A stretch of 53,980 nt of DNA from an uncultured Bacillota bacterium (lineage in GTDB: Bacteria; Bacillota; Clostridia; Oscillospirales; Oscillospiraceae), in the NCBI GenBank assembly GCA_947650875.1, contig CANSXE010000006.1:1-53980 (forward strand), read 5' to 3'. Below, piece by piece: positions 1 to 53,980 of the stretch (positions are counted from its first letter, which is position 1; each line of letters starts with the position of its first letter). Both the position numbers and the translations under genes were made by a program. The notes beneath the pieces were generated by a model that was not told the origin of the DNA, did no database searches, and saw nothing but the letters and a program-made list of their open reading frames with translations.

Positions 1-85
1 CGAAGCAGGCCGCCGCCGTCCGGGCAAAGCCCTCGTTGGCCGACCGGCTGGGGAATTCCAATGTGACCTGGTTCTCGATTTTCAT
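1..85 (-). CDS. spoIIAB: Anti-sigma F factor SpoIIAB (partial, N-terminus only)
   Basis: The first 28 codons of a minus-strand gene that runs off the left edge. The visible protein begins MKIENQVTLEFPSRSAN and continues with EGFARTAAACF, which matches the N-terminal strand and first helix of SpoIIAB kinases. SpoIIAB is a GHKL serine kinase that holds sigma F inactive in the predivisional cell and phosphorylates SpoIIAA; its ATP-binding motifs lie outside the window. The ATG at 85-83 follows a strong site, AGGAGGA, about 5 bases upstream. It lies downstream of spoIIAA on the same strand, as in the conserved spoIIA operon, but a palindromic repeat separates the two genes. The call rests on the N-terminus plus synteny. 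Confidence 0.85.
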   Translation of the reverse strand, partial: MKIENQVTLEFPSRSANEGFARTAAACF

Positions 86-101
86 ATGTATCCTCCTTTT
101 T

Positions 102-214
102 GCCTCCCTCTTAGAGGGAGGTGGCACGGCGAAGCCGTGACGGAGGGAGTTCGTTAATGGAATACTCCCTCAGTCACCGCCTGCGGCGGCGACAGCTCCC
201 TTAAGGAGGGAGCC
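102..214. repeat. Palindromic dispersed repeat, copy 1, inside the spoIIA operon
   Basis: A 113-bp element with near-inverted ends (GCCTCCCTC on the left, GAGGGAGCC on the right) and inner palindromes GGCACGGCGAAGCCGTG and CCGCCTGCGGCGG. A second copy with the same modules lies at 19733-19867. It begins five bases after the spoIIAA stop and ends just before the spoIIAB ribosome site, so it must be transcribed as operon spacer and would fold into a large branched hairpin. The size and absence of coding capacity suggest a MITE-like non-autonomous element. Confidence 0.8.
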
Positions 215-218
215 TTTT

Positions 219-524
219 TTACTCAAACCTGATAATCCGCTCCAGCCCGGCGGCCTTGAACACCTTCCCCGCCTGGGCCGGGGTGTTCACCACCCGCATG
301 GACCCCCGCACCTGTCCCATCCTCCGGTGGGCCCGGAGGAGCACGGCGATTCCGGAACTATCAGAAAACGTGAGCCCGCTCAGGTCCAGGGTCAACTCCC
401 TGGGCTGGGCCAGGTCGATGCGGCGGTCCAGCTCCTCCATCACCGCCTTGGCCTCGTGGTGGTCCAGCTCTCCCACCACCAGAGCGGTGAGCTGGCGCTT
501 GTCCTCTCTACAGGTTACTGGCAT
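219..524 (-). CDS. spoIIAA: Anti-anti-sigma factor SpoIIAA
   Basis: A 101-aa STAS-domain protein, the normal length for the family. SpoIIAA binds the SpoIIAB-ADP complex and releases sigma F after asymmetric division; SpoIIAB phosphorylates it. The diagnostic motif is SDSSGIAVLL at residues 54-63, where Ser57 aligns with the phosphorylated Ser58 of Bacillus subtilis SpoIIAA. The start MPVTCREDKRQL at 524 is chosen because AAGGAGAGG lies 6-8 bases upstream; a longer open frame extends to 1154 but overlaps the divergent regulator and lacks family similarity there. The stop codon abuts the palindromic repeat that separates it from spoIIAB. Confidence 0.93.
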   Translation of the reverse strand: MPVTCREDKRQLTALVVGELDHHEAKAVMEELDRRIDLAQPRELTLDLSGLTFSDSSGIAVLLRAHRRMGQVRGSMRVVNTPAQAGKVFKAAGLERIIRFE

Positions 525-617
525 ATTGGTTCCTCTCCTTCGGTGTATCCCATTATTTTCCAGTCCATTATAGGACAGGCCCCCTGTCGGATTTGCGGCC
601 TTTCCGCCGCAGCGGCG

Positions 618-651
618 AAAAAACGGACCGTCTCCACAAAGAGACAGTCCG
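618..651 (-). terminator. Rho-independent terminator upstream of spoIIAA
   Basis: On the minus strand, CGGACTGTCTC and GAGACGGTCCG form an 11-bp stem with one mismatch around a TTTGTG loop, followed by TTTTTT. It lies about 95 bp upstream of the spoIIAA start with no minus-strand gene before it. It may insulate spoIIA from transcripts reading back out of the divergent promoter, or act as a leader attenuator. Confidence 0.6.
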
Positions 652-672
652 CAAAATTTTTTGTCTGGCCTA

Positions 673-721
673 TTGACAAATGGAAAAAAAGCGTTATACT
701 GTGTATATGGTATATATACAC
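673..721 (+). promoter_or_regulatory. Promoter and GntR/YtrA-type operator of the ABC exporter operon
   Basis: TTGACA at 673-678 and TATACT at 695-700 with a 16-bp spacer. Directly downstream is a perfect inverted repeat, GTGTATAT (701-708) and ATATACAC (714-721), separated by five bases. GTGTA-type palindromes are typical YtrA-subfamily operators, and this one overlaps the predicted transcription start, so the product of the first gene (813-1193) probably represses its own operon. Confidence 0.8.
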
Positions 722-812
722 TAAATCCAACATGACAGGGAGGAGCCCTCCGGCGCGAGACCGTGCGCAGGCTTGCAGCCAGGACCGCCCCCGCTGTTGA
801 AAGGCAGGCTAA

Positions 813-1193
813 ATGGATATTATATTGAGTAACGCCAGCGGAAAGCCCATCTATGAGCAGATCACCGACCAGGTAAAGGAACAGATTATGGCCGGGACCC
901 TGAGAGCGGGGGACGCCCTGCCCTCCATGCGGCTGCTGGCCAAGGAGCTTCGCATCTCGGTAATCACCACCAAACGGGCCTATGAAGAGCTGGAGCGGGA
1001 CGGCTTTCTGGAGAACGTCCCGGGGAAGGGCTGCTTTGTGGCCCCCCAGAACCATGAGCTGCTGCGGGAGGCCCAGCTGCGGAAGGTAGAGGAAAAGCTG
1101 TCCCAGGCGGTGGAGGAGGCCCGGAAGGGAGCCATGCCCCTGGAGGACCTCCATGAGATGCTGGACATATTGTATAAAGGGGAAGAATTATGA
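813..1193 (+). CDS. GntR-family regulator, YtrA subfamily
   Basis: A 126-aa protein with an N-terminal winged helix-turn-helix at about residues 9-76 (KPIYEQITDQVKEQI, then LPSMRLLAKELRIS and the wing around GFLENVPGKGCFV) and only a short helical tail of about 50 residues. That tail, too short for a ligand-binding domain, defines the YtrA subfamily, whose members repress adjacent ABC transporter genes in response to cell-envelope antibiotics or related signals. The stop codon overlaps the start of the ATPase gene as ATGA, showing translational coupling. The palindrome at 701-721 is the expected operator. The inducing signal cannot be read from the sequence. Confidence 0.88.
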   Translation: MDIILSNASGKPIYEQITDQVKEQIMAGTLRAGDALPSMRLLAKELRISVITTKRAYEELERDGFLENVPGKGCFVAPQNHELLREAQLRKVEEKLSQAVEEARKGAMPLEDLHEMLDILYKGEEL

Positions 1194-2050
1194 CAAATTG
1201 TATTGAAATCAAGGGGTTATCCAAGTCCTATGGGGACTTTGCCCTGAAAAATATCAACCTGACCCTCCCCGGCGGCTCTATCCTGGGGCTGATCGGTGAG
1301 AATGGCGCGGGTAAGACCACAACCATCAAGTGCATCCTGAACCTTATCCGCCGGGATGCAGGGGAAATTTCCCTGCTGGGCTATGACAATGTCCGGGAGG
1401 AGCGGCTGGCCAAGCAGGACATTGGACTGGTGCTGGACGAGTGCTTCTTCCACGACACCCTCCGCCCCCTGGACGTGGGTAAGGTTCTGGCCCCGGCCTA
1501 CAAAAATTGGGACGGAGACCTGTTCCAGTCCTACCTGGACAAATTCGGCCTGCCGGAGAAGAAGCTCATCAAAGAGTTCTCCCGGGGGATGAAGATGAAG
1601 CTGTCCCTCTCCGCCGCCCTGGCCCACCGCCCCAAACTGCTCATCCTGGACGAGGCCACCGCCGGGCTGGACCCGGTGGTGCGGGACGAGATCCTGGACG
1701 AATTTTTAGGCTTCATCAGCGACGAGGACCACGCCATTTTGATGTCCAGCCACATCACCTCCGACCTGGAGAAGGTGGCCGACTACATCGCCTACATCCA
1801 CCGGGGGGAGGTGGTGCTCTCCGGCGCCAGGGACGCCATTCTGGACAGCTACGGCCGGGTGGGCTGCACCGCCGCCCAGCTGGAGACCATCGACCCTGGC
1901 GACGTACTGCGCACCCGGAAGGGGGCCTTCGGCTGTGAGGCCCTGGTGGCTAACCGGGCGGCCTTCGCCCGGAAATACCCTATGCTCCTGGTGGAGCGGA
2001 CCACTCTGGAGGACATCATGCTCTTTGTGGGGAAAGGAGAAGCAAAATGA
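1190..2050 (+). CDS. ABC transporter ATP-binding protein (YtrB/BcrA-like)
   Basis: A 286-aa ATPase. Walker A is GENGAGKTTTIK near residue 37, the degenerate signature is SRGMKMKLSL near 133, Walker B is LLILDEATAGLD near 152, and the H-loop region is MSSHIT. The degenerate signature and a C-terminal extension of about 75 residues are usual in YtrB/BcrA-type drug or lantibiotic exporters. It overlaps the regulator gene upstream and the permease gene downstream by four bases each, so the three proteins are made together. The substrate is unknown. Confidence 0.9.
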   Translation: MTNCIEIKGLSKSYGDFALKNINLTLPGGSILGLIGENGAGKTTTIKCILNLIRRDAGEISLLGYDNVREERLAKQDIGLVLDECFFHDTLRPLDVGKVLAPAYKNWDGDLFQSYLDKFGLPEKKLIKEFSRGMKMKLSLSAALAHRPKLLILDEATAGLDPVVRDEILDEFLGFISDEDHAILMSSHITSDLEKVADYIAYIHRGEVVLSGARDAILDSYGRVGCTAAQLETIDPGDVLRTRKGAFGCEALVANRAAFARKYPMLLVERTTLEDIMLFVGKGEAK

Positions 2051-2697
2051 TTGGACTGATTATGAAGGACATCCTTGTCATGCGCAAGCTGATGAAATCC
2101 TATCTGCTTCTTATCGTAATATATATCATCCTCGCCTATCTGGACTTCTTTGACTACAGCTTTATTATCACCTTTGTCCAGATAATTCTGGCTGTAATGC
2201 CCATCTCCGCCTTCGCCTACGATGAACTGGCCAAGTGGGACCGCTACGCCATGTCCCTCCCCCTGGGGCGGAGCAAGGTGGTGGGGGCCCGGTACCTCTT
2301 CGTGCTGGCACTGACCCTGTTCACCGTCGCCATGGGGCTGGCGGGCACCGCCCTGCTCTATCTGGCCCATCAGGTGGACCCTCTGGAGATGTTCGTCACT
2401 CTGATGGTGTCCACCGCCATCGGCCTGCTGCTCCCCACCATCCTCCTGCCCCTGAGCTACAAGCTGGGGGCGGAGCGGGCCCGGCCCTACCTCTACGCCA
2501 TTGTCTTCATCCCCGTCATTGCTTTCGTGCTGCTGGTCAAGGCGGAAATCATTGACTTCTCCGCCCTGAACCGCCTGAACGGTCTGTCTCCCACCGCCAT
2601 CCTCGGCGGGTCCACCCTGCTCCCCCTGGCCGGGCTGGCCGGACTGGCGGTCTCCTACCTCATCTCCTGCCGGGTGGCGGCGGGTAAGGAGTACTGA
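2047..2697 (+). CDS. ABC-2 type permease
   Basis: A 216-aa membrane protein with about six hydrophobic segments, starting near residues 15-35 (YLLLIVIYIILAYLDFFDY) and ending with LAGLAGLAVSYLISC. The size and the conserved stretch around FAYDELAKWDRYAMSLP place it with the small ABC-2 permeases that pair with YtrB/BcrA-like ATPases. The ATG overlaps the ATPase stop (ATGA). It most likely forms a homodimeric exporter core with the 1190-2050 product in the cytoplasmic membrane. Confidence 0.85.
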   Translation: MIGLIMKDILVMRKLMKSYLLLIVIYIILAYLDFFDYSFIITFVQIILAVMPISAFAYDELAKWDRYAMSLPLGRSKVVGARYLFVLALTLFTVAMGLAGTALLYLAHQVDPLEMFVTLMVSTAIGLLLPTILLPLSYKLGAERARPYLYAIVFIPVIAFVLLVKAEIIDFSALNRLNGLSPTAILGGSTLLPLAGLAGLAVSYLISCRVAAGKEY

Positions 2698-2698
2698 T

Positions 2699-2872
2699 AT
2701 GAGGACGGCCGTCCTCCTCCTCTGGGCCAGCTGCCTGTACAGTCTCGCCCGGGCTGTTCTCTGTCTCATCTGGGCGGCCAGCCCCCTGCGGCGGACGCTG
2801 ACGCTGGCTGTTCTGTTTCTGGCCCTTACCTGCTGCCGCAGCCCGGAAGAAATGAGGAAAAACCACCAATAA
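2699..2872 (+). CDS. Small hydrophobic protein (57 aa), last gene of the exporter operon
   Basis: A 57-codon frame, MRTAVLLLWASCLYSL to EEMRKNHQ, beginning one base after the permease stop. AAGGAG lies about 7 bases before the ATG, inside the end of the permease gene, a normal arrangement for a coupled gene. It has two hydrophobic stretches (about residues 3-27 and 33-46) and a charged C-terminus, so a small membrane protein is likely. No family is recognised. Operon position suggests an accessory to the exporter; this is inference. Confidence 0.55.
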   Translation: MRTAVLLLWASCLYSLARAVLCLIWAASPLRRTLTLAVLFLALTCCRSPEEMRKNHQ

Positions 2873-2933
2873 ACCTCTTGCGTTTCACCCCTGTGTTGTG
2901 GTAAAATAACAACAGCAAAGGAGTGTGACCGCT

Positions 2934-3080
2934 ATGCGTCTGAAGGATATGACCACAAAGGAAGCCATCCGCCAGCTTCAGGACATGAAGCAGTACTGCA
3001 CCGCCAAATCCATCCCCGCCCTGGACTACGCCATCAAGGCGCTGAAGGAAAAGGCGGCCGCCGAAGAAGCAGCAACATAA
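2934..3080 (+). CDS. Small conserved-looking protein (48 aa)
   Basis: A 48-codon frame, MRLKDMTTKEAIRQLQDMKQ to KAAAEEAAT, strongly helical and charged. AAAGGAG lies 10 bases upstream. A possible promoter, TTGCGT (2878-2883) and TAAAAT (2902-2907) with an 18-bp spacer, suggests separate expression, and a hairpin terminator follows at once. Its codon use fits the neighbours. No function is recognised. Confidence 0.5.
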   Translation: MRLKDMTTKEAIRQLQDMKQYCTAKSIPALDYAIKALKEKAAAEEAAT

Positions 3081-3085
3081 CGTCA

Positions 3086-3112
3086 AAGACCCCCGGCTCA
3101 GCCGGGGGTCTT
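3086..3112. terminator. Hairpin terminator between convergent genes
   Basis: Perfect 12-bp arms, AAGACCCCCGGC (3086-3097) and GCCGGGGGTCTT (3101-3112), with loop TCA. The loop is also the stop codon of the minus-strand nudix gene, so the hairpin serves the convergent ends of both transcripts. The T-runs on either side are short. Confidence 0.65.
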
Positions 3113-3724
3113 GCATATCCGTACCAGATTTCGGGTGATCCGCCCGGTAAGGCCCCAGATGGCCCGCCCCTGCCAGGGGTAGACGGGGACATTTTCCATC
3201 CCGTGCTGCCATTTGTAGTCCCGGGGGATGCCGATGACCTCATAGGGGAAATTCTCTGCCGGGGTGGGGATCAGCTCGTACTCATATTCAATGGGGGCGG
3301 TCTCCAGCAGGTGGGGCAGGGGGACGAAAAAGACCTCGTCCACCTCCGCCGGGCTGGGGACCATCCGGTCCAGCGCCCAGCTGTCCACCAGCCCCAGCAC
3401 GGGCTGCATCAGGAAGTTGGCCCGGTGGGCGATGAAGTCCAGCCGGCCCAGCAGCCTGATCTGCTCCCGGGGGATGGCCAGCTCCTCCCAGGTCTCCCGC
3501 AGGGCGCACTCCTCCGGGGACTCGCTCCCCTCCATCAGCCCCCCGGGGAAGCAGACCTCCCCCGGCTGGCGGCGCAAGGTGGATGCCCGCACCTCGTAGA
3601 GCAGGCAGAGCTCCCCCTCCTTCTCCACCAGGGGCACCAGCACCGCGTAGGCCCGGCGGGCGTCCATCAGGCCTGGGGTACGGGTTTTAAGGGTGTGCTC
3701 CAGGGCGGTCAGGTCAATTCCCAT
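3098..3724 (-). CDS. NUDIX hydrolase (CoA pyrophosphatase type)
   Basis: A 208-aa protein. The Nudix box runs GGLMEGSESPEECALRETW followed by EEL; it carries the G-x5-E and R-E-x-x-E-E metal-binding residues, with Ala in place of the usual late Gly. The region around LRRQPGEVCFPGG resembles the CoA-pyrophosphatase subgroup (UPF0035-like), which cleaves CoA and related nucleotides. The start at 3724 overlaps the argS stop (TAATG), so it is co-translated with argS; a longer frame extends into argS but is not coding. Substrate assignment is family-based only. Confidence 0.85.
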   Translation of the reverse strand: MGIDLTALEHTLKTRTPGLMDARRAYAVLVPLVEKEGELCLLYEVRASTLRRQPGEVCFPGGLMEGSESPEECALRETWEELAIPREQIRLLGRLDFIAHRANFLMQPVLGLVDSWALDRMVPSPAEVDEVFFVPLPHLLETAPIEYEYELIPTPAENFPYEVIGIPRDYKWQHGMENVPVYPWQGRAIWGLTGRITRNLVRICKTPG

Positions 3725-5472
3725 TACATCTTCTCCGGCGCGGTGACCCCCAGCAGGTTCAGTCCGTTGGCCAGGACGGCCCGGGCGGCGTCGGCCAGCT
3801 TGAGCCGGGCGGCCTGGAGACAGGGGTCGTCCACCATACAGCGGCAGGCGTTGTAGAAGCGGTGGAAGTCTCCGGCCAGGGCGGTGAGATAGCGGTTGAT
3901 GCGGCTGGGGTCGTAGTCCCGGGCGGCGAGATGGAGCTCCTCCGGGTACTGGGCCAGGGATTTCACCAGGGCCAGCTCCTCGGGCTGGGTGAGGACGCCG
4001 GCATCCACCTCCTCCGCGGGGCACACCGCCGCGCCGCTCTCCGCCATACGGGCCAGGAGGGAGCAGATGCGGGCGTGGGCGTATTGGACATAATACACCG
4101 GGTTTTCGCTGTCCTGACGGACGGCCAGGTCCAGGTCGAAGTCCAGGGGGCTGGAGGAGGCCCGGTTGTTGAAATAGTACCGGGCGGCGTCCACGGAGAT
4201 CTCGTCCAGCAGGTCGTGGAGGGCGATGGCCTTGCCCGTCCGCTTGGACATGCGCACCGGCTTGCCGTCCTGGAGGAGATTCACCAGCTGCATGAGCACA
4301 ATCACTAAGCGGTGGGAGCCGTCCAGGCCCAGGCCGTCCAGCGCCGCCTGGAGCCGGGCCACATGGCCGTGGTGGTCGGCCCCCCAGATGTTGATAGCCA
4401 GGTCGAACTTCCGCTCCTCCAGCTTGTTCCGGTGGTAGGCGATGTCAGCGGCGAAGTAGGTGTAAAAGCCGTTGGCCCGGCGCAGGACGTCGTCCTTCAG
4501 ATCCAACTTGTCCACTTGCTCCTGGGTCTTGCCCTCAGCCATGTATTTTTTCTTCAAAAGCTCGGTGGTGTTCAGCCACAGGGCCCCGTCCTTCTCATAG
4601 GTCCAGCCCTTGTCGGTGAGCAGCTGCACCGTGTCGGCCACAAAGCCCCGGTCGTGGAGCCAGGACTCCATATACCACTGGTCATACTCGATGCCGTACT
4701 TTTTCAAATCCTCTTTCATCTTGGGGATGTTGCGCTCCAGGCCGAACTGGGCCATCTGGAAGAGGGCGTCCTCCTCTGGCTCGTTGATAAAGTCGCCGCC
4801 GCACTCCTCATAGAGAGCCTGGGCCAGCTCCCTGATGTCCTCCCCCTGGTAGCCGTCCTCGGGGAAGGGGAGGGTATTGTCCTTCCAGACAATCTGCTGG
4901 TAGCGGGCGTAGATAGACCGGGCAAACTTGTTGATCTGGTTGCCCGCGTCGTTGACGTAGAACTCCTTCCACACGTTCCAGCCGTCCCGGGCCAGGACGT
5001 TGGCCAGGGTGTCCCCCAGCACGCCGCCCCGGGCGTTGCCCATGTGCATGGGGCCGGTGGGGTTGGCGGAGACAAACTCCACCATCACCTTTTTCCCAGC
5101 GCCTTCGGCGCCGGAGCCGTAAACGGCCCCCTCGGTCTCTATAGTGGAAAGGACCTCCCTATACCACTTGGGCCCCAAGGTGAAGTTGAGAAAGCCGGGG
5201 CCGGCAATCTCCACCTTGTTGAAGTAGCTGCCCTCCAGCGCCAGGTGGTCCACGATGACCTGAGCAATCTGCCGGGGGGCCATATGCAGCGCCTTGGCCC
5301 CCGCCATGGCGAAGGAGGAGGCATAGTCCCCGTGGGCGGTGTCCTTGGGAATTTCGATGGTGGCCTTTACCGCCGCCCCGGCGGGCAGGACCCCAGCGGC
5401 GGCGGCCTTCTCATAGGCCGCCTGGGTCAGAGCAGCCACCTGGTCTTTGGCGGCCTGGATCATGTTTGTCAT
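3724..5472 (-). CDS. argS: Arginyl-tRNA synthetase
   Basis: A 582-aa class I aminoacyl-tRNA synthetase that charges tRNA-Arg. The HIGH-type signature is seen as PTGPMHMGNARGG, the KMSKS-type loop as VRMSKRTGKAI, and the C-terminal anticodon-binding helical domain ends with ANGLNLLGVTAPEKM. An N-terminal additional domain of about 110 residues typical of ArgS precedes the catalytic core. The start MTNMIQAAKDQ at 5472 is preferred because AAAGGGG lies about 7 bases upstream; a longer frame starts 12 codons earlier without a good ribosome site. It lies between a DUF1934 gene and the nudix gene, an arrangement echoing the ywiB-argS pair of Bacillus. Confidence 0.96.
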   Translation of the reverse strand: MTNMIQAAKDQVAALTQAAYEKAAAAGVLPAGAAVKATIEIPKDTAHGDYASSFAMAGAKALHMAPRQIAQVIVDHLALEGSYFNKVEIAGPGFLNFTLGPKWYREVLSTIETEGAVYGSGAEGAGKKVMVEFVSANPTGPMHMGNARGGVLGDTLANVLARDGWNVWKEFYVNDAGNQINKFARSIYARYQQIVWKDNTLPFPEDGYQGEDIRELAQALYEECGGDFINEPEEDALFQMAQFGLERNIPKMKEDLKKYGIEYDQWYMESWLHDRGFVADTVQLLTDKGWTYEKDGALWLNTTELLKKKYMAEGKTQEQVDKLDLKDDVLRRANGFYTYFAADIAYHRNKLEERKFDLAINIWGADHHGHVARLQAALDGLGLDGSHRLVIVLMQLVNLLQDGKPVRMSKRTGKAIALHDLLDEISVDAARYYFNNRASSSPLDFDLDLAVRQDSENPVYYVQYAHARICSLLARMAESGAAVCPAEEVDAGVLTQPEELALVKSLAQYPEELHLAARDYDPSRINRYLTALAGDFHRFYNACRCMVDDPCLQAARLKLADAARAVLANGLNLLGVTAPEKM

Positions 5473-5519
5473 GTTATATCCCCTTTTCTCTGTTGTAAAG
5501 TAGGGCAAGGGCTCTGCCG

Positions 5520-5969
5520 TTACTGCTTCAAGCTCCCCAGGCCCTCCTCCGACTCCCGCACACTGATCCGGAAGACGTTGCGGCCTGCCAGGGCGTGGTC
5601 CACTTCTACCGAGTAGTCCACCTCAATATCGCCCCCCTGGTCGGTGAGCTGGGCCAGCAGATGACGGGTATTCACCCCGATGGTCATTGCGCCATATGGT
5701 GTATTATACATGGAGAAGTGGCGCCGCCCCTCCTGAAAGACCAGCTGGGAGTTGAACTCCCCCACCCGCATCAGGGTAACCTGTTCCCTGTCCACCTGGA
5801 TGGTGGTGAGGGTGCCCTCCAGCCCGGTGAGCTCACTCTCCTGATAGGACAGGGTGTAGCTCTCCCCGTCCCGGGCCAGGCGGCCCTCGGTGACCAGCTC
5901 AATCACATCCGGGAGGGCGCCTTCGTATTTCTGCATTCCTCTGATCGAGATAATGACTTCCTTTTCCAT
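5520..5969 (-). CDS. DUF1934 (YwiB-like) beta-barrel protein
   Basis: A 149-aa protein beginning MEKEVIISIRGMQKYEG. The pattern IRGMQ, then a long run of beta strands ending YSVEVDHALAGRNVFRISV, is that of the DUF1934/YwiB family, lipocalin-like small barrels of unknown function that sit beside argS in many Firmicutes. The start at 5969 has GGAGG five bases upstream; the frame extends 11 codons further without support. It is first in the ywiB-argS-nudix operon, with the promoter at 6041-6069. Confidence 0.85.
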   Translation of the reverse strand: MEKEVIISIRGMQKYEGALPDVIELVTEGRLARDGESYTLSYQESELTGLEGTLTTIQVDREQVTLMRVGEFNSQLVFQEGRRHFSMYNTPYGAMTIGVNTRHLLAQLTDQGGDIEVDYSVEVDHALAGRNVFRISVRESEEGLGSLKQ

Positions 5970-6006
5970 AGGGCCTCCATTGCTTGGAAAGATTTCGTTC
6001 AACAGG

Positions 6007-6069
6007 CAAAAATCCCCCGGGATTTTTGTCAGTCTGAGGTATTATACACAGTTTGGGGCGCTATGTAAA
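6007..6069 (-). promoter_or_regulatory. Promoter and leader hairpin of the ywiB-argS operon
   Basis: On the minus strand, TTTACA (6069-6064) and TATAAT (6046-6041) have a 17-bp spacer. The leader then contains a perfect inverted repeat, CAAAAATCCC and GGGATTTTTG (6007-6028), before the gene starts at 5969. It could act as an attenuator or stabilise the 5' end; no T-box consensus is visible. Confidence 0.7.
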
Positions 6070-6132
6070 GTATCTAGTTTATTGTATGTCATTTTACCTG
6101 AAAAAACAAGTGAAATTGCCGTGTTTCTCCAT

Positions 6133-6160
6133 TTGACAAATTGAAAATGGAGGCTATAAT
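6133..6160 (+). promoter_or_regulatory. Near-consensus sigma A promoter
   Basis: TTGACA at 6133-6138 and TATAAT at 6155-6160 with a 16-bp spacer, in AT-rich DNA just upstream of the gene at 6202. Confidence 0.8.
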
Positions 6161-6201
6161 GCTATATGAATAGCTTTTTGTCCGGAGAGGAGGGACCCTC
6201 C

Positions 6202-6615
6202 ATGAATTTGGAGCTGAGCAAAAAGCAGTTTCGGCGGCTGCTGGACCTGGTGTATATCGGAAACTGGATTTTAAATTCCACCCGGGGGGACCAGCGCTTT
6301 ACTGATTACGACGAGGTGGAAAGTCTTCTGTTCAGCCGGGCCGCCCTGGACGGCATGCCTCAGCTGGCCGAGCTGTATCAGGGGGAGGTAATTCCTTCCC
6401 GGGCCTTTGTGGAGGGCGGTATCCACGAGGCCATTGTGGAGTATGAGAACAACGTGTTTTTTGAGATTCTGGCCGAGGACCTGGCCCGTCGTGACATGGA
6501 CGACGCCCCCATCGACGAGACCAATTACGCCGAGCTCACCAGCCGCATCGACGCCTACATCGCCGAGTTTGAGGAACATGGAACGGACAACATTTTGGTG
6601 GACATTGAGGACTAA
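6202..6615 (+). CDS. Conserved-looking acidic protein of unknown function
   Basis: A 137-aa soluble, acidic, mostly helical protein starting MNLELSKKQFRRLLDLVYIG. No signal peptide or membrane segment is visible, and the C-terminus ends in the acidic tail NILVDIED. The start at 6202 follows GAGGAGGGA by 8 bases; an in-frame ATG 12 codons upstream has no ribosome site. It is monocistronic, with a strong promoter in front and a strong terminator behind, which suggests steady expression. I do not recognise the family. Confidence 0.75.
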   Translation: MNLELSKKQFRRLLDLVYIGNWILNSTRGDQRFTDYDEVESLLFSRAALDGMPQLAELYQGEVIPSRAFVEGGIHEAIVEYENNVFFEILAEDLARRDMDDAPIDETNYAELTSRIDAYIAEFEEHGTDNILVDIED

Positions 6616-6653
6616 AAATTCCCCGCCGGCGGCGGGGAATTTTTATTTTTTTC
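6615..6653. terminator. Bidirectional terminator
   Basis: ATTCCCCGCC and GGCGGGGAAT stem followed by TTTTTATTTTTTT on the plus strand and by TTTTT on the minus strand. It ends the 6202-6615 gene and the long minus-strand operon whose last stop is at 6643. Nearly the same stem is used at 21345-21377. Confidence 0.85.
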
Positions 6654-7485
6654 TCACCAGAAAGGTCAGCGCAAACCACACCGCCAGATACAGGGTGACG
6701 GCTGCGCCGGCGGAGCCGCCCACATAGTAGGAGGTCATCAGCCCTGCGACCCCGGCCAGGACGGCCCCCAGCAGGGAGAACAGGTGGTACTGCCGCATAT
6801 TCCGGGCCACGTTCCGGGCGGCGGCGGCGGGGAGAACCAGCAGGGAATTGATCACCAGCAGGCCCACCCAGGTCATGGACAGGGTCACCACCACGGCGAT
6901 GGCCATGGAGAACACCGTCTCCTGCCAGAAGACCCGCACCCCCCGGCTGTCGGCCAGGGCGGGGTGGACGGCGGAGAGCATAAGCTGGTTAAAGCTCACC
7001 GCCCACAGCAGGACCACCAGCAGCAGAATCAGGGCCAGCAGGCCCACCTTGGCGGGCTCCACCGACAGGATGTCCCCCACCAGCAGGGCATTGAATCGGG
7101 TGAAGGACCGGCCGTTTAAGGTGGACAAAAAGATGCCCAGAGCCACGGCGGTAGAGGAAAACACCCCAATCACCGTATCGCTGGCCAGGGCGGAGCGGCG
7201 GCGCACCACGTTAAAGAGCAGGGCAAAGAGAACGGCAAAGGCAACAGCCGCCCAGGTGGGCTCGCGGAAGCCGCACAGAGCCCCGATGGCCATGCCGGTG
7301 AAGGCGGAGTGGCCCAGGGCGTCAGAGAAGAAAGACATGCGGCTGTGGACCACCATGGTAGATAAAATCCCGAACAGGGGGGTAATCACCAGCACTGCCA
7401 GCAGAGCATTTTTCATAAAGAACATCATTCCCGGCTGGGCCCACGCAAAGGGCAGCAGGTCCACCAGGGCGTACCAGAGGTCCAT
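6643..7485 (-). CDS. znuB: Zinc/manganese ABC transporter permease (ZnuB-like)
   Basis: A 280-aa integral membrane protein of the ABC-3 metal permease family, with about eight or nine hydrophobic segments. Typical family sequences include MSFFSDALGHSAFTGMAIG near residue 50, and the segment around STMVVHSRMSFF. It forms the channel of a high-affinity metal importer with the ATPase gene directly upstream, whose stop overlaps this start (ATGA). The His-rich binding protein two genes upstream argues for zinc. It is the last gene of the long operon from murJ, ending at a strong terminator. Confidence 0.88.
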   Translation of the reverse strand: MDLWYALVDLLPFAWAQPGMMFFMKNALLAVLVITPLFGILSTMVVHSRMSFFSDALGHSAFTGMAIGALCGFREPTWAAVAFAVLFALLFNVVRRRSALASDTVIGVFSSTAVALGIFLSTLNGRSFTRFNALLVGDILSVEPAKVGLLALILLLVVLLWAVSFNQLMLSAVHPALADSRGVRVFWQETVFSMAIAVVVTLSMTWVGLLVINSLLVLPAAAARNVARNMRQYHLFSLLGAVLAGVAGLMTSYYVGGSAGAAVTLYLAVWFALTFLVRKK

Positions 7486-8285
7486 CAGGCTCCCCCCTTT
7501 CCCATCCGCAGGTGGAAGGTCTCGTAAAATTCCGGGGAGGACAGTACCTCCTCCGGCGGGCCCAGCTTCAGCACCCGGCGGTTGAGGAGGATCACCTTGT
7601 CGGCGAACTGGCTCAGGGTGGCAAAGTCGTGGGTGGACAGGAAAATGGACAGGTCATATTGGGTGCGCAGCTCGTCCAGCATATCCAGGAGCTGGTGCTC
7701 CCCCTCGATGTCCACCCCGGACAGGGGCTCATCCAGGATGAGGATATGGGGCACCGGCTCCAGGGCCAGAGCCAGCAGCACCCGCTGGAGCTGTCCCCCG
7801 GACAGGCCGCCCATGGGCCGGTCCAGGAGGTCCTCCCCGTGGACCCGGGCCAGACAGGCGGCGGCCCGGTCCCGGTACTTGGCCGGGATGGGCAGCCACA
7901 CCGGCCACTTCGCTGTGGCGGCGATGAAGAAGTCCAGCACCGACACCGGGTCCCCCCGGTCGAAGTTGGGGGCCTGGGGGACATAGCCCACCAGGGGCCT
8001 GGCCCCGCCGGTCATTTCCCCGTCGGCCAGCCGGATGGCCGGTCCCCCGGCGGGGGAGAAGGTGATCTTCCCCTTGTAGCCCATCTGCCCCAAAATACTC
8101 CGGAAGAGGGTGGACTTGCCCGCCCCGTTGGGGCCAATCAGGGCCGTGATCTCCCCGCAGTGGAGGTGGAAGGACACATCCTCCAGGATGGAGTCCCCCT
8201 CCAGCTTTACGGACAGGCCCTCTAATTTCAGGCAGCAGCTGTCGGCGCACCCGGCGGACAGCTTTCCGTGCTTGATTTTTCTCAC
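7485..8285 (-). CDS. znuC: Zinc/manganese ABC transporter ATPase (ZnuC-like)
   Basis: A 266-aa ATPase. Walker A is GPNGAGKSTLF near residue 53, signature LSGGQLQRVLLALAL, Walker B ILILDEPLSGVD, H-loop STHDF. The tail contains many charged and Gly residues typical of ZnuC/MntB-type ATPases. The Cys-rich N-terminus (CADSCCLKLEG) is unusual and might bind metal. Both ends overlap neighbouring genes by four bases, so it is tightly co-translated with the binding protein and the permease. Confidence 0.9.
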   Translation of the reverse strand: MRKIKHGKLSAGCADSCCLKLEGLSVKLEGDSILEDVSFHLHCGEITALIGPNGAGKSTLFRSILGQMGYKGKITFSPAGGPAIRLADGEMTGGARPLVGYVPQAPNFDRGDPVSVLDFFIAATAKWPVWLPIPAKYRDRAAACLARVHGEDLLDRPMGGLSGGQLQRVLLALALEPVPHILILDEPLSGVDIEGEHQLLDMLDELRTQYDLSIFLSTHDFATLSQFADKVILLNRRVLKLGPPEEVLSSPEFYETFHLRMGKGGA

Positions 8286-9211
8286 TTCAGCACCTCCGCA
8301 ACTGTCCGCAAATTTTGGACAATGGCCCGTTCATAGTCCTCAACACCTGTTCCCTCGCCGCTCATCACCATATCCAGCTGATACACACCGCAGCCTGTCT
8401 CCCGGCTGATGGCCTTGGCAGTGGCGTCGGAGCCGCTGACCTCGGTGAAAATGGCCGGGATGTGATACTCTCGCACCAGCTCCGTAATCTCCACAATCTC
8501 GTGGGCGCTGGCTTCGCTGCCCGCCTCCTCCTCAATGGAAGCAAGAAGCTCCAGGTCAAAGGCCCTGGCAAAGTATTGAAACCCATCATGAAAAGTAATC
8601 AACTTGGGCCGTTCTCCCTGCTGAGACGAACATTCATCCCATATATCCTGCATGCTCCCCTGGTAAGAACGCAGCGCCGCGTCGCTCAGCCTGGCGTTTT
8701 CCTCATACTCCGCCGCGTAGTCTGCGTCTATAATCACCAGATGATTGCGCAGATTAGCCAACATGATTCTCGCATTTTCCGGGTCCATCCAGTAGTGGGG
8801 GTCCCAGTGGCCGTGGTCGTGGCCGTCCTCCCCGTCCTCATCGTGGTGGTGGGAGAGATTTTCCAGCAGCTCCACTCCCAGGGAGCAGTCAATCACCCGG
8901 GCGTCCGTGGCGGCCAGGGCGTCCTCCAGAAACTCCTCCAGTCCTGCACCGTTGACGGCAATGATGTCGGCCCGCTCCAGCTTCTTCATGTCCGCCATAG
9001 AAAGGGTGTAGTCGTGGAGACAGCTGGTACTCCCGGTGTCCAGCCGCTCCACCGCCACACCGTCCACCCCCTGAGTCAGGGAGGAGGTAAACAGGTAGAT
9101 GGGGTAGGTGGTGCACACCACAGTGAGACGGGCCGTCTCCTCCCGGGTCGGGGCACAGGCGGGGAGAGCCAGGATGAGGGTCAATATGGCAGTCAGAATC
9201 GTTTTTTTCAT
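8282..9211 (-). CDS. znuA: Zinc-binding lipoprotein (ZnuA-like)
   Basis: A 309-aa substrate-binding protein of the cluster A-I metal family. A lipoprotein signal ends at LALPAC with Cys19 as the lipid anchor. Metal-ligand histidines are expected at His66 (CLHDY), His139 (DPHYWMDP) and His208 (FHDGF). The loop at residues 121-139 contains HHHDEDGEDGHDHGHW, the His/Asp-rich loop that marks zinc-specific ZnuA proteins. A ribosome site AGGAG lies about 6 bases upstream. It starts 21 bp after the csaB fusion gene and has no clear promoter of its own, so zinc uptake appears tied to the surface-polymer operon. No Zur box was found by eye. Confidence 0.92.
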   Translation of the reverse strand: MKKTILTAILTLILALPACAPTREETARLTVVCTTYPIYLFTSSLTQGVDGVAVERLDTGSTSCLHDYTLSMADMKKLERADIIAVNGAGLEEFLEDALAATDARVIDCSLGVELLENLSHHHDEDGEDGHDHGHWDPHYWMDPENARIMLANLRNHLVIIDADYAAEYEENARLSDAALRSYQGSMQDIWDECSSQQGERPKLITFHDGFQYFARAFDLELLASIEEEAGSEASAHEIVEITELVREYHIPAIFTEVSGSDATAKAISRETGCGVYQLDMVMSGEGTGVEDYERAIVQNLRTVAEVLK

Positions 9212-9232
9212 TGGTATTCTCCTGTAGGGACG

Positions 9233-11440
9233 TCATGATTTCGTCCCCTCCAGCAGCTCCAGCAGCAGCCGTTCGTTTTCCCCTGCGGCCTGGGTAAGCT
9301 GGGCGGACTTCTCCCGCAGACGGGCGAGAACATTGTCGTAATTGGCCATAAGCTCGTCGGCACGGCGGATGGCCTCATCGCCGTCGAAGGTCTCCACATC
9401 TCCGGCGGCGGGCAGGTCCAGCTCCTTCAGGTAGCTGGCCACCTTGGGGTCGTAGACCAGCCCCATGGCGGGCACCGCCATCCGGGCGGCAAAAATGAGG
9501 GTGTGCAGCCGCATGGCCAGGCACAGCCGGGCCTGCCCCAGCACCCCCATCAGCTCTCTGGGGGTAACGGAAGCGTCCAGCACATAGGAGGGTTCCTCCA
9601 TCCGAGCCCGTACCTGAGCGGTAGCCTGCCGGTCCCGTCCGGGCTGCATCAGAAGAAACAGCACCTCCAGCCCGTGGACCCGGCGCAGATGGTCGCACAG
9701 TCTGGCCAGCTGAGCAAAGAAGCCGTCCACCTTCTGCCAGTCCCGCACCGACACCGCCGTAAAGGGTCTCCCCTGGGGCAGGCCAGAGGTCTGAAGCAGC
9801 TCCAGCGACCGGCTCTCCCCGGCGGGCTCCAAATGGAACACCGGGTCGGCGGTAACCTGGGCGGGACGGGTAATTCCCATCCGCTCCAGCTCCAGGGCGG
9901 AGGCGTGGTCCCGGAGGGTAACCAGCGCCGCCCGCTCCACCACCCGCTTTACCCGGCGGCGGTTGGCCGGCTTGCGCACCGGGCCGATGCCGTTGGCATA
10001 GAGCATCACCGGCTTGCGCAGCAACTGGGCACATCGGATGACCGACAGATAGTACAGCAGCGACCGGGTGGAGGTGGTGTCCTGAAGCAGGCTGCCTCCG
10101 CCGGAGAGCAGCACATCCCCCCGCCCCAGGGCGCGGAGCACCCGCAGCATCCGAAAGCGGGGAATGGCGTCCAGGCCATACTGCCTGCGGGTCAGCTCCG
10201 GGTCGTTGGACAGCACCGTCACCGACACATCGTCGCTGGCCGCCCGGATGGCCTGCTGAATGGAATCCAGAATAGCGTCGTCCCCGGCGTTGCCAAAGCC
10301 ATAGTAGCCGCTCATTACCACCTGGTATTTTTTCCGTCTCACCGCAGCGTAGACCGACAGGCAGTCCTCCGCCATACGGCTGACGGAATACCGCTCCATA
10401 ACCACCTGCCGGCCGTAGTCACCCAGCTCCTTCCGCCGCTCCGCGGGCAGGGCAAGGGCGGCGGTAATCTCGTCAAAGAGCTGGTCCCCGGTGGATACCG
10501 GGTCGGTGCGGCAGCAGAAATTGGTGTCCACCGCCTTCTCCAACAGCTCCGGCGTAAACAGGCCGGTGTGGCCCTGGGCGCCGGACAGCACCGCAGGCTT
10601 GCCGGCAGCCATGGCTTCCAGCGCCGCCCGGGACACTCCGACAAACAGGTCGCAGGCAGCCACCAGACGGTTCACATCGGTGCGGGGACCGGTGAGGATG
10701 AGACAGTCTCTGCCCAGCGTCTCATTCACCTGCCTGGCCCGGGCGGCAAGCTCGCTGTAAACGTCGCCGCCGCCGATCATCAGAATGCGCAGCCCTGGTG
10801 CCTGACCGCACAGCCGCGGAGCCAGCTCGATGAGCTGCCGCGCCGTGTAGGAGCTGGCCTGATCCAGCCGGCTGACATGGGCCACCACCGGGTCGTCTCC
10901 CAGGCCCAGCTCTGCCCGGACATCCCCGCCGGACACCTCCGGCGAAAATTTGTCCGTGTCGATGCCGTTGATGGTCAGGGTAATCCGGGACTCCGGGATA
11001 TTGTACTGCTTCATCAGATAGTCCCGTATGTCCTCAGAGACAGCCAGGCTGTGCTCTCCCCAGTTGGACAGCAGCTTCAGCGCCCCGCTCACCTGATATA
11101 CTCCGTGGCAGGAGGTGACAAAGGCAAACTTGTTCCTGCGGCGCAGCTGACCGCATAAAAAGGCCGGGATTCTGGCGTGGGCGTGGACAATATCCGGTCT
11201 CTCCCGGTCGATCACCTGGCGCAGAATCCGGCGGGCCCGGCTCATGGACGCCACACTGCGCTGATTGAGCGGAGCCTGGCAGTGCCGGATGCCCGCCCCT
11301 TCCACTTCCCGGACATAGACGCCGCCGTTGGAGACAATTAATACGTCATGGCCCCGATGCTTCAGCTCTTTGGCCAGTTCCACAATGTGGGTCTCCGCCC
11401 CGCCGATATCCAGGCCCATGGTCGCCATCATAATTTTCAC
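9233..11440 (-). CDS. csaB: Glycosyltransferase-CsaB (polysaccharide pyruvyl transferase) fusion
   Basis: A 735-aa two-domain protein. Residues 1 to about 360 are a GT4-type glycosyltransferase (MGLDIGGAETHIVELAKEL at the N-terminus, DIVHAHARIPAF, and VGVSRAALEAMAAGKP, which keeps only the second Glu of the EX7E motif). From about residue 370 comes a CsaB domain (SGYYGFGNAGDDAIL, GDVLLSGGGSLLQD, ANGIGPV). CsaB adds pyruvate ketals to the secondary wall polymer, creating the ligand for SLH domains. I place the start at GTG 11440, where GGGAGG lies 7 bases upstream; a TTG five codons earlier falls inside that site. It is co-transcribed with the DUF4330 genes and murJ upstream, and znuABC downstream. 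Confidence 0.88.
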   Translation of the reverse strand: MKIMMATMGLDIGGAETHIVELAKELKHRGHDVLIVSNGGVYVREVEGAGIRHCQAPLNQRSVASMSRARRILRQVIDRERPDIVHAHARIPAFLCGQLRRRNKFAFVTSCHGVYQVSGALKLLSNWGEHSLAVSEDIRDYLMKQYNIPESRITLTINGIDTDKFSPEVSGGDVRAELGLGDDPVVAHVSRLDQASSYTARQLIELAPRLCGQAPGLRILMIGGGDVYSELAARARQVNETLGRDCLILTGPRTDVNRLVAACDLFVGVSRAALEAMAAGKPAVLSGAQGHTGLFTPELLEKAVDTNFCCRTDPVSTGDQLFDEITAALALPAERRKELGDYGRQVVMERYSVSRMAEDCLSVYAAVRRKKYQVVMSGYYGFGNAGDDAILDSIQQAIRAASDDVSVTVLSNDPELTRRQYGLDAIPRFRMLRVLRALGRGDVLLSGGGSLLQDTTSTRSLLYYLSVIRCAQLLRKPVMLYANGIGPVRKPANRRRVKRVVERAALVTLRDHASALELERMGITRPAQVTADPVFHLEPAGESRSLELLQTSGLPQGRPFTAVSVRDWQKVDGFFAQLARLCDHLRRVHGLEVLFLLMQPGRDRQATAQVRARMEEPSYVLDASVTPRELMGVLGQARLCLAMRLHTLIFAARMAVPAMGLVYDPKVASYLKELDLPAAGDVETFDGDEAIRRADELMANYDNVLARLREKSAQLTQAAGENERLLLELLEGTKS

Positions 11441-11466
11441 AACTGTCCCTCCCAATTGCGGCTTCA

Positions 11467-11488
11467 GGGGATACGCCCGCGTATCCCC
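11467..11488. repeat. Perfect hairpin in the operon spacer
   Basis: GGGGATACG and CGTATCCCC arms around CCCG, in the 56-bp gap between the DUF4330 gene and the csaB fusion. No T-run follows, so it is more likely an mRNA-processing or stability element, or a remnant repeat, than a terminator. Confidence 0.5.
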
Positions 11489-11496
11489 CCTGTCAG

Positions 11497-12030
11497 TCAG
11501 CCCTCAGCGGACGGCGCCCCCTGCGAGGGGAAAATCTCCTTTACCGTTCCGGTAAAGCTTGCCCGGCTGGTCTGGTAGCTCCGGGAGGAATTCACCCCCA
11601 GGTCGTAGATTCGGTTAATGGAGTAGCTCTTACCGGTAATCAGGCCCCAGCCCTCCACCGTGACAAGCAGGTCCACAGTGTCCTCCGCTTCCAGCAGGGC
11701 GGCGGTGCCGTCGGTGAGCCGGTCGGCCAGCTTGGTCCCGGGGTCCCGCTCCACTTGAACGTCGGTAATCTTCCCCAGGGCCCGGCCTCCGCTGGAATAA
11801 TTCTGGTCATAGAGGTAATCTTCCGTTTTGATGGCGTCAGCCGTATAACTGTCAATTCCCCGGGCCCGCACCACAAAGGTAATGGGCTGTTCTGTCACCG
11901 CGCTGCCGGTGTGGGCCTGCTTGTTTTTAACGTACAGGGCGACCGCCATGACCAGCACCACCGCAATAACCAGCACGTCGATTACGCTGATTTTGCCGAA
12001 CAGCCGGCCGTTTCTGTCGATGATCTTCAT
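11497..12030 (-). CDS. DUF4330 family protein (copy 2)
   Basis: A 177-aa protein starting MKIIDRNGRLFGKISVIDVLVI. One N-terminal membrane segment (about residues 15-34) anchors a beta-rich extracytoplasmic domain. The pattern of a short basic N-terminus, single helix and conserved ITDVQVERD stretch is that of DUF4330, a family of unknown function often found in wall-polysaccharide clusters. Its ATG overlaps the stop of the upstream DUF4330 gene. Two adjacent paralogues suggest a heteromeric membrane-anchored pair serving polymer assembly; that role is inferred from context. Confidence 0.75.
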   Translation of the reverse strand: MKIIDRNGRLFGKISVIDVLVIAVVLVMAVALYVKNKQAHTGSAVTEQPITFVVRARGIDSYTADAIKTEDYLYDQNYSSGGRALGKITDVQVERDPGTKLADRLTDGTAALLEAEDTVDLLVTVEGWGLITGKSYSINRIYDLGVNSSRSYQTSRASFTGTVKEIFPSQGAPSAEG

Positions 12031-12524
12031 CCCTGCACCTCCTCAACTGCAACAATGGGACCGCTGCCCATATAGCCTTCACCCCGGAAGTAGCCGCTGC
12101 TGCCCACCCGGATCTCGTAGCCGCCGCCCACAGTAATGGCGGCATTGGTGATGGTACAGGGCGCCTCTATCGTAACCAGCACATCCTCCATACCCTCCAG
12201 CTCGGTCCAGACCCAGCGGCGCTCCTCCTCGTCCACCACCTGGACCCGTGAGGGCACCGCCTCAACAGACACCACCTTGCCCACCTCATAGTTCTTAATA
12301 TTGTCGGCAATCTGGTCATCGGGCTGGATGACGCTGCTGGTGCCCGGAAACCACCGCTGAAAACGGACGGTATACCGGACGGTGGATGTGGCGGCAGGGT
12401 CGGCCTGAATCGGGGCATCCTGCTTTGCCGTCCGCCACAGCAGGAACGCTGCTACAGCCAAGGCCAGCACCAGAACGATGCCGTCAAAGAGGTTCAGCCG
12501 AAGACGAAAGTTAGGCTTGTTCAT
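12027..12524 (-). CDS. DUF4330 family protein (copy 1)
   Basis: A 165-aa protein with an N-terminal basic segment (MNKPNFRLRLNLFDG), a membrane helix at about residues 13-31, and a beta-rich outer domain with the motif NYEVGKVVSVEAVPSRVQV. It is distantly similar to the next gene (11497-12030), with the same order of elements, so both appear to come from an old duplication. Both ends overlap neighbours by four bases (ATGA), fixing it inside the polymer operon. Function unknown. Confidence 0.7.
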   Translation of the reverse strand: MNKPNFRLRLNLFDGIVLVLALAVAAFLLWRTAKQDAPIQADPAATSTVRYTVRFQRWFPGTSSVIQPDDQIADNIKNYEVGKVVSVEAVPSRVQVVDEEERRWVWTELEGMEDVLVTIEAPCTITNAAITVGGGYEIRVGSSGYFRGEGYMGSGPIVAVEEVQG

Positions 12525-13642
12525 GATTTGGCTCCCTTCAGGATATCCAGGTAAATATCCTCAATTTTTTTCGCAAATATTTCTCCCGTAAAACGGGCCC
12601 GGTAGATCTCTCCGGCCCGGCGGCCCATTTGGCTCAGCTCCTCCGGGGCGTCCATCAGCTGGGCCACCGCCCTGGCCAGCGCCTGGGCGTCCCGGGTGGG
12701 GAAGAGCAGCCCGTCCTCCCCGTCGTCAATCAGCCAGGGGTTGCCGCCGTAATCGCTGACCACCGCAGGCAGGCCCATGCTCATCCCCTCCAGAATGGAC
12801 AGGCTGGAGGTCTCGGTGCCGTAGGAGGCGTTTAATTGCAGGTCCAGCACCGACAGCAGGGGGGCCACATCGGACACAAAGCCCAGAAAACGGACGCTGT
12901 CCTCCAGCCCCAGCTGGGCGGTCTCCGCCCGCAGGGCGCCCTCATAGGGACCCACCCCGGCAATGAGCAGCTTGACGGGCCGGTCCTCCTCCCGCAGCGT
13001 GTGCAGGGCGCTCAGAATGTCCATGTGGCCCTTGTAGTCCTCCAGACGGGCCAGGATGCCCAGTACAAAATCCCCCTCTTCCAGCCCCCAACGGGCCCGC
13101 AGGGCATCGGTCTCCTCTTTGGGCCGCCGGACCGCCGGGGCCACTCCGTTCATCATAACGGTAATCTTTTTTTCGGAGACGCCGCCGTCGGTGAGGTTTT
13201 TGGCCGCCGCCGGGCTGACGGCGATAATCCGGTCAGCGTAGTGCTCGTTGACCAGCTTGTTGACCCACCGCCCCGGGGGATAGCGCAGCTTGGCCGGGAC
13301 AGGAAAGGCGGAGTGGCGGCTGTACACCACCGGGATTCTGCACCGCTTGGCGGCAATGCGGCCCGACAGGCAGCCGTGGGTATGGACGATATCCGGCCGC
13401 AGGCTGCCCATCAGCTCCCGGAGCCGCTTCACGTCCGCTCTGTCATAGGAGCGGTCCGCAATGCCCGCCACCTCATGGACCTGCGCTCCAGTCTCCCGCA
13501 GCGGCGGGGCCAGCAGGCTGTCCCGGGGCAGGGCCACATGGGTCTCAAAGCGCTCCCGGTCGGAGCAGCCCAGATAGTTCAGCAGCACCCGGCCCGCGCC
13601 GCCGATGTTGGTGTCGCTGATAACATTCAGTACCTTTATCAA
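12521..13642 (-). CDS. GT4 family glycosyltransferase
   Basis: A 373-aa GT-B fold glycosyltransferase. The N-terminal half begins MIKVLNVISDTNIGGAGRV and contains PDIVHTHGCLSG; the C-terminal half has the nucleotide-sugar binding stretch GILARLEDYKGH and the EX7E motif ETSSLSILEGMSMG. I choose a TTG start at 13642 because GGGAGG lies 8 bases upstream and the TTG overlaps the previous stop as TTGA, just like the ATGA overlaps elsewhere in this operon. It should add a sugar to the lipid-linked wall polymer on the cytoplasmic side. Confidence 0.88.
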   Translation of the reverse strand: MIKVLNVISDTNIGGAGRVLLNYLGCSDRERFETHVALPRDSLLAPPLRETGAQVHEVAGIADRSYDRADVKRLRELMGSLRPDIVHTHGCLSGRIAAKRCRIPVVYSRHSAFPVPAKLRYPPGRWVNKLVNEHYADRIIAVSPAAAKNLTDGGVSEKKITVMMNGVAPAVRRPKEETDALRARWGLEEGDFVLGILARLEDYKGHMDILSALHTLREEDRPVKLLIAGVGPYEGALRAETAQLGLEDSVRFLGFVSDVAPLLSVLDLQLNASYGTETSSLSILEGMSMGLPAVVSDYGGNPWLIDDGEDGLLFPTRDAQALARAVAQLMDAPEELSQMGRRAGEIYRARFTGEIFAKKIEDIYLDILKGAKS

Positions 13643-15087
13643 GCAAGCAGCCTCCCTTCGGGGAGCTGCTGCCGCTTGACGCACAGCGCTCCCAGAGCCA
13701 GATAGACCCAAAAAATAAACAGCACCCGATAGTTGTAAAAAGAGAAGTCGGTCATGGCCTGGACCATAAAGCCGCATACGCCGGAGGTAATGGCAATCTG
13801 ATGGACACGGCTTGTCCAGTCCTTCTCCCGGCTGACGGCGGTGCACATCATACGGAAAAAGACAAAAATCAGAATCAGGAAAACGCCCAGGGCGGCAATG
13901 CCCACATCGCAGACAATCTGCAAAAACAGGTTGTGGGAGTGGGGCGCGGAGATACCGTTGAGACTGTAGGCGGGGTAGACCATGTTAAAGGCGTCCGGCC
14001 CCGGGCCGATGCCGCACAGCCAGTAGTCCTTCAGCATAGCCAGCGTGCCCATCCAGATGTACACCCGGTAGGAGGTGGAGGCGTCGGACAGGTTTCCGAT
14101 GCTGGCAAACCGGGCGGTGACGGTATCGGGCAGGATCAGCCACAGCCCCGCCAGCACCACGGGGATCAACAGGATAAGCCGGGGGTTGAGCAGAATCACA
14201 AAGGCCGCCCCGGCAAAGAGCAGGCCCAGCCACGCCCCCCGGGAGAAGGTGAGCAGCATACAGATGCACATCACACCGCAGCAGCCAAAGTAAAATATCC
14301 GGCTGGACCAATTCCTGGCAGACAGCAGCTTGGCCCCGCCGATGGGAATGGCCAGAATCAGATACTGCCCCAGCATATTGGGGTTGTCCAGGGTGGCGGA
14401 GACCCGGAACTGAATGGAGGAGAACATGTCGCTGTCCACCCAGGCCTCCGACTGGTAGCCCCAGCGGAACACATACTGCAACATGCCGTAGACCGACAGG
14501 AGGGCCGCCGCCACAACCATAAAGGTGAGCAGGGTGTCCAGCTGGCTCCGGTTGGTGACGGCGTTATACAGCACCACCGAGAAGAGGATAAAGGCCACCG
14601 TGAGCAGACCCGGGTTTAAGCTGGAGTCCAGATTGACAGAGAAGAAGGTCCCCGCCATGTAGACGGCGGCGTAGAGCATCACATAGCGGTTGATGGGGGC
14701 CCAGGCCAGCCTGCGCTCCCGGTCCCGCACCAGGTTCAGCAGCAGGGAGCAGAGACCAACCGCAGCCATTCCCAGCACCGCCATGGTGGGAAACACAGGC
14801 GCAAAAACTGCCGGCATCATACACCAGAACCAGGTTTTGGTGAAGACGCTGCCGGCAAAGAGCCTGTCCAGTCTCAGCTTCTCATACAGCCAGCACAGCA
14901 CACCCCGAACGGCGGACCACAGCTTGAAGAATATACTGCTCTCCGACACTCCGGCAGTCCACCCCTGGGGGTGGAGAAACCACTGAACCACTCCGCTGGA
15001 CTGCCACTGCCTTCCGCACCAGGCGCACAGGGCCATCAATGCCTGCCAGAGCAGGCTGGCATTTAAAATATTTTTTGCCCGTTCCAT
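13639..15087 (-). CDS. O-antigen ligase / Wzy-like membrane protein
   Basis: A 482-aa polytopic protein with roughly 12 hydrophobic segments. The large extracytoplasmic loop near residues 330-400 contains TSYRVYIWMGTLAMLKDYWL, GIGPGPDAF and APHSHNLFLQ, the hallmark region of the Wzy_C (O-antigen ligase) family. Such enzymes polymerise lipid-linked repeat units or transfer the glycan onto an acceptor at the outer face of the membrane. It follows the murJ-like flippase by 3 bp and overlaps the next glycosyltransferase by four, forming one export and assembly module. Whether it acts as ligase or polymerase cannot be told from sequence. Confidence 0.85.
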   Translation of the reverse strand: MERAKNILNASLLWQALMALCAWCGRQWQSSGVVQWFLHPQGWTAGVSESSIFFKLWSAVRGVLCWLYEKLRLDRLFAGSVFTKTWFWCMMPAVFAPVFPTMAVLGMAAVGLCSLLLNLVRDRERRLAWAPINRYVMLYAAVYMAGTFFSVNLDSSLNPGLLTVAFILFSVVLYNAVTNRSQLDTLLTFMVVAAALLSVYGMLQYVFRWGYQSEAWVDSDMFSSIQFRVSATLDNPNMLGQYLILAIPIGGAKLLSARNWSSRIFYFGCCGVMCICMLLTFSRGAWLGLLFAGAAFVILLNPRLILLIPVVLAGLWLILPDTVTARFASIGNLSDASTSYRVYIWMGTLAMLKDYWLCGIGPGPDAFNMVYPAYSLNGISAPHSHNLFLQIVCDVGIAALGVFLILIFVFFRMMCTAVSREKDWTSRVHQIAITSGVCGFMVQAMTDFSFYNYRVLFIFWVYLALGALCVKRQQLPEGRLLA

Positions 15088-15090
15088 AGC

Positions 15091-16659
15091 TTAACCTCGC
15101 TTCAGCGTCTTTTTTATCAGAGATACGCACAGCCCGGCCTCTTCCACCCGCAAAATCAGCGCCAGCAAAAAATAGAGGACGACGCCCAGCGCCGCGCAGG
15201 CGCCCAGGGCAAACAGCTCCCCCAGCTTGCCGCCGGGGAGAAGGGCTGAAAGCCCGACCAGCGCCCTGTACACGCACAGCCCCATCACAGCGGAAGCCAA
15301 TGTCATTTTCAACAGGTCTGTCAGGGCTCCGCCGTCCAAAATTCTCCCCTCTCCCCGCTGGAGGGGAAGAAGGAGGAGCAGGGCATACACCGCGGCGGAG
15401 ACCGCGGAGGTCAGTGCCAGTCCGGCCACCAAAAGCCGGCCGGTGAGGAGCTGGCACAGCACAAGATTCACCAGGATAGACACTCCTCCAGCCACCAGGG
15501 GCACCCGCCCCTGCTGCTTGGCGAAGTAGGCCCGGCTGAGGATGTTCTGGACCGCGTAGCCCGCCATACCCAGGGACATCCAGCTCAGGGCCGTGGATGT
15601 GATGCCGATGGAAAAGGCATCGAACTCTCCGCCGCCGTAGACAAGGGCGATCAGGGGCCGGGCTACCGCCATCAGCCCCGCCGACATGGGCAGCACAAAA
15701 AACAGGCAGACCCGCAGAGTCTGGCGGATGGTATTCTGAAACTCGCCCTCCCGCCCTCCGGCGGTAAGCCGGGAAAGCTTTGGGAAAATCACATTGGTCA
15801 CAGACAGGATAAAGGTTCCGGAGATGACCAGATACAGGTTGGAGGCATATTCCAGAGCGGACATGCCCGCCCCCTCGTAAAGCTGGGAGCCAAACCGGCC
15901 GTTGATGGCCTGGTTGATGGGCTGCACCCAGGTGGACACCATCACCGGCCCCATGAGGGCAAAAACCTTTTTCATGCCCTCAGACCTCACATCCAGCCCA
16001 GGCCGGTAGCGGTAGCCCAGCCGGCACAGGGGCGGAACAAGAATCGCCCCCTGGAGGAACCAGCCCAGCAGATAGGCCCCGGCCAGACCGAAGATGCCCA
16101 GCCGGACATCCAGCGTGAAAAAGTAGAGGATAATCACCGTGTTAGACACCGCCGACATGAGGGCGGGGGCGGTAAAATGGTCCTGGGCCTGAAGCACCCC
16201 CACCAGAGAGAAGGCTACGCCGGAGAAAAACACGGTGGGGAACATCACACGGGTGAGGGAGACGGCCAATTCGGTGGTGGCGGGGTCCGGGTAGTCGGTA
16301 AAGAGGGCCACCAGGGGCTGGGGAATCGCCATCCCCACCAGGGAGAGGACCCCGGTGAGCAGGGCGATGACAGTAATAAAGCTGCCGGCAAACCGGAAGG
16401 CCTCCCGCTTTCCCTTTTTGGTCAAATATTCGCTGAACACCGGGATAAAACAGGCGGCAATGGCAGAAGCAAACACCGCGTCGAAAAATACCCGGGGGAT
16501 GCGGCTGGCGGTAAAAAAGGCGTTGGCGGCGGGGCCCGTGCTGTAGTGGACGGCCAGCAGACGGTCCCGGTACAGGCCCAGCACCTTGCCGATGAGGGTG
16601 ACCGCCATCATAAAGCTGATGGTTTTTGCCGCGCTGTTTTGCTCCTCCAGAGTGCCCAC
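15091..16659 (-). CDS. murJ: MurJ/MviN-family lipid flippase
   Basis: A 522-aa MATE-like flippase with about 14 membrane helices. Family landmarks are the N-terminal TLIGKVLGLYRDRLLAVHY and the central ARG-like stretch around FGSQLYEGAGMSALEYASN. It moves lipid-linked precursors (lipid II for MurJ) across the membrane; as the first gene of a surface-polymer operon it might instead serve the secondary polymer. The start is unclear: the GTG at 16659 overlaps GGGGAGG, so initiation at the fourth codon (CTG, 9 bases after that site) is possible. The promoter at 16701-16729 appears to drive the whole 10-kb operon through znuB. Confidence 0.87.
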   Translation of the reverse strand: MGTLEEQNSAAKTISFMMAVTLIGKVLGLYRDRLLAVHYSTGPAANAFFTASRIPRVFFDAVFASAIAACFIPVFSEYLTKKGKREAFRFAGSFITVIALLTGVLSLVGMAIPQPLVALFTDYPDPATTELAVSLTRVMFPTVFFSGVAFSLVGVLQAQDHFTAPALMSAVSNTVIILYFFTLDVRLGIFGLAGAYLLGWFLQGAILVPPLCRLGYRYRPGLDVRSEGMKKVFALMGPVMVSTWVQPINQAINGRFGSQLYEGAGMSALEYASNLYLVISGTFILSVTNVIFPKLSRLTAGGREGEFQNTIRQTLRVCLFFVLPMSAGLMAVARPLIALVYGGGEFDAFSIGITSTALSWMSLGMAGYAVQNILSRAYFAKQQGRVPLVAGGVSILVNLVLCQLLTGRLLVAGLALTSAVSAAVYALLLLLPLQRGEGRILDGGALTDLLKMTLASAVMGLCVYRALVGLSALLPGGKLGELFALGACAALGVVLYFLLALILRVEEAGLCVSLIKKTLKRG

Positions 16660-16700
16660 CTCCCCACAAGAAAAATTTGGCGCAAGGACAGAATCAGTAT

Positions 16701-16729
16701 ATTTTACATCATGCGCACGCTTTTTTCAA
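16701..16729 (-). promoter_or_regulatory. Promoter of the murJ-csaB-znu operon
   Basis: On the minus strand TTGAAA (16729-16724) and TAAAAT (16706-16701) have a 17-bp spacer, about 40 bp upstream of murJ. A second -10-like TATACT overlaps just downstream. Confidence 0.65.
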
Positions 16730-16798
16730 CCGGAGATTCCTTAATGTTTTGTGAACATCATATTCAGCGGCCGCAGTCCCCCGCCCCGTTTTTTCCCA

Positions 16799-16827
16799 TT
16801 GAAACTCCATGACTGCTCTGCTATAAT
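16799..16827 (+). promoter_or_regulatory. Promoter of the glycosidase/SLH protein gene
   Basis: TTGAAA (16799-16804) and TATAAT (16822-16827), 17-bp spacer, 44 bp upstream of the start at 16871. It is divergent from the murJ promoter, with about 70 bp between the two -35 boxes. Confidence 0.7.
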
Positions 16828-16870
16828 GTAAAGCGTACGTTTTGACACATATACGCAAAGGAGTCTACCC

Positions 16871-19684
16871 ATGAGACATACCACATCCTTCCCCCGCCGT
16901 GCGGCGGCATTTTTCCTGGCATTTCTTCTCCTCCTGCCCACGGCCTACGCCACCGCGGGAGAGCGGAAAATACAGACCTCCACCCAGATTGTGGACGGCC
17001 TGACCTATAAAAATACCGTCACCGAAAACGGCGGCAGCCGGGTGGAGAGCTTCTCCCTGGAGCTGTCCCCCGACAGCGTGGCCCGGCCCATCCTGCTCCA
17101 GGGCTCGGGCACCATTTACGCCGGCGCCAGCATCAACAAGGCGGTATCCAGCGCCCAGGAAGCCGGTTACCATGTGCTGGGCGCCATCAACACCGACTTT
17201 TTCTCCATGTCCACCGGCGTGCCCATCGGAATGGTCATTGAGGACGGCATCTATAAGTCCAGCAACGACGGCGAAAACGCCATGGCCATCAGCGACAGCG
17301 GCATCTCTATTGTGGAGCGCCCCCAGGTTACCATGTCTCTGTATGACCAGAATACCGGTCTCACCGTAATTCCGGACAACTTCAACAAGGCCCGCCACGA
17401 GATTGGCGGCATCTACCTGCTGAACGGATACTTTTCCACCGTCTCCACCCGCAGCGAAGGCAGCGGCTGGTACGTCCGCATGAAGGCCCTCCCCGACGCC
17501 CACACCGGAAAAGCGCCCGAGCTCACCATCAACTCCTCCCTCACCCTGCAAGTGACGGAGCTGCTCCTCTCCGACCAGTCCATCGTCATCGGCCCGGACG
17601 AGTACATTCTCACCGCCGCCGACCCCTCTAACCGCAGCGACGCCTTTTCCGCCTTCCAGGTGGGAGACACCATCACTCTGTCCACCTCCTGTCTCGATCC
17701 CGTCCTGTCCGAAGCCCAGTGGGCCTGCGGCGTGGGGGACATTATGGTGCGCGGCGGCGCCATCACCGACTCCTCCTCCTGGACTTACGCCAAGGACGGC
17801 CGGCAGCCCCGCTCCGCCATGGGCATCCGCCCTGACGGCACCGCGGTTTTCTACGCTGTGGACGGCCGGCAGTCGGGCTATTCCGTGGGTCTCAGCCAGT
17901 ACAACCTGGCCGACGAGCTGCTCAGCCAGGGCTGCACCACCGCCGTCAACCTGGACGGCGGCGGCTCCACCTCCCTGTCCGTCTGGGTGCCTGGGCAGAC
18001 CGGCCCCGCCATGCAGAACAAGTCCTCTGACAGCCGGCCCCGGAGCTGCGCCACCTACCTGCTGCTGGTCACCGACCAGCGGGGAGACGGCACGCCCCGG
18101 CGGCTGGCCCCCAAGGAAAACGGCATGACCGTTCTCTCCGGCTCCTCCCTCCCCCTGCCCCAGGCCGCCGCCATTGACGCGGGACTCAACCCCGTCTCCG
18201 CCAACCTGGACGGACTGACCTACACCTCCCTGAGCGGCCTGGGAACCGTGTCCGGCGGGGTCTACACCGCCGGAGGGTACGCCGGAACCGACACCCTGCG
18301 CATCACCGCCGGCAATCTTGAAGGCTCCGCCCAGGTCCATGTGGTAAACCAGCTCACCGAGCTTAAAATCACCCGGTCAGGCAGCTCCTCCGCCCTCACC
18401 TCTCTGTCCGTCAAGCCGGGGCAGCAGATTCAGCTGGCCGCTTCCGGCGCCTACTGGGGCCGCACCGCCCTGCGGGACTTCACCGGTGTGAGCGTCAGCG
18501 TTCAGGGCGGCGTGGGCACGGTGGACCAAAACGGCCTGTTTACCGTCGCCCAAACCCTGAACGGCAGCGGCTCCATCACCTTCTCCGCCGGCGGACTGAG
18601 TCACACCATACAGGTCTCCTCCAGCTACATCCACAACGACGTGCAGCCCGGTCACTGGGCCTACAACGCAGTGGAGTACTGCTACCAGAAGGGGGTATGC
18701 AGCGGCATCAGCTCCACCCAGTTCGGCCCGGACAACTCCATGATCCGTGGGGACTTCATGCTCATGCTCTACAACGCCGCCGGCCGGCCGGCCGTCAGCA
18801 CCCCCTGCACCTTTACCGACGTATCCCAGAGCGACTACTACTACACCGCCCTGGCCTGGGCCCAGGGCAAGGGCCTGGCTTCGGGCACAGGGGGCGGCGG
18901 CTTCTCCCCCAGGGACAAAATCACCCGGGAACAGGCCTTCTCCCTCCTCCACCGCTACCTGCCCATCATCGGCAAAGACTGTCCCGACGGGGACCTGTCT
19001 GTGCTCAACCAGTTCAAAGACAGCAAGAGCATCGCCGGCTACGCCAGGACGGCGGCCGCCACCCTGGTGTCTCAGGGGCTGGCCTCGGGCAGCGGCGGAA
19101 ACCTGGACCCCAAGGGCACCCTGACCCGGGCCCAGATGGCCTCCCTGCTCTACCGCGTACTGGAGCACACCCCCATTCAGACCGACCCCACCACCCCTGT
19201 TGACCCCGTTTCTCCCGGCAACTACGCCCTGGCTCTGGACCAGAGCCAGCTCACCCTGGCATCCGGCGGCAGCGCCACCCTGAAGGCCGTCATTCTGCCC
19301 GCGGTGTCCAACGCCGCCGTCACCTGGACCAGCAGCAACCCCGACGCGGCCGTGGTCTCCTCCACCGGCATGGTAACCAACCTGTATCCCGGCACAGGGA
19401 ACGCCGCCGTCACCATCACCGCCAGCTGGAACGGCCTGACCTCCAGCTGCACCGTCACCTGCCAGCAGGCCCAGCACACCGGCACCGTCACCAACGCGGA
19501 GAACGGTCTCAACGTCCGCTCCGGCCCCGGCTCTGACTACGGCCGGGTGGGCGGCCTGAAGCCCGACGCCAGTGTGGTGGTTCTGGGCCAGCAGGAGGGC
19601 TGGTATCAGGTCCTCTTCCGCAACCCCGACGGCCAGGCCGCCATCGGCTATGTGTCCGCGGACTACCTCACGCTGAACCGGTAA
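16871..19684 (+). CDS. Secreted phosphodiester glycosidase (NAGPA domain) with SLH, Ig-like and SH3 domains
   Basis: A 937-aa exported protein. A signal peptide covers residues 1 to about 29. A phosphodiester glycosidase (NAGPA/DUF2233) domain spans about 80-400, with GAINTDFFS near 100 and the hallmark NLDGGGSTSL at 360-369. Three SLH repeats follow at about 595-765, each with the anchor motif as MIRGDF, ITREQAF or LTRAQM. A Big_2-type Ig-like domain (about 785-865) and an SH3b domain with LNVRSGPG (about 870-935) complete it. NAGPA-type enzymes remove phospho-linked sugars, fitting a role in trimming wall glycopolymers. SLH domains would tether it to pyruvylated polymer made by the adjacent csaB operon. 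GC-rich codon use matches the neighbours. Confidence 0.9.
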   Translation: MRHTTSFPRRAAAFFLAFLLLLPTAYATAGERKIQTSTQIVDGLTYKNTVTENGGSRVESFSLELSPDSVARPILLQGSGTIYAGASINKAVSSAQEAGYHVLGAINTDFFSMSTGVPIGMVIEDGIYKSSNDGENAMAISDSGISIVERPQVTMSLYDQNTGLTVIPDNFNKARHEIGGIYLLNGYFSTVSTRSEGSGWYVRMKALPDAHTGKAPELTINSSLTLQVTELLLSDQSIVIGPDEYILTAADPSNRSDAFSAFQVGDTITLSTSCLDPVLSEAQWACGVGDIMVRGGAITDSSSWTYAKDGRQPRSAMGIRPDGTAVFYAVDGRQSGYSVGLSQYNLADELLSQGCTTAVNLDGGGSTSLSVWVPGQTGPAMQNKSSDSRPRSCATYLLLVTDQRGDGTPRRLAPKENGMTVLSGSSLPLPQAAAIDAGLNPVSANLDGLTYTSLSGLGTVSGGVYTAGGYAGTDTLRITAGNLEGSAQVHVVNQLTELKITRSGSSSALTSLSVKPGQQIQLAASGAYWGRTALRDFTGVSVSVQGGVGTVDQNGLFTVAQTLNGSGSITFSAGGLSHTIQVSSSYIHNDVQPGHWAYNAVEYCYQKGVCSGISSTQFGPDNSMIRGDFMLMLYNAAGRPAVSTPCTFTDVSQSDYYYTALAWAQGKGLASGTGGGGFSPRDKITREQAFSLLHRYLPIIGKDCPDGDLSVLNQFKDSKSIAGYARTAAATLVSQGLASGSGGNLDPKGTLTRAQMASLLYRVLEHTPIQTDPTTPVDPVSPGNYALALDQSQLTLASGGSATLKAVILPAVSNAAVTWTSSNPDAAVVSSTGMVTNLYPGTGNAAVTITASWNGLTSSCTVTCQQAQHTGTVTNAENGLNVRSGPGSDYGRVGGLKPDASVVVLGQQEGWYQVLFRNPDGQAAIGYVSADYLTLNR

Positions 19685-19687
19685 CAA

Positions 19688-19929
19688 AAAAATCCCCCTT
19701 GTAAAAGGGGGATTTTGCAGACTGTCAAAAAAGCCCCCCTCTCAGAGGGGGGTGGCACGGCGGAGCCGTGACGGGGGGAGTTTTGAAGCAAAAAAGTGAC
19801 ATTGATTTGTTGCTTTACTCCCTCAGTCACCGCCTTCGGCGGCGACAGCTCCCTCAAAGAGGGAGCCTTAGAGGGCGGTAGAGAGTTTTTCGACAAGCTG
19901 AAAAATCCCCCTTGTAAAAGGGGGATTTT
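19688..19929. repeat. Composite element: MITE-like core flanked by 29-bp direct repeats
   Basis: Two identical 29-bp copies of a terminator-like hairpin (AAAAATCCCCCTTG onward; 19688-19716 and 19901-19929) flank about 184 bp. Inside, CAGACTGTCAAAAAA (19718-19732) and TTTTTCGACAAGCTG (19886-19900) form imperfect terminal inverted repeats (12 of 15), and between them lies the second copy of the spoIIA-spacer palindromic repeat (19733-19867). The first hairpin also ends the upstream gene's transcript. No protein is encoded. Confidence 0.75.
19733..19867. repeat. Palindromic dispersed repeat, copy 2
   Basis: Same modules and order as the copy at 102-214: a GCC-pyrimidine end, GGCACGGCGGAGCCGTGAC, a variable AT-rich centre, ACTCCCTCAGTCACCGCC, a short inner palindrome, and GAGGGAGCC. 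The centre is about 20 bp longer here, with the rest well conserved. Confidence 0.8.
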
Positions 19930-19977
19930 ACTATCTTCACCATTTGGGAATTTCTACATCCTTTACACATTTTCCTC

Positions 19978-20006
19978 TTGTATTATCCGACAAAATATGC
20001 TATACT
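19978..20006 (+). promoter_or_regulatory. Promoter of the structured RNA
   Basis: TTGTAT (19978-19983) and TATACT (20001-20006) with a 17-bp spacer. The predicted start near 20012-20014 coincides with the 5' strand of the long-range closing helix described below. Confidence 0.65.
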
Positions 20007-20011
20007 ATCCT

Positions 20012-20335
20012 CACGAGGCAAATAAAGGCAGAGCGTGAGGTGCCGTCAACACCCCACGCTCCTGCGGGGGTGTGCAAGCACCCACACAACAGCATTGCTG
20101 TACCAGCTCCTATTATAACGGTTTTCCCCTCTCTTTTCAAGGCCCGTTATAAAGAGTTTGTGTCTTGACATATGCGGTGTGGGTATTCAAAACCCACGCC
20201 GCTTATATTTGTCTCGGCGGGAAAACCTGCGCGGGGAGTTTGATCCCTCCTCAAAGTGCGCTCCCCCCGCGGGCGGAACCGCTGAGAAAACAAAGAGACG
20301 GCCTGTAACGGCTGTCTCTTGGAATGGTTGTAGCT
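20012..20335 (+). ncRNA. Candidate structured noncoding RNA or long structured leader
   Basis: About 320 nt of non-coding, highly foldable sequence. CGAGGCAAATA (20014-20024) pairs with TATTTGTCTCG (20206-20216), closing a multi-hairpin domain containing stems at 20031-20061, 20113-20152 (nine perfect pairs TTATAACGG/CCGTTATAA) and 20174-20202 (11 pairs). A rod follows: CTCGGCGG (20213-20220) with CCGCTGAG (20279-20286), then a 13-nt helix (20226-20238 with 20261-20273, one mismatch) and a tip stem TTTGA/TCAAA with loop TCCCTCC. The closing helix and the rod share bases 20213-20216, so they may be alternatives. A last hairpin lies at 20294-20319. Size and layout could fit a raiA-motif-like RNA or another class; identity is unproven. 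Confidence 0.6.
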
Positions 20336-20336
20336 T

Positions 20337-20498
20337 ATGCCTGATTATCAAAAGATGTACCTGACCATGGTCCGGGCCAACGCGCAAGCTGTTGACATTT
20401 TAATCAAGGCCCAGCTCGAATGCGAGGAGCTGTATATCTCCTCACCGGAGCCTGAGGTCACAGCGTTGGAGTTCAACCCTCAAAGCCCTCTTGGATAA
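20337..20498 (+). CDS. Small protein (53 aa)
   Basis: A 53-codon frame, MPDYQKMYLTMVRANAQAVD to EFNPQSPLG, with a helical, acidic character. Similar short proteins with an MPDYxKMY-type start are, from memory, common in Oscillospiraceae genomes and prophages; function is unknown. No good ribosome site is visible (only GGAATGG about 13 bases upstream), and the ATG comes 17 nt after a 10-bp hairpin, so translation may depend on the leader structure. The stop lies inside the following terminator hairpin. Confidence 0.55.
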   Translation: MPDYQKMYLTMVRANAQAVDILIKAQLECEELYISSPEPEVTALEFNPQSPLG

Positions 20499-20511
20499 GG
20501 GGGCTTTTTTT
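20482..20511 (+). terminator. Rho-independent terminator
   Basis: AAAGCCCTCTT and AAGGGGGCTTT (one G-U pair) around GGAT, followed by TTTTT. It overlaps the end of the 53-aa ORF and ends the structured-RNA transcript. Confidence 0.8.
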
Positions 20512-20518
20512 GTGCTCT

Positions 20519-20959
20519 CTACTCCAGGTCCTCAATCTGCATCCGTTTCAAATCCTCCAGGGTATCCCGCCGGCCCTTGTAGTGCAGCCAGATGCCGCCA
20601 AACACCGCCGTGGGGATATTGCTCACCAGGAAGACCACGCCGGCGACGATCAGGGTTCTGGGGTGGAACTCCACCTCCACCCGCTCCTCGGCCCCTGTCT
20701 GGGCCGGGACTTCCTGCCCGTTAGGCCCCACATAGCTCGCGCCGCCGGTGACGATGGCGCCGCGGACAGCGCCGAACGCAGCCAGGCTCAGCGTCAGCAG
20801 CAGGGACAGCGCCAGGGAGATGCCCGGCAGGATGAGCCCCAGCTTCACGTTCTTCCGGCACAGCCACACCTGCAAAGCCACCAGCAGAGCGATGGGGAGC
20901 ATCATCACAAACAGATAGATAATCAGGCCAAAAATGCCCGCAACAGAAGCCATTGCCAT
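20519..20959 (-). CDS. Small membrane protein of unknown function
   Basis: A 146-aa protein with three or four hydrophobic segments: about residues 6-32, 40-65 and 103-125. A polar Gly/Glu-rich loop separates the second and third segments, and the tail is charged (RRDTLEDLKRMQIEDLE). It starts one base after the DUF2089 gene ends (TAATG), with GGAGG 7 bases upstream, so the two proteins are coupled. Regulator-plus-small-membrane-protein pairs of this kind are frequent with DUF2089. Function unknown. Confidence 0.7.
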   Translation of the reverse strand: MAMASVAGIFGLIIYLFVMMLPIALLVALQVWLCRKNVKLGLILPGISLALSLLLTLSLAAFGAVRGAIVTGGASYVGPNGQEVPAQTGAEERVEVEFHPRTLIVAGVVFLVSNIPTAVFGGIWLHYKGRRDTLEDLKRMQIEDLE

Positions 20960-21264
20960 TACGATTCCTCCTTATTCCTCGTCTTCTTATACTCCGCAAT
21001 CAGGACCTTGGCGGTGTCCAGGTCCAGTTTTTCGTTCATCGCCAGCCGCTTGATGGTGGCGATGTAGGGGTCGGCGGCGGTGTTCTCCGTCAGCTTGATT
21101 TTCTGGATCAGCCGGTCCAGCCGCAGGCGCACCGTGGGGTAGGTGACGCCGTACTGTCCGGCCACCTCCTTCAGCGACCCGGAAGCCAGGATGAACTTCT
21201 TAATAAAGGCCACGTCCTCCTCCTCCAGCCCGGCCATCCACTCGGGCAGCAGTTCCATCGCCAT
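20959..21264 (-). CDS. DUF2089-family HTH regulator
   Basis: A 101-aa protein, MAMELLPEWMAGLEEED onward. The order of LEEEDVAFIKKFILASGSLKEVA and the helix-turn-helix around YGVTYPTVRLRLDRLIQKI is typical of DUF2089 proteins, predicted DNA-binding regulators often paired with a small membrane protein that may act as an anti-factor. The start at 21264 follows AGGAGGTG by 6 bases; the frame extends upstream across the promoter but is not coding there. A palindrome between the -35 and -10 boxes suggests that it regulates itself. Confidence 0.8.
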   Translation of the reverse strand: MAMELLPEWMAGLEEEDVAFIKKFILASGSLKEVAGQYGVTYPTVRLRLDRLIQKIKLTENTAADPYIATIKRLAMNEKLDLDTAKVLIAEYKKTRNKEES

Positions 21265-21289
21265 GGACACACCTCCTCTCTGTAGGTTC

Positions 21290-21318
21290 AGTATACACTT
21301 TAACATTATTAAAGTCAA
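21290..21318 (-). promoter_or_regulatory. Promoter with operator-like palindrome of the DUF2089 operon
   Basis: On the minus strand TTGACT (21318-21313) and TATACT (21295-21290) are 17 bp apart. The spacer holds the inverted repeat CTTTAA-CATTA-TTAAAG (21298-21314), an ideal site for repression by blocking RNA polymerase. Confidence 0.75.
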
Positions 21319-21344
21319 GCTTTAATTTTGTTTTTCTTTTTGTT

Positions 21345-21377
21345 AAAAAATTCCCCGCCACCCGGCGGGGAATTTTT
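21345..21377 (-). terminator. Terminator of the EamA gene pair
   Basis: AATTCCCCGCC and GGCGGGGAATT arms around ACCC, with TTTTTT on the minus strand, directly after the stop at 21376. Confidence 0.85.
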
Positions 21378-22260
21378 ACGCCTTCTTCCGCAAAAAGGAA
21401 AATTTTGTCTCGGAGCACAGCACCCCCACGAAGATGAGGGCAAAGCCGGCCAGCAGCCGGGGCGTGAGGGGGTCGCCGTAGAAGATCACCGCCAGAATCA
21501 CCCCGAACACCGCCTCCAGAGAGAGGATCACCGCGGCGGGGGCGGGCTCCGACCACACCAGCCCCACGTTCATCAGCACCAGACAGACGGCGGTAGCCAT
21601 AACGCACAGGTAGATCATGGGCCAGATCACCTCCGCCCGGGTCAGGGCGGAGAACTGAAAGGTTTCAGTGGTCAGGGCCAGCACCCAGGCGCACAGGCCC
21701 ACGGCAGCCAGCTGGACCACGGTGAAGAGCATCACGTCCTTCCCCCGCCCCAGCCGGGCCACGGCGATGATGTTGGCGGCACAGAATACCGCCCCCAGCA
21801 GGGTGAAGCCGTCGCCCACAGAGATGGTCAGCGTCTCAGTGAGGGACACCAGCCCCACCCCCGCGATGCACAGCAGGGCGGCGGCCACATTGTACCGGTC
21901 AGGCCGCTCCCGGAACAGGAGCCAGGCCATGAACGGGACAATCACGCAGTACACCGCCGACAAAAAAGCGTTGTTGGACGCGGTGGTGGTCTCCAACCCC
22001 ACCGTCTGGGCCCAGTAGACCCCAAACAGCAGCAGCCCCGCCAGACCGCCCCGCCACAGGTAGTCCGGGGAAAAGTCCTTCCAGTGCCGCCAGCTGAACA
22101 GAGCCACCAGGGGCGTCCCCACGGTAAAGCGGATGGCGATCAGATAGCCGGTGGGGATGTTGTCCAGGGCGCCCTTCATCAGCATAAAGGACGCCCCCCA
22201 GAAAAAGGCCGCGGCAAACAGCATGGGCTTGGCCAGCCGTTTCATGGTCCTGTCGGTCAC
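21376..22260 (-). CDS. EamA/DMT-family transporter, second tandem copy
   Basis: A 294-aa protein with ten hydrophobic helices in two EamA repeats (drug/metabolite transporter superfamily), probably an exporter or permease of small metabolites. It starts with GTG (MTDRTMKRLAKPMLFAAAFFWG) after GGAG. It is clearly paralogous over its whole length to the gene just upstream (22280-23161), including LTVLQL/TVFQF, YCVIVPF and the C-terminal FALIFVGVLCSETKFSFL. A 19-bp gap separates the copies. Specificity unknown. Confidence 0.88.
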   Translation of the reverse strand: MTDRTMKRLAKPMLFAAAFFWGASFMLMKGALDNIPTGYLIAIRFTVGTPLVALFSWRHWKDFSPDYLWRGGLAGLLLFGVYWAQTVGLETTTASNNAFLSAVYCVIVPFMAWLLFRERPDRYNVAAALLCIAGVGLVSLTETLTISVGDGFTLLGAVFCAANIIAVARLGRGKDVMLFTVVQLAAVGLCAWVLALTTETFQFSALTRAEVIWPMIYLCVMATAVCLVLMNVGLVWSEPAPAAVILSLEAVFGVILAVIFYGDPLTPRLLAGFALIFVGVLCSETKFSFLRKKA

Positions 22261-22279
22261 TTCATCAGCTCCAGATCAT

Positions 22280-23161
22280 TCATTTTTTATGTAAGAAGGA
22301 AAATTTTGTCTCGGAGCACACCACCGCCACAAAAATCAGGGCAAACCCGGCCAGCAGCCGGCCGGTAATGGGGTCGCCGTAGAAGATGACGGAGGAGGCC
22401 ACCCCGAACACCGACTCCAGAGAGAGGATCACCGAAGCGGAAGCGGGGTCGGACCACACCATGCCCACGTTCTGGAACAACAGGGCCACGGTGGTGGCCA
22501 TAACGCACAGGTAGAGCATGGGCAGCAGGAGGGCGGGGTCAGTGAGGGCGGCGGCGGGGAAGGTCTCGGTAAATCCCCCGCAAATCCAGGCGTAGAGGGC
22601 GGCAAAGGCGAACTGGAACACGGTAAGCAGGGTGATGTCCTTCTCCGGGGACACCTTGGCCACCGCCACGATGTGGCTGGCATAGAACACGGCGCACAGC
22701 AGGGTGAGCAGGTCGCCGGTGTTGATGGTCAGCTCCTCTGTGAGGGACACCAGCCCCACCCCGGTAACGCACAGCAGGGCGGCGGCGATGTTGTACCGGT
22801 CGGGCCGCAGCTTCACCACCGCCCAGGTGAGGAAGGGGACGATCACGCAGTACACCGCCGTGAGGAAGGCGTTTTTGGAGGGGGTGGTCTGAGCCAGGCC
22901 GAAGGTCTGTACCGAGTAGGCCAGAAACAGGAAGCCGCCGATGACCGCCCCCCTCCACAGGTAGTCCGGGGTGAAAGCCTTCCAGCGCTTCCAGGCGATC
23001 AGGGCCAGCAGGACCGCCCCGGCGGTAAACCGGACGGCCAGCAGAAAGAACACCGGCATCACGTCCAGGGCGTTCTTCATAATGAAAAAGGAGGTGCCCC
23101 AGATGAGGGCAGCCCCGAAGAGCATGGGTTTGGCCAGCATACGCATGGTTTTGTCTGACAC
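22280..23161 (-). CDS. EamA/DMT-family transporter, first tandem copy
   Basis: A 293-aa, ten-helix DMT permease. I place the start at GTG 23161 (MSDKTMRMLAKPMLFGAALIWG): it aligns exactly with the start of the downstream paralogue and has GGAG about 9 bases upstream in a matching TCTGGAG context, so the duplication included the ribosome site. The longer frame to 23242 has no support. The ends of both copies, ALIFVxVVCSETKFSFL, are nearly identical, a sign of recent duplication or gene conversion. Confidence 0.87.
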   Translation of the reverse strand: MSDKTMRMLAKPMLFGAALIWGTSFFIMKNALDVMPVFFLLAVRFTAGAVLLALIAWKRWKAFTPDYLWRGAVIGGFLFLAYSVQTFGLAQTTPSKNAFLTAVYCVIVPFLTWAVVKLRPDRYNIAAALLCVTGVGLVSLTEELTINTGDLLTLLCAVFYASHIVAVAKVSPEKDITLLTVFQFAFAALYAWICGGFTETFPAAALTDPALLLPMLYLCVMATTVALLFQNVGMVWSDPASASVILSLESVFGVASSVIFYGDPITGRLLAGFALIFVAVVCSETKFSFLHKK

Positions 23162-23177
23162 GGGAATCAACTCCAGA

Positions 23178-23207
23178 TTGCAAAATTGGTTTGGGGTATG
23201 GTATGAT
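23178..23207 (+). promoter_or_regulatory. Likely promoter of the DNA glycosylase gene
   Basis: TTGCAA (23178-23183) and TATGAT (23202-23207) with an 18-bp spacer, immediately before the AAGGGGG ribosome site. The sequence overlaps the leader of the divergent EamA operon. Confidence 0.5.
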
Positions 23208-23228
23208 AAGCGAAAAGGGGGCAGACAG

Positions 23229-23834
23229 ATGGACATCCTCACAAGAGAGTTCTACAGCCGGGACACCCTCACGGTGGCCCGGGACCTGCTGGGCCGGGAC
23301 ATCGTCCGGGTGCTGGAGGACGGGACAGAGCTGGTCTGTCGGATTACCGAGACCGAAGCCTACATCGGCCGGCTGGACAAAGCCTGCCACGCCTACGGCG
23401 GCAAGCGCACCCCCCGGACTGAAACCCTGTTCGCCCCGCCGGGGACGGCCTATATCTATCTCATCTACGGCATGTACCACTGTCTCAACTTTGTCACCGA
23501 GGAGGAGGGGGAGCCCGCCGCCGTTTTAATTCGGGGGGCGGTCCCTGTCGCAAACGGGGACATTATATCAAAAAACCGCTTCGGTTGCAAGGAAAAAGAT
23601 ATGACCGCCTATCAGCGGAAGAACTTCCTCAACGGCCCCGGCAAGCTGTGCCGGGGACTGGACCTCACCCGGGCCCAGAACGGCCTTGACCTGACCGGCC
23701 CCGCCGGCGGGCTGTACATCCTCCCCGGCGCGCCCCCGGCCCCGGCGGCGGTCCGGACGGGAAAGCGCATCGGCATCGACTACGCCGAGGAGGCGGTACA
23801 CTTCCCCTGGCGGTTCTTGACAGGAAATGTCTAG
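23229..23834 (+). CDS. 3-methyladenine DNA glycosylase (AAG/MPG family)
   Basis: A 201-aa protein of the alkyladenine glycosylase fold, which removes alkylated and deaminated purines. The diagnostic ITETEAYIG contains the catalytic Glu, followed by the family's DKACHAYGGKRTPR, then TLFAPPGTAYIYLIYGMYHC with the intercalating Tyr region. The C-terminus IGIDYAEEAVHFPWRF is also typical. The start ATG follows AAGGGGGCAGACAG. It is monocistronic, divergent from the EamA pair. Base composition shifts to AT-rich right after its stop. Confidence 0.92.
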   Translation: MDILTREFYSRDTLTVARDLLGRDIVRVLEDGTELVCRITETEAYIGRLDKACHAYGGKRTPRTETLFAPPGTAYIYLIYGMYHCLNFVTEEEGEPAAVLIRGAVPVANGDIISKNRFGCKEKDMTAYQRKNFLNGPGKLCRGLDLTRAQNGLDLTGPAGGLYILPGAPPAPAAVRTGKRIGIDYAEEAVHFPWRFLTGNV

Positions 23835-23860
23835 ACAAAAAAGAGAATATTTGTTATAAT
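23832..23860 (+). promoter_or_regulatory. Promoter of the 304-aa membrane protein gene
   Basis: TAGACA (23832-23837) and TATAAT (23855-23860), 17-bp spacer, starting inside the stop codon of the glycosylase gene. Confidence 0.75.
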
Positions 23861-23898
23861 AACCTTAACTTAGAAATATAATGATAGGAGCGGTTTAA

Positions 23899-24813
23899 AT
23901 GTCCAGTGGCAGCAATGCACAACCGGCAGTTGATTTTGCTCTGACTGAGTTAAGGCTTGCACAGGCGGCGCTTGGCGTGGACATTGCTCAGGCAATTTTG
24001 AATTTAGTACTGCTGATTGTAACTGGTGTGTCTGTTTACTATGCCTTTCGAGCTTATCGTCATCAAAAGGAGCGGGCTAAAAAGGACGCCGCCTGTGAAC
24101 TGGCTCGGTACTATGCTCATGACATTATTCATCGTTCTACGTTCTTAAGCTATACCATTACCCAGTGCGGTATTGCTCAAAAGATCAAGGATCTGTTTGC
24201 TCTTGAGAAACTAAAGGACTTTAGCCTTTCAGAACGGAATCGCCTGTTGCAGGAAAATGGTCTCTCTCCCTCCCAGGTCGAAGAAGTGTCAAAGGAACTG
24301 GTTATGCTTGATCCATGGGTAATCTACGATGGAATGATTCGTAACGCTAAATCTGAGGAAGAACGAAACACTCTAGCTGCCGAATACTTAGAAACTTCTG
24401 ATATAAAAGCTAAGCCTAAAATAAAGAATCGTGACCTATTGCTGCGTACATTTGTTGGCGAAGTTAATATGTTGCTCAATGATTTAGAGTGGTTTGCTAT
24501 GAGCTGCCAGTATGGCTTGGCTGATGAAGAGATGTTATATCAGTCCCTACATTCAACGTTTCTATCTCAAATCTGGATGCTTTATAATCATATCTGCCTT
24601 GCCAATTATAGTAGTGAAGATAAGCTGTTTACAAACGTGATTTGGCTCTTCAACTTGTGGCGGGACAGGCTAAAGAATCTTCAGGGCGAGAATCAAGAAG
24701 AAGCAAAGCGAATTAGTCAAGAAATTGAACACAAGGAACTGGAACTGGCTGAAGCAAGAAAAAAAGCACAGCAAATGGAACCGAAAATTCACATAGGCAA
24801 ACAACTAAAATAA
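23899..24813 (+). CDS. Single-span membrane protein with helical cytoplasmic domain, unknown function
   Basis: A 304-aa protein. Residues 1-27 are polar, 28-48 form one membrane helix (AQAILNLVLLIVTGVSVYYAF), then a basic stop-transfer stretch (RAYRHQKERAKKD) and a long helical cytoplasmic domain, ending in a coiled coil with about residues 262-295 rich in Glu, Lys and Ala. The layout resembles DUF4760-type proteins, but I cannot confirm this. Codon use is clearly more AT-rich than the surrounding genes, suggesting acquisition. TAGGAG lies 9 bases before the ATG. No gene in the neighbourhood explains its role; a stand-alone membrane sensor or defence effector is possible but unsupported. Confidence 0.75.
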   Translation: MSSGSNAQPAVDFALTELRLAQAALGVDIAQAILNLVLLIVTGVSVYYAFRAYRHQKERAKKDAACELARYYAHDIIHRSTFLSYTITQCGIAQKIKDLFALEKLKDFSLSERNRLLQENGLSPSQVEEVSKELVMLDPWVIYDGMIRNAKSEEERNTLAAEYLETSDIKAKPKIKNRDLLLRTFVGEVNMLLNDLEWFAMSCQYGLADEEMLYQSLHSTFLSQIWMLYNHICLANYSSEDKLFTNVIWLFNLWRDRLKNLQGENQEEAKRISQEIEHKELELAEARKKAQQMEPKIHIGKQLK

Positions 24814-24833
24814 TTTTATTTTCCTGTTTGCTG

Positions 24834-24863
24834 TTGACATTCATTTAAATTTCCGTATATAAT
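24834..24863 (+). promoter_or_regulatory. Strong promoter of the 31-aa ORF
   Basis: TTGACA (24834-24839) and TATAAT (24858-24863) with an 18-bp spacer, or the overlapping TATATA with 16. Confidence 0.75.
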
Positions 24864-24894
24864 AAAGATAGGGAATATAGGAAGGAGTGATACT

Positions 24895-24990
24895 ATGTGG
24901 TCTCCGAGTATTGAGATTTTAAATCCCTATGTTGCCACCATGGAGAGCATTGCAAAAGAGCTGAAAGAAAAAGAGGAAGGCAAAGAATAA
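24895..24990 (+). CDS. Small protein (31 aa)
   Basis: A 31-codon frame, MWSPSIEILNPYVATMESI followed by AKELKEKEEGKE. GAAGGAG lies about 8 bases upstream, a strong promoter precedes it and a strong terminator follows, so this is a complete small transcription unit. The peptide is not hydrophobic; the C-terminal half is a Lys/Glu helix. Like the 304-aa gene before it, it is AT-rich. No family is recognised; a regulatory peptide or partner of the 304-aa protein is conceivable. Confidence 0.6.
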   Translation: MWSPSIEILNPYVATMESIAKELKEKEEGKE

Positions 24991-25010
24991 ATTATCATAT
25001 AAATGATGAT

Positions 25011-25048
25011 TAAAAAACCAGGCTCCTTAAACGGGAGCCTGGTTTCTT
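25011..25048. terminator. Bidirectional terminator
   Basis: AAACCAGGCTCC (25015-25026) and GGAGCCTGGTTT (25034-25045) form a perfect 12-bp stem. TTTCTTTA follows on the plus strand and TTTTTTA on the minus strand. It ends both the 31-aa gene and the minus-strand SLH gene. Confidence 0.88.
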
Positions 25049-25053
25049 TATCG

Positions 25054-27510
25054 TTAGTCCGCCGTAATAACGCGCACCTGCTGGCCTGTGGGGTCAACAT
25101 AGATGGAGAAGGTATCGGAGTAGGTGCGGATGGACGCCAGGCGGCCGGTGCCGGTGTCGTTTACGCCGCCATGCAGCCAGTTGTCTCTGGACACCGTGTT
25201 GCCGGTGCGGTTGTAGTAACACTCCACATCGTCGGCAATGCGGTAGGTCTTGCCGTTGACGTCTACATAGGGGACGCCCTGGCTCTCGAAAAAGTCGCCG
25301 GACTTTACGCTGTGGATGGCGGTGAGCTGGACGATGGAGCGGATGGTGTACCTGCCCTTGTCGTTTTCTCCGCCTGCCAAGGGTTTTCCAAGGACTACAC
25401 CCACCATATCGCCGCTGCGGCCCTTGTAGGTGGTGGCGAGGGTAAATTTGATTTCCTGGCTGCCGTTGCGCAAACTCCAGGTGTACTTTGTCTTTTCGGG
25501 TACTGCGGGTTGGGGTTTAACGATTACTTCACCCTTATCATTTGTTTCTTCTTTAATTTCTGGTTGCGCTTCCTGCGTGACCTCATATCCCCCCACCATC
25601 ATGCCGTAGATGTAGGCGGTGCCGGTGACGTCGTTGAGGATGATGTAGTCCACATACCCGGAGCTGTCGGTGTGGTAGCCCGTCACCTTCTCGGCGGAGA
25701 CGGTGGCCATCTCCAGGCTGCCCCGGTCTATGGGCCGCATGGAGCCGCCCTTTACCTGCTCATAGATGCGCACGCCAGAGGAGACTGTGAGCTTGCCCAG
25801 CTTCATGCCGGCCACATCGAAGTTACCGGGGGCCCGGTTGGTGGGCAGCTTGCTGACGGAGTATTTCTCCCGGCCGGCGGAGACAATCACCGGCTCTTCC
25901 TCCATCACGCTGGAGGTGTTGGACACCCCGCCGCTCAGCTTCTTGGTTGTGCCGTCGGGCAGGAAGATGGATACGCTCTCCCCCTTTATAAAGCCCACGG
26001 CGGTGGAGCGGGTCTGGGCGGAGGGCTTCACAATGCCGGCCACGTTGCCGTCGGCGGTGAGGAGGAGGGAGACGCTGTCGCCGGGCTTGGCGTCGCCAAT
26101 GGTATCCCAGGCGCTCTCCAATACGGTGAGCTCCTCGCCGTCCTTCACCAGCTTGATTTTCTCAGGGGCCTTGGGGTTGGGGGCGGGGTCGGTGTAGACG
26201 GCGGTCATGCGCAGGTCGGAGACAATCAGGGTGTTGCTGATGGCGTCGTAGGTGACCACGTCGTAGGGCTTAATCTGAGACAGGGTGATGGGCTGGCGGT
26301 TCTTCAAAATCTTGAAGTTGGATGCCCCGCCGGTAAGCCGGTGGAAGGTGGCGGTGGTGACATTGCCCTGGACCACCACGGCGTCGGTGCTGGAGGTGGT
26401 GGAGCCGCTGGCGGAGTAGATGGCCACAATCTTGCCCTTCTCAGAGTACATGGTAAGCTGCGTGCCCGAGCTGAGGGAGGTGTAGGCTTCGCTGTAGTTT
26501 TTGCCCTCCCCGTCTCCCGAAGCATACACCAGAGCGGAGCCGGAGATGGTGTACTGCTGGCCGCTGCCCGACTTCACATAGCCGGGCTGGGCGTCGCCGT
26601 TGAGGACGATGGTGGTGGCGGTGCTCTTGTCGGGGACAAAGGTGACAACCTCCTTGTTATTGTCCAGCACCAGATAGCCCCGCCGGCCCTGGAGGGCGGT
26701 GACATTGCCGTCGCCGTGGGCGGGGAGGAAGGCCTCGGAGTTTTTATCGCTGGTGGTGCGGATGGCGCCGATGGTGCTGCCGTCGTCCGCTTCCACGTTG
26801 ACAGCCAGGATGATGGTCTTCTTCTCGTCCGCCACCTGGCCGATGGTGGTGTAGTAGGGCTTGCCCTCCTTGGTCTTGCAGGACAGGGCGTTGACAAACA
26901 GCCGGGCCGCCTGGCCCCGGTTGATGTGGGTGGAGGAGCCCACGTCCAGCCCGTCAAGCAGGCCGATGGACTTGGCCAGGTCCATGTAGCCCTGGGGCCA
27001 CACCGCTCCCGCTTCCCGGCTGGTGTAGCCCAGGGCGCGCAGGAGGATGGTAACCGCCTCGGCCAGAGAGATGTTGTCGTCAGGCAGGAACCGGCCGTCC
27101 CCCACGCCGGAGATCAGGGGAACCCCCTTGCCGTCCTCCCCGCCGCTCTCTTTCACGAAGAGGGAGGGGTCCGATGCGGCCAGATTGATGTAGCTGCGGG
27201 CCCAGTGGCTGCCCTTCACGTCGGAAAAGATGGTGCGGGTGGCATACCGGGGGGCCTCCTCCCCCTTCTGGAGGAAGGTGACCACCATGGTACAGAACTG
27301 GGCACGGGTCAGGGCGCCCCCGGGGTTGAACATATTGCCGCCGGTGCCGCTGACCACCCCCATCAGCCGCAGGATGTCAGCGTTGACGGCAGTATCGGGG
27401 TCGGTGACGTCAATAAAGGACCCCGGCGCCGCCGATGCCGGCAGCACCACCAGGGACAGGGCCAGCGCCGCGGTGAGGAGGGCCGCTGTCAGCCGTTTGA
27501 TCGTTCTCAT
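25054..27510 (-). CDS. Exported SLH-domain protein
   Basis: An 818-aa secreted protein. A signal peptide covers residues 1 to about 28 (MRTIKRLTAALLTAALALSL, ending ASAA). Three SLH repeats lie at about 30-225 (LTRAQFCTMV, ISLAEAVTILLRAL, INRGQAARLF). The remaining 590 residues form a beta-rich, low-Cys extracellular region of unknown fold, with RGSLEMATVSAEKVTGYHT and a C-terminal YVDPTGQQVRVITAD. SLH domains bind pyruvylated wall polymer, tying this protein to csaB at 9.2 kb. The start at 27510 is chosen for AAGGAG 10 bases upstream. With size and one signal peptide it could be an S-layer-like or surface-stalk protein. Confidence 0.88.
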   Translation of the reverse strand: MRTIKRLTAALLTAALALSLVVLPASAAPGSFIDVTDPDTAVNADILRLMGVVSGTGGNMFNPGGALTRAQFCTMVVTFLQKGEEAPRYATRTIFSDVKGSHWARSYINLAASDPSLFVKESGGEDGKGVPLISGVGDGRFLPDDNISLAEAVTILLRALGYTSREAGAVWPQGYMDLAKSIGLLDGLDVGSSTHINRGQAARLFVNALSCKTKEGKPYYTTIGQVADEKKTIILAVNVEADDGSTIGAIRTTSDKNSEAFLPAHGDGNVTALQGRRGYLVLDNNKEVVTFVPDKSTATTIVLNGDAQPGYVKSGSGQQYTISGSALVYASGDGEGKNYSEAYTSLSSGTQLTMYSEKGKIVAIYSASGSTTSSTDAVVVQGNVTTATFHRLTGGASNFKILKNRQPITLSQIKPYDVVTYDAISNTLIVSDLRMTAVYTDPAPNPKAPEKIKLVKDGEELTVLESAWDTIGDAKPGDSVSLLLTADGNVAGIVKPSAQTRSTAVGFIKGESVSIFLPDGTTKKLSGGVSNTSSVMEEEPVIVSAGREKYSVSKLPTNRAPGNFDVAGMKLGKLTVSSGVRIYEQVKGGSMRPIDRGSLEMATVSAEKVTGYHTDSSGYVDYIILNDVTGTAYIYGMMVGGYEVTQEAQPEIKEETNDKGEVIVKPQPAVPEKTKYTWSLRNGSQEIKFTLATTYKGRSGDMVGVVLGKPLAGGENDKGRYTIRSIVQLTAIHSVKSGDFFESQGVPYVDVNGKTYRIADDVECYYNRTGNTVSRDNWLHGGVNDTGTGRLASIRTYSDTFSIYVDPTGQQVRVITAD

Positions 27511-27536
27511 GCTGTTCACGCTCCTTATAATGCGTT

Positions 27537-27647
27537 TGTAGGGACGCATCACGATGCGTCCGTTTATCGTTTATGCACGTCACGTCCGTTTATCGTTTCT
27601 GTATACGGCCAGGGAGATGGGCGGACGCTTCTTGAAGCGTCCCTACA
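27537..27647. repeat. 111-bp element with 11-bp terminal inverted repeats
   Basis: TGTAGGGACGC at the left end and its exact complement GCGTCCCTACA at the right end. Each end continues as a hairpin (GGACGCATCACGATGCGTCC and GGACGCTTCTTGAAGCGTCC), and the centre has a direct repeat of CGTTTATCGTTT. It sits between the SLH gene and the MacB-like operon, where it may also act as terminator. Similar shorter elements lie at 34391-34454 and, as a half-site, near 9225-9246. Confidence 0.7.
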
Positions 27648-27659
27648 GAGCTGCGTCTT

Positions 27660-28922
27660 TTAATCCGCCCGCAGCGCCACCACCGGCTGGAGCCCGGAGG
27701 CCTTGATGGCGGGGTACATACCGAAGATGACGCCCAGCACCACCGAGAAGGCGAAGGCCCCAAAGGCGATGAAGGGCTCGGGCATGAGGATGATCCCCTC
27801 AAACACGTCGCTCATCAGCTTGCCGGCGATCATGGTGCCCACATAGCCGATACCGATGCCGATGAGCCCGCCGATGGAACAGATCACCGCCGCCTCAATG
27901 AGGAACTGGGTGATGATGCTGGACCGCTCCGCGCCGATGGCCTTGCGGATGCCGATTTCCCGGGTGCGCTCGGTAACGGTAACCAGCATGATGTTCATAA
28001 TGCCAATACCGCCCACCAGCAGGGAGATGCCCGCGATGGCTCCCATCACCAGGGACTGCATCAGGTTGGCCTTCTGCTGGTTCTCCGCCGCGCTGTTGTC
28101 GCTGCCCAGGTCGTAGTTGCCGTTCATCCGGTTGCCGTCGGCGTCCTTGGGGAACATGCCGTTGAGGTAGGCGGTGAGCAGGGTCATGGCTTTGACCGTG
28201 GACTGCGCGTCCCGGGCCTTGATGACATACTGGTTCATGTCGTAGTTGTTGTTCATGGTGCGGTTAAAGGTGTGGGGAATGACAATCGTGTTGTCCATCT
28301 GGACTAGGTCCATCTTCTTATACCAGCCCACCACCTGGAAGGGGTCGCCGTTAAGTGTGATGGTCTCCCCCACCGGGTCGGTAAAGCCGAAGAGCTGCTC
28401 CTTGGCCCCAGCTCCCAGCATGCACACCGGCAGGGTCTTCTCCACCTCCAGATAGGACATCTCCCGGCCGTTGGCCAGCTTGTAGTTGTTGCACACCCCG
28501 TACTGCTCCGAGCCCAGATAGACGTGGAGCATGGTGGACCAGGGGTCCACCCCCGGAACATCCCAGTTGATGTTGTCCCAGTCGTTGGTCTTTATGGTCT
28601 TGGCTCCGTACTGGATGGTCACTGTGTCGTTGATCTCCGCGTTTGGGGTGATGCCGCTGATGTACTGGTTGAGAGACAGGCAGTAGTCCATCACCCTCTG
28701 TATGCTCTCGCCGCCGTCCCAGGCGTAGAGGTAGAGGTTAATCTTGTTTTCACCCATCTTTTCAAAGTATTCCAGGTTCTTTTTGGCCTGGCCCTGCATC
28801 ACCGACACCATAATCACCACCGACGCCACGCCGATGATAATGCCCAGCATGGTGAGAAAGGACCGGGTCTTTTTCAGGGCGATGGATTTGAAGGCCATTT
28901 TAAAGGCCTGCCACAGGTTCAT
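27660..28922 (-). CDS. MacB-like ABC permease (FtsX fold)
   Basis: A 420-aa permease. An N-terminal membrane helix (about 18-42, with RSFLTMLGIIIGVASVVIMVSV) is followed by a large outer domain to about residue 270 and three C-terminal helices. Conserved motifs are GIGIMNIMLVTVTERTREIG and IRKAIGA. Such permeases work as dimers that couple ATP hydrolysis to outward movement of peptides, antibiotics or lipoproteins. Its start overlaps the stop of the ATPase gene by four bases. Together with the ATPase and adaptor it forms a MacAB-type exporter of a single-membrane bacterium. Confidence 0.9.
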   Translation of the reverse strand: MNLWQAFKMAFKSIALKKTRSFLTMLGIIIGVASVVIMVSVMQGQAKKNLEYFEKMGENKINLYLYAWDGGESIQRVMDYCLSLNQYISGITPNAEINDTVTIQYGAKTIKTNDWDNINWDVPGVDPWSTMLHVYLGSEQYGVCNNYKLANGREMSYLEVEKTLPVCMLGAGAKEQLFGFTDPVGETITLNGDPFQVVGWYKKMDLVQMDNTIVIPHTFNRTMNNNYDMNQYVIKARDAQSTVKAMTLLTAYLNGMFPKDADGNRMNGNYDLGSDNSAAENQQKANLMQSLVMGAIAGISLLVGGIGIMNIMLVTVTERTREIGIRKAIGAERSSIITQFLIEAAVICSIGGLIGIGIGYVGTMIAGKLMSDVFEGIILMPEPFIAFGAFAFSVVLGVIFGMYPAIKASGLQPVVALRAD

Positions 28923-29614
28923 TCCCAGTCCACCTCCTGCTGTTTGTCCGAAATGATCTTGCCGTCAGACAGCCGCACCACCCGCCGGGCGGTGGCGGCG
29001 ATGCCGTCGTCATGGGTAATGAGGAGGATGGTGGTCCCCCCGCGGTACAAATCCCGCAGAATCTCCAGCACATGCTTGCCCGTTTTGGAGTCCAGGGCGC
29101 CGGTGGGCTCGTCGGCCATGATGATGGGGGGCGCGGTGGCGATGGCCCGGGCGATGGCCACCCGCTGCTGCTGGCCGCCCGACATCTCCGAGGGCCGGTG
29201 GTGGGCCCGGTCGTCCATGCCCACCTTGGCCAGGGCCTCCATGGCCATGTCCTCCCGGTCGAAGACCGACACCCCGCGGTAGATCAGGGGCAGGGTCACG
29301 TTCTCCAGGGCGTCCAGCTCCTGAATCAGGTTATAGCCCTGAAAGATGAAGCCGATTTCCCGGTTGCGGATGCGGGCCAGCTGCTTGTCGGAGAGGGAGC
29401 CAATATCGGTGCCGTCCAGGTGGTACTCCCCATAGGTGGGGATATCCAGACAGCCCAGCACATTCATCATGGTGGACTTGCCGGAGCCCGACTGGCCCAC
29501 AATGGCTACGAACTCCCCCTTGTCAATCTGGAGGGAGACGCCGTCCAGCGCCCGCACCTCGCTCTCCTTTCCCTCATTGTATATCTTATAGAGGTTTTGA
29601 ATTTCAATCAGCAT
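28919..29614 (-). CDS. MacB/LolD-type ABC transporter ATPase
   Basis: A 231-aa ATPase. Walker A GQSGSGKSTMM near residue 40, Q-loop FIFQGYNL, signature SGGQQQRVAIARA, Walker B IIMADEPTGALD, H-loop ITHD. The inserted pattern (IGSLSDKQLARIRNREIG) is that of the LolD/MacB/FtsE class. It lies between the adaptor (29627) and permease (28922) genes and overlaps the latter by four bases. Confidence 0.93.
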   Translation of the reverse strand: MLIEIQNLYKIYNEGKESEVRALDGVSLQIDKGEFVAIVGQSGSGKSTMMNVLGCLDIPTYGEYHLDGTDIGSLSDKQLARIRNREIGFIFQGYNLIQELDALENVTLPLIYRGVSVFDREDMAMEALAKVGMDDRAHHRPSEMSGGQQQRVAIARAIATAPPIIMADEPTGALDSKTGKHVLEILRDLYRGGTTILLITHDDGIAATARRVVRLSDGKIISDKQQEVDWE

Positions 29615-29626
29615 GGCATCACCTCA

Positions 29627-31348
29627 TCAGCCCCAACCGCTGCTGTAGTCGGTCACGGTGTAGTTGAGGAACACCATTTCCCCCGCATCCACGCCGGAGA
29701 TGATCTCCACATTCTGGGTATCGGCCAGGCCGGTCTCCACGATAACGGGGTAGTAGCCCTCCTCCGGGGTGGGGTAGGTGCGCTTCTGTCCCATCTCCAG
29801 CTCAGGGTATTTCAGCTCCGGAATTTCGTCGGGCGCCTCGTCCCGCTGGACAAAGACCACGGCACACCGCTCGTCATCCATGTTACTGAAATACTGCACG
29901 CAGGCGTTGGGCACCATCACACACTCCGCCGACTCGCTGGTGACAAAGGAATATTGCAGGGTCATACCCTCCATCAGCGCGCCGCCGAAGTTGTCCACCG
30001 TCAGGGTGACGGGATAGTTGGTACCGCCGCCGGAGCCTCCGCCCATCATGCCGTCGCCCCCCTGTCCCCCGGACATGTCGATAGAGGTGACCAGACCCTG
30101 GAAGACATTGTCGCTCCAGTCCTTCAGCTCCACATAGCTGCCCGGCTTGATAAAGGAGATGTTCTGGTCGTTTACGTTGATGGTGACCAGCATGGTCACG
30201 TTGTTGGAGATCATAATCACCGTGTCGCCGCTCTTGACCTCCTGGCCCTCCACCAGGTTGCAGGAGGTGACGGTGCCGTCGATGGGGGCCACGGCGTTGA
30301 AGTCGGCCATGGCTTTCATGGCCTCGTCCAGCTTGATCTGCTGGGCCTGAATCTTCTCGTCAATGGTGGACGACCCTAAGTACAGCAGCTCCTCCCCTGC
30401 GGAGACATTGGCGTAGTTGAGCAGGTTGCCCTGGCCCGCCACCGGGCCGGCGGCCTTGGTAATGATATCCCGGGTCTCATAGAACTGGGTCTGGCCGTTC
30501 TCGTAGGGGTAAATCTCCGAGCCGTCGGAGGCGGTGAGGACGGCGGAGGCGTCCATGCCGGCGGTGAGGGTGCCCGGGTTGTCAAAGACAATTTCCGCCT
30601 CGAAGTGGACCGCCCCCTCGGGGGAGATGAAACTGACCCGGTTGACTTTCTCCATCCGGCCGGTGAAGGTCTTCATCACCGCGGGGATGGACACGTCCAC
30701 GCTCTGGCCCGCCCAGATTTCCCCCTCGTAGGCGTAGCTGAAGTAGAGGGAGAGCTTCAGCTTCTTGTCGTTGACCAGCGTGGCCACCTTGGTGCCCTCG
30801 CCCACCTGCTGATCAATCTGGAACTCCTCCACATCTATCAGCTTGCCGGCAAAGGGGGCCCGGACGGTGAGGTTGTTGGCCTCCTCCAGCAGTTTATCCA
30901 TCTCCTCCTGGGCCTTGGAGAGCTCGGTCTCCGCCGCCTCACTGTAGATGGTGTACAGTGGGTCGCCGGCCATAACGGTCTGCCCGCCGGCCACAAAGAC
31001 CTCCTGCACCACGCCGCTCTGCGTCAGGGTGATGGCGGCCGACTCCTTGGCCCGGGCGCTGCCCCGGCCGGACACCTTGCTCTGGATGGTGCCAATCTCG
31101 GCGGGCTGGGCGTAGATCTCCCCCAGCTCCGAGTCGTCGTCGGTGAGGAAGCGGTACAGGACGAAGCCCCCGCCTCCGAAAATCGCGGCGGCCACCCCCA
31201 GGGCGATAAGCCGCTTGACAATCTTCTGCCGGCCCTTCCCCGCCGGCTTTTTTACAGGGGGCTTGGGGGACGTGGCCGGCCCGTTTACTGTGGATTCATC
31301 CGTCTCCGGCGCAGGGGCGGCTGTCTGGTTTTCTTTCACTTCTGGCAT
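29627..31348 (-). CDS. Periplasmic-adaptor-like (HlyD/MacA family) efflux subunit
   Basis: A 573-aa membrane-anchored adaptor. After a Pro/Lys-rich cytoplasmic N-terminus of about 45 residues comes one membrane helix (about 46-68), then barrel-sandwich, alpha-hairpin (SKAQEEMDKLLEEANNL) and beta-barrel domains with the biotinyl-lipoyl-like motif GTVTSCNLVEGQEVKSGDTV. A Gly-rich insert (SGGQGGDGMMGGGSGGGTNY) is unusual. It links the MacB-like permease to the outside, perhaps across the thick wall. The ATG at 31348 follows TAGGAGGA by about 7 bases. First gene of the three-gene export operon. Confidence 0.9.
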   Translation of the reverse strand: MPEVKENQTAAPAPETDESTVNGPATSPKPPVKKPAGKGRQKIVKRLIALGVAAAIFGGGGFVLYRFLTDDDSELGEIYAQPAEIGTIQSKVSGRGSARAKESAAITLTQSGVVQEVFVAGGQTVMAGDPLYTIYSEAAETELSKAQEEMDKLLEEANNLTVRAPFAGKLIDVEEFQIDQQVGEGTKVATLVNDKKLKLSLYFSYAYEGEIWAGQSVDVSIPAVMKTFTGRMEKVNRVSFISPEGAVHFEAEIVFDNPGTLTAGMDASAVLTASDGSEIYPYENGQTQFYETRDIITKAAGPVAGQGNLLNYANVSAGEELLYLGSSTIDEKIQAQQIKLDEAMKAMADFNAVAPIDGTVTSCNLVEGQEVKSGDTVIMISNNVTMLVTINVNDQNISFIKPGSYVELKDWSDNVFQGLVTSIDMSGGQGGDGMMGGGSGGGTNYPVTLTVDNFGGALMEGMTLQYSFVTSESAECVMVPNACVQYFSNMDDERCAVVFVQRDEAPDEIPELKYPELEMGQKRTYPTPEEGYYPVIVETGLADTQNVEIISGVDAGEMVFLNYTVTDYSSGWG

Positions 31349-31419
31349 AGCGGCTTCCTCCTATTTTCAGCAGCCTGCCCCCGCAATGCGGGACAGGTCC
31401 AACTTGTACGCACTTCTCC

Positions 31420-31488
31420 ATTATATGCCCGTTCCCCGGGGGTATCAACTACAAGGCGGTTACAATTTATGTTAAGATTTCCTTAAGG
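31420..31488 (-). promoter_or_regulatory. Promoter and possible response-regulator site of the export operon
   Basis: On the minus strand TTGATA (31448-31443) and TATAAT (31425-31420) have a 17-bp spacer. Upstream of the -35 box three TTAA/TTAC-type half-sites occur with 11-12 bp spacing (plus-strand GTTACA, GTTAAG and CTTAAG at 31459, 31471 and 31482), the pattern of OmpR-type response-regulator binding. No two-component genes are in the window. Confidence 0.6.
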
Positions 31489-31570
31489 TTGGGCTTTCAG
31501 CCCCGCTCTTTTTAATATAGACGCAGGAAAATGGGGAAAGTTCCCTGTCCGGGAAAATTTTTCATAAACA

Positions 31571-31620
31571 AACGGAACCCCTCGAAGAGGGGCCGCTCTT
31601 CGGGGCGTTCCGTTTTGGGG
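31571..31620 (-). terminator. Long hairpin terminator of htrA
   Basis: AACGGAAC-CCCT-CGAAGAG pairs with CTCTTCG-GGGC-GTTCCGTT, about 18 pairs of 19, loop GGGCCG. TTTGTTT follows on the minus strand and TTTT on the plus strand. It lies 55 bp after the stop of the minus-strand protease gene. Confidence 0.75.
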
Positions 31621-31671
31621 GATACACAGAAAATTTTTAAGCCCTGGTCATGCTGACAAACCTACAGAATA

Positions 31672-33054
31672 TTACCACGGGAACATTCCGCCGTAAGGCC
31701 ACTCGTAGTAGTAGCCGTTCCCCTGGGAGGGCTGCTGCTGGTTCTCCTGGCGCGGGTTGTTGGCTTCGGTTTCGGCGTTCTTCTCGTCAAAGGTGATGGT
31801 CAGCTCCAGTTCCTGCTGACTGCGGATGACGGTGAGGGTAGCCTTGTCACCCGCCTTGTAGCCGGTGGTCAGGGCGGCGGTGAGGGCAGAGGAGGAGTCG
31901 ATGGCGGTGTCGTCGATGGCGACAATGATATCGTTGACCTGGAGCCCCGCCCTCTGGGCGCAGGAGCCCTCGGCCACATAGGACACGGCGGCGCCGGCGG
32001 AGATGCCGTACCGCTGGGCCTCGGAGGACACATTGGCCACCTGAACGCCCATATAGGGCTTGCCGGTGACATAGCCGTGGGTAATGAGGTCGGCCAAGAT
32101 GGTCTTTACGTCGTTGATGGGCAGAACAAAGCCCAGGCCCTCGGCGTTGACGCCGGAGGAGGATTGGGTGTATTTGGCGGTGGTGATGCCGACAACATTG
32201 CCGTAGCTGTCAAAGAGGGGGCCGCCCGAGTTGCCCGGGTTGATGGCACAGTTGGTCTGAAATACGTTCAGAGTGGTGCTGCTGCCGTTCTCACCGGTAG
32301 TAATCAGCCGGTCCAGGGCGGAGACCAGGCCGTCGGTGAGGGAGTAGGTCAGCTCGCCCAGGGGATTGCCGATGGCGTAGACCTTCTCGCCCACCACCAG
32401 CTTGTCGCTGTCCCCCAGGATGACGGGGGTGAGACCGCTGGCTTCAATTTTGATGACGGCCACGTCGTTGTCCTTCTCCCCGCCCACCAGCTTGGCGTCG
32501 TACTTGTCGCCGTTGGCGAAGGAGACCTCAATGGAGACACTCCCGGTGTCGTCCTCGGCCGCTTCCTCAATGACGTGGTAGTTGGTGGCGATGTAGCCGT
32601 CCTGACTGAGGACAAAGCCGGAGCCCGAGGCGGCAGAGGTGGTGGTCTGTCCCCAGATGTTCTGGGTGGTGTTCACCGTAATGCCCACACAGGAGCCCAG
32701 GTTGGCGGCGTAGAGCTGCTCCGGGGTCATGGGCTGGCCGTTGTTGGCGTTCACAATGGTCTCCACCTGGGGGCGATCCCCCTCGTAAATGGCTACGCGG
32801 TTGTCCGAGACGGAAAGCTGGGGGGCAAACCGCTGGTAGAGATAGGCGCCGCCCACGCCGGCGGAACCGCCCGCCAGAGTGCAGGCCAGCACCAGGGCCA
32901 CCACCTTGGCCGCGCCGCCCTTCTTCCGTTTGGGCGGCTTCATGCCGCCGGCGGAGAAGGGGGTGCCGGGCATACTGGGCTCCGGGTCCACATAGCCGCC
33001 AAAGCCGCCCCGGTAACCGTCGTTTTCACTGTTGTAAAAGTTGAATTCACTCAT
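31672..33054 (-). CDS. HtrA/DegP-family membrane-anchored serine protease
   Basis: A 460-aa protease-chaperone of the envelope. An N-terminal cytoplasmic, Gly/Pro-rich segment (1-48) precedes one membrane helix (about 49-71), a trypsin-like domain (about 110-310) with triad His160 (TNYHVIEEA), Asp197 (NDVAVI) and Ser276 (NPGNSGGPL), and one PDZ domain (about 335-425, GVQVANVSSEAQRYG onward). The Gln/Asn-rich tail ends in WPYGGMFPW. The start follows AAGGAG. It degrades misfolded exported proteins; closeness to secretion genes fits this, though it forms its own transcription unit. Confidence 0.93.
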   Translation of the reverse strand: MSEFNFYNSENDGYRGGFGGYVDPEPSMPGTPFSAGGMKPPKRKKGGAAKVVALVLACTLAGGSAGVGGAYLYQRFAPQLSVSDNRVAIYEGDRPQVETIVNANNGQPMTPEQLYAANLGSCVGITVNTTQNIWGQTTTSAASGSGFVLSQDGYIATNYHVIEEAAEDDTGSVSIEVSFANGDKYDAKLVGGEKDNDVAVIKIEASGLTPVILGDSDKLVVGEKVYAIGNPLGELTYSLTDGLVSALDRLITTGENGSSTTLNVFQTNCAINPGNSGGPLFDSYGNVVGITTAKYTQSSSGVNAEGLGFVLPINDVKTILADLITHGYVTGKPYMGVQVANVSSEAQRYGISAGAAVSYVAEGSCAQRAGLQVNDIIVAIDDTAIDSSSALTAALTTGYKAGDKATLTVIRSQQELELTITFDEKNAETEANNPRQENQQQPSQGNGYYYEWPYGGMFPW

Positions 33055-33218
33055 GATACAAACGCTCCTTTCAAAGCGGGATATTTCAGGCTTGCCCTGG
33101 AACTGTGGTTATCATAACCCTAAAATATGAAAAAAGCATGAAGAAAAACAGATATATTTTTGAATTTTTACGGGGAGATTTGGGGGAAATTGTGAACAGG
33201 CGCCGGGACGGAGGGAAT

Positions 33219-34373
33219 TTATTCCGGCCGTTCGCTGAGAATGGCGGCGATGTCCCTTGCGGCGGCTGTCAGGTCCAGGCGGAAGCCCCGGAACATACCC
33301 ATGCCCGCCAGATTGAGAATCACCAGCAGCACCACCGGGCCGAAGACCATTCCCAGCACCCCGGCCACCTTCATGCCCACATAGATGGACACCAGAGACA
33401 GGATGGGGGACAGTCCGGTCTGGTCCCCCACAAACTTGGGCTCCATCACCCGGCGAAACAGGGCGATCACCCCCCAGATGGCCATCAGCTCTGCGGCGGC
33501 GGAAAAATCCCCGGTAAACAGGGCCACAAAGGCCCAGGGCACCATCACCGTGCCCGCCCCAATGATGGGGATAAAGTCCATCACCGCCAGCCCCAGCGCC
33601 AGCAGCAGGCCGTAGGGCTGCCGGATGAGGAAAAAGCCGACAAGCAGGATGAAGAACACCCCCACCGACAGGAGAAATTCCGCCTTCACATAGCCGCCGA
33701 AGGCCCCCAGGGCGGTGGTGCGCAGCTGGCTTAAAAAGCGCAGCAGTCCCTCGTCCAGGCATTGGACCCACCGGCTGCGGAGATAGGGGTAGTCCGCCGT
33801 GAGCAGAAAGGCGGCCATGACAAAAATCACCAGGGCCACCAGAAAGCCGGGCAGGGCCATAGCCCGCTCTCCGGCCTCCAGTCCCAGATTGCCCAGGGCG
33901 GTGGGGGCCACCTCTCTGAGCCACTGGAACAGGCTGTCCCCCATGCTCTCTGCCAGCTCGGTCACCTGAGGGGGCACAAGGGTGAGGATGTGGACAAAAA
34001 ATTCCTCCAGCTGGTCCGCAACCCCTTGCAGGCTGTCCAGCAGGCCGCTCCAGTTTTGCGCCAGAGAGAGCAGCTGTCCGGCGGCGGCGTAGACCAGCAG
34101 GGCCAGTCCCCCGCCGATGAGCCCGAAGAGGAGGAGGAGAAGAAGCAGAGTAAGCGCCTGCCGGTTCCAGCCCAGCAGCCGCTGCAGCTTTTTCACCGGC
34201 GGATTCAGCATAGCGGCGAACATCAGCGCGAAGAGGAAGGGGGCAAACAGAGACAGCAGCGGCCGCCCCAATTTTATCACAAGCCACACCGCCAGGGCGG
34301 CCAGCCCCAGGCGAATGCCCAGCCGCAGCCAGAGCTGCCCCCGCTGGGGCCAGGTGAGCTGTTTGCGTTCCAT
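33219..34373 (-). CDS. AI-2E family transporter (YtvI-like)
   Basis: A 384-aa polytopic protein with about eight helices. Family features are the paired N-terminal helices (FAPFLFALMFAAMLNPPVKKL) and the C-terminal signature AVMDFIPIIGAGTVMVPWAFVAL. Characterised relatives export autoinducer-2 or act as Na+/H+ exchangers, and most members have no known substrate. The ATG at 34373 lies 8 bases after GGAGG; a TTG directly before it is also in frame. The proposed promoter lies in the repeat-containing gap to the right. Confidence 0.87.
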   Translation of the reverse strand: MERKQLTWPQRGQLWLRLGIRLGLAALAVWLVIKLGRPLLSLFAPFLFALMFAAMLNPPVKKLQRLLGWNRQALTLLLLLLLFGLIGGGLALLVYAAAGQLLSLAQNWSGLLDSLQGVADQLEEFFVHILTLVPPQVTELAESMGDSLFQWLREVAPTALGNLGLEAGERAMALPGFLVALVIFVMAAFLLTADYPYLRSRWVQCLDEGLLRFLSQLRTTALGAFGGYVKAEFLLSVGVFFILLVGFFLIRQPYGLLLALGLAVMDFIPIIGAGTVMVPWAFVALFTGDFSAAAELMAIWGVIALFRRVMEPKFVGDQTGLSPILSLVSIYVGMKVAGVLGMVFGPVVLLVILNLAGMGMFRGFRLDLTAAARDIAAILSERPE

Positions 34374-34390
34374 CAAGTGCGCCTCCTTTG

Positions 34391-34454
34391 TGCAGGGGCG
34401 GACACCGCCCGCTGTTCACGAATTGGGGACAGGCGCACAATGTGCGCCCCCACA
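34391..34454. repeat. 64-bp element related to the 27.5-kb repeat
   Basis: Ends TGCAGGGGCG and CGCCCCCACA (8 of 10 as inverted repeats), with hairpins GGGCGGACACCGCCC and GGCGCACAATGTGCGCC just inside each end. Same plan as the 111-bp element at 27537-27647, with a shorter centre. Confidence 0.55.
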
Positions 34455-34489
34455 TATATATAAGATACCACAAACCAGATGAATAATCT

Positions 34490-34527
34490 GTAAAATAAAA
34501 AGCCCGGCCGCGAAAAACGGACGGGCT
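34490..34527 (-). terminator. Terminator of degV
   Basis: On the minus strand AGCCCGTCCG and CGGCCGGGCT (one mismatch) form a stem around TTTTTCG, followed by TTTTATTTTA. Confidence 0.8.
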
Positions 34528-34533
34528 GAACAC

Positions 34534-35397
34534 TCAGACGCGGTAGATGAGACCGATGAGGTTGGGGCCGGCATTGATGGCGATGACTCCGCCGATGTGA
34601 AAGGACAGCGCGGGTTCCTCCCCCAGCTCCTGGCAGCACAGGTCCAGCAGCTTTTGAGCTTGCCCGTCGTTGTTACCCTGGATAACCAGGTAGGGGGTGC
34701 CGGCCCTGCGCTCGTTTTTGCACATCTCCACCAGCTTGGCCGACACAGTCTTTTCCCCCCGGACCTTGGCCAGAACCTTGGACTCCCCATCGGTAAAGGT
34801 CATCACGGGCTTCAGGCCCAGGGCCTCCCCCACAAAGGCGGCGGCGGCCGATACCCGGCCCGACTTTTTGGCAAAGCGCAGGTCCAGAGGAGAGAAAATC
34901 ACCCGCACATGGTCCACCCAGTCCTGAATGAAGTCCACAATCTGCTGAGGATCCGCTCCGCCGGCGGCCATTTTGGCCCCCTGGACCACCGCCCAGCCGT
35001 AGCCCATGGTGTAGTTCAGGGCGTCAATGATGTGGATATGGAAGGTCCCCTCCGCCTCCGGATGGTCGCGGTAGAACTCCCCCCGGGCCTGGAACGCATT
35101 GGAACAGGTGGCGGAACCCTTGGAGTTGATAGAGGTGTGGATCAGATCGGTGTATCCCTCCGCCCAGGCCTGCTCAAACATCTCAGTGAACACATAGGGA
35201 TTGAGCTGGGCGTGGGTGGGAATGGCGGGGGCAGAAAGGAGCATGTCGTAAAACTCCTCCGGCGTAAAGTCGAAGCCGTCGTTCAACTCCTTGTCCCCCA
35301 TGGCGATGGGGAAGGGGAGCACCTGGATATTCAGCTCCTCCCGCAGGGCGGAAGGGATGTCGGATGCGGAGTCGGTGGTGAATTTGATCCTGGTCAT
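34534..35397 (-). CDS. DegV-family fatty-acid-binding protein
   Basis: A 287-aa protein with the DegV start IKFTTDSASDIPSALREEL, the SSGT-like turn here written SINSKGSATCSNA, and the C-terminal domain ending HIGGVIAINAGPNLIGLIYRV. DegV/FakB proteins bind fatty acids and present them to the kinase FakA for phospholipid synthesis. The usual TSSKLSGT-type motif is changed (Lys-Gly instead of Ser-Gly), typical of diverged paralogues. The start at 35397 follows GAGGAGG; the longer frame overlaps the promoter. Confidence 0.88.
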   Translation of the reverse strand: MTRIKFTTDSASDIPSALREELNIQVLPFPIAMGDKELNDGFDFTPEEFYDMLLSAPAIPTHAQLNPYVFTEMFEQAWAEGYTDLIHTSINSKGSATCSNAFQARGEFYRDHPEAEGTFHIHIIDALNYTMGYGWAVVQGAKMAAGGADPQQIVDFIQDWVDHVRVIFSPLDLRFAKKSGRVSAAAAFVGEALGLKPVMTFTDGESKVLAKVRGEKTVSAKLVEMCKNERRAGTPYLVIQGNNDGQAQKLLDLCCQELGEEPALSFHIGGVIAINAGPNLIGLIYRV

Positions 35398-35458
35398 AAT
35401 GGACCTCCTCAAGGGGCGGAATGGCACGCCCCAAATTTTCAAACAGGAAAGCACCGCT

Positions 35459-35487
35459 ATTATGTCAGAAAATCCCTGTCTTGTCAA
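35459..35487 (-). promoter_or_regulatory. Promoter of degV
   Basis: TTGACA (35487-35482) and CATAAT (35464-35459) on the minus strand, 17-bp spacer. Confidence 0.75.
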
Positions 35488-35516
35488 ATTAAAAAACCAT
35501 AAAGGTCTGTTCCCTG

Positions 35517-36317
35517 TTACAGATATCTCTCAATTACCAGCATGGTCCGCCCCTTTTTTGTCTGCCCCGGGACCTCCTTCACAACGCACTTGCCCAGCCC
35601 CCGGCAGGTGAGCACATCCCCCTCGGCCACCTGATGGTCAGCCTTGAGACATTCCCGGTGGTTGACGGACACCTTGCCCGCAGAGATCAGCCCGGCCGCC
35701 TTCCCTCTGGACAGGGAGAAGCCGGCTGCCGCCACTGCGTCCAGCCGGGGAGTGGCCACGGTGTCCCGGATGGTCTTCACCCGGGGCGGCTGGGGGGCGA
35801 GCCGGTCCAGAGGGATCTCCGACAGATTTGCCTTATACCGCCCGGCCCCCTCCCACTGAGACAGGAGGATGGGGGCGGTCTCCCGCAGGACAACCACCTG
35901 GCACAGCCCCAGCCGGGGGAGGAGGATGTCCCCCAGCACCTCCCGGGTGATGCCCAGCCCCATAAGGGAGCCCAGGATGTCCCGGTGGGTGAGGGAGACG
36001 TCGGCGTGGAATTGGGCCTGGAGGGCGGTGATGGGGGCGTCCGGGTCGGCAAGGACGCTCTCCTCCTCCTGCCAGTCGGCCAGGAAAAGGCAGACGCTCC
36101 GCTCACTGTCCGGGTATCCGCCCCAGAACATGTGCCGGGGCTTTCCCCATGCGTTCAGCAGACCGGTCACCGCCGCCCGTTCGCCCGGGGAGAGAAATGG
36201 CGTGTGGGTGGGGACGCCGCGGCTCCGTGCCAGCTCCAGCTTGTCCAGCACACGGGCCAGCAGCACCCGCTCCGCCCCATCCCGGGCGCAGCGGTCCAGC
36301 AGCTCTTTTTTGGTCAC
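35517..36317 (-). CDS. ylmH: YlmH-like S4-domain RNA-binding protein
   Basis: A 266-aa protein. The N-terminal two thirds carry the YlmH pattern (FWGGYPDSERSVCLFLADW, then HRDILGSLMGLGITREVLGDI), and the C-terminus is an S4 domain (RLDAVAAAGFSLSRGKAAGLI followed by AGKVSVNH). YlmH rescues stalled ribosomes by binding peptidyl-tRNA-obstructed 50S subunits and is usually found next to divIVA and ylmG; here it stands alone. The start is GTG at 36317, preceded by GGAGGGG. Confidence 0.88.
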   Translation of the reverse strand: MTKKELLDRCARDGAERVLLARVLDKLELARSRGVPTHTPFLSPGERAAVTGLLNAWGKPRHMFWGGYPDSERSVCLFLADWQEEESVLADPDAPITALQAQFHADVSLTHRDILGSLMGLGITREVLGDILLPRLGLCQVVVLRETAPILLSQWEGAGRYKANLSEIPLDRLAPQPPRVKTIRDTVATPRLDAVAAAGFSLSRGKAAGLISAGKVSVNHRECLKADHQVAEGDVLTCRGLGKCVVKEVPGQTKKGRTMLVIERYL

Positions 36318-36349
36318 GGCGGTCCCCTCCCTGGCGTTATTTACGCCCC

Positions 36350-36378
36350 AGTATACCGGTGAAGAGGGAGCTTGTCAA
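36350..36378 (-). promoter_or_regulatory. Promoter of ylmH
   Basis: TTGACA (36378-36373) and TATACT (36355-36350) on the minus strand, 17-bp spacer, back to back with the divergent promoter of the phosphatase gene. Confidence 0.8.
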
Positions 36379-36388
36379 GGAATACGGG

Positions 36389-36417
36389 TTGACAAACGGT
36401 CCGGCCGCACCTAAAAT
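36389..36417 (+). promoter_or_regulatory. Promoter of the HAD phosphatase gene
   Basis: TTGACA (36389-36394) and TAAAAT (36412-36417), 17-bp spacer; its -35 box is only 10 bp from that of ylmH. Confidence 0.78.
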
Positions 36418-36445
36418 TGAGAAAACGTGTTTTTAGGAGGTCCCT

Positions 36446-37270
36446 ATGGGTAAATTTGACGGTCTGCTGCTGGCCAGCGATTTTGACGACACACTCTACG
36501 GCCTGGACCTGCGTATCCCGGAGCGCAATCTGAAGGCCATCCGTTACTTTATCCGGGAGGGCGGATACTTTGTCATGGCCACCGGCCGGGCCCACCGCAC
36601 CTTTGCCCCTTACGCCCCCCTGATCCCCATGAACGCCCCGGCAGTGCTGTCCAACGGAGCCGCTGTTTACGACTTTCAGGCGGACAGAATGCTGGAGCAG
36701 ACCTGTCTGCCCGACACGGCCCCCCAGGATTTGGGCGCGCTGATGGAGGAGTTTCCCTCCCTGGCTCTGGAGACATACCACGGGGAGGATATCTATGTCT
36801 GCCGCCCCAACTGCATTACCTTCGCCCATTTAAAAAAGGTGGGCTGCGGCTATACCGAGTGCCCGGTGGCGGAGATGCCTGGCCCGTGGGTGAAGGCCCT
36901 GTTTCACCAGGAGCGGGAGGTTCTGCTTCAGGTTCAGGCCCGCCTGCTGGCGGAGCACGGAGACCGGTATGAAGCTATTTTTTCCAACCCCGTCTACCTG
37001 GAGCTGACCTGCAAAGGCAGCAACAAGGGGGGCGGCGTGGCCCGGGTGGCAAAGATGCTGGGGGTGGAGCCGGGCCATATCTACTGCGTGGGGGACAACC
37101 AGAACGACATCCCCATGATGGAGCTGTCCGCCATCCCCTTCGCCCCCGCCAACTGTGCACAGGAGGTAAAGGACTGGGGCGCCCGCATCCTCTGCCACTG
37201 CAACGACGGCGTGATTGGCGATATTGTGGATATTCTGGACGGGCTGTATGGAGAAGGGGGCCGTCGATAA
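36446..37270 (+). CDS. HAD-superfamily Cof-type phosphatase
   Basis: A 274-aa hydrolase. Motif I is LLASDFDDTLYG with the nucleophile Asp12, motif II VMATGR, motif III the Lys in ELTCKGSNKGGG, motif IV GDNQNDIPMM, with a C2-type cap between motifs II and III. Such Cof/YidA enzymes dephosphorylate sugar phosphates, flavin or nucleotide cofactors; substrate unknown. TTAGGAGG lies 7 bases before the start. Its transcript probably ends near the long palindrome at 37331. Confidence 0.9.
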   Translation: MGKFDGLLLASDFDDTLYGLDLRIPERNLKAIRYFIREGGYFVMATGRAHRTFAPYAPLIPMNAPAVLSNGAAVYDFQADRMLEQTCLPDTAPQDLGALMEEFPSLALETYHGEDIYVCRPNCITFAHLKKVGCGYTECPVAEMPGPWVKALFHQEREVLLQVQARLLAEHGDRYEAIFSNPVYLELTCKGSNKGGGVARVAKMLGVEPGHIYCVGDNQNDIPMMELSAIPFAPANCAQEVKDWGARILCHCNDGVIGDIVDILDGLYGEGGRR

Positions 37271-37330
37271 GCGGTCAGTCCCTATGTTTGTTTGCCAAGC
37301 ACCCCCACAGGAAGGGAATCCTGTTGCATA

Positions 37331-37365
37331 AGATGGGCCGCATTCAAATTGAATGCGGCCCATCT
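37331..37365. terminator. Long palindrome between convergent genes
   Basis: Arms AGATGGGCCGCATTCAA and TTGAATGCGGCCCATCT, 17 bp each, around one base. It lies between the ends of the phosphatase gene (37270) and the minus-strand NhaC gene (37388). There is no T-run, so it may terminate transcription weakly or protect 3' ends. Confidence 0.6.
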
Positions 37366-37387
37366 GTCCAGAAGATGAAACGGGGGG

Positions 37388-38818
37388 TTAGAGGACAAAG
37401 CCAAAGACGACATAGAGGGTTGTCGCCAATGCGGCTGTGAGCAGTGCGTAGGGCAATTGCGTCTTGACGTGGGAGAACAAATCGGTGCCCACAGACATGG
37501 AGGAAAGAATGGTAGTATCGGACAGGGGGGAGCAGTGGTCACCGAAGATACCGCTGGACACCACCGCGCCGATGGTGAGCAGGATGTTGCCGTCCATAGC
37601 CACAGCCATGGGAATGGCAATGGGCATCATGATGGAGAAGGTCCCCCAGCTGGTGCCGGTACAGAAGGCCATGACGGCGCCCAGGAGGAACACGATGGCG
37701 GCACAGAAGGCGCCGTTGACGTTTTCACCCAGCAGGCTGGCCATAAATTCGCCGGTGCCCATGCCCTTAATGACACGGCCAATGGCGAAGGACAGCACCA
37801 GCAGGATAACCAGGCCCATCATGTTGCTGATGCCCTTCATCACACTGTCACCGAACTCCTTGGTGGTCATGATTCCCTGTTTGGTGTACATGACGCACAT
37901 AATAATCAGCGTGACGGTGACCGAGTAGAGGATGGAGGTGGTGCCGTCGCCCTCGGTCAGATTGCCGCCGCCGGTGACCAGAAGGCCCAGGAAAGTGCCG
38001 CCAATCAGGGTGATCAGCGGGAGCATCATATTCCACTTGTTTTCCTTGCCCTCTTCCACCAGGACTTCAAAGCCGTCGGTGTCGTTGAGCAGGGGGACCA
38101 CGCCGTCGTCATAGAGCTTTCCGGTGGTCTGCACCCGCAGCTCGGCTTTCTTCATGGGGCCCCAGTCCTTGCCGATGAAGATGTAGAACAGTACGAACAC
38201 CAGAGACAGTATGCTGTAGAACTGGAAGGGCAGACTGCTGACCAGGAGGTTCATGGGGTTGCCCTGAATGTATCCAGAAGCGATCTCGGCGGAGATCAGG
38301 CCCATGAGCATGGCGCCCCAGGAATTGAGGGGAATAATGGCATTGATGGGGGCGGAGGTAGCGTCGCAGATATAGGCCAGCTTCTCCCGGGACACCTTGA
38401 ATTTGTCGGTGAGGGGACGGGTGACCACGCCGGTGAACATGATGCTCAGCAGGCCGTCGATGAAGATAATAACACCGATGATAAAGGCCAGAAACATGGC
38501 CATCCGCTTGCTTTTGACCACCTTGCTCTGCTCGGTCAGATAGTTGACAAAGCCTTGAACGCCGCCGGAGACACGCACCAGAATGACAAAGGCGCCCATC
38601 AGAGCGGTAAACATAAAGGTCTTCAGGTTTCCGGCGTCGGTACACACGCCGATGATGACGTTGACGCCCTCATGAATGGCGATAAAAGGATTCCAGCCGC
38701 AGATAATCATCTGGCCGGTAAAAATACCGATCAGCATGGCGAGGGGGACCTTTCGTGTCACAATGGCAACCGCGAGGGCTAAGATAGGCGCAGCCAAAGT
38801 TAAAAACCCATATTCCAT
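37388..38818 (-). CDS. NhaC-family Na+/H+ antiporter-like transporter
   Basis: A 476-aa protein with about 11-12 helices of the NhaC family. Recognisable segments are DATSAPINAIIPLNSWGAMLMG, GDHCSPLSDTTILSSM and FCTGTSWGTFSIMMPIAI. Family members exchange Na+ for H+ or amino-acid/organic-acid pairs (MleN, methionine and arginine systems). As the last gene after a D-cysteine desulfhydrase-like enzyme and RidA it is more likely to take up or exchange the amino-acid substrate or its product than to control pH; that is inference from context. Confidence 0.87.
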   Translation of the reverse strand: MEYGFLTLAAPILALAVAIVTRKVPLAMLIGIFTGQMIICGWNPFIAIHEGVNVIIGVCTDAGNLKTFMFTALMGAFVILVRVSGGVQGFVNYLTEQSKVVKSKRMAMFLAFIIGVIIFIDGLLSIMFTGVVTRPLTDKFKVSREKLAYICDATSAPINAIIPLNSWGAMLMGLISAEIASGYIQGNPMNLLVSSLPFQFYSILSLVFVLFYIFIGKDWGPMKKAELRVQTTGKLYDDGVVPLLNDTDGFEVLVEEGKENKWNMMLPLITLIGGTFLGLLVTGGGNLTEGDGTTSILYSVTVTLIIMCVMYTKQGIMTTKEFGDSVMKGISNMMGLVILLVLSFAIGRVIKGMGTGEFMASLLGENVNGAFCAAIVFLLGAVMAFCTGTSWGTFSIMMPIAIPMAVAMDGNILLTIGAVVSSGIFGDHCSPLSDTTILSSMSVGTDLFSHVKTQLPYALLTAALATTLYVVFGFVL

Positions 38819-38834
38819 AAATACAACTCCCTTT

Positions 38835-39821
38835 TTAATACTGCGCGAACAGAGAGCCGAAACCCCCTGAATGCAGAAAACACACAGTTCCTTGTATCTT
38901 CCCTTTATTGATCCAGTCTCTCATTCCGACCAGGACCTTGCTGTTGTATACGTTTTCAATAAAAATTCCCTCACTGCGGGCGAAGGAAAAAATTTCCTGC
39001 TCGCTCTCAGGGGTGTTTTTTCCCCAGCCTTCACCGCGGTAGCTGTCGATCACCTCCGCCGACTGCGTCACCGGAACACCAAAGGGCAGGCCGGTAATTT
39101 CTTCCACCCCATGAATAATTTCCGTAATGTGCCGGATCAGAGTTTCCCGGTCGTCCTCTACACTGATAACCACCACGCGGAAGGGGCGGCCCAAAAGCTC
39201 GTTGCCGTAGATCAGACCGGCGCACATGCCGCCGTTGCCGCCGGGGAGAAAAACGGTCATGTCCCGAATGCCCCGGTCGCGGCACTGCTGGGACAACTCT
39301 ACTGCGGCGGCAGCGTAGCCCAGCGCGCCGCGGCCGGTGGAGGCCCCATTGCGGATGACATAGGGGCGCCGACCCTGCTGCTGGTAGGTTTGGGCCAGTT
39401 CCTCCATGTGCTGGTTGCGGGCGTCTCCGTCGCAGGGACCCAGAAAATGGAGCTTTGCCCCCAGAATCTGGGCGAGGAGCAGGTTTCCTTCCTTGCGCTC
39501 AGGCTCGCTGCTGTTCAATACCAGCTCACAGGGCAGTCCCACCCGGGCACAGGCCGCGGCGGTGAGGGCGCACAGATTGGACTGGGCCGGCCCCGCTGCC
39601 AGCACCACGCCGCTGTTCTGAGACAGGGCGTCGCCCAATAGAAATTCCAGGCTGCGCACCTTATTTCCGCCGGGACCAAGGCCTGTCATGTCGTCGCGCT
39701 TAATGAGAGCCGTGATCCCCTCCGCTTCGTGAAAGGCGCGCATGGGGTGCAGAGGAGTGGGGCCGACCAGAAGGGACGCTCTGGGCGTCTCCTCCAGAAA
39801 ATTTTGGATCGGGTGCGTCAT
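38835..39821 (-). CDS. PLP enzyme of the D-cysteine desulfhydrase / ACC deaminase family
   Basis: A 328-aa fold-type II PLP enzyme. The cofactor Lys lies in GLGPGGNKVRSLEFLL, substrate residues in VVLAAGPAQSNLCALTAAACARV, and the phosphate loop in FLPGGNGGMCAG. The N-terminus TPLHPMRAF is typical. D-cysteine desulfhydrase (DcyD) and ACC deaminase cannot be told apart reliably by eye; the adjoining RidA, which removes reactive 2-aminoacrylate, supports a beta-eliminating enzyme acting on D-cysteine, D-serine or similar. It lies 9 bp after the ridA gene. Confidence 0.82.
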   Translation of the reverse strand: MTHPIQNFLEETPRASLLVGPTPLHPMRAFHEAEGITALIKRDDMTGLGPGGNKVRSLEFLLGDALSQNSGVVLAAGPAQSNLCALTAAACARVGLPCELVLNSSEPERKEGNLLLAQILGAKLHFLGPCDGDARNQHMEELAQTYQQQGRRPYVIRNGASTGRGALGYAAAAVELSQQCRDRGIRDMTVFLPGGNGGMCAGLIYGNELLGRPFRVVVISVEDDRETLIRHITEIIHGVEEITGLPFGVPVTQSAEVIDSYRGEGWGKNTPESEQEIFSFARSEGIFIENVYNSKVLVGMRDWINKGKIQGTVCFLHSGGFGSLFAQY

Positions 39822-39830
39822 ACTCCCTCC

Positions 39831-40202
39831 TTAAACCTCGGCGATCACTTCCACCTCGCAGAGTACCCGCTTAGGCAGCTCCTTGACCGCCACACAGGAG
39901 CGAGCGGGCTTTTGAGTGAAATATTTGGCGTATACTTGATTGAACTGAGCAAAGTCCGACATATCAGCCAGAAAACAGGTGGTTTTGACAGCGCGCTCCA
40001 GGCCGCTACCGGCTGCGCTTAAAACGGCTTGAATGTTTTTCATGACCTGTTCTGCCTGAGAAAGGATATCATCTCCCGCCAGTTCACCCGTCGCTGGGGA
40101 AATAGGGATCTGTCCGGATGTGAACACCAGATTCCCGCTGCGGATGGCCTGGGAATAGGGTCCGATGGCTTCCGGCGCGCTGTGTGTATGTATCTCTTCC
40201 AT
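39831..40202 (-). CDS. RidA-family imine deaminase
   Basis: A 123-aa protein starting MEEIHTHSAPEAIGPYSQA. The conserved C-terminus has RSCVAVKELPKRVLCEVEVIAE, containing the active-site Arg and Glu, and the centre has FTSGQIPISPATGE. RidA hydrolyses enamine/imine intermediates such as 2-aminoacrylate released by PLP eliminases, matching the next gene. The ATG at 40202 follows GGAGGTG by 6 bases; another ATG five codons upstream sits at the ribosome site and is unlikely. First gene of the three-gene operon. Confidence 0.93.
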   Translation of the reverse strand: MEEIHTHSAPEAIGPYSQAIRSGNLVFTSGQIPISPATGELAGDDILSQAEQVMKNIQAVLSAAGSGLERAVKTTCFLADMSDFAQFNQVYAKYFTQKPARSCVAVKELPKRVLCEVEVIAEV

Positions 40203-40260
40203 GGGAAACACCTCCATTACAATTTGTGCCGCGGGTGAGTTTTTCGCACTGTCATGTTAA

Positions 40261-40289
40261 AGCATAACACTAAACTTTTATTTAGTCAA
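40261..40289 (-). promoter_or_regulatory. Promoter of the ridA operon with operator-like repeat
   Basis: TTGACT (40289-40284) and TATGCT (40266-40261) on the minus strand, 17-bp spacer. Inside lies the inverted repeat ACTAAA (40269-40274) and TTTAGT (40281-40286), a probable regulator site. Confidence 0.72.
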
Positions 40290-40328
40290 TAGTATTTTTT
40301 TTATTATTTTATTTTTTTGGGGGAACGG

Positions 40329-40375
40329 TTGCCTTTTCTATCAAAGTTGCATTATAATAAAACTATACATAGTTT
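40329..40375 (+). promoter_or_regulatory. Promoter and palindrome of the YheO-type regulator gene
   Basis: TTGCCT (40329-40334) and TATAAT (40353-40358), 18-bp spacer. The palindrome AAACTATACATAGTTT (40360-40375) overlaps the start of transcription and shares the AAACT/AGTTT core with the repeat in the divergent promoter. Confidence 0.68.
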
Positions 40376-40401
40376 AGCTTATAGAGAAAGGGTGTTATCA
40401 T

Positions 40402-41058
40402 TTGAGCGACCATTTGGCGCTGTCTGAAGCGGAGAATTTAATTTTGGAGTCGTGCAAAACCATGATGGATGGCCTGTCTGCCTATTTGGGGGAGGGCTAT
40501 GAGCTGGTCTTGCACAGTTTGGAGAATCTGGACCATTCTGTTATAAAAATTATCAACGGCCACTACACCGGCCGCACGGAGGGGGCGCCCATTACCGACC
40601 TGGCGCTGACCATGCTGGAGTCGATGAACCAGAATCAGAATTTGGAGGTCCAGCCCTATTTTAACCAGAAAAACGGCAGCACACTCAAGTCGGTCACCAT
40701 TCCGGTAGTTGGGGAACGGGGAAGGATTATCGGCCTTCTTTGCATCAATTTTCATATGGAATTGTCTTTTGCCTCTTTTATGGCCGGATTTTCCATCCGC
40801 CCGGCCGCCCCTGAAGACCCCCAGGAAACGTTCAGCAGACACTCCGATGGTGTGATTTTTTCCATCCTGTCCGATGTAAAAGCGGCGGTCTATTCCGATC
40901 CGTCAGTGCCCTCCAACAACAAAAATAAGGAGATTATCCGAAGGCTGGCCCAGAAAGGGATTTTTAACATGAAGGATTCCGTGGCAAATGTGGCCGAGAA
41001 TCTTGGGATATCTAAAAACACCGTGTATCTGCATCTGCGGAATAATGAAAAAAATTAG
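40402..41058 (+). CDS. YheO/DauR-type transcriptional regulator
   Basis: A 218-aa protein. The N-terminal YheO-type PAS-like domain spans about residues 15-125 (LGEGYELVLHSLEN, GRIIGLLCINFHM), and a C-terminal HTH lies at about 165-215 (RRLAQKGIFNMKDSVANVA, then LGISKNTVYLHLR). DauR of Pseudomonas controls D-arginine catabolism, and relatives are typically divergent from amino-acid-degradation operons, as here. The start is TTG at 40402, with AAAGGGTG upstream. It probably senses the amino acid degraded by the divergent genes and acts on both promoters. Confidence 0.85.
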   Translation: MSDHLALSEAENLILESCKTMMDGLSAYLGEGYELVLHSLENLDHSVIKIINGHYTGRTEGAPITDLALTMLESMNQNQNLEVQPYFNQKNGSTLKSVTIPVVGERGRIIGLLCINFHMELSFASFMAGFSIRPAAPEDPQETFSRHSDGVIFSILSDVKAAVYSDPSVPSNNKNKEIIRRLAQKGIFNMKDSVANVAENLGISKNTVYLHLRNNEKN

Positions 41059-41073
41059 GGGACTGTTGGATAC

Positions 41074-41118
41074 AAAACGCGGGCCATCTGCCGTTCTATG
41101 GCAGATGGCCCGCGTTTT
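41074..41118 (+). terminator. Strong terminator after the regulator gene
   Basis: A perfect 19-bp stem, AAAACGCGGGCCATCTGCC and GGCAGATGGCCCGCGTTTT, around GTTCTAT, ending in TTTT. The stem resembles the palindrome at 37331 at the other side of the amino-acid cluster. Confidence 0.88.
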
Positions 41119-41226
41119 ACATTTATAAATCAGAACCGCTTCTCTAAAGAGCTCATTTGCTGGCGCTGCCCACCAGGCAAAATCCAAAATCCCGCCCTCG
41201 CCGGCGTTTTTTCCTGAACGCAGCCG

Positions 41227-42021
41227 TCATGCCAGACTGAACTTTTGCGCAAAGGCATACAGCAGCTGGGCCGCCTGCTCCCGGGTGAGCAGGTCCTCCC
41301 ACATGTAGTTGGGCTCGCCCTCCGGCGTGGTGCCGCTGCCAGAGAAAATGCCCTGCTTTATCACAAACTCCCGGGCGGCTTTGCTCCACTCACCGCTGTC
41401 GTTGTCCCGCAACTCCTGGCGGTACTGCCGCATGGCCTCGGTAAACATCTGGTTAAACTTCTCCTGATTCATGTCTTCCTCCTTGTTATACTCCCTGGCG
41501 TCGATGCGCCAGTACTGTTTGACCTCCCGCTTAAAGGCGGCCGGGTCGCCGTTGAGCCGGACAGCCCGGGTGGAAGCCGGGTCGTTAATCCGCACCTTGT
41601 CGTCCCAGGCCCACAGCAGGATGTAGTGCCCGCCGCTGGTCCAGGTTCCAGGACCCATCAGGGCAATCACATAGTACCCTTCGGCCAGGTACTGCTTCAC
41701 CTGGTCGTGGACAGGGTGGGCCGGCTTGTTGTGGAGACTGGAGCCCAGCAGCTGCTTGCACTCGATGCCGAAGGCCTTGAACTGCGGCACGAAATAGCTG
41801 TAGTAAGTCCCGGCGTTCAGTGCCTTATAGCCGTGGTCAGCGGACCACTTGCAGGCGTCCACCGGGGTAAATGTCCGGCCGGTGATGGTCTCAATGGCCA
41901 TGGCCGCCGCCGTAGGGCCGCAGCCGGAGCCGCCGATGGTTGCCGTCTCTCCCTTCACCTGATAGGGGACGGCCTTCCAGCGGGGGTCAGTCTGAAGATA
42001 GGAAACAGGCCGCTTATTCAT
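41227..42021 (-). CDS. Phage-type C39-like endolysin
   Basis: A 264-aa protein. Residues 1 to about 155 form a papain-like C39_2 peptidase domain with the catalytic Cys in GGSGCGPTAAAMAIETI, the His in GGHYILLWAW and the following Asp in INDPAS. The C-terminal 90 residues form a helical linker and a cell-wall/SLH-like binding segment (LLTREQAAQLLYAFAQKF). Its neighbours, a holin and a coiled-coil protein, identify a lysis module. The start overlaps the holin gene by 8 bp. It cuts peptidoglycan peptides at host lysis, or is now a domesticated remnant. Confidence 0.82.
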   Translation of the reverse strand: MNKRPVSYLQTDPRWKAVPYQVKGETATIGGSGCGPTAAAMAIETITGRTFTPVDACKWSADHGYKALNAGTYYSYFVPQFKAFGIECKQLLGSSLHNKPAHPVHDQVKQYLAEGYYVIALMGPGTWTSGGHYILLWAWDDKVRINDPASTRAVRLNGDPAAFKREVKQYWRIDAREYNKEEDMNQEKFNQMFTEAMRQYRQELRDNDSGEWSKAAREFVIKQGIFSGSGTTPEGEPNYMWEDLLTREQAAQLLYAFAQKFSLA

Positions 42022-42262
42022 CCCGCACCGCCCCCGCTGCCCGCTTGAGATCCTCCGCCGCCTTTTTTGCGGCCGTCTCGTCCACCTTACCTTCGGTGAT
42101 GATGTAGGCGATCACCGATGCCACAGACACCACGGCCCCCGCCACATTGGACATGGTGCTCTCATCCAGCCCGAAGACCATGGCCAGGCCGGTGATAATA
42201 CCTGCCGCCGCTGCCCACAGCTTTCGGGAACTCAGCTTTCGTTTCCAGTCAATTTTGTTCAT
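42014..42262 (-). CDS. Phage holin
   Basis: An 82-aa protein: a basic N-terminus MNKIDWKRKLSSRKLWAAAAG, a membrane helix at about residues 15-35, a second hydrophobic segment at about 39-57 (SNVAGAVVSVASVIAYIIT) and a charged tail EGKVDETAAKKAAEDLKRA. This matches small phage holins of the phi LC3/Phage_holin_1 type. It is directly upstream of the endolysin gene, as in intact lysis modules. Confidence 0.85.
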   Translation of the reverse strand: MNKIDWKRKLSSRKLWAAAAGIITGLAMVFGLDESTMSNVAGAVVSVASVIAYIITEGKVDETAAKKAAEDLKRAAGAVRDE

Positions 42263-42275
42263 ATGTACTTCCTTT

Positions 42276-42524
42276 CTATAAATCCCGGAGCGCGCTTACC
42301 AGGTCCTCAATCCGGTGGTTGGCCACCCGGATTTTTTCCTCCTGAAGCTCTGTGCGCTCCTCCAGCTTATACGTCCGTTCAATCAGATTGTTATGGGCTT
42401 CTACCTTTTTCTCCAGCTGCTCCAGCCGGTATTGGGTCAGCCTGGAGGACACCAGAATCCCCCCAAAGGCCCCCACACCGGAGCCCAGCAACCCGATCAG
42501 GGCAATGATTACTGTATCGCTCAC
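42276..42524 (-). CDS. Phage coiled-coil membrane protein (XhlA-like)
   Basis: An 82-aa protein with one N-terminal hydrophobic helix (MSDTVIIALIGLLGSGVGAFGG) and a long coiled coil (LEQLEKKVEAHNNLIERTYKLE and onward). This layout is common in XhlA-like proteins located before the holin in Firmicutes phages, which assist lysis. It lies 13 bp before the holin gene on the same strand. Confidence 0.75.
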   Translation of the reverse strand: MSDTVIIALIGLLGSGVGAFGGILVSSRLTQYRLEQLEKKVEAHNNLIERTYKLEERTELQEEKIRVANHRIEDLVSALRDL

Positions 42525-42527
42525 GGC

Positions 42528-42590
42528 TTACACCCCCTGATTGAACAGGGTGTAACCATCAACCGGTACAGCGGACAGCAGCTTAAACAT
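42528..42590 (-). CDS. Very small prophage ORF (20 aa)
   Basis: MFKLLSAVPVDGYTLFNQGV, with GGGAG seven bases upstream. Its ATG follows the stop of the truncated upstream frame directly (TAAATG), suggesting a coupled small phage gene or the remains of one. Confidence 0.4.
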   Translation of the reverse strand: MFKLLSAVPVDGYTLFNQGV

Positions 42591-42728
42591 TTACTCACTC
42601 CCTTCTGCTGTAGGGGGATTTTCTATAAAAGTGGTACATTTGCGTACAACAATAACCTCCAGGCACTCGGGGACGTACTCGTTGGCGGCATCCACCCCCC
42701 TGTCTGTCAGCGGAAGCACATCCTCATT
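42591..42728 (-). pseudogene. C-terminal remnant of a phage structural protein
   Basis: An open frame of 45 codons with no ATG, reading from NEDVLPLTDRGVDAANEYVP to FIENPPTAEGSE and then a stop. It joins normally onto the next phage ORF but is cut at its 5' side near 42728, beyond which the sequence is unrelated. This is probably where a prophage deletion removed the structural genes. A GTG at codon 4 cannot be excluded as a start. Confidence 0.5.
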
Positions 42729-42783
42729 TCAGATCATATAGAACGGTCTGCCCCATAATTTGACCCAGAACAGTAAAACCGCC

Positions 42784-42827
42784 AAAAGCCCTCTGATTTC
42801 CGTGGAAATCAGAGGGCTTTCTCTATT
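42784..42827 (-). terminator. Terminator of the Spo0A-C gene
   Basis: Perfect 17-bp arms, AAAGCCCTCTGATTTCC (42785-42801) and GGAAATCAGAGGGCTTT (42804-42820). The T-run is TTTT on the minus strand. Confidence 0.8.
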
Positions 42828-42875
42828 TTCATTGCTTTTCTTGAATGGAAAAGTAAGGACACTGCTCCGGTCATC

Positions 42876-43322
42876 TCAGACTACTCTGCGTGCAGAAGCC
42901 TTATCATTGTCTCCAATCTGGAATGCGCCCAATGGAGCACCGTCTTTCGCAGTAAACGTCTCATCCAATCCACGAACCGTCAAAGGGCCGGTATCCACGG
43001 AAGAAGCCAGGATTGCCAGCATTTGCGCACTTCTTGGCTTCTGTGCCAAGGGCCTGCGGGCCAGCCGCTCCAGCCGGGGCCGGTTCTCCCGCCAAATGAT
43101 GCAGCCCACGGTTCGGATGTTCCGCTCCACCGCTTTCCAGTTGGTCCCGTACTGCTTCGCCACCTCCGGGTACAGCCACTTCGTTACCAGCAGCAGCCGG
43201 TCCGGCTGTTCCGCACACAGCGATACTGCATAGGCTGTATGAAAAAAACCTGTGTAGTTCGCGGTTACGCCAAGGTGGTATAATAAGTCATATACTTTGC
43301 CATTCGACACTACAGAGGACAT
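42876..43322 (-). CDS. Free-standing Spo0A C-terminal DNA-binding domain protein
   Basis: A 148-aa protein. Residues about 8-78 match the Spo0A effector domain: LLYHLGVTANYTGFFHTAYAV, then VTKWLYPEVAKQYG and the recognition-helix region TNWKAVERNIRTVGCI. The receiver domain of Spo0A is absent, so DNA binding would not depend on phosphorylation. The basic tail (RPRLERLARRPLAQKPRSAQ) extends further and has no known match. GGAGG precedes the ATG. It is the second gene after a small HTH-like protein, 25 bp away. It might regulate element genes or interfere with host sporulation by binding 0A boxes; unproven. Confidence 0.82.
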   Translation of the reverse strand: MSSVVSNGKVYDLLYHLGVTANYTGFFHTAYAVSLCAEQPDRLLLVTKWLYPEVAKQYGTNWKAVERNIRTVGCIIWRENRPRLERLARRPLAQKPRSAQMLAILASSVDTGPLTVRGLDETFTAKDGAPLGAFQIGDNDKASARRVV

Positions 43323-43347
43323 ACCTTTTCCTCCAATCCTCTCTGGT

Positions 43348-43617
43348 TTAAGAAGTCTTTACAAGCCCCATTGTCTCTTGTATAGCCTTCAATTCCCGTT
43401 TCAGGATCTCTTCTATTATTTCAGGATACTCCTCCAGGACTACCTTCAGAATCTTGTCAATCGTTTTGCATGTTGGATTTCCGTTTCCATCCCGATACTT
43501 GTAATAGTTGGAGGATTCAATATCCATTTTATTCGCGATGACAAAGCAGGATAGTCCACTTTTCTCCTCATACTCACGAAGGACTTCCACAACGAAACTT
43601 AAAGTTAAATCTGTCAT
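43348..43617 (-). CDS. Small HTH-like regulator
   Basis: An 89-aa protein, MTDLTLSFVVEVLREYEEKSG onward. The segment LSCFVIANKMDIESSNYYKYRDG followed by PTCKTIDKILKVVLEEYPEI has the helix pattern of a Cro/C1-like domain, with the recognition helix around SSNYYKY. AT-rich compared with chromosomal genes. GGAGGG lies 8 bases upstream, in the loop of a 15-bp inverted repeat covering the start and the -10 box. Probably an autorepressor of the two-gene operon. Confidence 0.68.
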   Translation of the reverse strand: MTDLTLSFVVEVLREYEEKSGLSCFVIANKMDIESSNYYKYRDGNGNPTCKTIDKILKVVLEEYPEIIEEILKRELKAIQETMGLVKTS

Positions 43618-43665
43618 AATTTGATCCCTCCGCTAAATTATGACAGATTCCACCCTTTTTAACAA
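43608..43665 (-). promoter_or_regulatory. Promoter with a 15-bp perfect inverted repeat over -10, ribosome site and start
   Basis: TTGTTA (43665-43660) and CATAAT (43642-43637), 17-bp spacer. AATCTGTCATAATTT (43608-43622) and AAATTATGACAGATT (43635-43649) are exact complements separated by 12 bp. One arm covers the first codons, the other the -10 box, and the loop holds the ribosome site, so it could work as a DNA operator, an RNA hairpin, or both. Confidence 0.78.
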
Positions 43666-43951
43666 CATATATATAGGAATTTTTTTAATACATAATGTTT
43701 TTTTGTCTTATCAGGGTTAGGCACACGAAAAGACGGTACAGCCCTTGTAATCGGAGCCGTACCGCCTAATCTGAAATTACTTCCCTATAACTGGAAAATA
43801 TTTACATTTTCAGCTTTTGTAACAGGTGTTTAATTAAGAATTGGATATCGTGGTATTATAGTATGCTTTTGGAAGTTATCCGTTTAGCAGTGTCTTTTTG
43901 GCGGCGTCCTCTATTTACTCCTTTTCGTCATTTCCGCTGGAGTTTGTTTCA
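43650..43951. other. AT-rich intergenic stretch with one hairpin
   Basis: No coding frame is supported. AGACGGTAC (43731-43739) and GTACCGCCT (43759-43767) form a 9-bp hairpin with T-rich sequence after it on the minus strand; it may be a distant terminator of the gene at 43952. The rest holds only the operon promoter at its left edge. Confidence 0.5.
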
Positions 43952-44851
43952 TCACTCAAATTCTGCGGAAGAGTACTCAAAGCTGGCGTTGGGGTCCGTG
44001 TGCTGAAACAACAGGTTGTTCTCGTACCAGAAGCGGTAGCCCACCTCTGCGCAGAGACTTTCATGGATGGTGCGCTCCATGCGGCCCTCCACCGGGGCGC
44101 GGAGGGCCTGTCTCCGTTCGTTCAGCAATTCTACTTCCAGGCGGTACTTTCCCTGATGGATCACCGCACTGGAGGGAGACCACGCTGCAATTCTGGCACC
44201 CCGGTAGGTGGCCAGGCGATATTCCTGGCCACGGTATAAGACAGAGCAAATACAGCCGGTAAAACCGCCCACTGGCAGGGGAATCGTCGCAATGGCAAGC
44301 ATCAGACTGCCCCGCTCCCTCCCGCCCCAGACGCATTGTGTCCAAAGGTACCTGCCGGGAAAGGAGCGGCCCCGGTCTGTCTCGATGTATCCGATTCCGT
44401 TGGAAAAATCCAGGCACTCGCCATTCAGTTCCAGCGTTCCGCTCAGGGAATGCCCCATGCTGATGACGCCGTGGGAACACTGCATCCCTGGGAAAAACCG
44501 GAACGGTCCCATGATATCAGATTGCAAAGCGGTAAAGGGGCCATAGTGCAGCGCACCGCAGAGAGAAAGGCCGTCCCGTTGGATGTGGAGGTCAATCCCC
44601 TGACTGCCAAAGCTGGACCGCCCGATCTGCACTTGAAAAGGCTGCCGAGAGATTTGCAGTTGTGTCTCCGGGTACTCCAGCCACCACGCCTGATCCCTTG
44701 AAATGACTTGGAGGGAGACGGTGCGGCGGCTTTCCCTGTCGATATGGAACGCGGGAATCAGCGCAAGGGTCTGTCCCTGCGGGTTCTGGTGCTTGAAATA
44801 CCAGCCCTCAAAATAGGGGCCTGTCTTGTTTGTGCCGCGGAAAAATCCCAT
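43952..44851 (-). CDS. Tocopherol-cyclase-like protein, copy 1
   Basis: A 299-aa soluble protein. The N-terminus MGFFRGTNKTGPYFEGWYFKH carries the GPYFEGWYFK signature of the tocopherol cyclase (VTE1-like) family, followed by repeated beta segments such as DIMGPFRFFPGMQCSHGVISM and the C-terminal NNLLFQHTDPNASFEYSS. Bacterial members are of unknown function, possibly lipid or isoprenoid cyclising or binding proteins of calycin fold. The ATG follows AGGGTG by 9 bases. A paralogue of about 80% identity is at 47660-48553. It lies downstream of yaaA on the same strand. Confidence 0.8.
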   Translation of the reverse strand: MGFFRGTNKTGPYFEGWYFKHQNPQGQTLALIPAFHIDRESRRTVSLQVISRDQAWWLEYPETQLQISRQPFQVQIGRSSFGSQGIDLHIQRDGLSLCGALHYGPFTALQSDIMGPFRFFPGMQCSHGVISMGHSLSGTLELNGECLDFSNGIGYIETDRGRSFPGRYLWTQCVWGGRERGSLMLAIATIPLPVGGFTGCICSVLYRGQEYRLATYRGARIAAWSPSSAVIHQGKYRLEVELLNERRQALRAPVEGRMERTIHESLCAEVGYRFWYENNLLFQHTDPNASFEYSSAEFE

Positions 44852-44925
44852 AATTTATCACCCTAGCTTCAGTTTTTCCTGAATTTGGGGATTTTATATG
44901 GAATAAATTCCGGCGAAAAAACAGC

Positions 44926-45684
44926 TCAATCCTTGTGGGACTGTATCCAGAGAAGTACTGTACGATTTCCCTCCGACGCAGAACGGCAGAATTGATAGCC
45001 CAGCTGGTCAAAGCCCCGGAGTTCATCCGGGTTTTGGATTTGGTTCTCCGCCAGCCAGCGCACTATCTGCCCACGGGCCATTTTGCACTTGGTGCCCTTT
45101 TCGACGACTTTGCCGTCTTTCCACTCTCCGAAGACGCAGGTGACAAACCGGACGTTTTTGGGCAGATAAACCGCCACCGCCCTGCTGTACTCCTTGGATG
45201 CCAGATTCAGCACAAAGTCTGTCTCGAGGGCCAGCTGCCGGGCCAGGTGGTCTCCCCAGAACTGGTACAGGTCCCGGCAGCCGTCCACCGCCAGCTTTGC
45301 CTGCATTTCCAGCCGGTAGGGGGTTACGCCGTCGAAGGGCCGCAGCAGGCCGTAGAAGCCGGAGAGAATGCGCAGGTGTTTCCGGAGATAGTCCAGGTGG
45401 GGTGTCTCCATCACGCCGGGGGCCATGTAGCGGTACTGGATGCCCTCGTAGGAGAGAATGGCAGGGGTGAGATTGCGGCGCAGGTCCATCTGTTCCAACC
45501 GCTCCACGTTCAGCTTAGCAATAGCATCATTGCACTTCCAGAGGGCCTGTAACTCTTTGGGGGACATGCTCTGGAGAATTGATTTCAACCGCTCCGTACG
45601 CTCCAGAAATTGGGGCAAGCTTTCTACAGCAAAGCTGTCTGTATCCACCACCATTTTCTTGGCCGGGGCAATGATGATGCGCAT
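44926..45684 (-). CDS. yaaA: YaaA-family peroxide stress protein
   Basis: A 252-aa protein of the UPF0246 family, starting MRIIIAPAKKMVVDTDSF. Conserved parts are AILSYEGIQYRYM, LRILSGFYGLLRPFD, LYQFWGDHLARQL and the tail FCRSASEGNRTVLLW. E. coli YaaA lowers free iron and protects DNA and proteins during peroxide stress; the fold also binds DNA. It starts 17 bp after the peptide deformylase gene and is probably co-transcribed with it. Confidence 0.9.
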   Translation of the reverse strand: MRIIIAPAKKMVVDTDSFAVESLPQFLERTERLKSILQSMSPKELQALWKCNDAIAKLNVERLEQMDLRRNLTPAILSYEGIQYRYMAPGVMETPHLDYLRKHLRILSGFYGLLRPFDGVTPYRLEMQAKLAVDGCRDLYQFWGDHLARQLALETDFVLNLASKEYSRAVAVYLPKNVRFVTCVFGEWKDGKVVEKGTKCKMARGQIVRWLAENQIQNPDELRGFDQLGYQFCRSASEGNRTVLLWIQSHKD

Positions 45685-45701
45685 GAATCAGGACCTCCCA
45701 G

Positions 45702-46112
45702 CTAAATCAGAATTCCCTCGCAGTGATCAATCTCGTGCTGGATAATCTGCGCCGTCCAGCCGGTGAAGGTTTTAAATCTTGTCTGGAACTGCTCGTTCTG
45801 ATACTGAACCTTGATGGATTTCCAGCGGTTGGCCTTCCGGGTGCCGGTGAGGGAGAGACAGCCCTCCTCCGCCTTATAGGGGGCGGTTTTTTTGATGATT
45901 TCCGGGTTGAACATGACCATATATTTGCCCTCATTGTCAAAGACAATGATCCGCTTGTTGACACCGATCATATTGGCCGCCATGCCCACGCAGCCGGCCT
46001 TGTGGGCGGTCAGGGTGTCCAGCAAGTCCTGGGCAACAGGCAAATCCTCTGGAGTGGCTGGTTCAGCTTTTTGTGAAAGGAACACCTCGTCCCGCATGAT
46101 TTCTTGTACCAC
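45702..46112 (-). CDS. Peptide deformylase-like protein with altered motif 1
   Basis: A 136-aa metallohydrolase. Motif 2 is EEGCLSL with the metal Cys, motif 3 is QHEIDHCEG with two metal His and the catalytic Glu. Motif 1, normally GxGxAAxQ, reads CVGMAANM, so the conserved Gln is Met and the first Gly is Cys. This marks a short Clostridia subgroup of deformylases; activity on N-formyl-methionine is likely but not certain. It uses GTG at 46112 with GGAGGTG 7 bases upstream. Confidence 0.85.
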   Translation of the reverse strand: MVQEIMRDEVFLSQKAEPATPEDLPVAQDLLDTLTAHKAGCVGMAANMIGVNKRIIVFDNEGKYMVMFNPEIIKKTAPYKAEEGCLSLTGTRKANRWKSIKVQYQNEQFQTRFKTFTGWTAQIIQHEIDHCEGILI

Positions 46113-46280
46113 GGTATTGCACCTCCAATATACACTTCTTCCAGGGGGGAATTTGTGGTATACTTATATAAAATAGCACAGACAGGAGAAAAAGGCAAAT
46201 TGTACTGAGGGTGGTTACGCCAAAACAGCCCGTTGCCCCAAAATTTTCTGAAGGCCATCTCTGGTATTTCTGTGGTTAAA

Positions 46281-46310
46281 AAATCACCGCAGTAAAAACT
46301 GCGGTGATTT
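46281..46310 (-). terminator. Terminator following the tRNA remnant
   Basis: AAATCACCGCAG (46281-46292) and CTGCGGTGATTT (46299-46310), loop TAAAAA. The minus strand continues with TTTTTTAA. It lies 7 bp downstream of the tRNA CCA end, the normal position for a tRNA gene terminator. Confidence 0.85.
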
Positions 46311-46316
46311 CCTATT

Positions 46317-46360
46317 TGGTGGACCTGATCGGATTCGAACCGACGACCCCCACAATGCGA
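46317..46360 (-). other. tRNA 3'-end fragment, element attachment site
   Basis: The minus strand reads GGGGGTCGTCGGTTCGAATC, then CGATCAGGTCCACCA: a complete T-arm (stem GTCGG/CCGAT, loop TTCGAAT), the 3' acceptor strand and CCA. The D-arm, anticodon stem and 5' acceptor strand are missing; the upstream bases do not fold into them. This is the classic scar of an element integrated into a tRNA 3' end. The native terminator remains on its left, so the element lies to the right and the intact tRNA should be at its far end, outside the window. The amino acid identity cannot be assigned. Confidence 0.82.
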
Positions 46361-46366
46361 AAAGAT

Positions 46367-46492
46367 TTAGAAAACTTTTTCGGCTTGTTTTCGCTCCTTT
46401 TGGCCGTTTCCGCTGGATTTGACTTTATCTGTAAGCCTCTTTAACGGGGTGCTCTCCGTGTGTTCCAGCCACGTCTGTGGTGTGTCCTGTGG
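46367..46492 (-). pseudogene. C-terminal tail of an element ORF, perhaps the integrase
   Basis: A 41-codon frame without a start, reading PQDTPQTWLEHTESTPLKRL and ending GQKERKQAEKVF, then TAA seven bp before the tRNA fragment. Its upstream end is an in-frame stop at 46493-46495. A basic C-terminal tail ending at the att site is where tyrosine-recombinase genes usually end, so a deleted integrase gene is a reasonable guess, but the fragment contains no catalytic motif to prove it. Confidence 0.4.
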
Positions 46493-46496
46493 TCAG

Positions 46497-46599
46497 AAAC
46501 GCTTCTCGCTCAGCACCATCGGTTTTCCGCCAATGCTGAGTGGGAAGCGTTTTCCGTTTTTGCTGTCTGCATTGTAACTCTGACGGGAAGGTTTTGCAA
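46497..46599 (-). promoter_or_regulatory. Promoter plus long hairpin near the att site
   Basis: TTGCAA (46599-46594) and TACAAT (46576-46571), 17-bp spacer, on the minus strand. The predicted transcript begins with a hairpin of 19-nt arms (46497-46515 and 46534-46552; AAACGCTTC outer part, CTCAGCA inner part) with two G-U type mismatches. It may be a small RNA or the leader of the deleted gene. Confidence 0.5.
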
Positions 46600-46664
46600 C
46601 GGTTTTCTGCCAGGACAGACCCTCAAATTCTATGGGGCTATATCCAAAGAATTAGACCTCCTAT

Positions 46665-47555
46665 TCAGTAGCGAATACAAAAATAGTCCAAGTACTTTTT
46701 GAAGCGATCCTGGGCAGTTAAAACGGTGTCGGTCAAATAACCGTTCTCCCGTCCCCACTCCTTCAGGCCACGGTAGTAGAACAGCTTCAGGTCATCCTCG
46801 ATGATGAACGGTACAATTCCATGCCGCAGGCACTCCTTGAAGAGGATCAGCCGCCCAACTCTGCCGTTGCCGTCCTGAAAGGGGTGGATACGCTCAAAGC
46901 GCACATGAAACTCCAGCAAATCCCGCAGATTCTTTTTTGTCCCTCTGTTATATTCCCCGAGCAGTGCCTGCATTTGTTCCCTGACCTTTTCCGGCGCAGT
47001 CGTTTCCATGCCGCCCACCTCGTTGGGCATTTTCTTGTAGTTGCCGACTGCGAACCAATCCATCCGGCTGTCGCTGGTACCGGTCTTCAATACAGCATGA
47101 AGCTCCTTGATGAATTTCTCCGACAGAGGCAGCTTGGCGTGTTCGATAACCAGATCTACACAGCGAAAGTGATTGGCGGTTTCGAGGATGTCATCCACGT
47201 TCACCGTTTCACCGGTAATGCCGATGGTGTTGGTTTCATAAATATAGCGGGTCTGGTCGTGGGTCAGCCGGCTGCCCTCTATGTGGTTGGAGTTATAGGT
47301 CAGCTCAATTTGAATCTTGTGATAGATACCGCCGGACTGTCGGGATGCCTTTTCCCGTTTCAATATGTCAAGCAGAGTGGCAGGAGGTGTTTCCCTGTTC
47401 TTGGCGCGGGAGGGCTTTTCTGCGTCGGCGGGAATGTTCCAGGTCTTGCCGGTGAGGAACGCTCCGGGAATTCGGCCTTTGGAACAATAATTCCGCACAC
47501 TCCGCTGGGAAATTCCCCACTTCTCTGCCGTTTTCGCAACAGAAAGATACTCCAT
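46665..47555 (-). CDS. Fic-domain protein with N-terminal HTH
   Basis: A 296-aa protein. Residues about 1-40 form a MerR/excisionase-like helix-turn-helix (MEYLSVAKTAEKWGISQRSV, then NYCSKGRIPGAF). The Fic domain follows at about 85-260, with the active motif HPFQDGNGRVGR near residue 243 and an inhibitory-helix candidate near TYNSNHIEGSRLT, whose SNHIEG matches the class II (S/T)xxxE(G/N) motif. Fic enzymes AMPylate proteins; this Fic-Fic_N layout is usually auto-inhibited. The start at 47555 follows GGAGG by 8 bases. It is typical cargo of Clostridia integrative elements. Confidence 0.88.
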   Translation of the reverse strand: MEYLSVAKTAEKWGISQRSVRNYCSKGRIPGAFLTGKTWNIPADAEKPSRAKNRETPPATLLDILKREKASRQSGGIYHKIQIELTYNSNHIEGSRLTHDQTRYIYETNTIGITGETVNVDDILETANHFRCVDLVIEHAKLPLSEKFIKELHAVLKTGTSDSRMDWFAVGNYKKMPNEVGGMETTAPEKVREQMQALLGEYNRGTKKNLRDLLEFHVRFERIHPFQDGNGRVGRLILFKECLRHGIVPFIIEDDLKLFYYRGLKEWGRENGYLTDTVLTAQDRFKKYLDYFCIRY

Positions 47556-47659
47556 TTCTGTGTCCTCCAAGGTTGTGATACTGCTATTATACCTGATTAC
47601 CGGCAAAAATACAACAGTAGCTGTTCGGAAATGAGCGGATATTTTGCCGGTAGCGGCAA

Positions 47660-48553
47660 TCAGCTTGTGGAGGAGTACTCAAAGCTGGCGTTGGGGTCCG
47701 TATGCTGAAACAGGAGACTGTCGCCATGCCAGAAGCGGTAGCGTACCTCCGCACAGAGGCTCTCGTGGATGGTACGCTCCATACGGCCCTCCACCGGGGC
47801 CCGGAGGGACTGTCTCCGTTCATGCAGCAGTTCTACTTCCAGGCGGTACCTCCCCTGACGGATCACAGCCCCGGAAGAAGACCATGCCTCTATTTTGACT
47901 CCCTTATAGGTTGCCAAACGGTATTCCCGGCCACCGTGAAAAATGGAGCAGATACATCCGGTGAAGCCGCCCACAGGCAGAGGGATCGTCGCGATGGCCA
48001 GCATCAGGCTGCCGGGATCTGAGCCAGTCCAAACGCACTGTGTCCAGAGGTACGCACTGGGAAAGGAGCGGCCCCAGTCTGTCTCGATATACCCGGTTCC
48101 GTCGGAAAAATCCAAACGCTCGCCGTTCAACTCCAGCGTTCCCTCCAGGGAATGTCCCATGCTGATGACGCCGTGGGAGCACTGCATCCCAGCGAAGAAC
48201 CGGAATGGCCCCATGATGTCGGAGCGCAGGACAGTAAAAGAGACGTAGCGCAGGGCACCATGAAGGGAGAAGCCGTCCTGCTGGATATGGAGTTCAATCC
48301 CCTGCTCACCAAAGCTGGACTGCCCAATCTGTACCTGAAAGGGCTGACGGGAGATGTGAAGCTGCGACGCCGGGTACTCCAGCCACCACGCCTGATCCTT
48401 TGAAATGACCTGAAGGGAGGCGGTGCGGCGTCCCTCTCTGTCAGTATGGAACGCTGGAATCAGCGCCAAGGTCTGTCCCTGCGGATTTTGGTGCTTGAAG
48501 TACCAGCCCTCAAAATAGGGGCCCGTCCTGTTTGTGCTGTGAAAAAATCCCAT
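47660..48553 (-). CDS. Tocopherol-cyclase-like protein, copy 2
   Basis: A 297-aa paralogue of the 43952-44851 protein, colinear and about 80% identical, with the same GPYFEGWYFKH signature and NASFEYSS C-terminus. The start MGFFHSTNRTG at 48553 is chosen to match copy 1; an ATG three codons earlier touches the ribosome site. Upstream, 11-bp perfect arms (48566-48576 and 48583-48593) form a hairpin whose 3' arm runs into GGGAGG. It lies inside the integrated element, while copy 1 lies on the chromosomal side of the att scar. Confidence 0.8.
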   Translation of the reverse strand: MGFFHSTNRTGPYFEGWYFKHQNPQGQTLALIPAFHTDREGRRTASLQVISKDQAWWLEYPASQLHISRQPFQVQIGQSSFGEQGIELHIQQDGFSLHGALRYVSFTVLRSDIMGPFRFFAGMQCSHGVISMGHSLEGTLELNGERLDFSDGTGYIETDWGRSFPSAYLWTQCVWTGSDPGSLMLAIATIPLPVGGFTGCICSIFHGGREYRLATYKGVKIEAWSSSGAVIRQGRYRLEVELLHERRQSLRAPVEGRMERTIHESLCAEVRYRFWHGDSLLFQHTDPNASFEYSSTS

Positions 48554-48565
48554 GATAATCATCCT

Positions 48566-48593
48566 CCCGGATTCAGTTTTCCCTGAATCCGGG
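48566..48593 (-). promoter_or_regulatory. Leader hairpin at the ribosome site of copy 2
   Basis: CCCGGATTCAG and CTGAATCCGGG, loop GGAAAA on the minus strand; the last GGG of the stem is part of the GGGAGG ribosome site. Copy 1 has only the inner TTCAG/CTGAA part left. It could restrict translation. Confidence 0.55.
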
Positions 48594-48628
48594 ATTTTAT
48601 ATGGGATTACTCTCGACCGAGAGGAAGC

Positions 48629-48967
48629 CTATTTTTGCCCAAAATATTGATAGTATATCCCATTAACAGTTTCAATATAAACAATAAATGAAGGATGATC
48701 TTTATCCAACCAACGAGATAAATACATATTTTTTCGGTCGATGTATTGATCTCTTACCGTAAGCCATAGTCCCTCTGCTTTAAGCCTCCTTGTTTTTTGT
48801 ACGATATCGTGCGAATCAGGAATCTCATTCCAGACATATTGATCCTTTCCGTATCCCCAGGCATTTTTGTTGTGAATCAGCCTGCACAGGTTCCCTTTAG
48901 AATTTCTGGAGACAATTGCAACATCAAATTTGAATTTGAATGCTACAATTTTATGAACGATTATCGC
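48629..48967 (-). pseudogene. Truncated AT-rich gene, unknown family
   Basis: An open frame of 112 codons without an early ATG, from VHKIVAFKFKFDVAIVSRN through WGYGKDQYVWNEIPDSHDIV to YIETVNGIYYQYFGQK. The peptide is well-formed with aromatic residues and normal composition, so it is a real coding fragment. Just upstream a different frame offers GGAGG and ATGGTGAGCGATAAT, then a stop, suggesting a frameshift at the 5' end near 48960. No family is recognised. Confidence 0.5.
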
Positions 48968-49067
48968 TCACCATAGGTTTTCTATGAAATCCTCCGAAAG
49001 CCTTGAAAACAAAGGATTTTTCGCAGTGTGTTCGCCTTATTCCTTTATTCAGTTTCACACAAGTTCA

Positions 49068-49104
49068 CCCTTGCCCCAACTGCCCATAAGGGCAAAAGCA
49101 AGGG
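49068..49104. repeat. Nested inverted repeat before tnpV
   Basis: Outer arms CCCTTGC (49068-49074) and GCAAGGG (49098-49104), inner arms TGCCC and GGGCA. The rest of 48968-49193 is AT-rich and shows no gene. Confidence 0.5.
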
Positions 49105-49193
49105 CAAGAAAATCTCGCAACAGGATATGACAACGTGTGGCAATCGGAGAACTGTGACGTATGTGCGAATATATTATAGCGGAGGATTTCAAT

Positions 49194-49571
49194 ATGGACA
49201 AGTACATTTTTGACGAAAGTAACGGTCTGTGGTATGAACTGACTGGCGACTACTATTTCCCCTGTCTGACTGTACCTGCTGAAGAAGAACAGCCTGTTGA
49301 CGTGTGGGGTCAGCGGCACAGGCGGTATCTTAAAAAATACCGCTCAGCCCTTTATAACGCTTTACTGTTGAGCGGTAAGTTGAACAGCTACCTTGCCGAT
49401 ATTGACCAGCAGGCACAAGAACTGTTTGATAGCATAATCCAACAGATGACTCAATCTCAGGGCATTACCGAAACGCTGAAAGCTACCGACCAAATGGTGT
49501 GGGTTGGTAGTATGAACAACATCCGCAAAACTGTTGAAGAGATAGTGCATAAAGAGTTTGCACCCGGATAA
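49194..49571 (+). CDS. tnpV: TnpV-family transposon-encoded protein
   Basis: A 125-aa protein starting MDKYIFDESNGLWYELTGDY. The order YFPCLTVPAEEEQPVDVWGQR, RHRRYLKKYR, LNSYLADIDQQAQELFDSII and the C-terminal MNNIRKTVEEIVHKE is characteristic of TnpV, a small protein of unknown role in Clostridia transposons and conjugative elements. The start follows GCGGAGG by 8 bases; an ATG 11 codons earlier lacks a site. It is the only plus-strand gene of the element in the window and ends in a strong terminator. Confidence 0.9.
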   Translation: MDKYIFDESNGLWYELTGDYYFPCLTVPAEEEQPVDVWGQRHRRYLKKYRSALYNALLLSGKLNSYLADIDQQAQELFDSIIQQMTQSQGITETLKATDQMVWVGSMNNIRKTVEEIVHKEFAPG

Positions 49572-49577
49572 ATGAAG

Positions 49578-49603
49578 TAAGGGAGGGGCACGCCCCTCCC
49601 TTA
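49578..49603. terminator. Terminator between tnpV and the RM gene
   Basis: TAAGGGAGGGGC and GCCCCTCCCTTA, 12-bp perfect arms around AC, between convergent genes. No long T-run. Confidence 0.7.
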
Positions 49604-49609
49604 TCCCAT

Positions 49610-52600
49610 CTACACCGAAACCTTTTGCGAAATTAGCGCATCAAGTTTTTTCACAGCTTCCTGCTGGCATTGTTGAATCGTAAGATACTTTTTTGCAATG
49701 CTTTTCTGTGCTTCCAACGAAATATGCTTATCGTGGTCAACGGGAACAGGAATCATAACATCCTCAAGCATAGAGGGATACAATTTTGTAAACTCATCTT
49801 CTCCGTTATCTCCTCGCCGTCCTTTTGCCATTTCTCTGAAAATTGGTTCCAATATAAATTTCATATAATCAAAGTCTAAATCTGTACGATCATCTTTGGG
49901 AAGTAAAATTCCTCTATCACCATTAATAGAAAATCTACCATCCAAAATAAGTATTGTACCTGCAAAGCCGTTTGTGGCCCAAGTCATATATCTCCCATCA
50001 TAGTCATAGGTATCTAAATGTGTTAACGGCTTTTGGCTGGAAGCAGAATAGACTGGGTATTGACCAGAATGTAAGTTCCCATATTTTTTTGTGTATTTTG
50101 CAAATCCCTTGCTCATCTCAAACAGCATTGGAAGAGGCAGATATTCGATTGAGTACTCATCATTATCAAGAATAACACTTACATCTGACAGTTGCGCTCT
50201 TAACTCGCAAAGCGATTTTTTAGTTTGCTTGATAGAAATATACACACCAGCGATTTCTTGTTGCTTGGCTAAATCAAGAGTACCGTTTTCAGAAACAGGG
50301 AATGGAATTGCTACATTTTCAATCATATATGGAGGAAGAGAGGTATACTCATTTTCCCCATTTTCACCCTGACGTCCTTTTTTTAGTTCCCGGAACAATG
50401 GCTCAAGAATATATTGAACATATTCCAAGTCAACTTGGTCAACATATTGTTTCTTAGGAATAAGCACACCCCGGTGATTTGTTGCTGAAAACGGCAATTC
50501 ATGGTGCATAATATATCCGGCCAGCCCATCTATTGCCCAAGAGAGCGCGACCACATCGAAATCAAAGGAATCAATCTGAGCAAATGCTCCAAATGTGTTG
50601 CCCGAGTATAGCGGATAACTACCTTGGTGATCTTGAACATACTTTTTTGTATATACCCCGCTACCACGTTTGATGTCAAACACCTCTATAACAGGAAGTT
50701 CAATTATTTGATTGCTATCATTGTTTTTTTTTTCAATTTCGGATAGCGGCTCATCAAATTCAGAAAGTGCATTTATCGTATCACTGAGAATAACCCTAAA
50801 GTCATTCAGGCTAACCGAACTGGTACTTTCCTCGATGCCAAGTTGCCTTTTCTCTTCATGACTCCACCAACGCTCAACACACCAATGGCTTCCATCATAA
50901 AAGTCATCAATACTGACGATTTTGCACCGCATATCATCTGTTCTAAATTTTGCCTTTGCACCCTTAAACATATTAAACAGGTCAGATGCAACCGCTAAAT
51001 CATTCTGATCAATGTCAAAACGGTTAACATCCCTGGTTTCTCCAATCTCAGAGCATAAGTAGGTAAAGACAGGAGAACTTTGTCGTTCAAGTGTGCTAAT
51101 TCCATCAATTTTTACTGGCGTTTTTTTGGTTAGCGCAAGTATATAAGTCTTTTTGTTTGTGGTAAAGAATGTGTTCAGAGGTAAAGAGATAACCGCATCA
51201 ATAACACACTGCTCAAGGATATAGTCACGCAGCTTTTTGTCATTGCTCCGATTCATAATACCATCAGGAACGACAATGAACGCCTTACCACCAGACTTCA
51301 AGGCCCGAACAATCCACTCCATAAACAAGCCTTCAATGCCCATAGCATTGATAGCGTAATGCTTCTTCAACTCAGTCTGCTTTCCTATTTCTTCTTTCAA
51401 GTTGCTACTACCGCTCATTACGTAGGGAGGATTGGTCAGGATTAGATCATACTTGTCTGTTTCTGGTCTTGCCAGTGTTCCCAAAATTGAGTTGGTCTGT
51501 AAAAGGAATGTATTATTGAACAATTCGGCGAATTCTTTTGTCAAATCTGGGTGTTCGCGAATCATACCCGAAAAATATATTAGCATATTAGCCTTGGCCA
51601 ATATAATTGTTTTTTGTTCTTCTTTATCAAACCCTTTATCAAATCCATGCAAAGCAATCTGAGGTTTTAATTTTCCATCTTCCACCAAGAAAAACCGATG
51701 TAGATCATTGCAAATTGGTTCGAGCAAAAATTTACCCACACCACAAGCCGGGTCACAGACCTCCATACCAGGCAATAAATCCACCATATTGACAATAGCA
51801 CGCACAACTTTTAAAGGGGTAAAATACTGCCCCCAATTTTTCTTGCTAATTGATTCCTTTAAGAAAGTTTCAAATAGCTTACTTTTAAAATCATAGTCAA
51901 TGTTTTCCAGTGTCCCAAAATCATTAAAACGCTTCAGTATCCGATGGAATACAGCACCATAACCCTCAACCGCTTTATCGTCTTTTGAAACAAATATTGT
52001 ACCATTAATAATTGTGGTTTTATCCGCTTGATTCTGTGGGAATAGTTCTTTAATTTTTACACGAATCGTTTTGGCATAATGATCAAGAACTTCGTTTTCA
52101 TTGTTTCCGGAATATAGACCCAACAAATCATAAAAAGAGTGTAGTCCTTTAAGCACACCTAAATCACTGAGATATTTAAATATAAAGATTTCAACAAATG
52201 TATATAGGCAATTTTCTGGCGTCGCGCCAGATACTGACCATAAATCTTGCCAAACTCGCTCTGCTAAAGGGAGTGGATCAACCATCGCGGCTGCTTTGAG
52301 TTTGTCATTTGTTGCGTTGATAGAACTTCTAATTTTACTAATCAAAGCAATACATTCTGTACTATTTTTATCAAAATTAAGTGTAACCTTACTGCCGTCC
52401 TCTTGTAAGATTTCATTTCCAGTAGACGGATTAACCCAAAATGACTTTTTTCCATCCGTGACAATATAGACCCTCGCCTGTAAAGCGCGAGCTGTTCCAA
52501 GCTCTTGAGCTATTGCTTTCGCTATTTGAGTTTTTGTACGAAGTTCTTGAGGCGTTTTATATTCAATGGCCGCAATAACTAATGGTTTTTTAACAATTAG

Positions 52601-52762
52601 AGCATCAGGCTTTTTACCTTCAAACTCTGCATAGTCGCGATTCGGGATGATTTTTGCATTTTTCAGTGCCTTAAGTGTGGTTGCACCAATATTGTAAAAA
52701 TTCCAATCCCCCATTTTCTCGGGAGCCTCTACCAAATTACGCTGAATTAATTCTTCACTCAT
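49610..52762 (-). CDS. Single-chain restriction-modification enzyme (AloI-like Type IIB/IIG)
   Basis: A 1050-aa fusion of nuclease, methyltransferase and specificity parts. Residues 1 to about 140 form a PD-(D/E)xK nuclease domain like the Type I HsdR N-terminus: Asp53 in KKPDALIV and Glu67/Lys69 in AIEYK. A Type I-like N6-adenine methyltransferase follows at about 160-650, with motif I DPACGVG (337-343) and NPPY (444-447). Two target-recognition domains (about 690-860 and 885-1040) are internal repeats, each with YTKKY and an EPxFRE...KGR segment. There is no helicase, so it cannot be a classical Type I enzyme; AloI-type enzymes have this layout. The start overlaps the HTH gene by 8 bp. Strongly AT-rich. 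Confidence 0.85.
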   Translation of the reverse strand: MSEELIQRNLVEAPEKMGDWNFYNIGATTLKALKNAKIIPNRDYAEFEGKKPDALIVKKPLVIAAIEYKTPQELRTKTQIAKAIAQELGTARALQARVYIVTDGKKSFWVNPSTGNEILQEDGSKVTLNFDKNSTECIALISKIRSSINATNDKLKAAAMVDPLPLAERVWQDLWSVSGATPENCLYTFVEIFIFKYLSDLGVLKGLHSFYDLLGLYSGNNENEVLDHYAKTIRVKIKELFPQNQADKTTIINGTIFVSKDDKAVEGYGAVFHRILKRFNDFGTLENIDYDFKSKLFETFLKESISKKNWGQYFTPLKVVRAIVNMVDLLPGMEVCDPACGVGKFLLEPICNDLHRFFLVEDGKLKPQIALHGFDKGFDKEEQKTIILAKANMLIYFSGMIREHPDLTKEFAELFNNTFLLQTNSILGTLARPETDKYDLILTNPPYVMSGSSNLKEEIGKQTELKKHYAINAMGIEGLFMEWIVRALKSGGKAFIVVPDGIMNRSNDKKLRDYILEQCVIDAVISLPLNTFFTTNKKTYILALTKKTPVKIDGISTLERQSSPVFTYLCSEIGETRDVNRFDIDQNDLAVASDLFNMFKGAKAKFRTDDMRCKIVSIDDFYDGSHWCVERWWSHEEKRQLGIEESTSSVSLNDFRVILSDTINALSEFDEPLSEIEKKNNDSNQIIELPVIEVFDIKRGSGVYTKKYVQDHQGSYPLYSGNTFGAFAQIDSFDFDVVALSWAIDGLAGYIMHHELPFSATNHRGVLIPKKQYVDQVDLEYVQYILEPLFRELKKGRQGENGENEYTSLPPYMIENVAIPFPVSENGTLDLAKQQEIAGVYISIKQTKKSLCELRAQLSDVSVILDNDEYSIEYLPLPMLFEMSKGFAKYTKKYGNLHSGQYPVYSASSQKPLTHLDTYDYDGRYMTWATNGFAGTILILDGRFSINGDRGILLPKDDRTDLDFDYMKFILEPIFREMAKGRRGDNGEDEFTKLYPSMLEDVMIPVPVDHDKHISLEAQKSIAKKYLTIQQCQQEAVKKLDALISQKVSV

Positions 52763-52955
52763 TGATAGCAACCCCTTTCTCTTTGTTAGTGTGTTCGGCC
52801 AGATATGCGTCTATATCTTCTTTTTTAATACGGAGGGAGCGTCCCCCAATTCGAGAAGCCACAAGCTTATTGGAAGCAATAAGTCTACGGACAGTCTTAT
52901 CACAGACTTTAAGATATTGTGCTGTCTGTGCAACTGTATAAATTTCATCACCCAT
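52755..52955 (-). CDS. Excisionase-like HTH protein coupled to the RM gene
   Basis: A 66-aa protein, MGDEIYTVAQTAQYLKVCDK followed by TVRRLIASNKLV. It is a helix-turn-helix of the excisionase/HTH_17 type with the wing ASRIGGRSLRIKKEDIDAYL. GGAGGG lies 7 bases before the ATG at 52955. The last 8 bases overlap the RM start, so translation of the enzyme depends on it. It could be a controller of the RM operon, delaying restriction after transfer, or an element excisionase. Confidence 0.82.
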   Translation of the reverse strand: MGDEIYTVAQTAQYLKVCDKTVRRLIASNKLVASRIGGRSLRIKKEDIDAYLAEHTNKEKGVAINE

Positions 52956-52978
52956 AACACAATCCCTCCATTTTGTCA

Positions 52979-53008
52979 AGTATAACATGACTACTTTGCG
53001 GATTGCAA
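52979..53008 (-). promoter_or_regulatory. Promoter of the HTH-RM operon
   Basis: TTGCAA (53008-53003) and TATACT (52984-52979), 18-bp spacer on the minus strand, 24 bp upstream of the HTH start. Confidence 0.7.
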
Positions 53009-53086
53009 TAGGTGAACGAGAATTTTGTGGATTTTTTTGGACACAAGTGGACATTGCAGGACACCACCCGTGCTTCATCTATGTAC

Positions 53087-53121
53087 GCACCGCATGGCCT
53101 TCTGGCTGTGCGGTGCTTTTT
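53087..53121 (+). terminator. Hairpin after mobC, plus-strand T-run
   Basis: GCACCGCA (53087-53094) and TGCGGTGC (53109-53116), with an inner GGCC/GGCT stem, followed by TTTTT on the plus strand. No plus-strand gene feeds it, so it may block antisense transcription of mobC. Confidence 0.6.
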
Positions 53122-53130
53122 CGTCTGCCG

Positions 53131-53448
53131 TCAGTCTTTCGTGTAAGCGTCCACAATACGTACTTCCAGCTCCCGGTTCCGCTCTAACGCCCTGTGGAGT
53201 TCCGGCACTTCCAGCAGGCCCCTGGCGTTGGCGATGATGAGGATGCGATTGAGGCTGGCCCCCACCCTGCGGACTTCGTGGATCAGCTTCGGCACATCGA
53301 CGGAGGGGGCCTCCCGGATGACTGCGCCGCCGATGCACTGCCGGATGAACCGCTCACGGGAACCCCGTACCCTGCTGACCTTTTCGTTGAGGTCGGCCAG
53401 CTCCTCGTCAGACAGACGGATGATGATTTGGTTGGTTCTGCTACGCAT
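53131..53448 (-). CDS. mobC: MobC-like relaxosome protein
   Basis: A 105-aa protein. The N-terminal ribbon-helix-helix is RTNQIIIRLSDEELADLNEKV, followed by the Arg-rich helix RGSRERFIRQCI and the MobC signature LIHEVRRVGASLNRILIIAN with the usual Ala/Asn pattern. MobC assists the relaxase in nicking at oriT. The start follows AAAGGAG. A relaxase gene normally lies directly after mobC, but here the next minus-strand gene is the HTH-RM pair. Confidence 0.85.
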   Translation of the reverse strand: MRSRTNQIIIRLSDEELADLNEKVSRVRGSRERFIRQCIGGAVIREAPSVDVPKLIHEVRRVGASLNRILIIANARGLLEVPELHRALERNRELEVRIVDAYTKD

Positions 53449-53495
53449 GGATTCTCCTTTCTCCGGGGTCATAGGGGTGGAACCCCTGTCAAGCG

Positions 53496-53515
53496 GTATT
53501 GTGATATCACAATAC
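53496..53515. promoter_or_regulatory. Perfect 20-bp palindrome upstream of mobC
   Basis: GTATTGTGATATCACAATAC, 47 bp before the mobC start. Short inverted repeats AGGGG/CCCCT (53472-53488) and CCGGCT/AGCCGG (about 53578-53602) lie around it. It is a candidate oriT or MobC operator. Confidence 0.6.
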
Positions 53516-53628
53516 GTTGCTTGCTAAGACTGTACCACTTCCGCCCCGACGTATTTTGCGGGTGCGTCCCCGCCGCCCCGGCTATCCTTTTCAGCCGGTG
53601 AATTTTGGGAGGACACGCCCAAAGTACG

Positions 53629-53844
53629 TCACTCGACCCGGCGGACGTCACCCTCCCGGAGCAGGTTTCGCCCCTGGTTGGCGGCCATAAACCGTTCCAG
53701 CGTGTCCCGCCGGATGATGGCTTTCCGGCCCACCTTCAGCACCGGCAGCTTGCCCCAGTCCACCAGCTTCCGCATGGTGTTCCGCCCAATACCGGTACAC
53801 TCAGCGGCTTCCTCAATGGTCAGCCCCATTTTAACTGCGCTCAT
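53629..53844 (-). CDS. Excisionase-like DNA-binding protein (Tn916 Xis type)
   Basis: A 71-aa winged-helix protein: MGLTIEEAAECTGIGRNTMRKL then VLKVGRKAIIRRDTLERFMAAN, the typical Xis/HTH_17 pattern with a basic wing. Such proteins direct integrase toward excision or act as small regulators in integrative elements. GAAAGGAG precedes the ATG. A near-perfect promoter lies upstream. GC content is higher than that of the RM gene. Confidence 0.85.
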   Translation of the reverse strand: MSAVKMGLTIEEAAECTGIGRNTMRKLVDWGKLPVLKVGRKAIIRRDTLERFMAANQGRNLLREGDVRRVE

Positions 53845-53892
53845 TCTGCACGCTCCTTTCTGTTGTGCTTGTTTTGCAACTACAACACCGTT

Positions 53893-53921
53893 ATTATACT
53901 TAAGTTGCCGCCGCTTGTCAA
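53893..53921 (-). promoter_or_regulatory. Near-consensus promoter of the xis-mobC region
   Basis: TTGACA (53921-53916) and TATAAT (53898-53893) on the minus strand, 17-bp spacer. The remaining DNA to the edge is AT-rich with no gene. Confidence 0.85.
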
Positions 53922-53980
53922 CTCATTTTAAGGCGTTTCAAAAAATATTTTTGAAAATATATGAAAAATGGGGTTGCAAT

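Follow-up and report, generated by a model that had tools for sequence, protein, structure and literature searches.

A multicopy chromosomal leader element of Oscillospiraceae and related bacteria with an opposed promoter, a predicted antisense RNA and hypervariable loops

The window, that is, the whole 53,980-nt stretch of DNA analyzed here, is contig C6 of a draft genome (2.09 Mb, 77.3% complete) of an uncultured member of the Oscillospiraceae. The element under study is located on its plus strand at positions 19978-20511, directly downstream of and in the same direction as a gene (16871-19684) whose 937-aa product contains SLH, phosphodiester glycosidase, SH3 and Big_2 domains. The intervening stretch (19688-19931) contains two terminator-like hairpins of almost the same sequence (AAATCCCCCTT...), one at 19689-19716 and one at about 19902-19931, with a REP-like repeat (CTCCCTCAGTCACCGCC...) between them; by eye, a repeat resembling the latter also occurs just upstream of several element copies in another genome, G122. 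The element opens with a sense promoter (19978-20006), TTGTAT at 19978-19983 and TATACT at 20001-20006 with a spacing of 17, which scores 8/12 and was therefore not called by our promoter scan with its cut-off of 9/12. The predicted sense leader RNA, the putative attenuated transcript, has presumed ends at 20013 and 20212 and forms a domain closed by helix P1, in which CGAGGCAAATA (20014-20024) pairs with TATTTGTCTCG (20206-20216). Upstream of the gene lies P6 (20174-20202), a terminator-like hairpin whose T-rich tail, TTATATTTGT, has an interrupted T run; the 3' strand of P1 resides within this tail. Folding of 20013-20220 yielded a z of -7.17, with none of 200 shuffled sequences being equally stable. 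In the longer MFE fold, a rod (20213-20286) and a further hairpin (20295-20320), similar to one in the relative L002, precede an ORF of 53 aa (MPDYQKMYL...; 20337-20498), and a terminator-like hairpin recovered in a scan (20482-20507) is located at the end of this ORF, all on the plus strand.

The structured element at 19978-20511 is real. An earlier note on this DNA had described the 17-spaced promoter, P1, the rod, the hairpin ahead of the ORF, the lack of a good ribosome site at the latter and the terminator 3' of it, and all of these were found in place, P1 being part of the MFE fold. The proposed competition between P1 and the rod also agrees with our data: the 5' strand of the rod, CTCGGCGG (20213-20220), shares 20213-20216 with the 3' strand of P1, and the complementarity of both is conserved. 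The TCCCTCC tip of the rod, described as complementary to ribosome sites, was located at 20244-20250 but is not conserved, as L003, L010 and further relatives have other tips, and the reading as a tip against ribosome sites was rejected. Identity with raiA or 6S had been suggested as well. However, neither the window nor 12 relatives reached a family threshold with the covariance models of Rfam 15, and matches at E up to 10 were chance-like and all below threshold; these and other Rfam families were accordingly rejected. What stands of the interpretation is a promoter-led structured RNA that is possibly a cis-regulatory switch and possibly of a new class. The earlier note covered one strand and overlooked a minus-strand promoter, the antisense RNA and the terminator-like nature of 20174-20202. 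The key feature among these is the conserved, predicted antisense RNA, the hairpins of which are, as judged by the base changes described below, those on which selection acts within the 5' portion of the element.

A scan of 19500-21000 on both strands returned a sole promoter-like site scoring at least 9/12, namely TTGAAA-17-TATAAT (11/12) on the minus strand at 20140-20112, inside the leader. The RNA predicted to start from it (minus strand, 20018-20105, both ends presumed) would be about 88 nt long, complementary to the first ~90 nt of the leader, and would consist of three hairpins and a U-rich end, the latter being the complement of the 5' strand of P1. Hairpin a (20090-20100, P4 on the plus strand) has the form CAGC-loop-GCTG with a mostly constant loop, hairpin b (approximately 20066-20085, P3 on the plus strand) has a loop that is hypervariable between paralogues, and hairpin c (20030-20062, P2 on the plus strand), which was identified as terminator-like with a U-rich tail in the minus-strand scan (20062-20030), is hypervariable in its apical part. 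In a plain MAFFT alignment, 95.0% of the cells of this fold are paired, compared to 34.5-54.8% in a slid control, with double changes at 17 of 24 pairs; for 30 diverse sequences the values are 96.5% and 22 of 24, in an alignment that was fitted to the structure.

BLAST with 19980-20511 matched 56 of 400 genomes of the family at E up to 0.01, many of the matches being short chance similarities; six loci matching at about query positions 127-169 alone (L019, L024, L027, L030, L038 and L040) were set aside as fortuitous resemblances between promoter-like sequences. With R1, a covariance model built for the antisense strand from 21 sequences, which matches the window at 20104-20014, the element was found in 142 of the 400 genomes, 96 of the 245 good ones and 56 of 106 genera. 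Since this search scored no more than 10 candidates in any genome, copy numbers taken from it are lower bounds. The genome of the window has five strong copies, and R1 found no second element in the window contig. A DNA pattern scan recovered 72 stretches in named records, the genera including Flavonifractor, Pseudoflavonifractor, Lawsonibacter, Colidextribacter, Flintibacter and Oscillibacter and the cultured hosts including Pseudoflavonifractor phocaeensis and Flintibacter muris, and 25 of the stretches belong to one draft genome, JAAWQS01 (G122; L185-L243). This genome has at least 25 copies, and 8 of the 10 matches listed for it are less than 300 nt from a contig end, suggesting that the assembly breaks on the element repeat and that the true copy number is higher. 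A broader model from 30 sequences (R2) gave matches in 19 genomes among 391 of the class, with ten other families accounting for 17, and, more weakly, in 8 of 398 genomes searched in other classes of the phylum. Among the distant matches, 43 loci were inspected, and an antisense-type promoter of at least 9/12 lies beside the match at 10/10, 15/16 and 10/17 loci of three sets; within the second set, that of L269 is away from the usual place, and of the remaining loci of the third, six reach a score of 8 and one is truncated where its contig ends. Four loci, L176, L180, L260 and L278, appear questionable or of another kind. L176 and L180, two weak matches in one genus with an antisense-like promoter, may represent a separate branch or chance, and the next ORF at L180 resembles, by eye, a phage terminase small subunit. 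Phage and plasmid collections contained no match at the sensitivity of distant BLAST.

For the counts we used 119 elements, 23 found via BLAST and 96 chosen, mostly as strong matches, from the R1 list, so that the set leans towards strong matches and the antisense-strand model; for the helix tests below, the duplicates L138 and L146 as well as L072 and L075, which end too early, were removed from the 119. An antisense promoter of at least 9/12 with a spacing of 16-18 is present in 117 of these 119 elements. It lies 6-10 nt away from where the antisense match begins, outside the model by which the elements were found, and the plus-strand sequence around it varies. A sense promoter of at least 8/12 lies upstream in 113 of 119, mostly 5-10 nt before P1 and in some cases further away. 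To place the 3' strand of P1 independently, we used P6, which was located in 113 of 115 elements, as an initial swap test (z 19) had been circular in placing P1 by P1 itself. This helix does covary: with own versus swapped partners, P1 reached a z of 18.6 in 113 elements, exceeding all 1000 permutations, in a test that, as all own-versus-swapped tests used here, takes no account of relatedness among the elements. A threshold on the P1 score left 105 elements for the rod and antiterminator tests and the foldings and 113 for the wobble test. The closing complementarity of the rod is likewise conserved (z 13.7, 105 elements). The weakest helix of those tested was P5 (z 3.1), the 3' strand of which, GTTTGTGT (20156-20163), may form a bulged pairing with ACACAAC at 20084-20090.

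Which strand a helix serves can be read from its wobble pairs, since a G-U pair of one strand corresponds to an A-C mismatch when the other strand is read. With the register picked by a score that is neutral between the strands, GU versus AC counts on the plus strand of 113 elements were 136 vs 28 for P1 and 195 vs 7 for P6, and 16 vs 148 for P2, 0 vs 174 for P3 and 1 vs 29 for P4. These counts are open to two possible biases, as P1 had been placed by a search allowing GU and most elements had been found by the antisense-strand model. We therefore repeated the analysis on the 22 usable elements of the 23 found by BLAST, with P6 placed without P1, and obtained 26 vs 2 for P1 and 41 vs 3 for P6, and 3 vs 31, 0 vs 22 and 0 vs 10 for P2, P3 and P4, respectively. 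Both runs thus identify P1 and P6 as structures of the sense RNA and the three 5' hairpins as structures of the antisense RNA, and both strands look like they form functional RNAs.

P6 has a median energy of -23.6 kcal/mol in 105 elements, and at least six T within 12 nt at or after its end were counted in 101 of 107 elements, a number that includes the duplicates L138 and L146. The 5' arm of this hairpin has complementarity to a segment made up of P3's 3' strand and the linker behind it, within the region covered by the predicted antisense RNA. In the window, this candidate antiterminator pairs ACCCACAC (20080-20087) with GTGTGGGT (20177-20184), both on the plus strand. At the level of the family, own partners fit better than swapped ones (z 4.4, 0 of 1000 permutations). 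Column by column, with 99 of 113 elements usable, three of the six columns surpass every one of the 2000 permutations, another two surpass all except 9 and 68, respectively, and the sixth lacks covariation (77 paired, 78.2 expected). A C.A mismatch occurs in 39 of the 99 anchored elements, and the pairing is without a sense-strand wobble bias (GU 36 vs AC 60). When folding was confined to the leader up to and including the 5' arm of P6, the antiterminator had a mean P above 0.5 in 86 of 105 elements, compared to 167 of 525 foldings (32%) with its strand shuffled, and once P6 was complete it prevailed (P > 0.8) in 81 of 105. In the window copy, the antiterminator has a mean P of 0.16 and a maximum of 0.21, and P6 is at 1.0. 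The predicted pairing draws some support from the family and is weak in the window copy.

Aligned paralogues within the genomes G122, G275 and G327 are nearly constant in promoters, stems and the third loop and hypervariable in the loops of P2 and P3. Among 154 within-genome pairs from 23 genomes, one pair has the P3 loop in common and none the P2 loop or both. The 25 copies of JAAWQS01 comprise 22 P3 loops and 19 P2 hairpins in 25 combinations, all of them distinct, and the P4 loop is common to 211 of 300 pairs. As only about 0.1 of these 300 pairs would be expected to match at both loops, the evidence resides in the variability itself rather than in the absence of such pairs. Between the 22 closest copies, differences per site amount to 0.58 in the P3 loop and 0.27 in upper P2, whereas the two promoter spacers have values of 0.14 and 0.17 and the strands of the P2 stem 0.00; the spacers are perhaps also constrained, and the excess in the loops thus favours, and does not prove, selection for difference. 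Fast neutral drift could likewise produce such divergence, since the two strands always remain complementary. Hypervariable loops amid constant promoters and stems would be as expected for private antisense pairs: complementarity is automatic in a cis pair, and, by analogy to plasmid incompatibility, avoidance of cross-talk would be an obvious reason for the loops to diverge.

To characterize the genes behind the element, we chose ORFs led by a Shine-Dalgarno sequence blind to signal peptides and scored them by a home-made rule for signal-likeness: 78 of 101 were signal-like, compared to 43 of 316 control ORFs. This replaces an earlier count of 90/117, which was biased by a bonus for signal-like ORFs. 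Pfam searches with the 101 proteins, some of them truncated, identified BspA-type LRR in 30 and SLH in 26; RE_MjaI, a restriction endonuclease, matched two of the 101, those of L161, L162, L166 and L171 not being among them. The four other strong copies in the genome of the window precede a lipoprotein-like gene, a gene for a WG-repeat/SLH protein, a secreted-looking fragment and a gene for a DUF4230 protein. As it lacks a scored ribosome site, the 53-aa ORF of the window is not counted among the 101; its product has no match in Pfam, NCBIfam or PHROGs. Similar proteins of 53-61 aa (M[PV]DY[KQ]xMYL...) were read in the window, L008, L012, L014, L016, L017, L018, L021, L026, L036 and L037, with two copies in L017, one of which has an internal stop. 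In G122 such a protein is encoded with a strong ribosome site behind some element copies, and in three of these (L071, L073 and L074, the last with a G-U) a CCAUAC/GUAUGG pairing could, by eye, mask the start codon. The small ORF, for which the earlier note had proposed a switch, is just one among several kinds of cargo. As a constant partner it was rejected, since a heuristic choice of cargo picked it in no more than 5 of 117 elements, and the family also occurs at loci fetched for the ORF alone (L008, L012, L014 and others). Behind more distant matches we observed, as further small-protein cargo, a DYKKMY-like ORF without a scored ribosome site 392 nt behind the element in another class (L279), a Spo0E-like protein (L178) and proteins with a SymE_toxin domain above the Pfam cut-off (L179 and L265; E 2.9e-12 and 4.8e-11). 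Two other distant relatives precede a serine recombinase (L257, 159-1358; Resolvase, E 4.5e-36, and Recombinase) and, at L276, a protein looking by eye like a nuclease encoded by a transposon.

Antisense attenuation is familiar from the plasmids pT181 and pIP501, and pT181 uses antiterminator pairing. We consider it likely that the element is a chromosomal, multicopy counterpart, a cis-antisense pair which controls transcription of the following gene. In support of this, both promoters, the strand-specific structures, a terminator-like hairpin, hypervariable loops and an association with signal-peptide genes are seen in the sequences. As in an attenuator, an opposed promoter would give rise to an antisense RNA covering the 5' part of the leader, and an apparent intrinsic terminator, with an interrupted T run in the window, lies between leader and gene. 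From these features we infer transcription, duplex formation, antitermination, the direction of control and the absence of cross-talk. Transcription from the sense promoter would produce a leader that reaches P6 and its U-rich tail about 190 nt downstream, and the opposed promoter would direct synthesis of the ~90-nt three-hairpin RNA against the first ~90 nt of this leader. Without the antisense RNA, the CCCACAC-like strand at 20080-20087 would act as an antiterminator by binding the 5' arm of P6, and the polymerase would continue. If the antisense RNA is present, two of its loops would kiss their complements in the nascent leader, the duplex would extend and sequester the antiterminator strand, and P6 would form and stop transcription. 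Since sense and antisense strands mutate together, the loops are free to diverge, and their divergence would provide every one of the many paralogues of a genome with an antisense RNA that controls it alone. Features that speak against this reading are, in the window copy, the weak antiterminator, the interrupted T run and the poor ribosome site of the ORF, and, in the family, the C.A mismatches, the column lacking covariation and the missing wobble bias of the antiterminator along with the 32% reached by its shuffled control. P5, using the same strand as the antiterminator, could favour termination even without the antisense RNA.

The main rival to attenuation is control of translation through the competition between P1 and the rod. 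Here, the same cis-antisense pair would act mainly on translation or mRNA stability, similar to CopA/CopT or hok/sok, by shifting the balance between P1 and the rod such that a ribosome site is hidden or RNase III is invited. That both structures need 20213-20216 and are both conserved in their complementarity fits this, as do, by eye, a hairpin enclosing the ribosome site in place of the rod in relatives from other families (CCCTCC...GGAGGG before ATG in L271 and L268) and the pairing that could mask the start codon in G122 copies. However, the rod of the window is distant from the ORF start, and the terminator-like hairpin between the antisense region and the gene, with its run of at least six T in 101 of 107 elements, would be superfluous. 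We regard translational control as unlikely, if worth keeping in mind. Considerably less probable is a type I toxin-antitoxin or addiction family in which the small protein is toxic, the antisense RNA serves as antitoxin and surface genes gained the cassette later. The SymE_toxin domains behind L179 and L265 and the at least 25 copies in one genome, some followed by a small DYKKMYL protein, would agree with such an origin, whereas the signal-likeness of 78 of the 101 ORFs led by a Shine-Dalgarno sequence and the lack of any Pfam, NCBIfam or PHROGs match for the window ORF argue against it.

A metabolite riboswitch with an incidental antisense promoter appears more improbable still. One example would be the SLH motif, described in Stav et al. 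2019 (PMC6429828) as a riboswitch candidate of Synergistaceae, Clostridia and Negativicutes that precedes SLH genes in ~60% of cases, and SLH domains were found here in 26 of 101 cargo proteins. However, the antisense promoter is kept in 117 of 119 elements, wobble pairs assign the 5' hairpins to the antisense strand, and two loops are hypervariable rather than conserved, alongside some stretches of the element that are conserved. Finally, the sequence might be suspected to be a dispersed repeat or mobile element, inverted in structure on account of mobility and not of regulation, from at least 25 copies in one genome, from 8 of the 10 matches listed there lying within 300 nt of a contig end and from the serine recombinase behind L257. 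This is hardly credible given the strand-specific wobble bias, two placed promoters, the association with a gene class and phage and plasmid collections without a match at distant-BLAST sensitivity.

The raiA motif and 6S RNA are structured, promoter-led RNAs of Firmicutes; the element differs from both in its two-strand design and in matching no Rfam family. In the ColE1 RNAI/RNAII system, a short three-hairpin antisense RNA opposes the 5' end of a long RNA, with specificity set by the loops. The element resembles this system in that its predicted antisense RNA likewise has three hairpins and faces the beginning of a longer RNA, but it has neither a replication primer nor a plasmid context, and its leader runs into a protein gene. 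With type I toxin-antitoxin systems such as SymE/SymR and the clostridial modules it has in common a cis-encoded, here predicted, antisense RNA and, behind two distant relatives, the SymE_toxin domain. However, the three characterized type I modules of C. difficile are convergent overlaps (PMC6563280), whereas the antisense RNA of the element would cover the leader and most of the scored cargo is signal-like. Compared by context, the SLH motif is the closest published motif, as it is likewise found in leaders of genes for S-layer homology proteins, in Clostridia among other groups. It was, however, published as a riboswitch candidate, the word 'antisense' not occurring in the main text of PMC6429828. 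The two families may overlap; if they are the same RNA, the SLH motif is reinterpreted here and the riboswitch candidate may be recast, and otherwise the family appears undescribed in the literature that was searched. The RNA may also be among the thousands of candidates, some on both strands, that PMC8040213 reports.

Control of a plasmid replication gene is not what is found at these loci, as the cargo consists of signal-like and small proteins and no plasmid matched at the sensitivity of distant BLAST. Like pT181 and pIP501 (PMC5415839 and PMC3753616), the element combines a leader carrying a terminator with a predicted antisense RNA against the 5' part of that leader; unlike them, it is chromosomal, occurs in many copies per genome and precedes surface genes and small proteins rather than a plasmid rep gene. 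Changes to the loop and upper hairpin of engineered pT181 attenuators led to orthogonality, according to PMC3753616 and PMC5415839, and the former describes whole orthogonal sets of antisense attenuators obtained by loop and upper-stem changes. Comparable sets of switches seem to have arisen naturally in chromosomes, one genome having at least 25 copies, and the copies often precede surface proteins of gut-type bacteria. It might tentatively be speculated, at somewhat less than an even chance, that the family represents an extensive natural collection of antisense attenuators orthogonal to one another, in which one architecture is used by many bacteria of the phylum and new loop 'addresses' in each copy provide every surface or small-protein gene with a private switch, so that family members would be set independently, perhaps cell by cell. 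If true, this would offer a testable mechanism for how gut-type bacteria set their surface, a source of natural orthogonal regulators and a direct measure of how RNA pairs avoid cross-talk.
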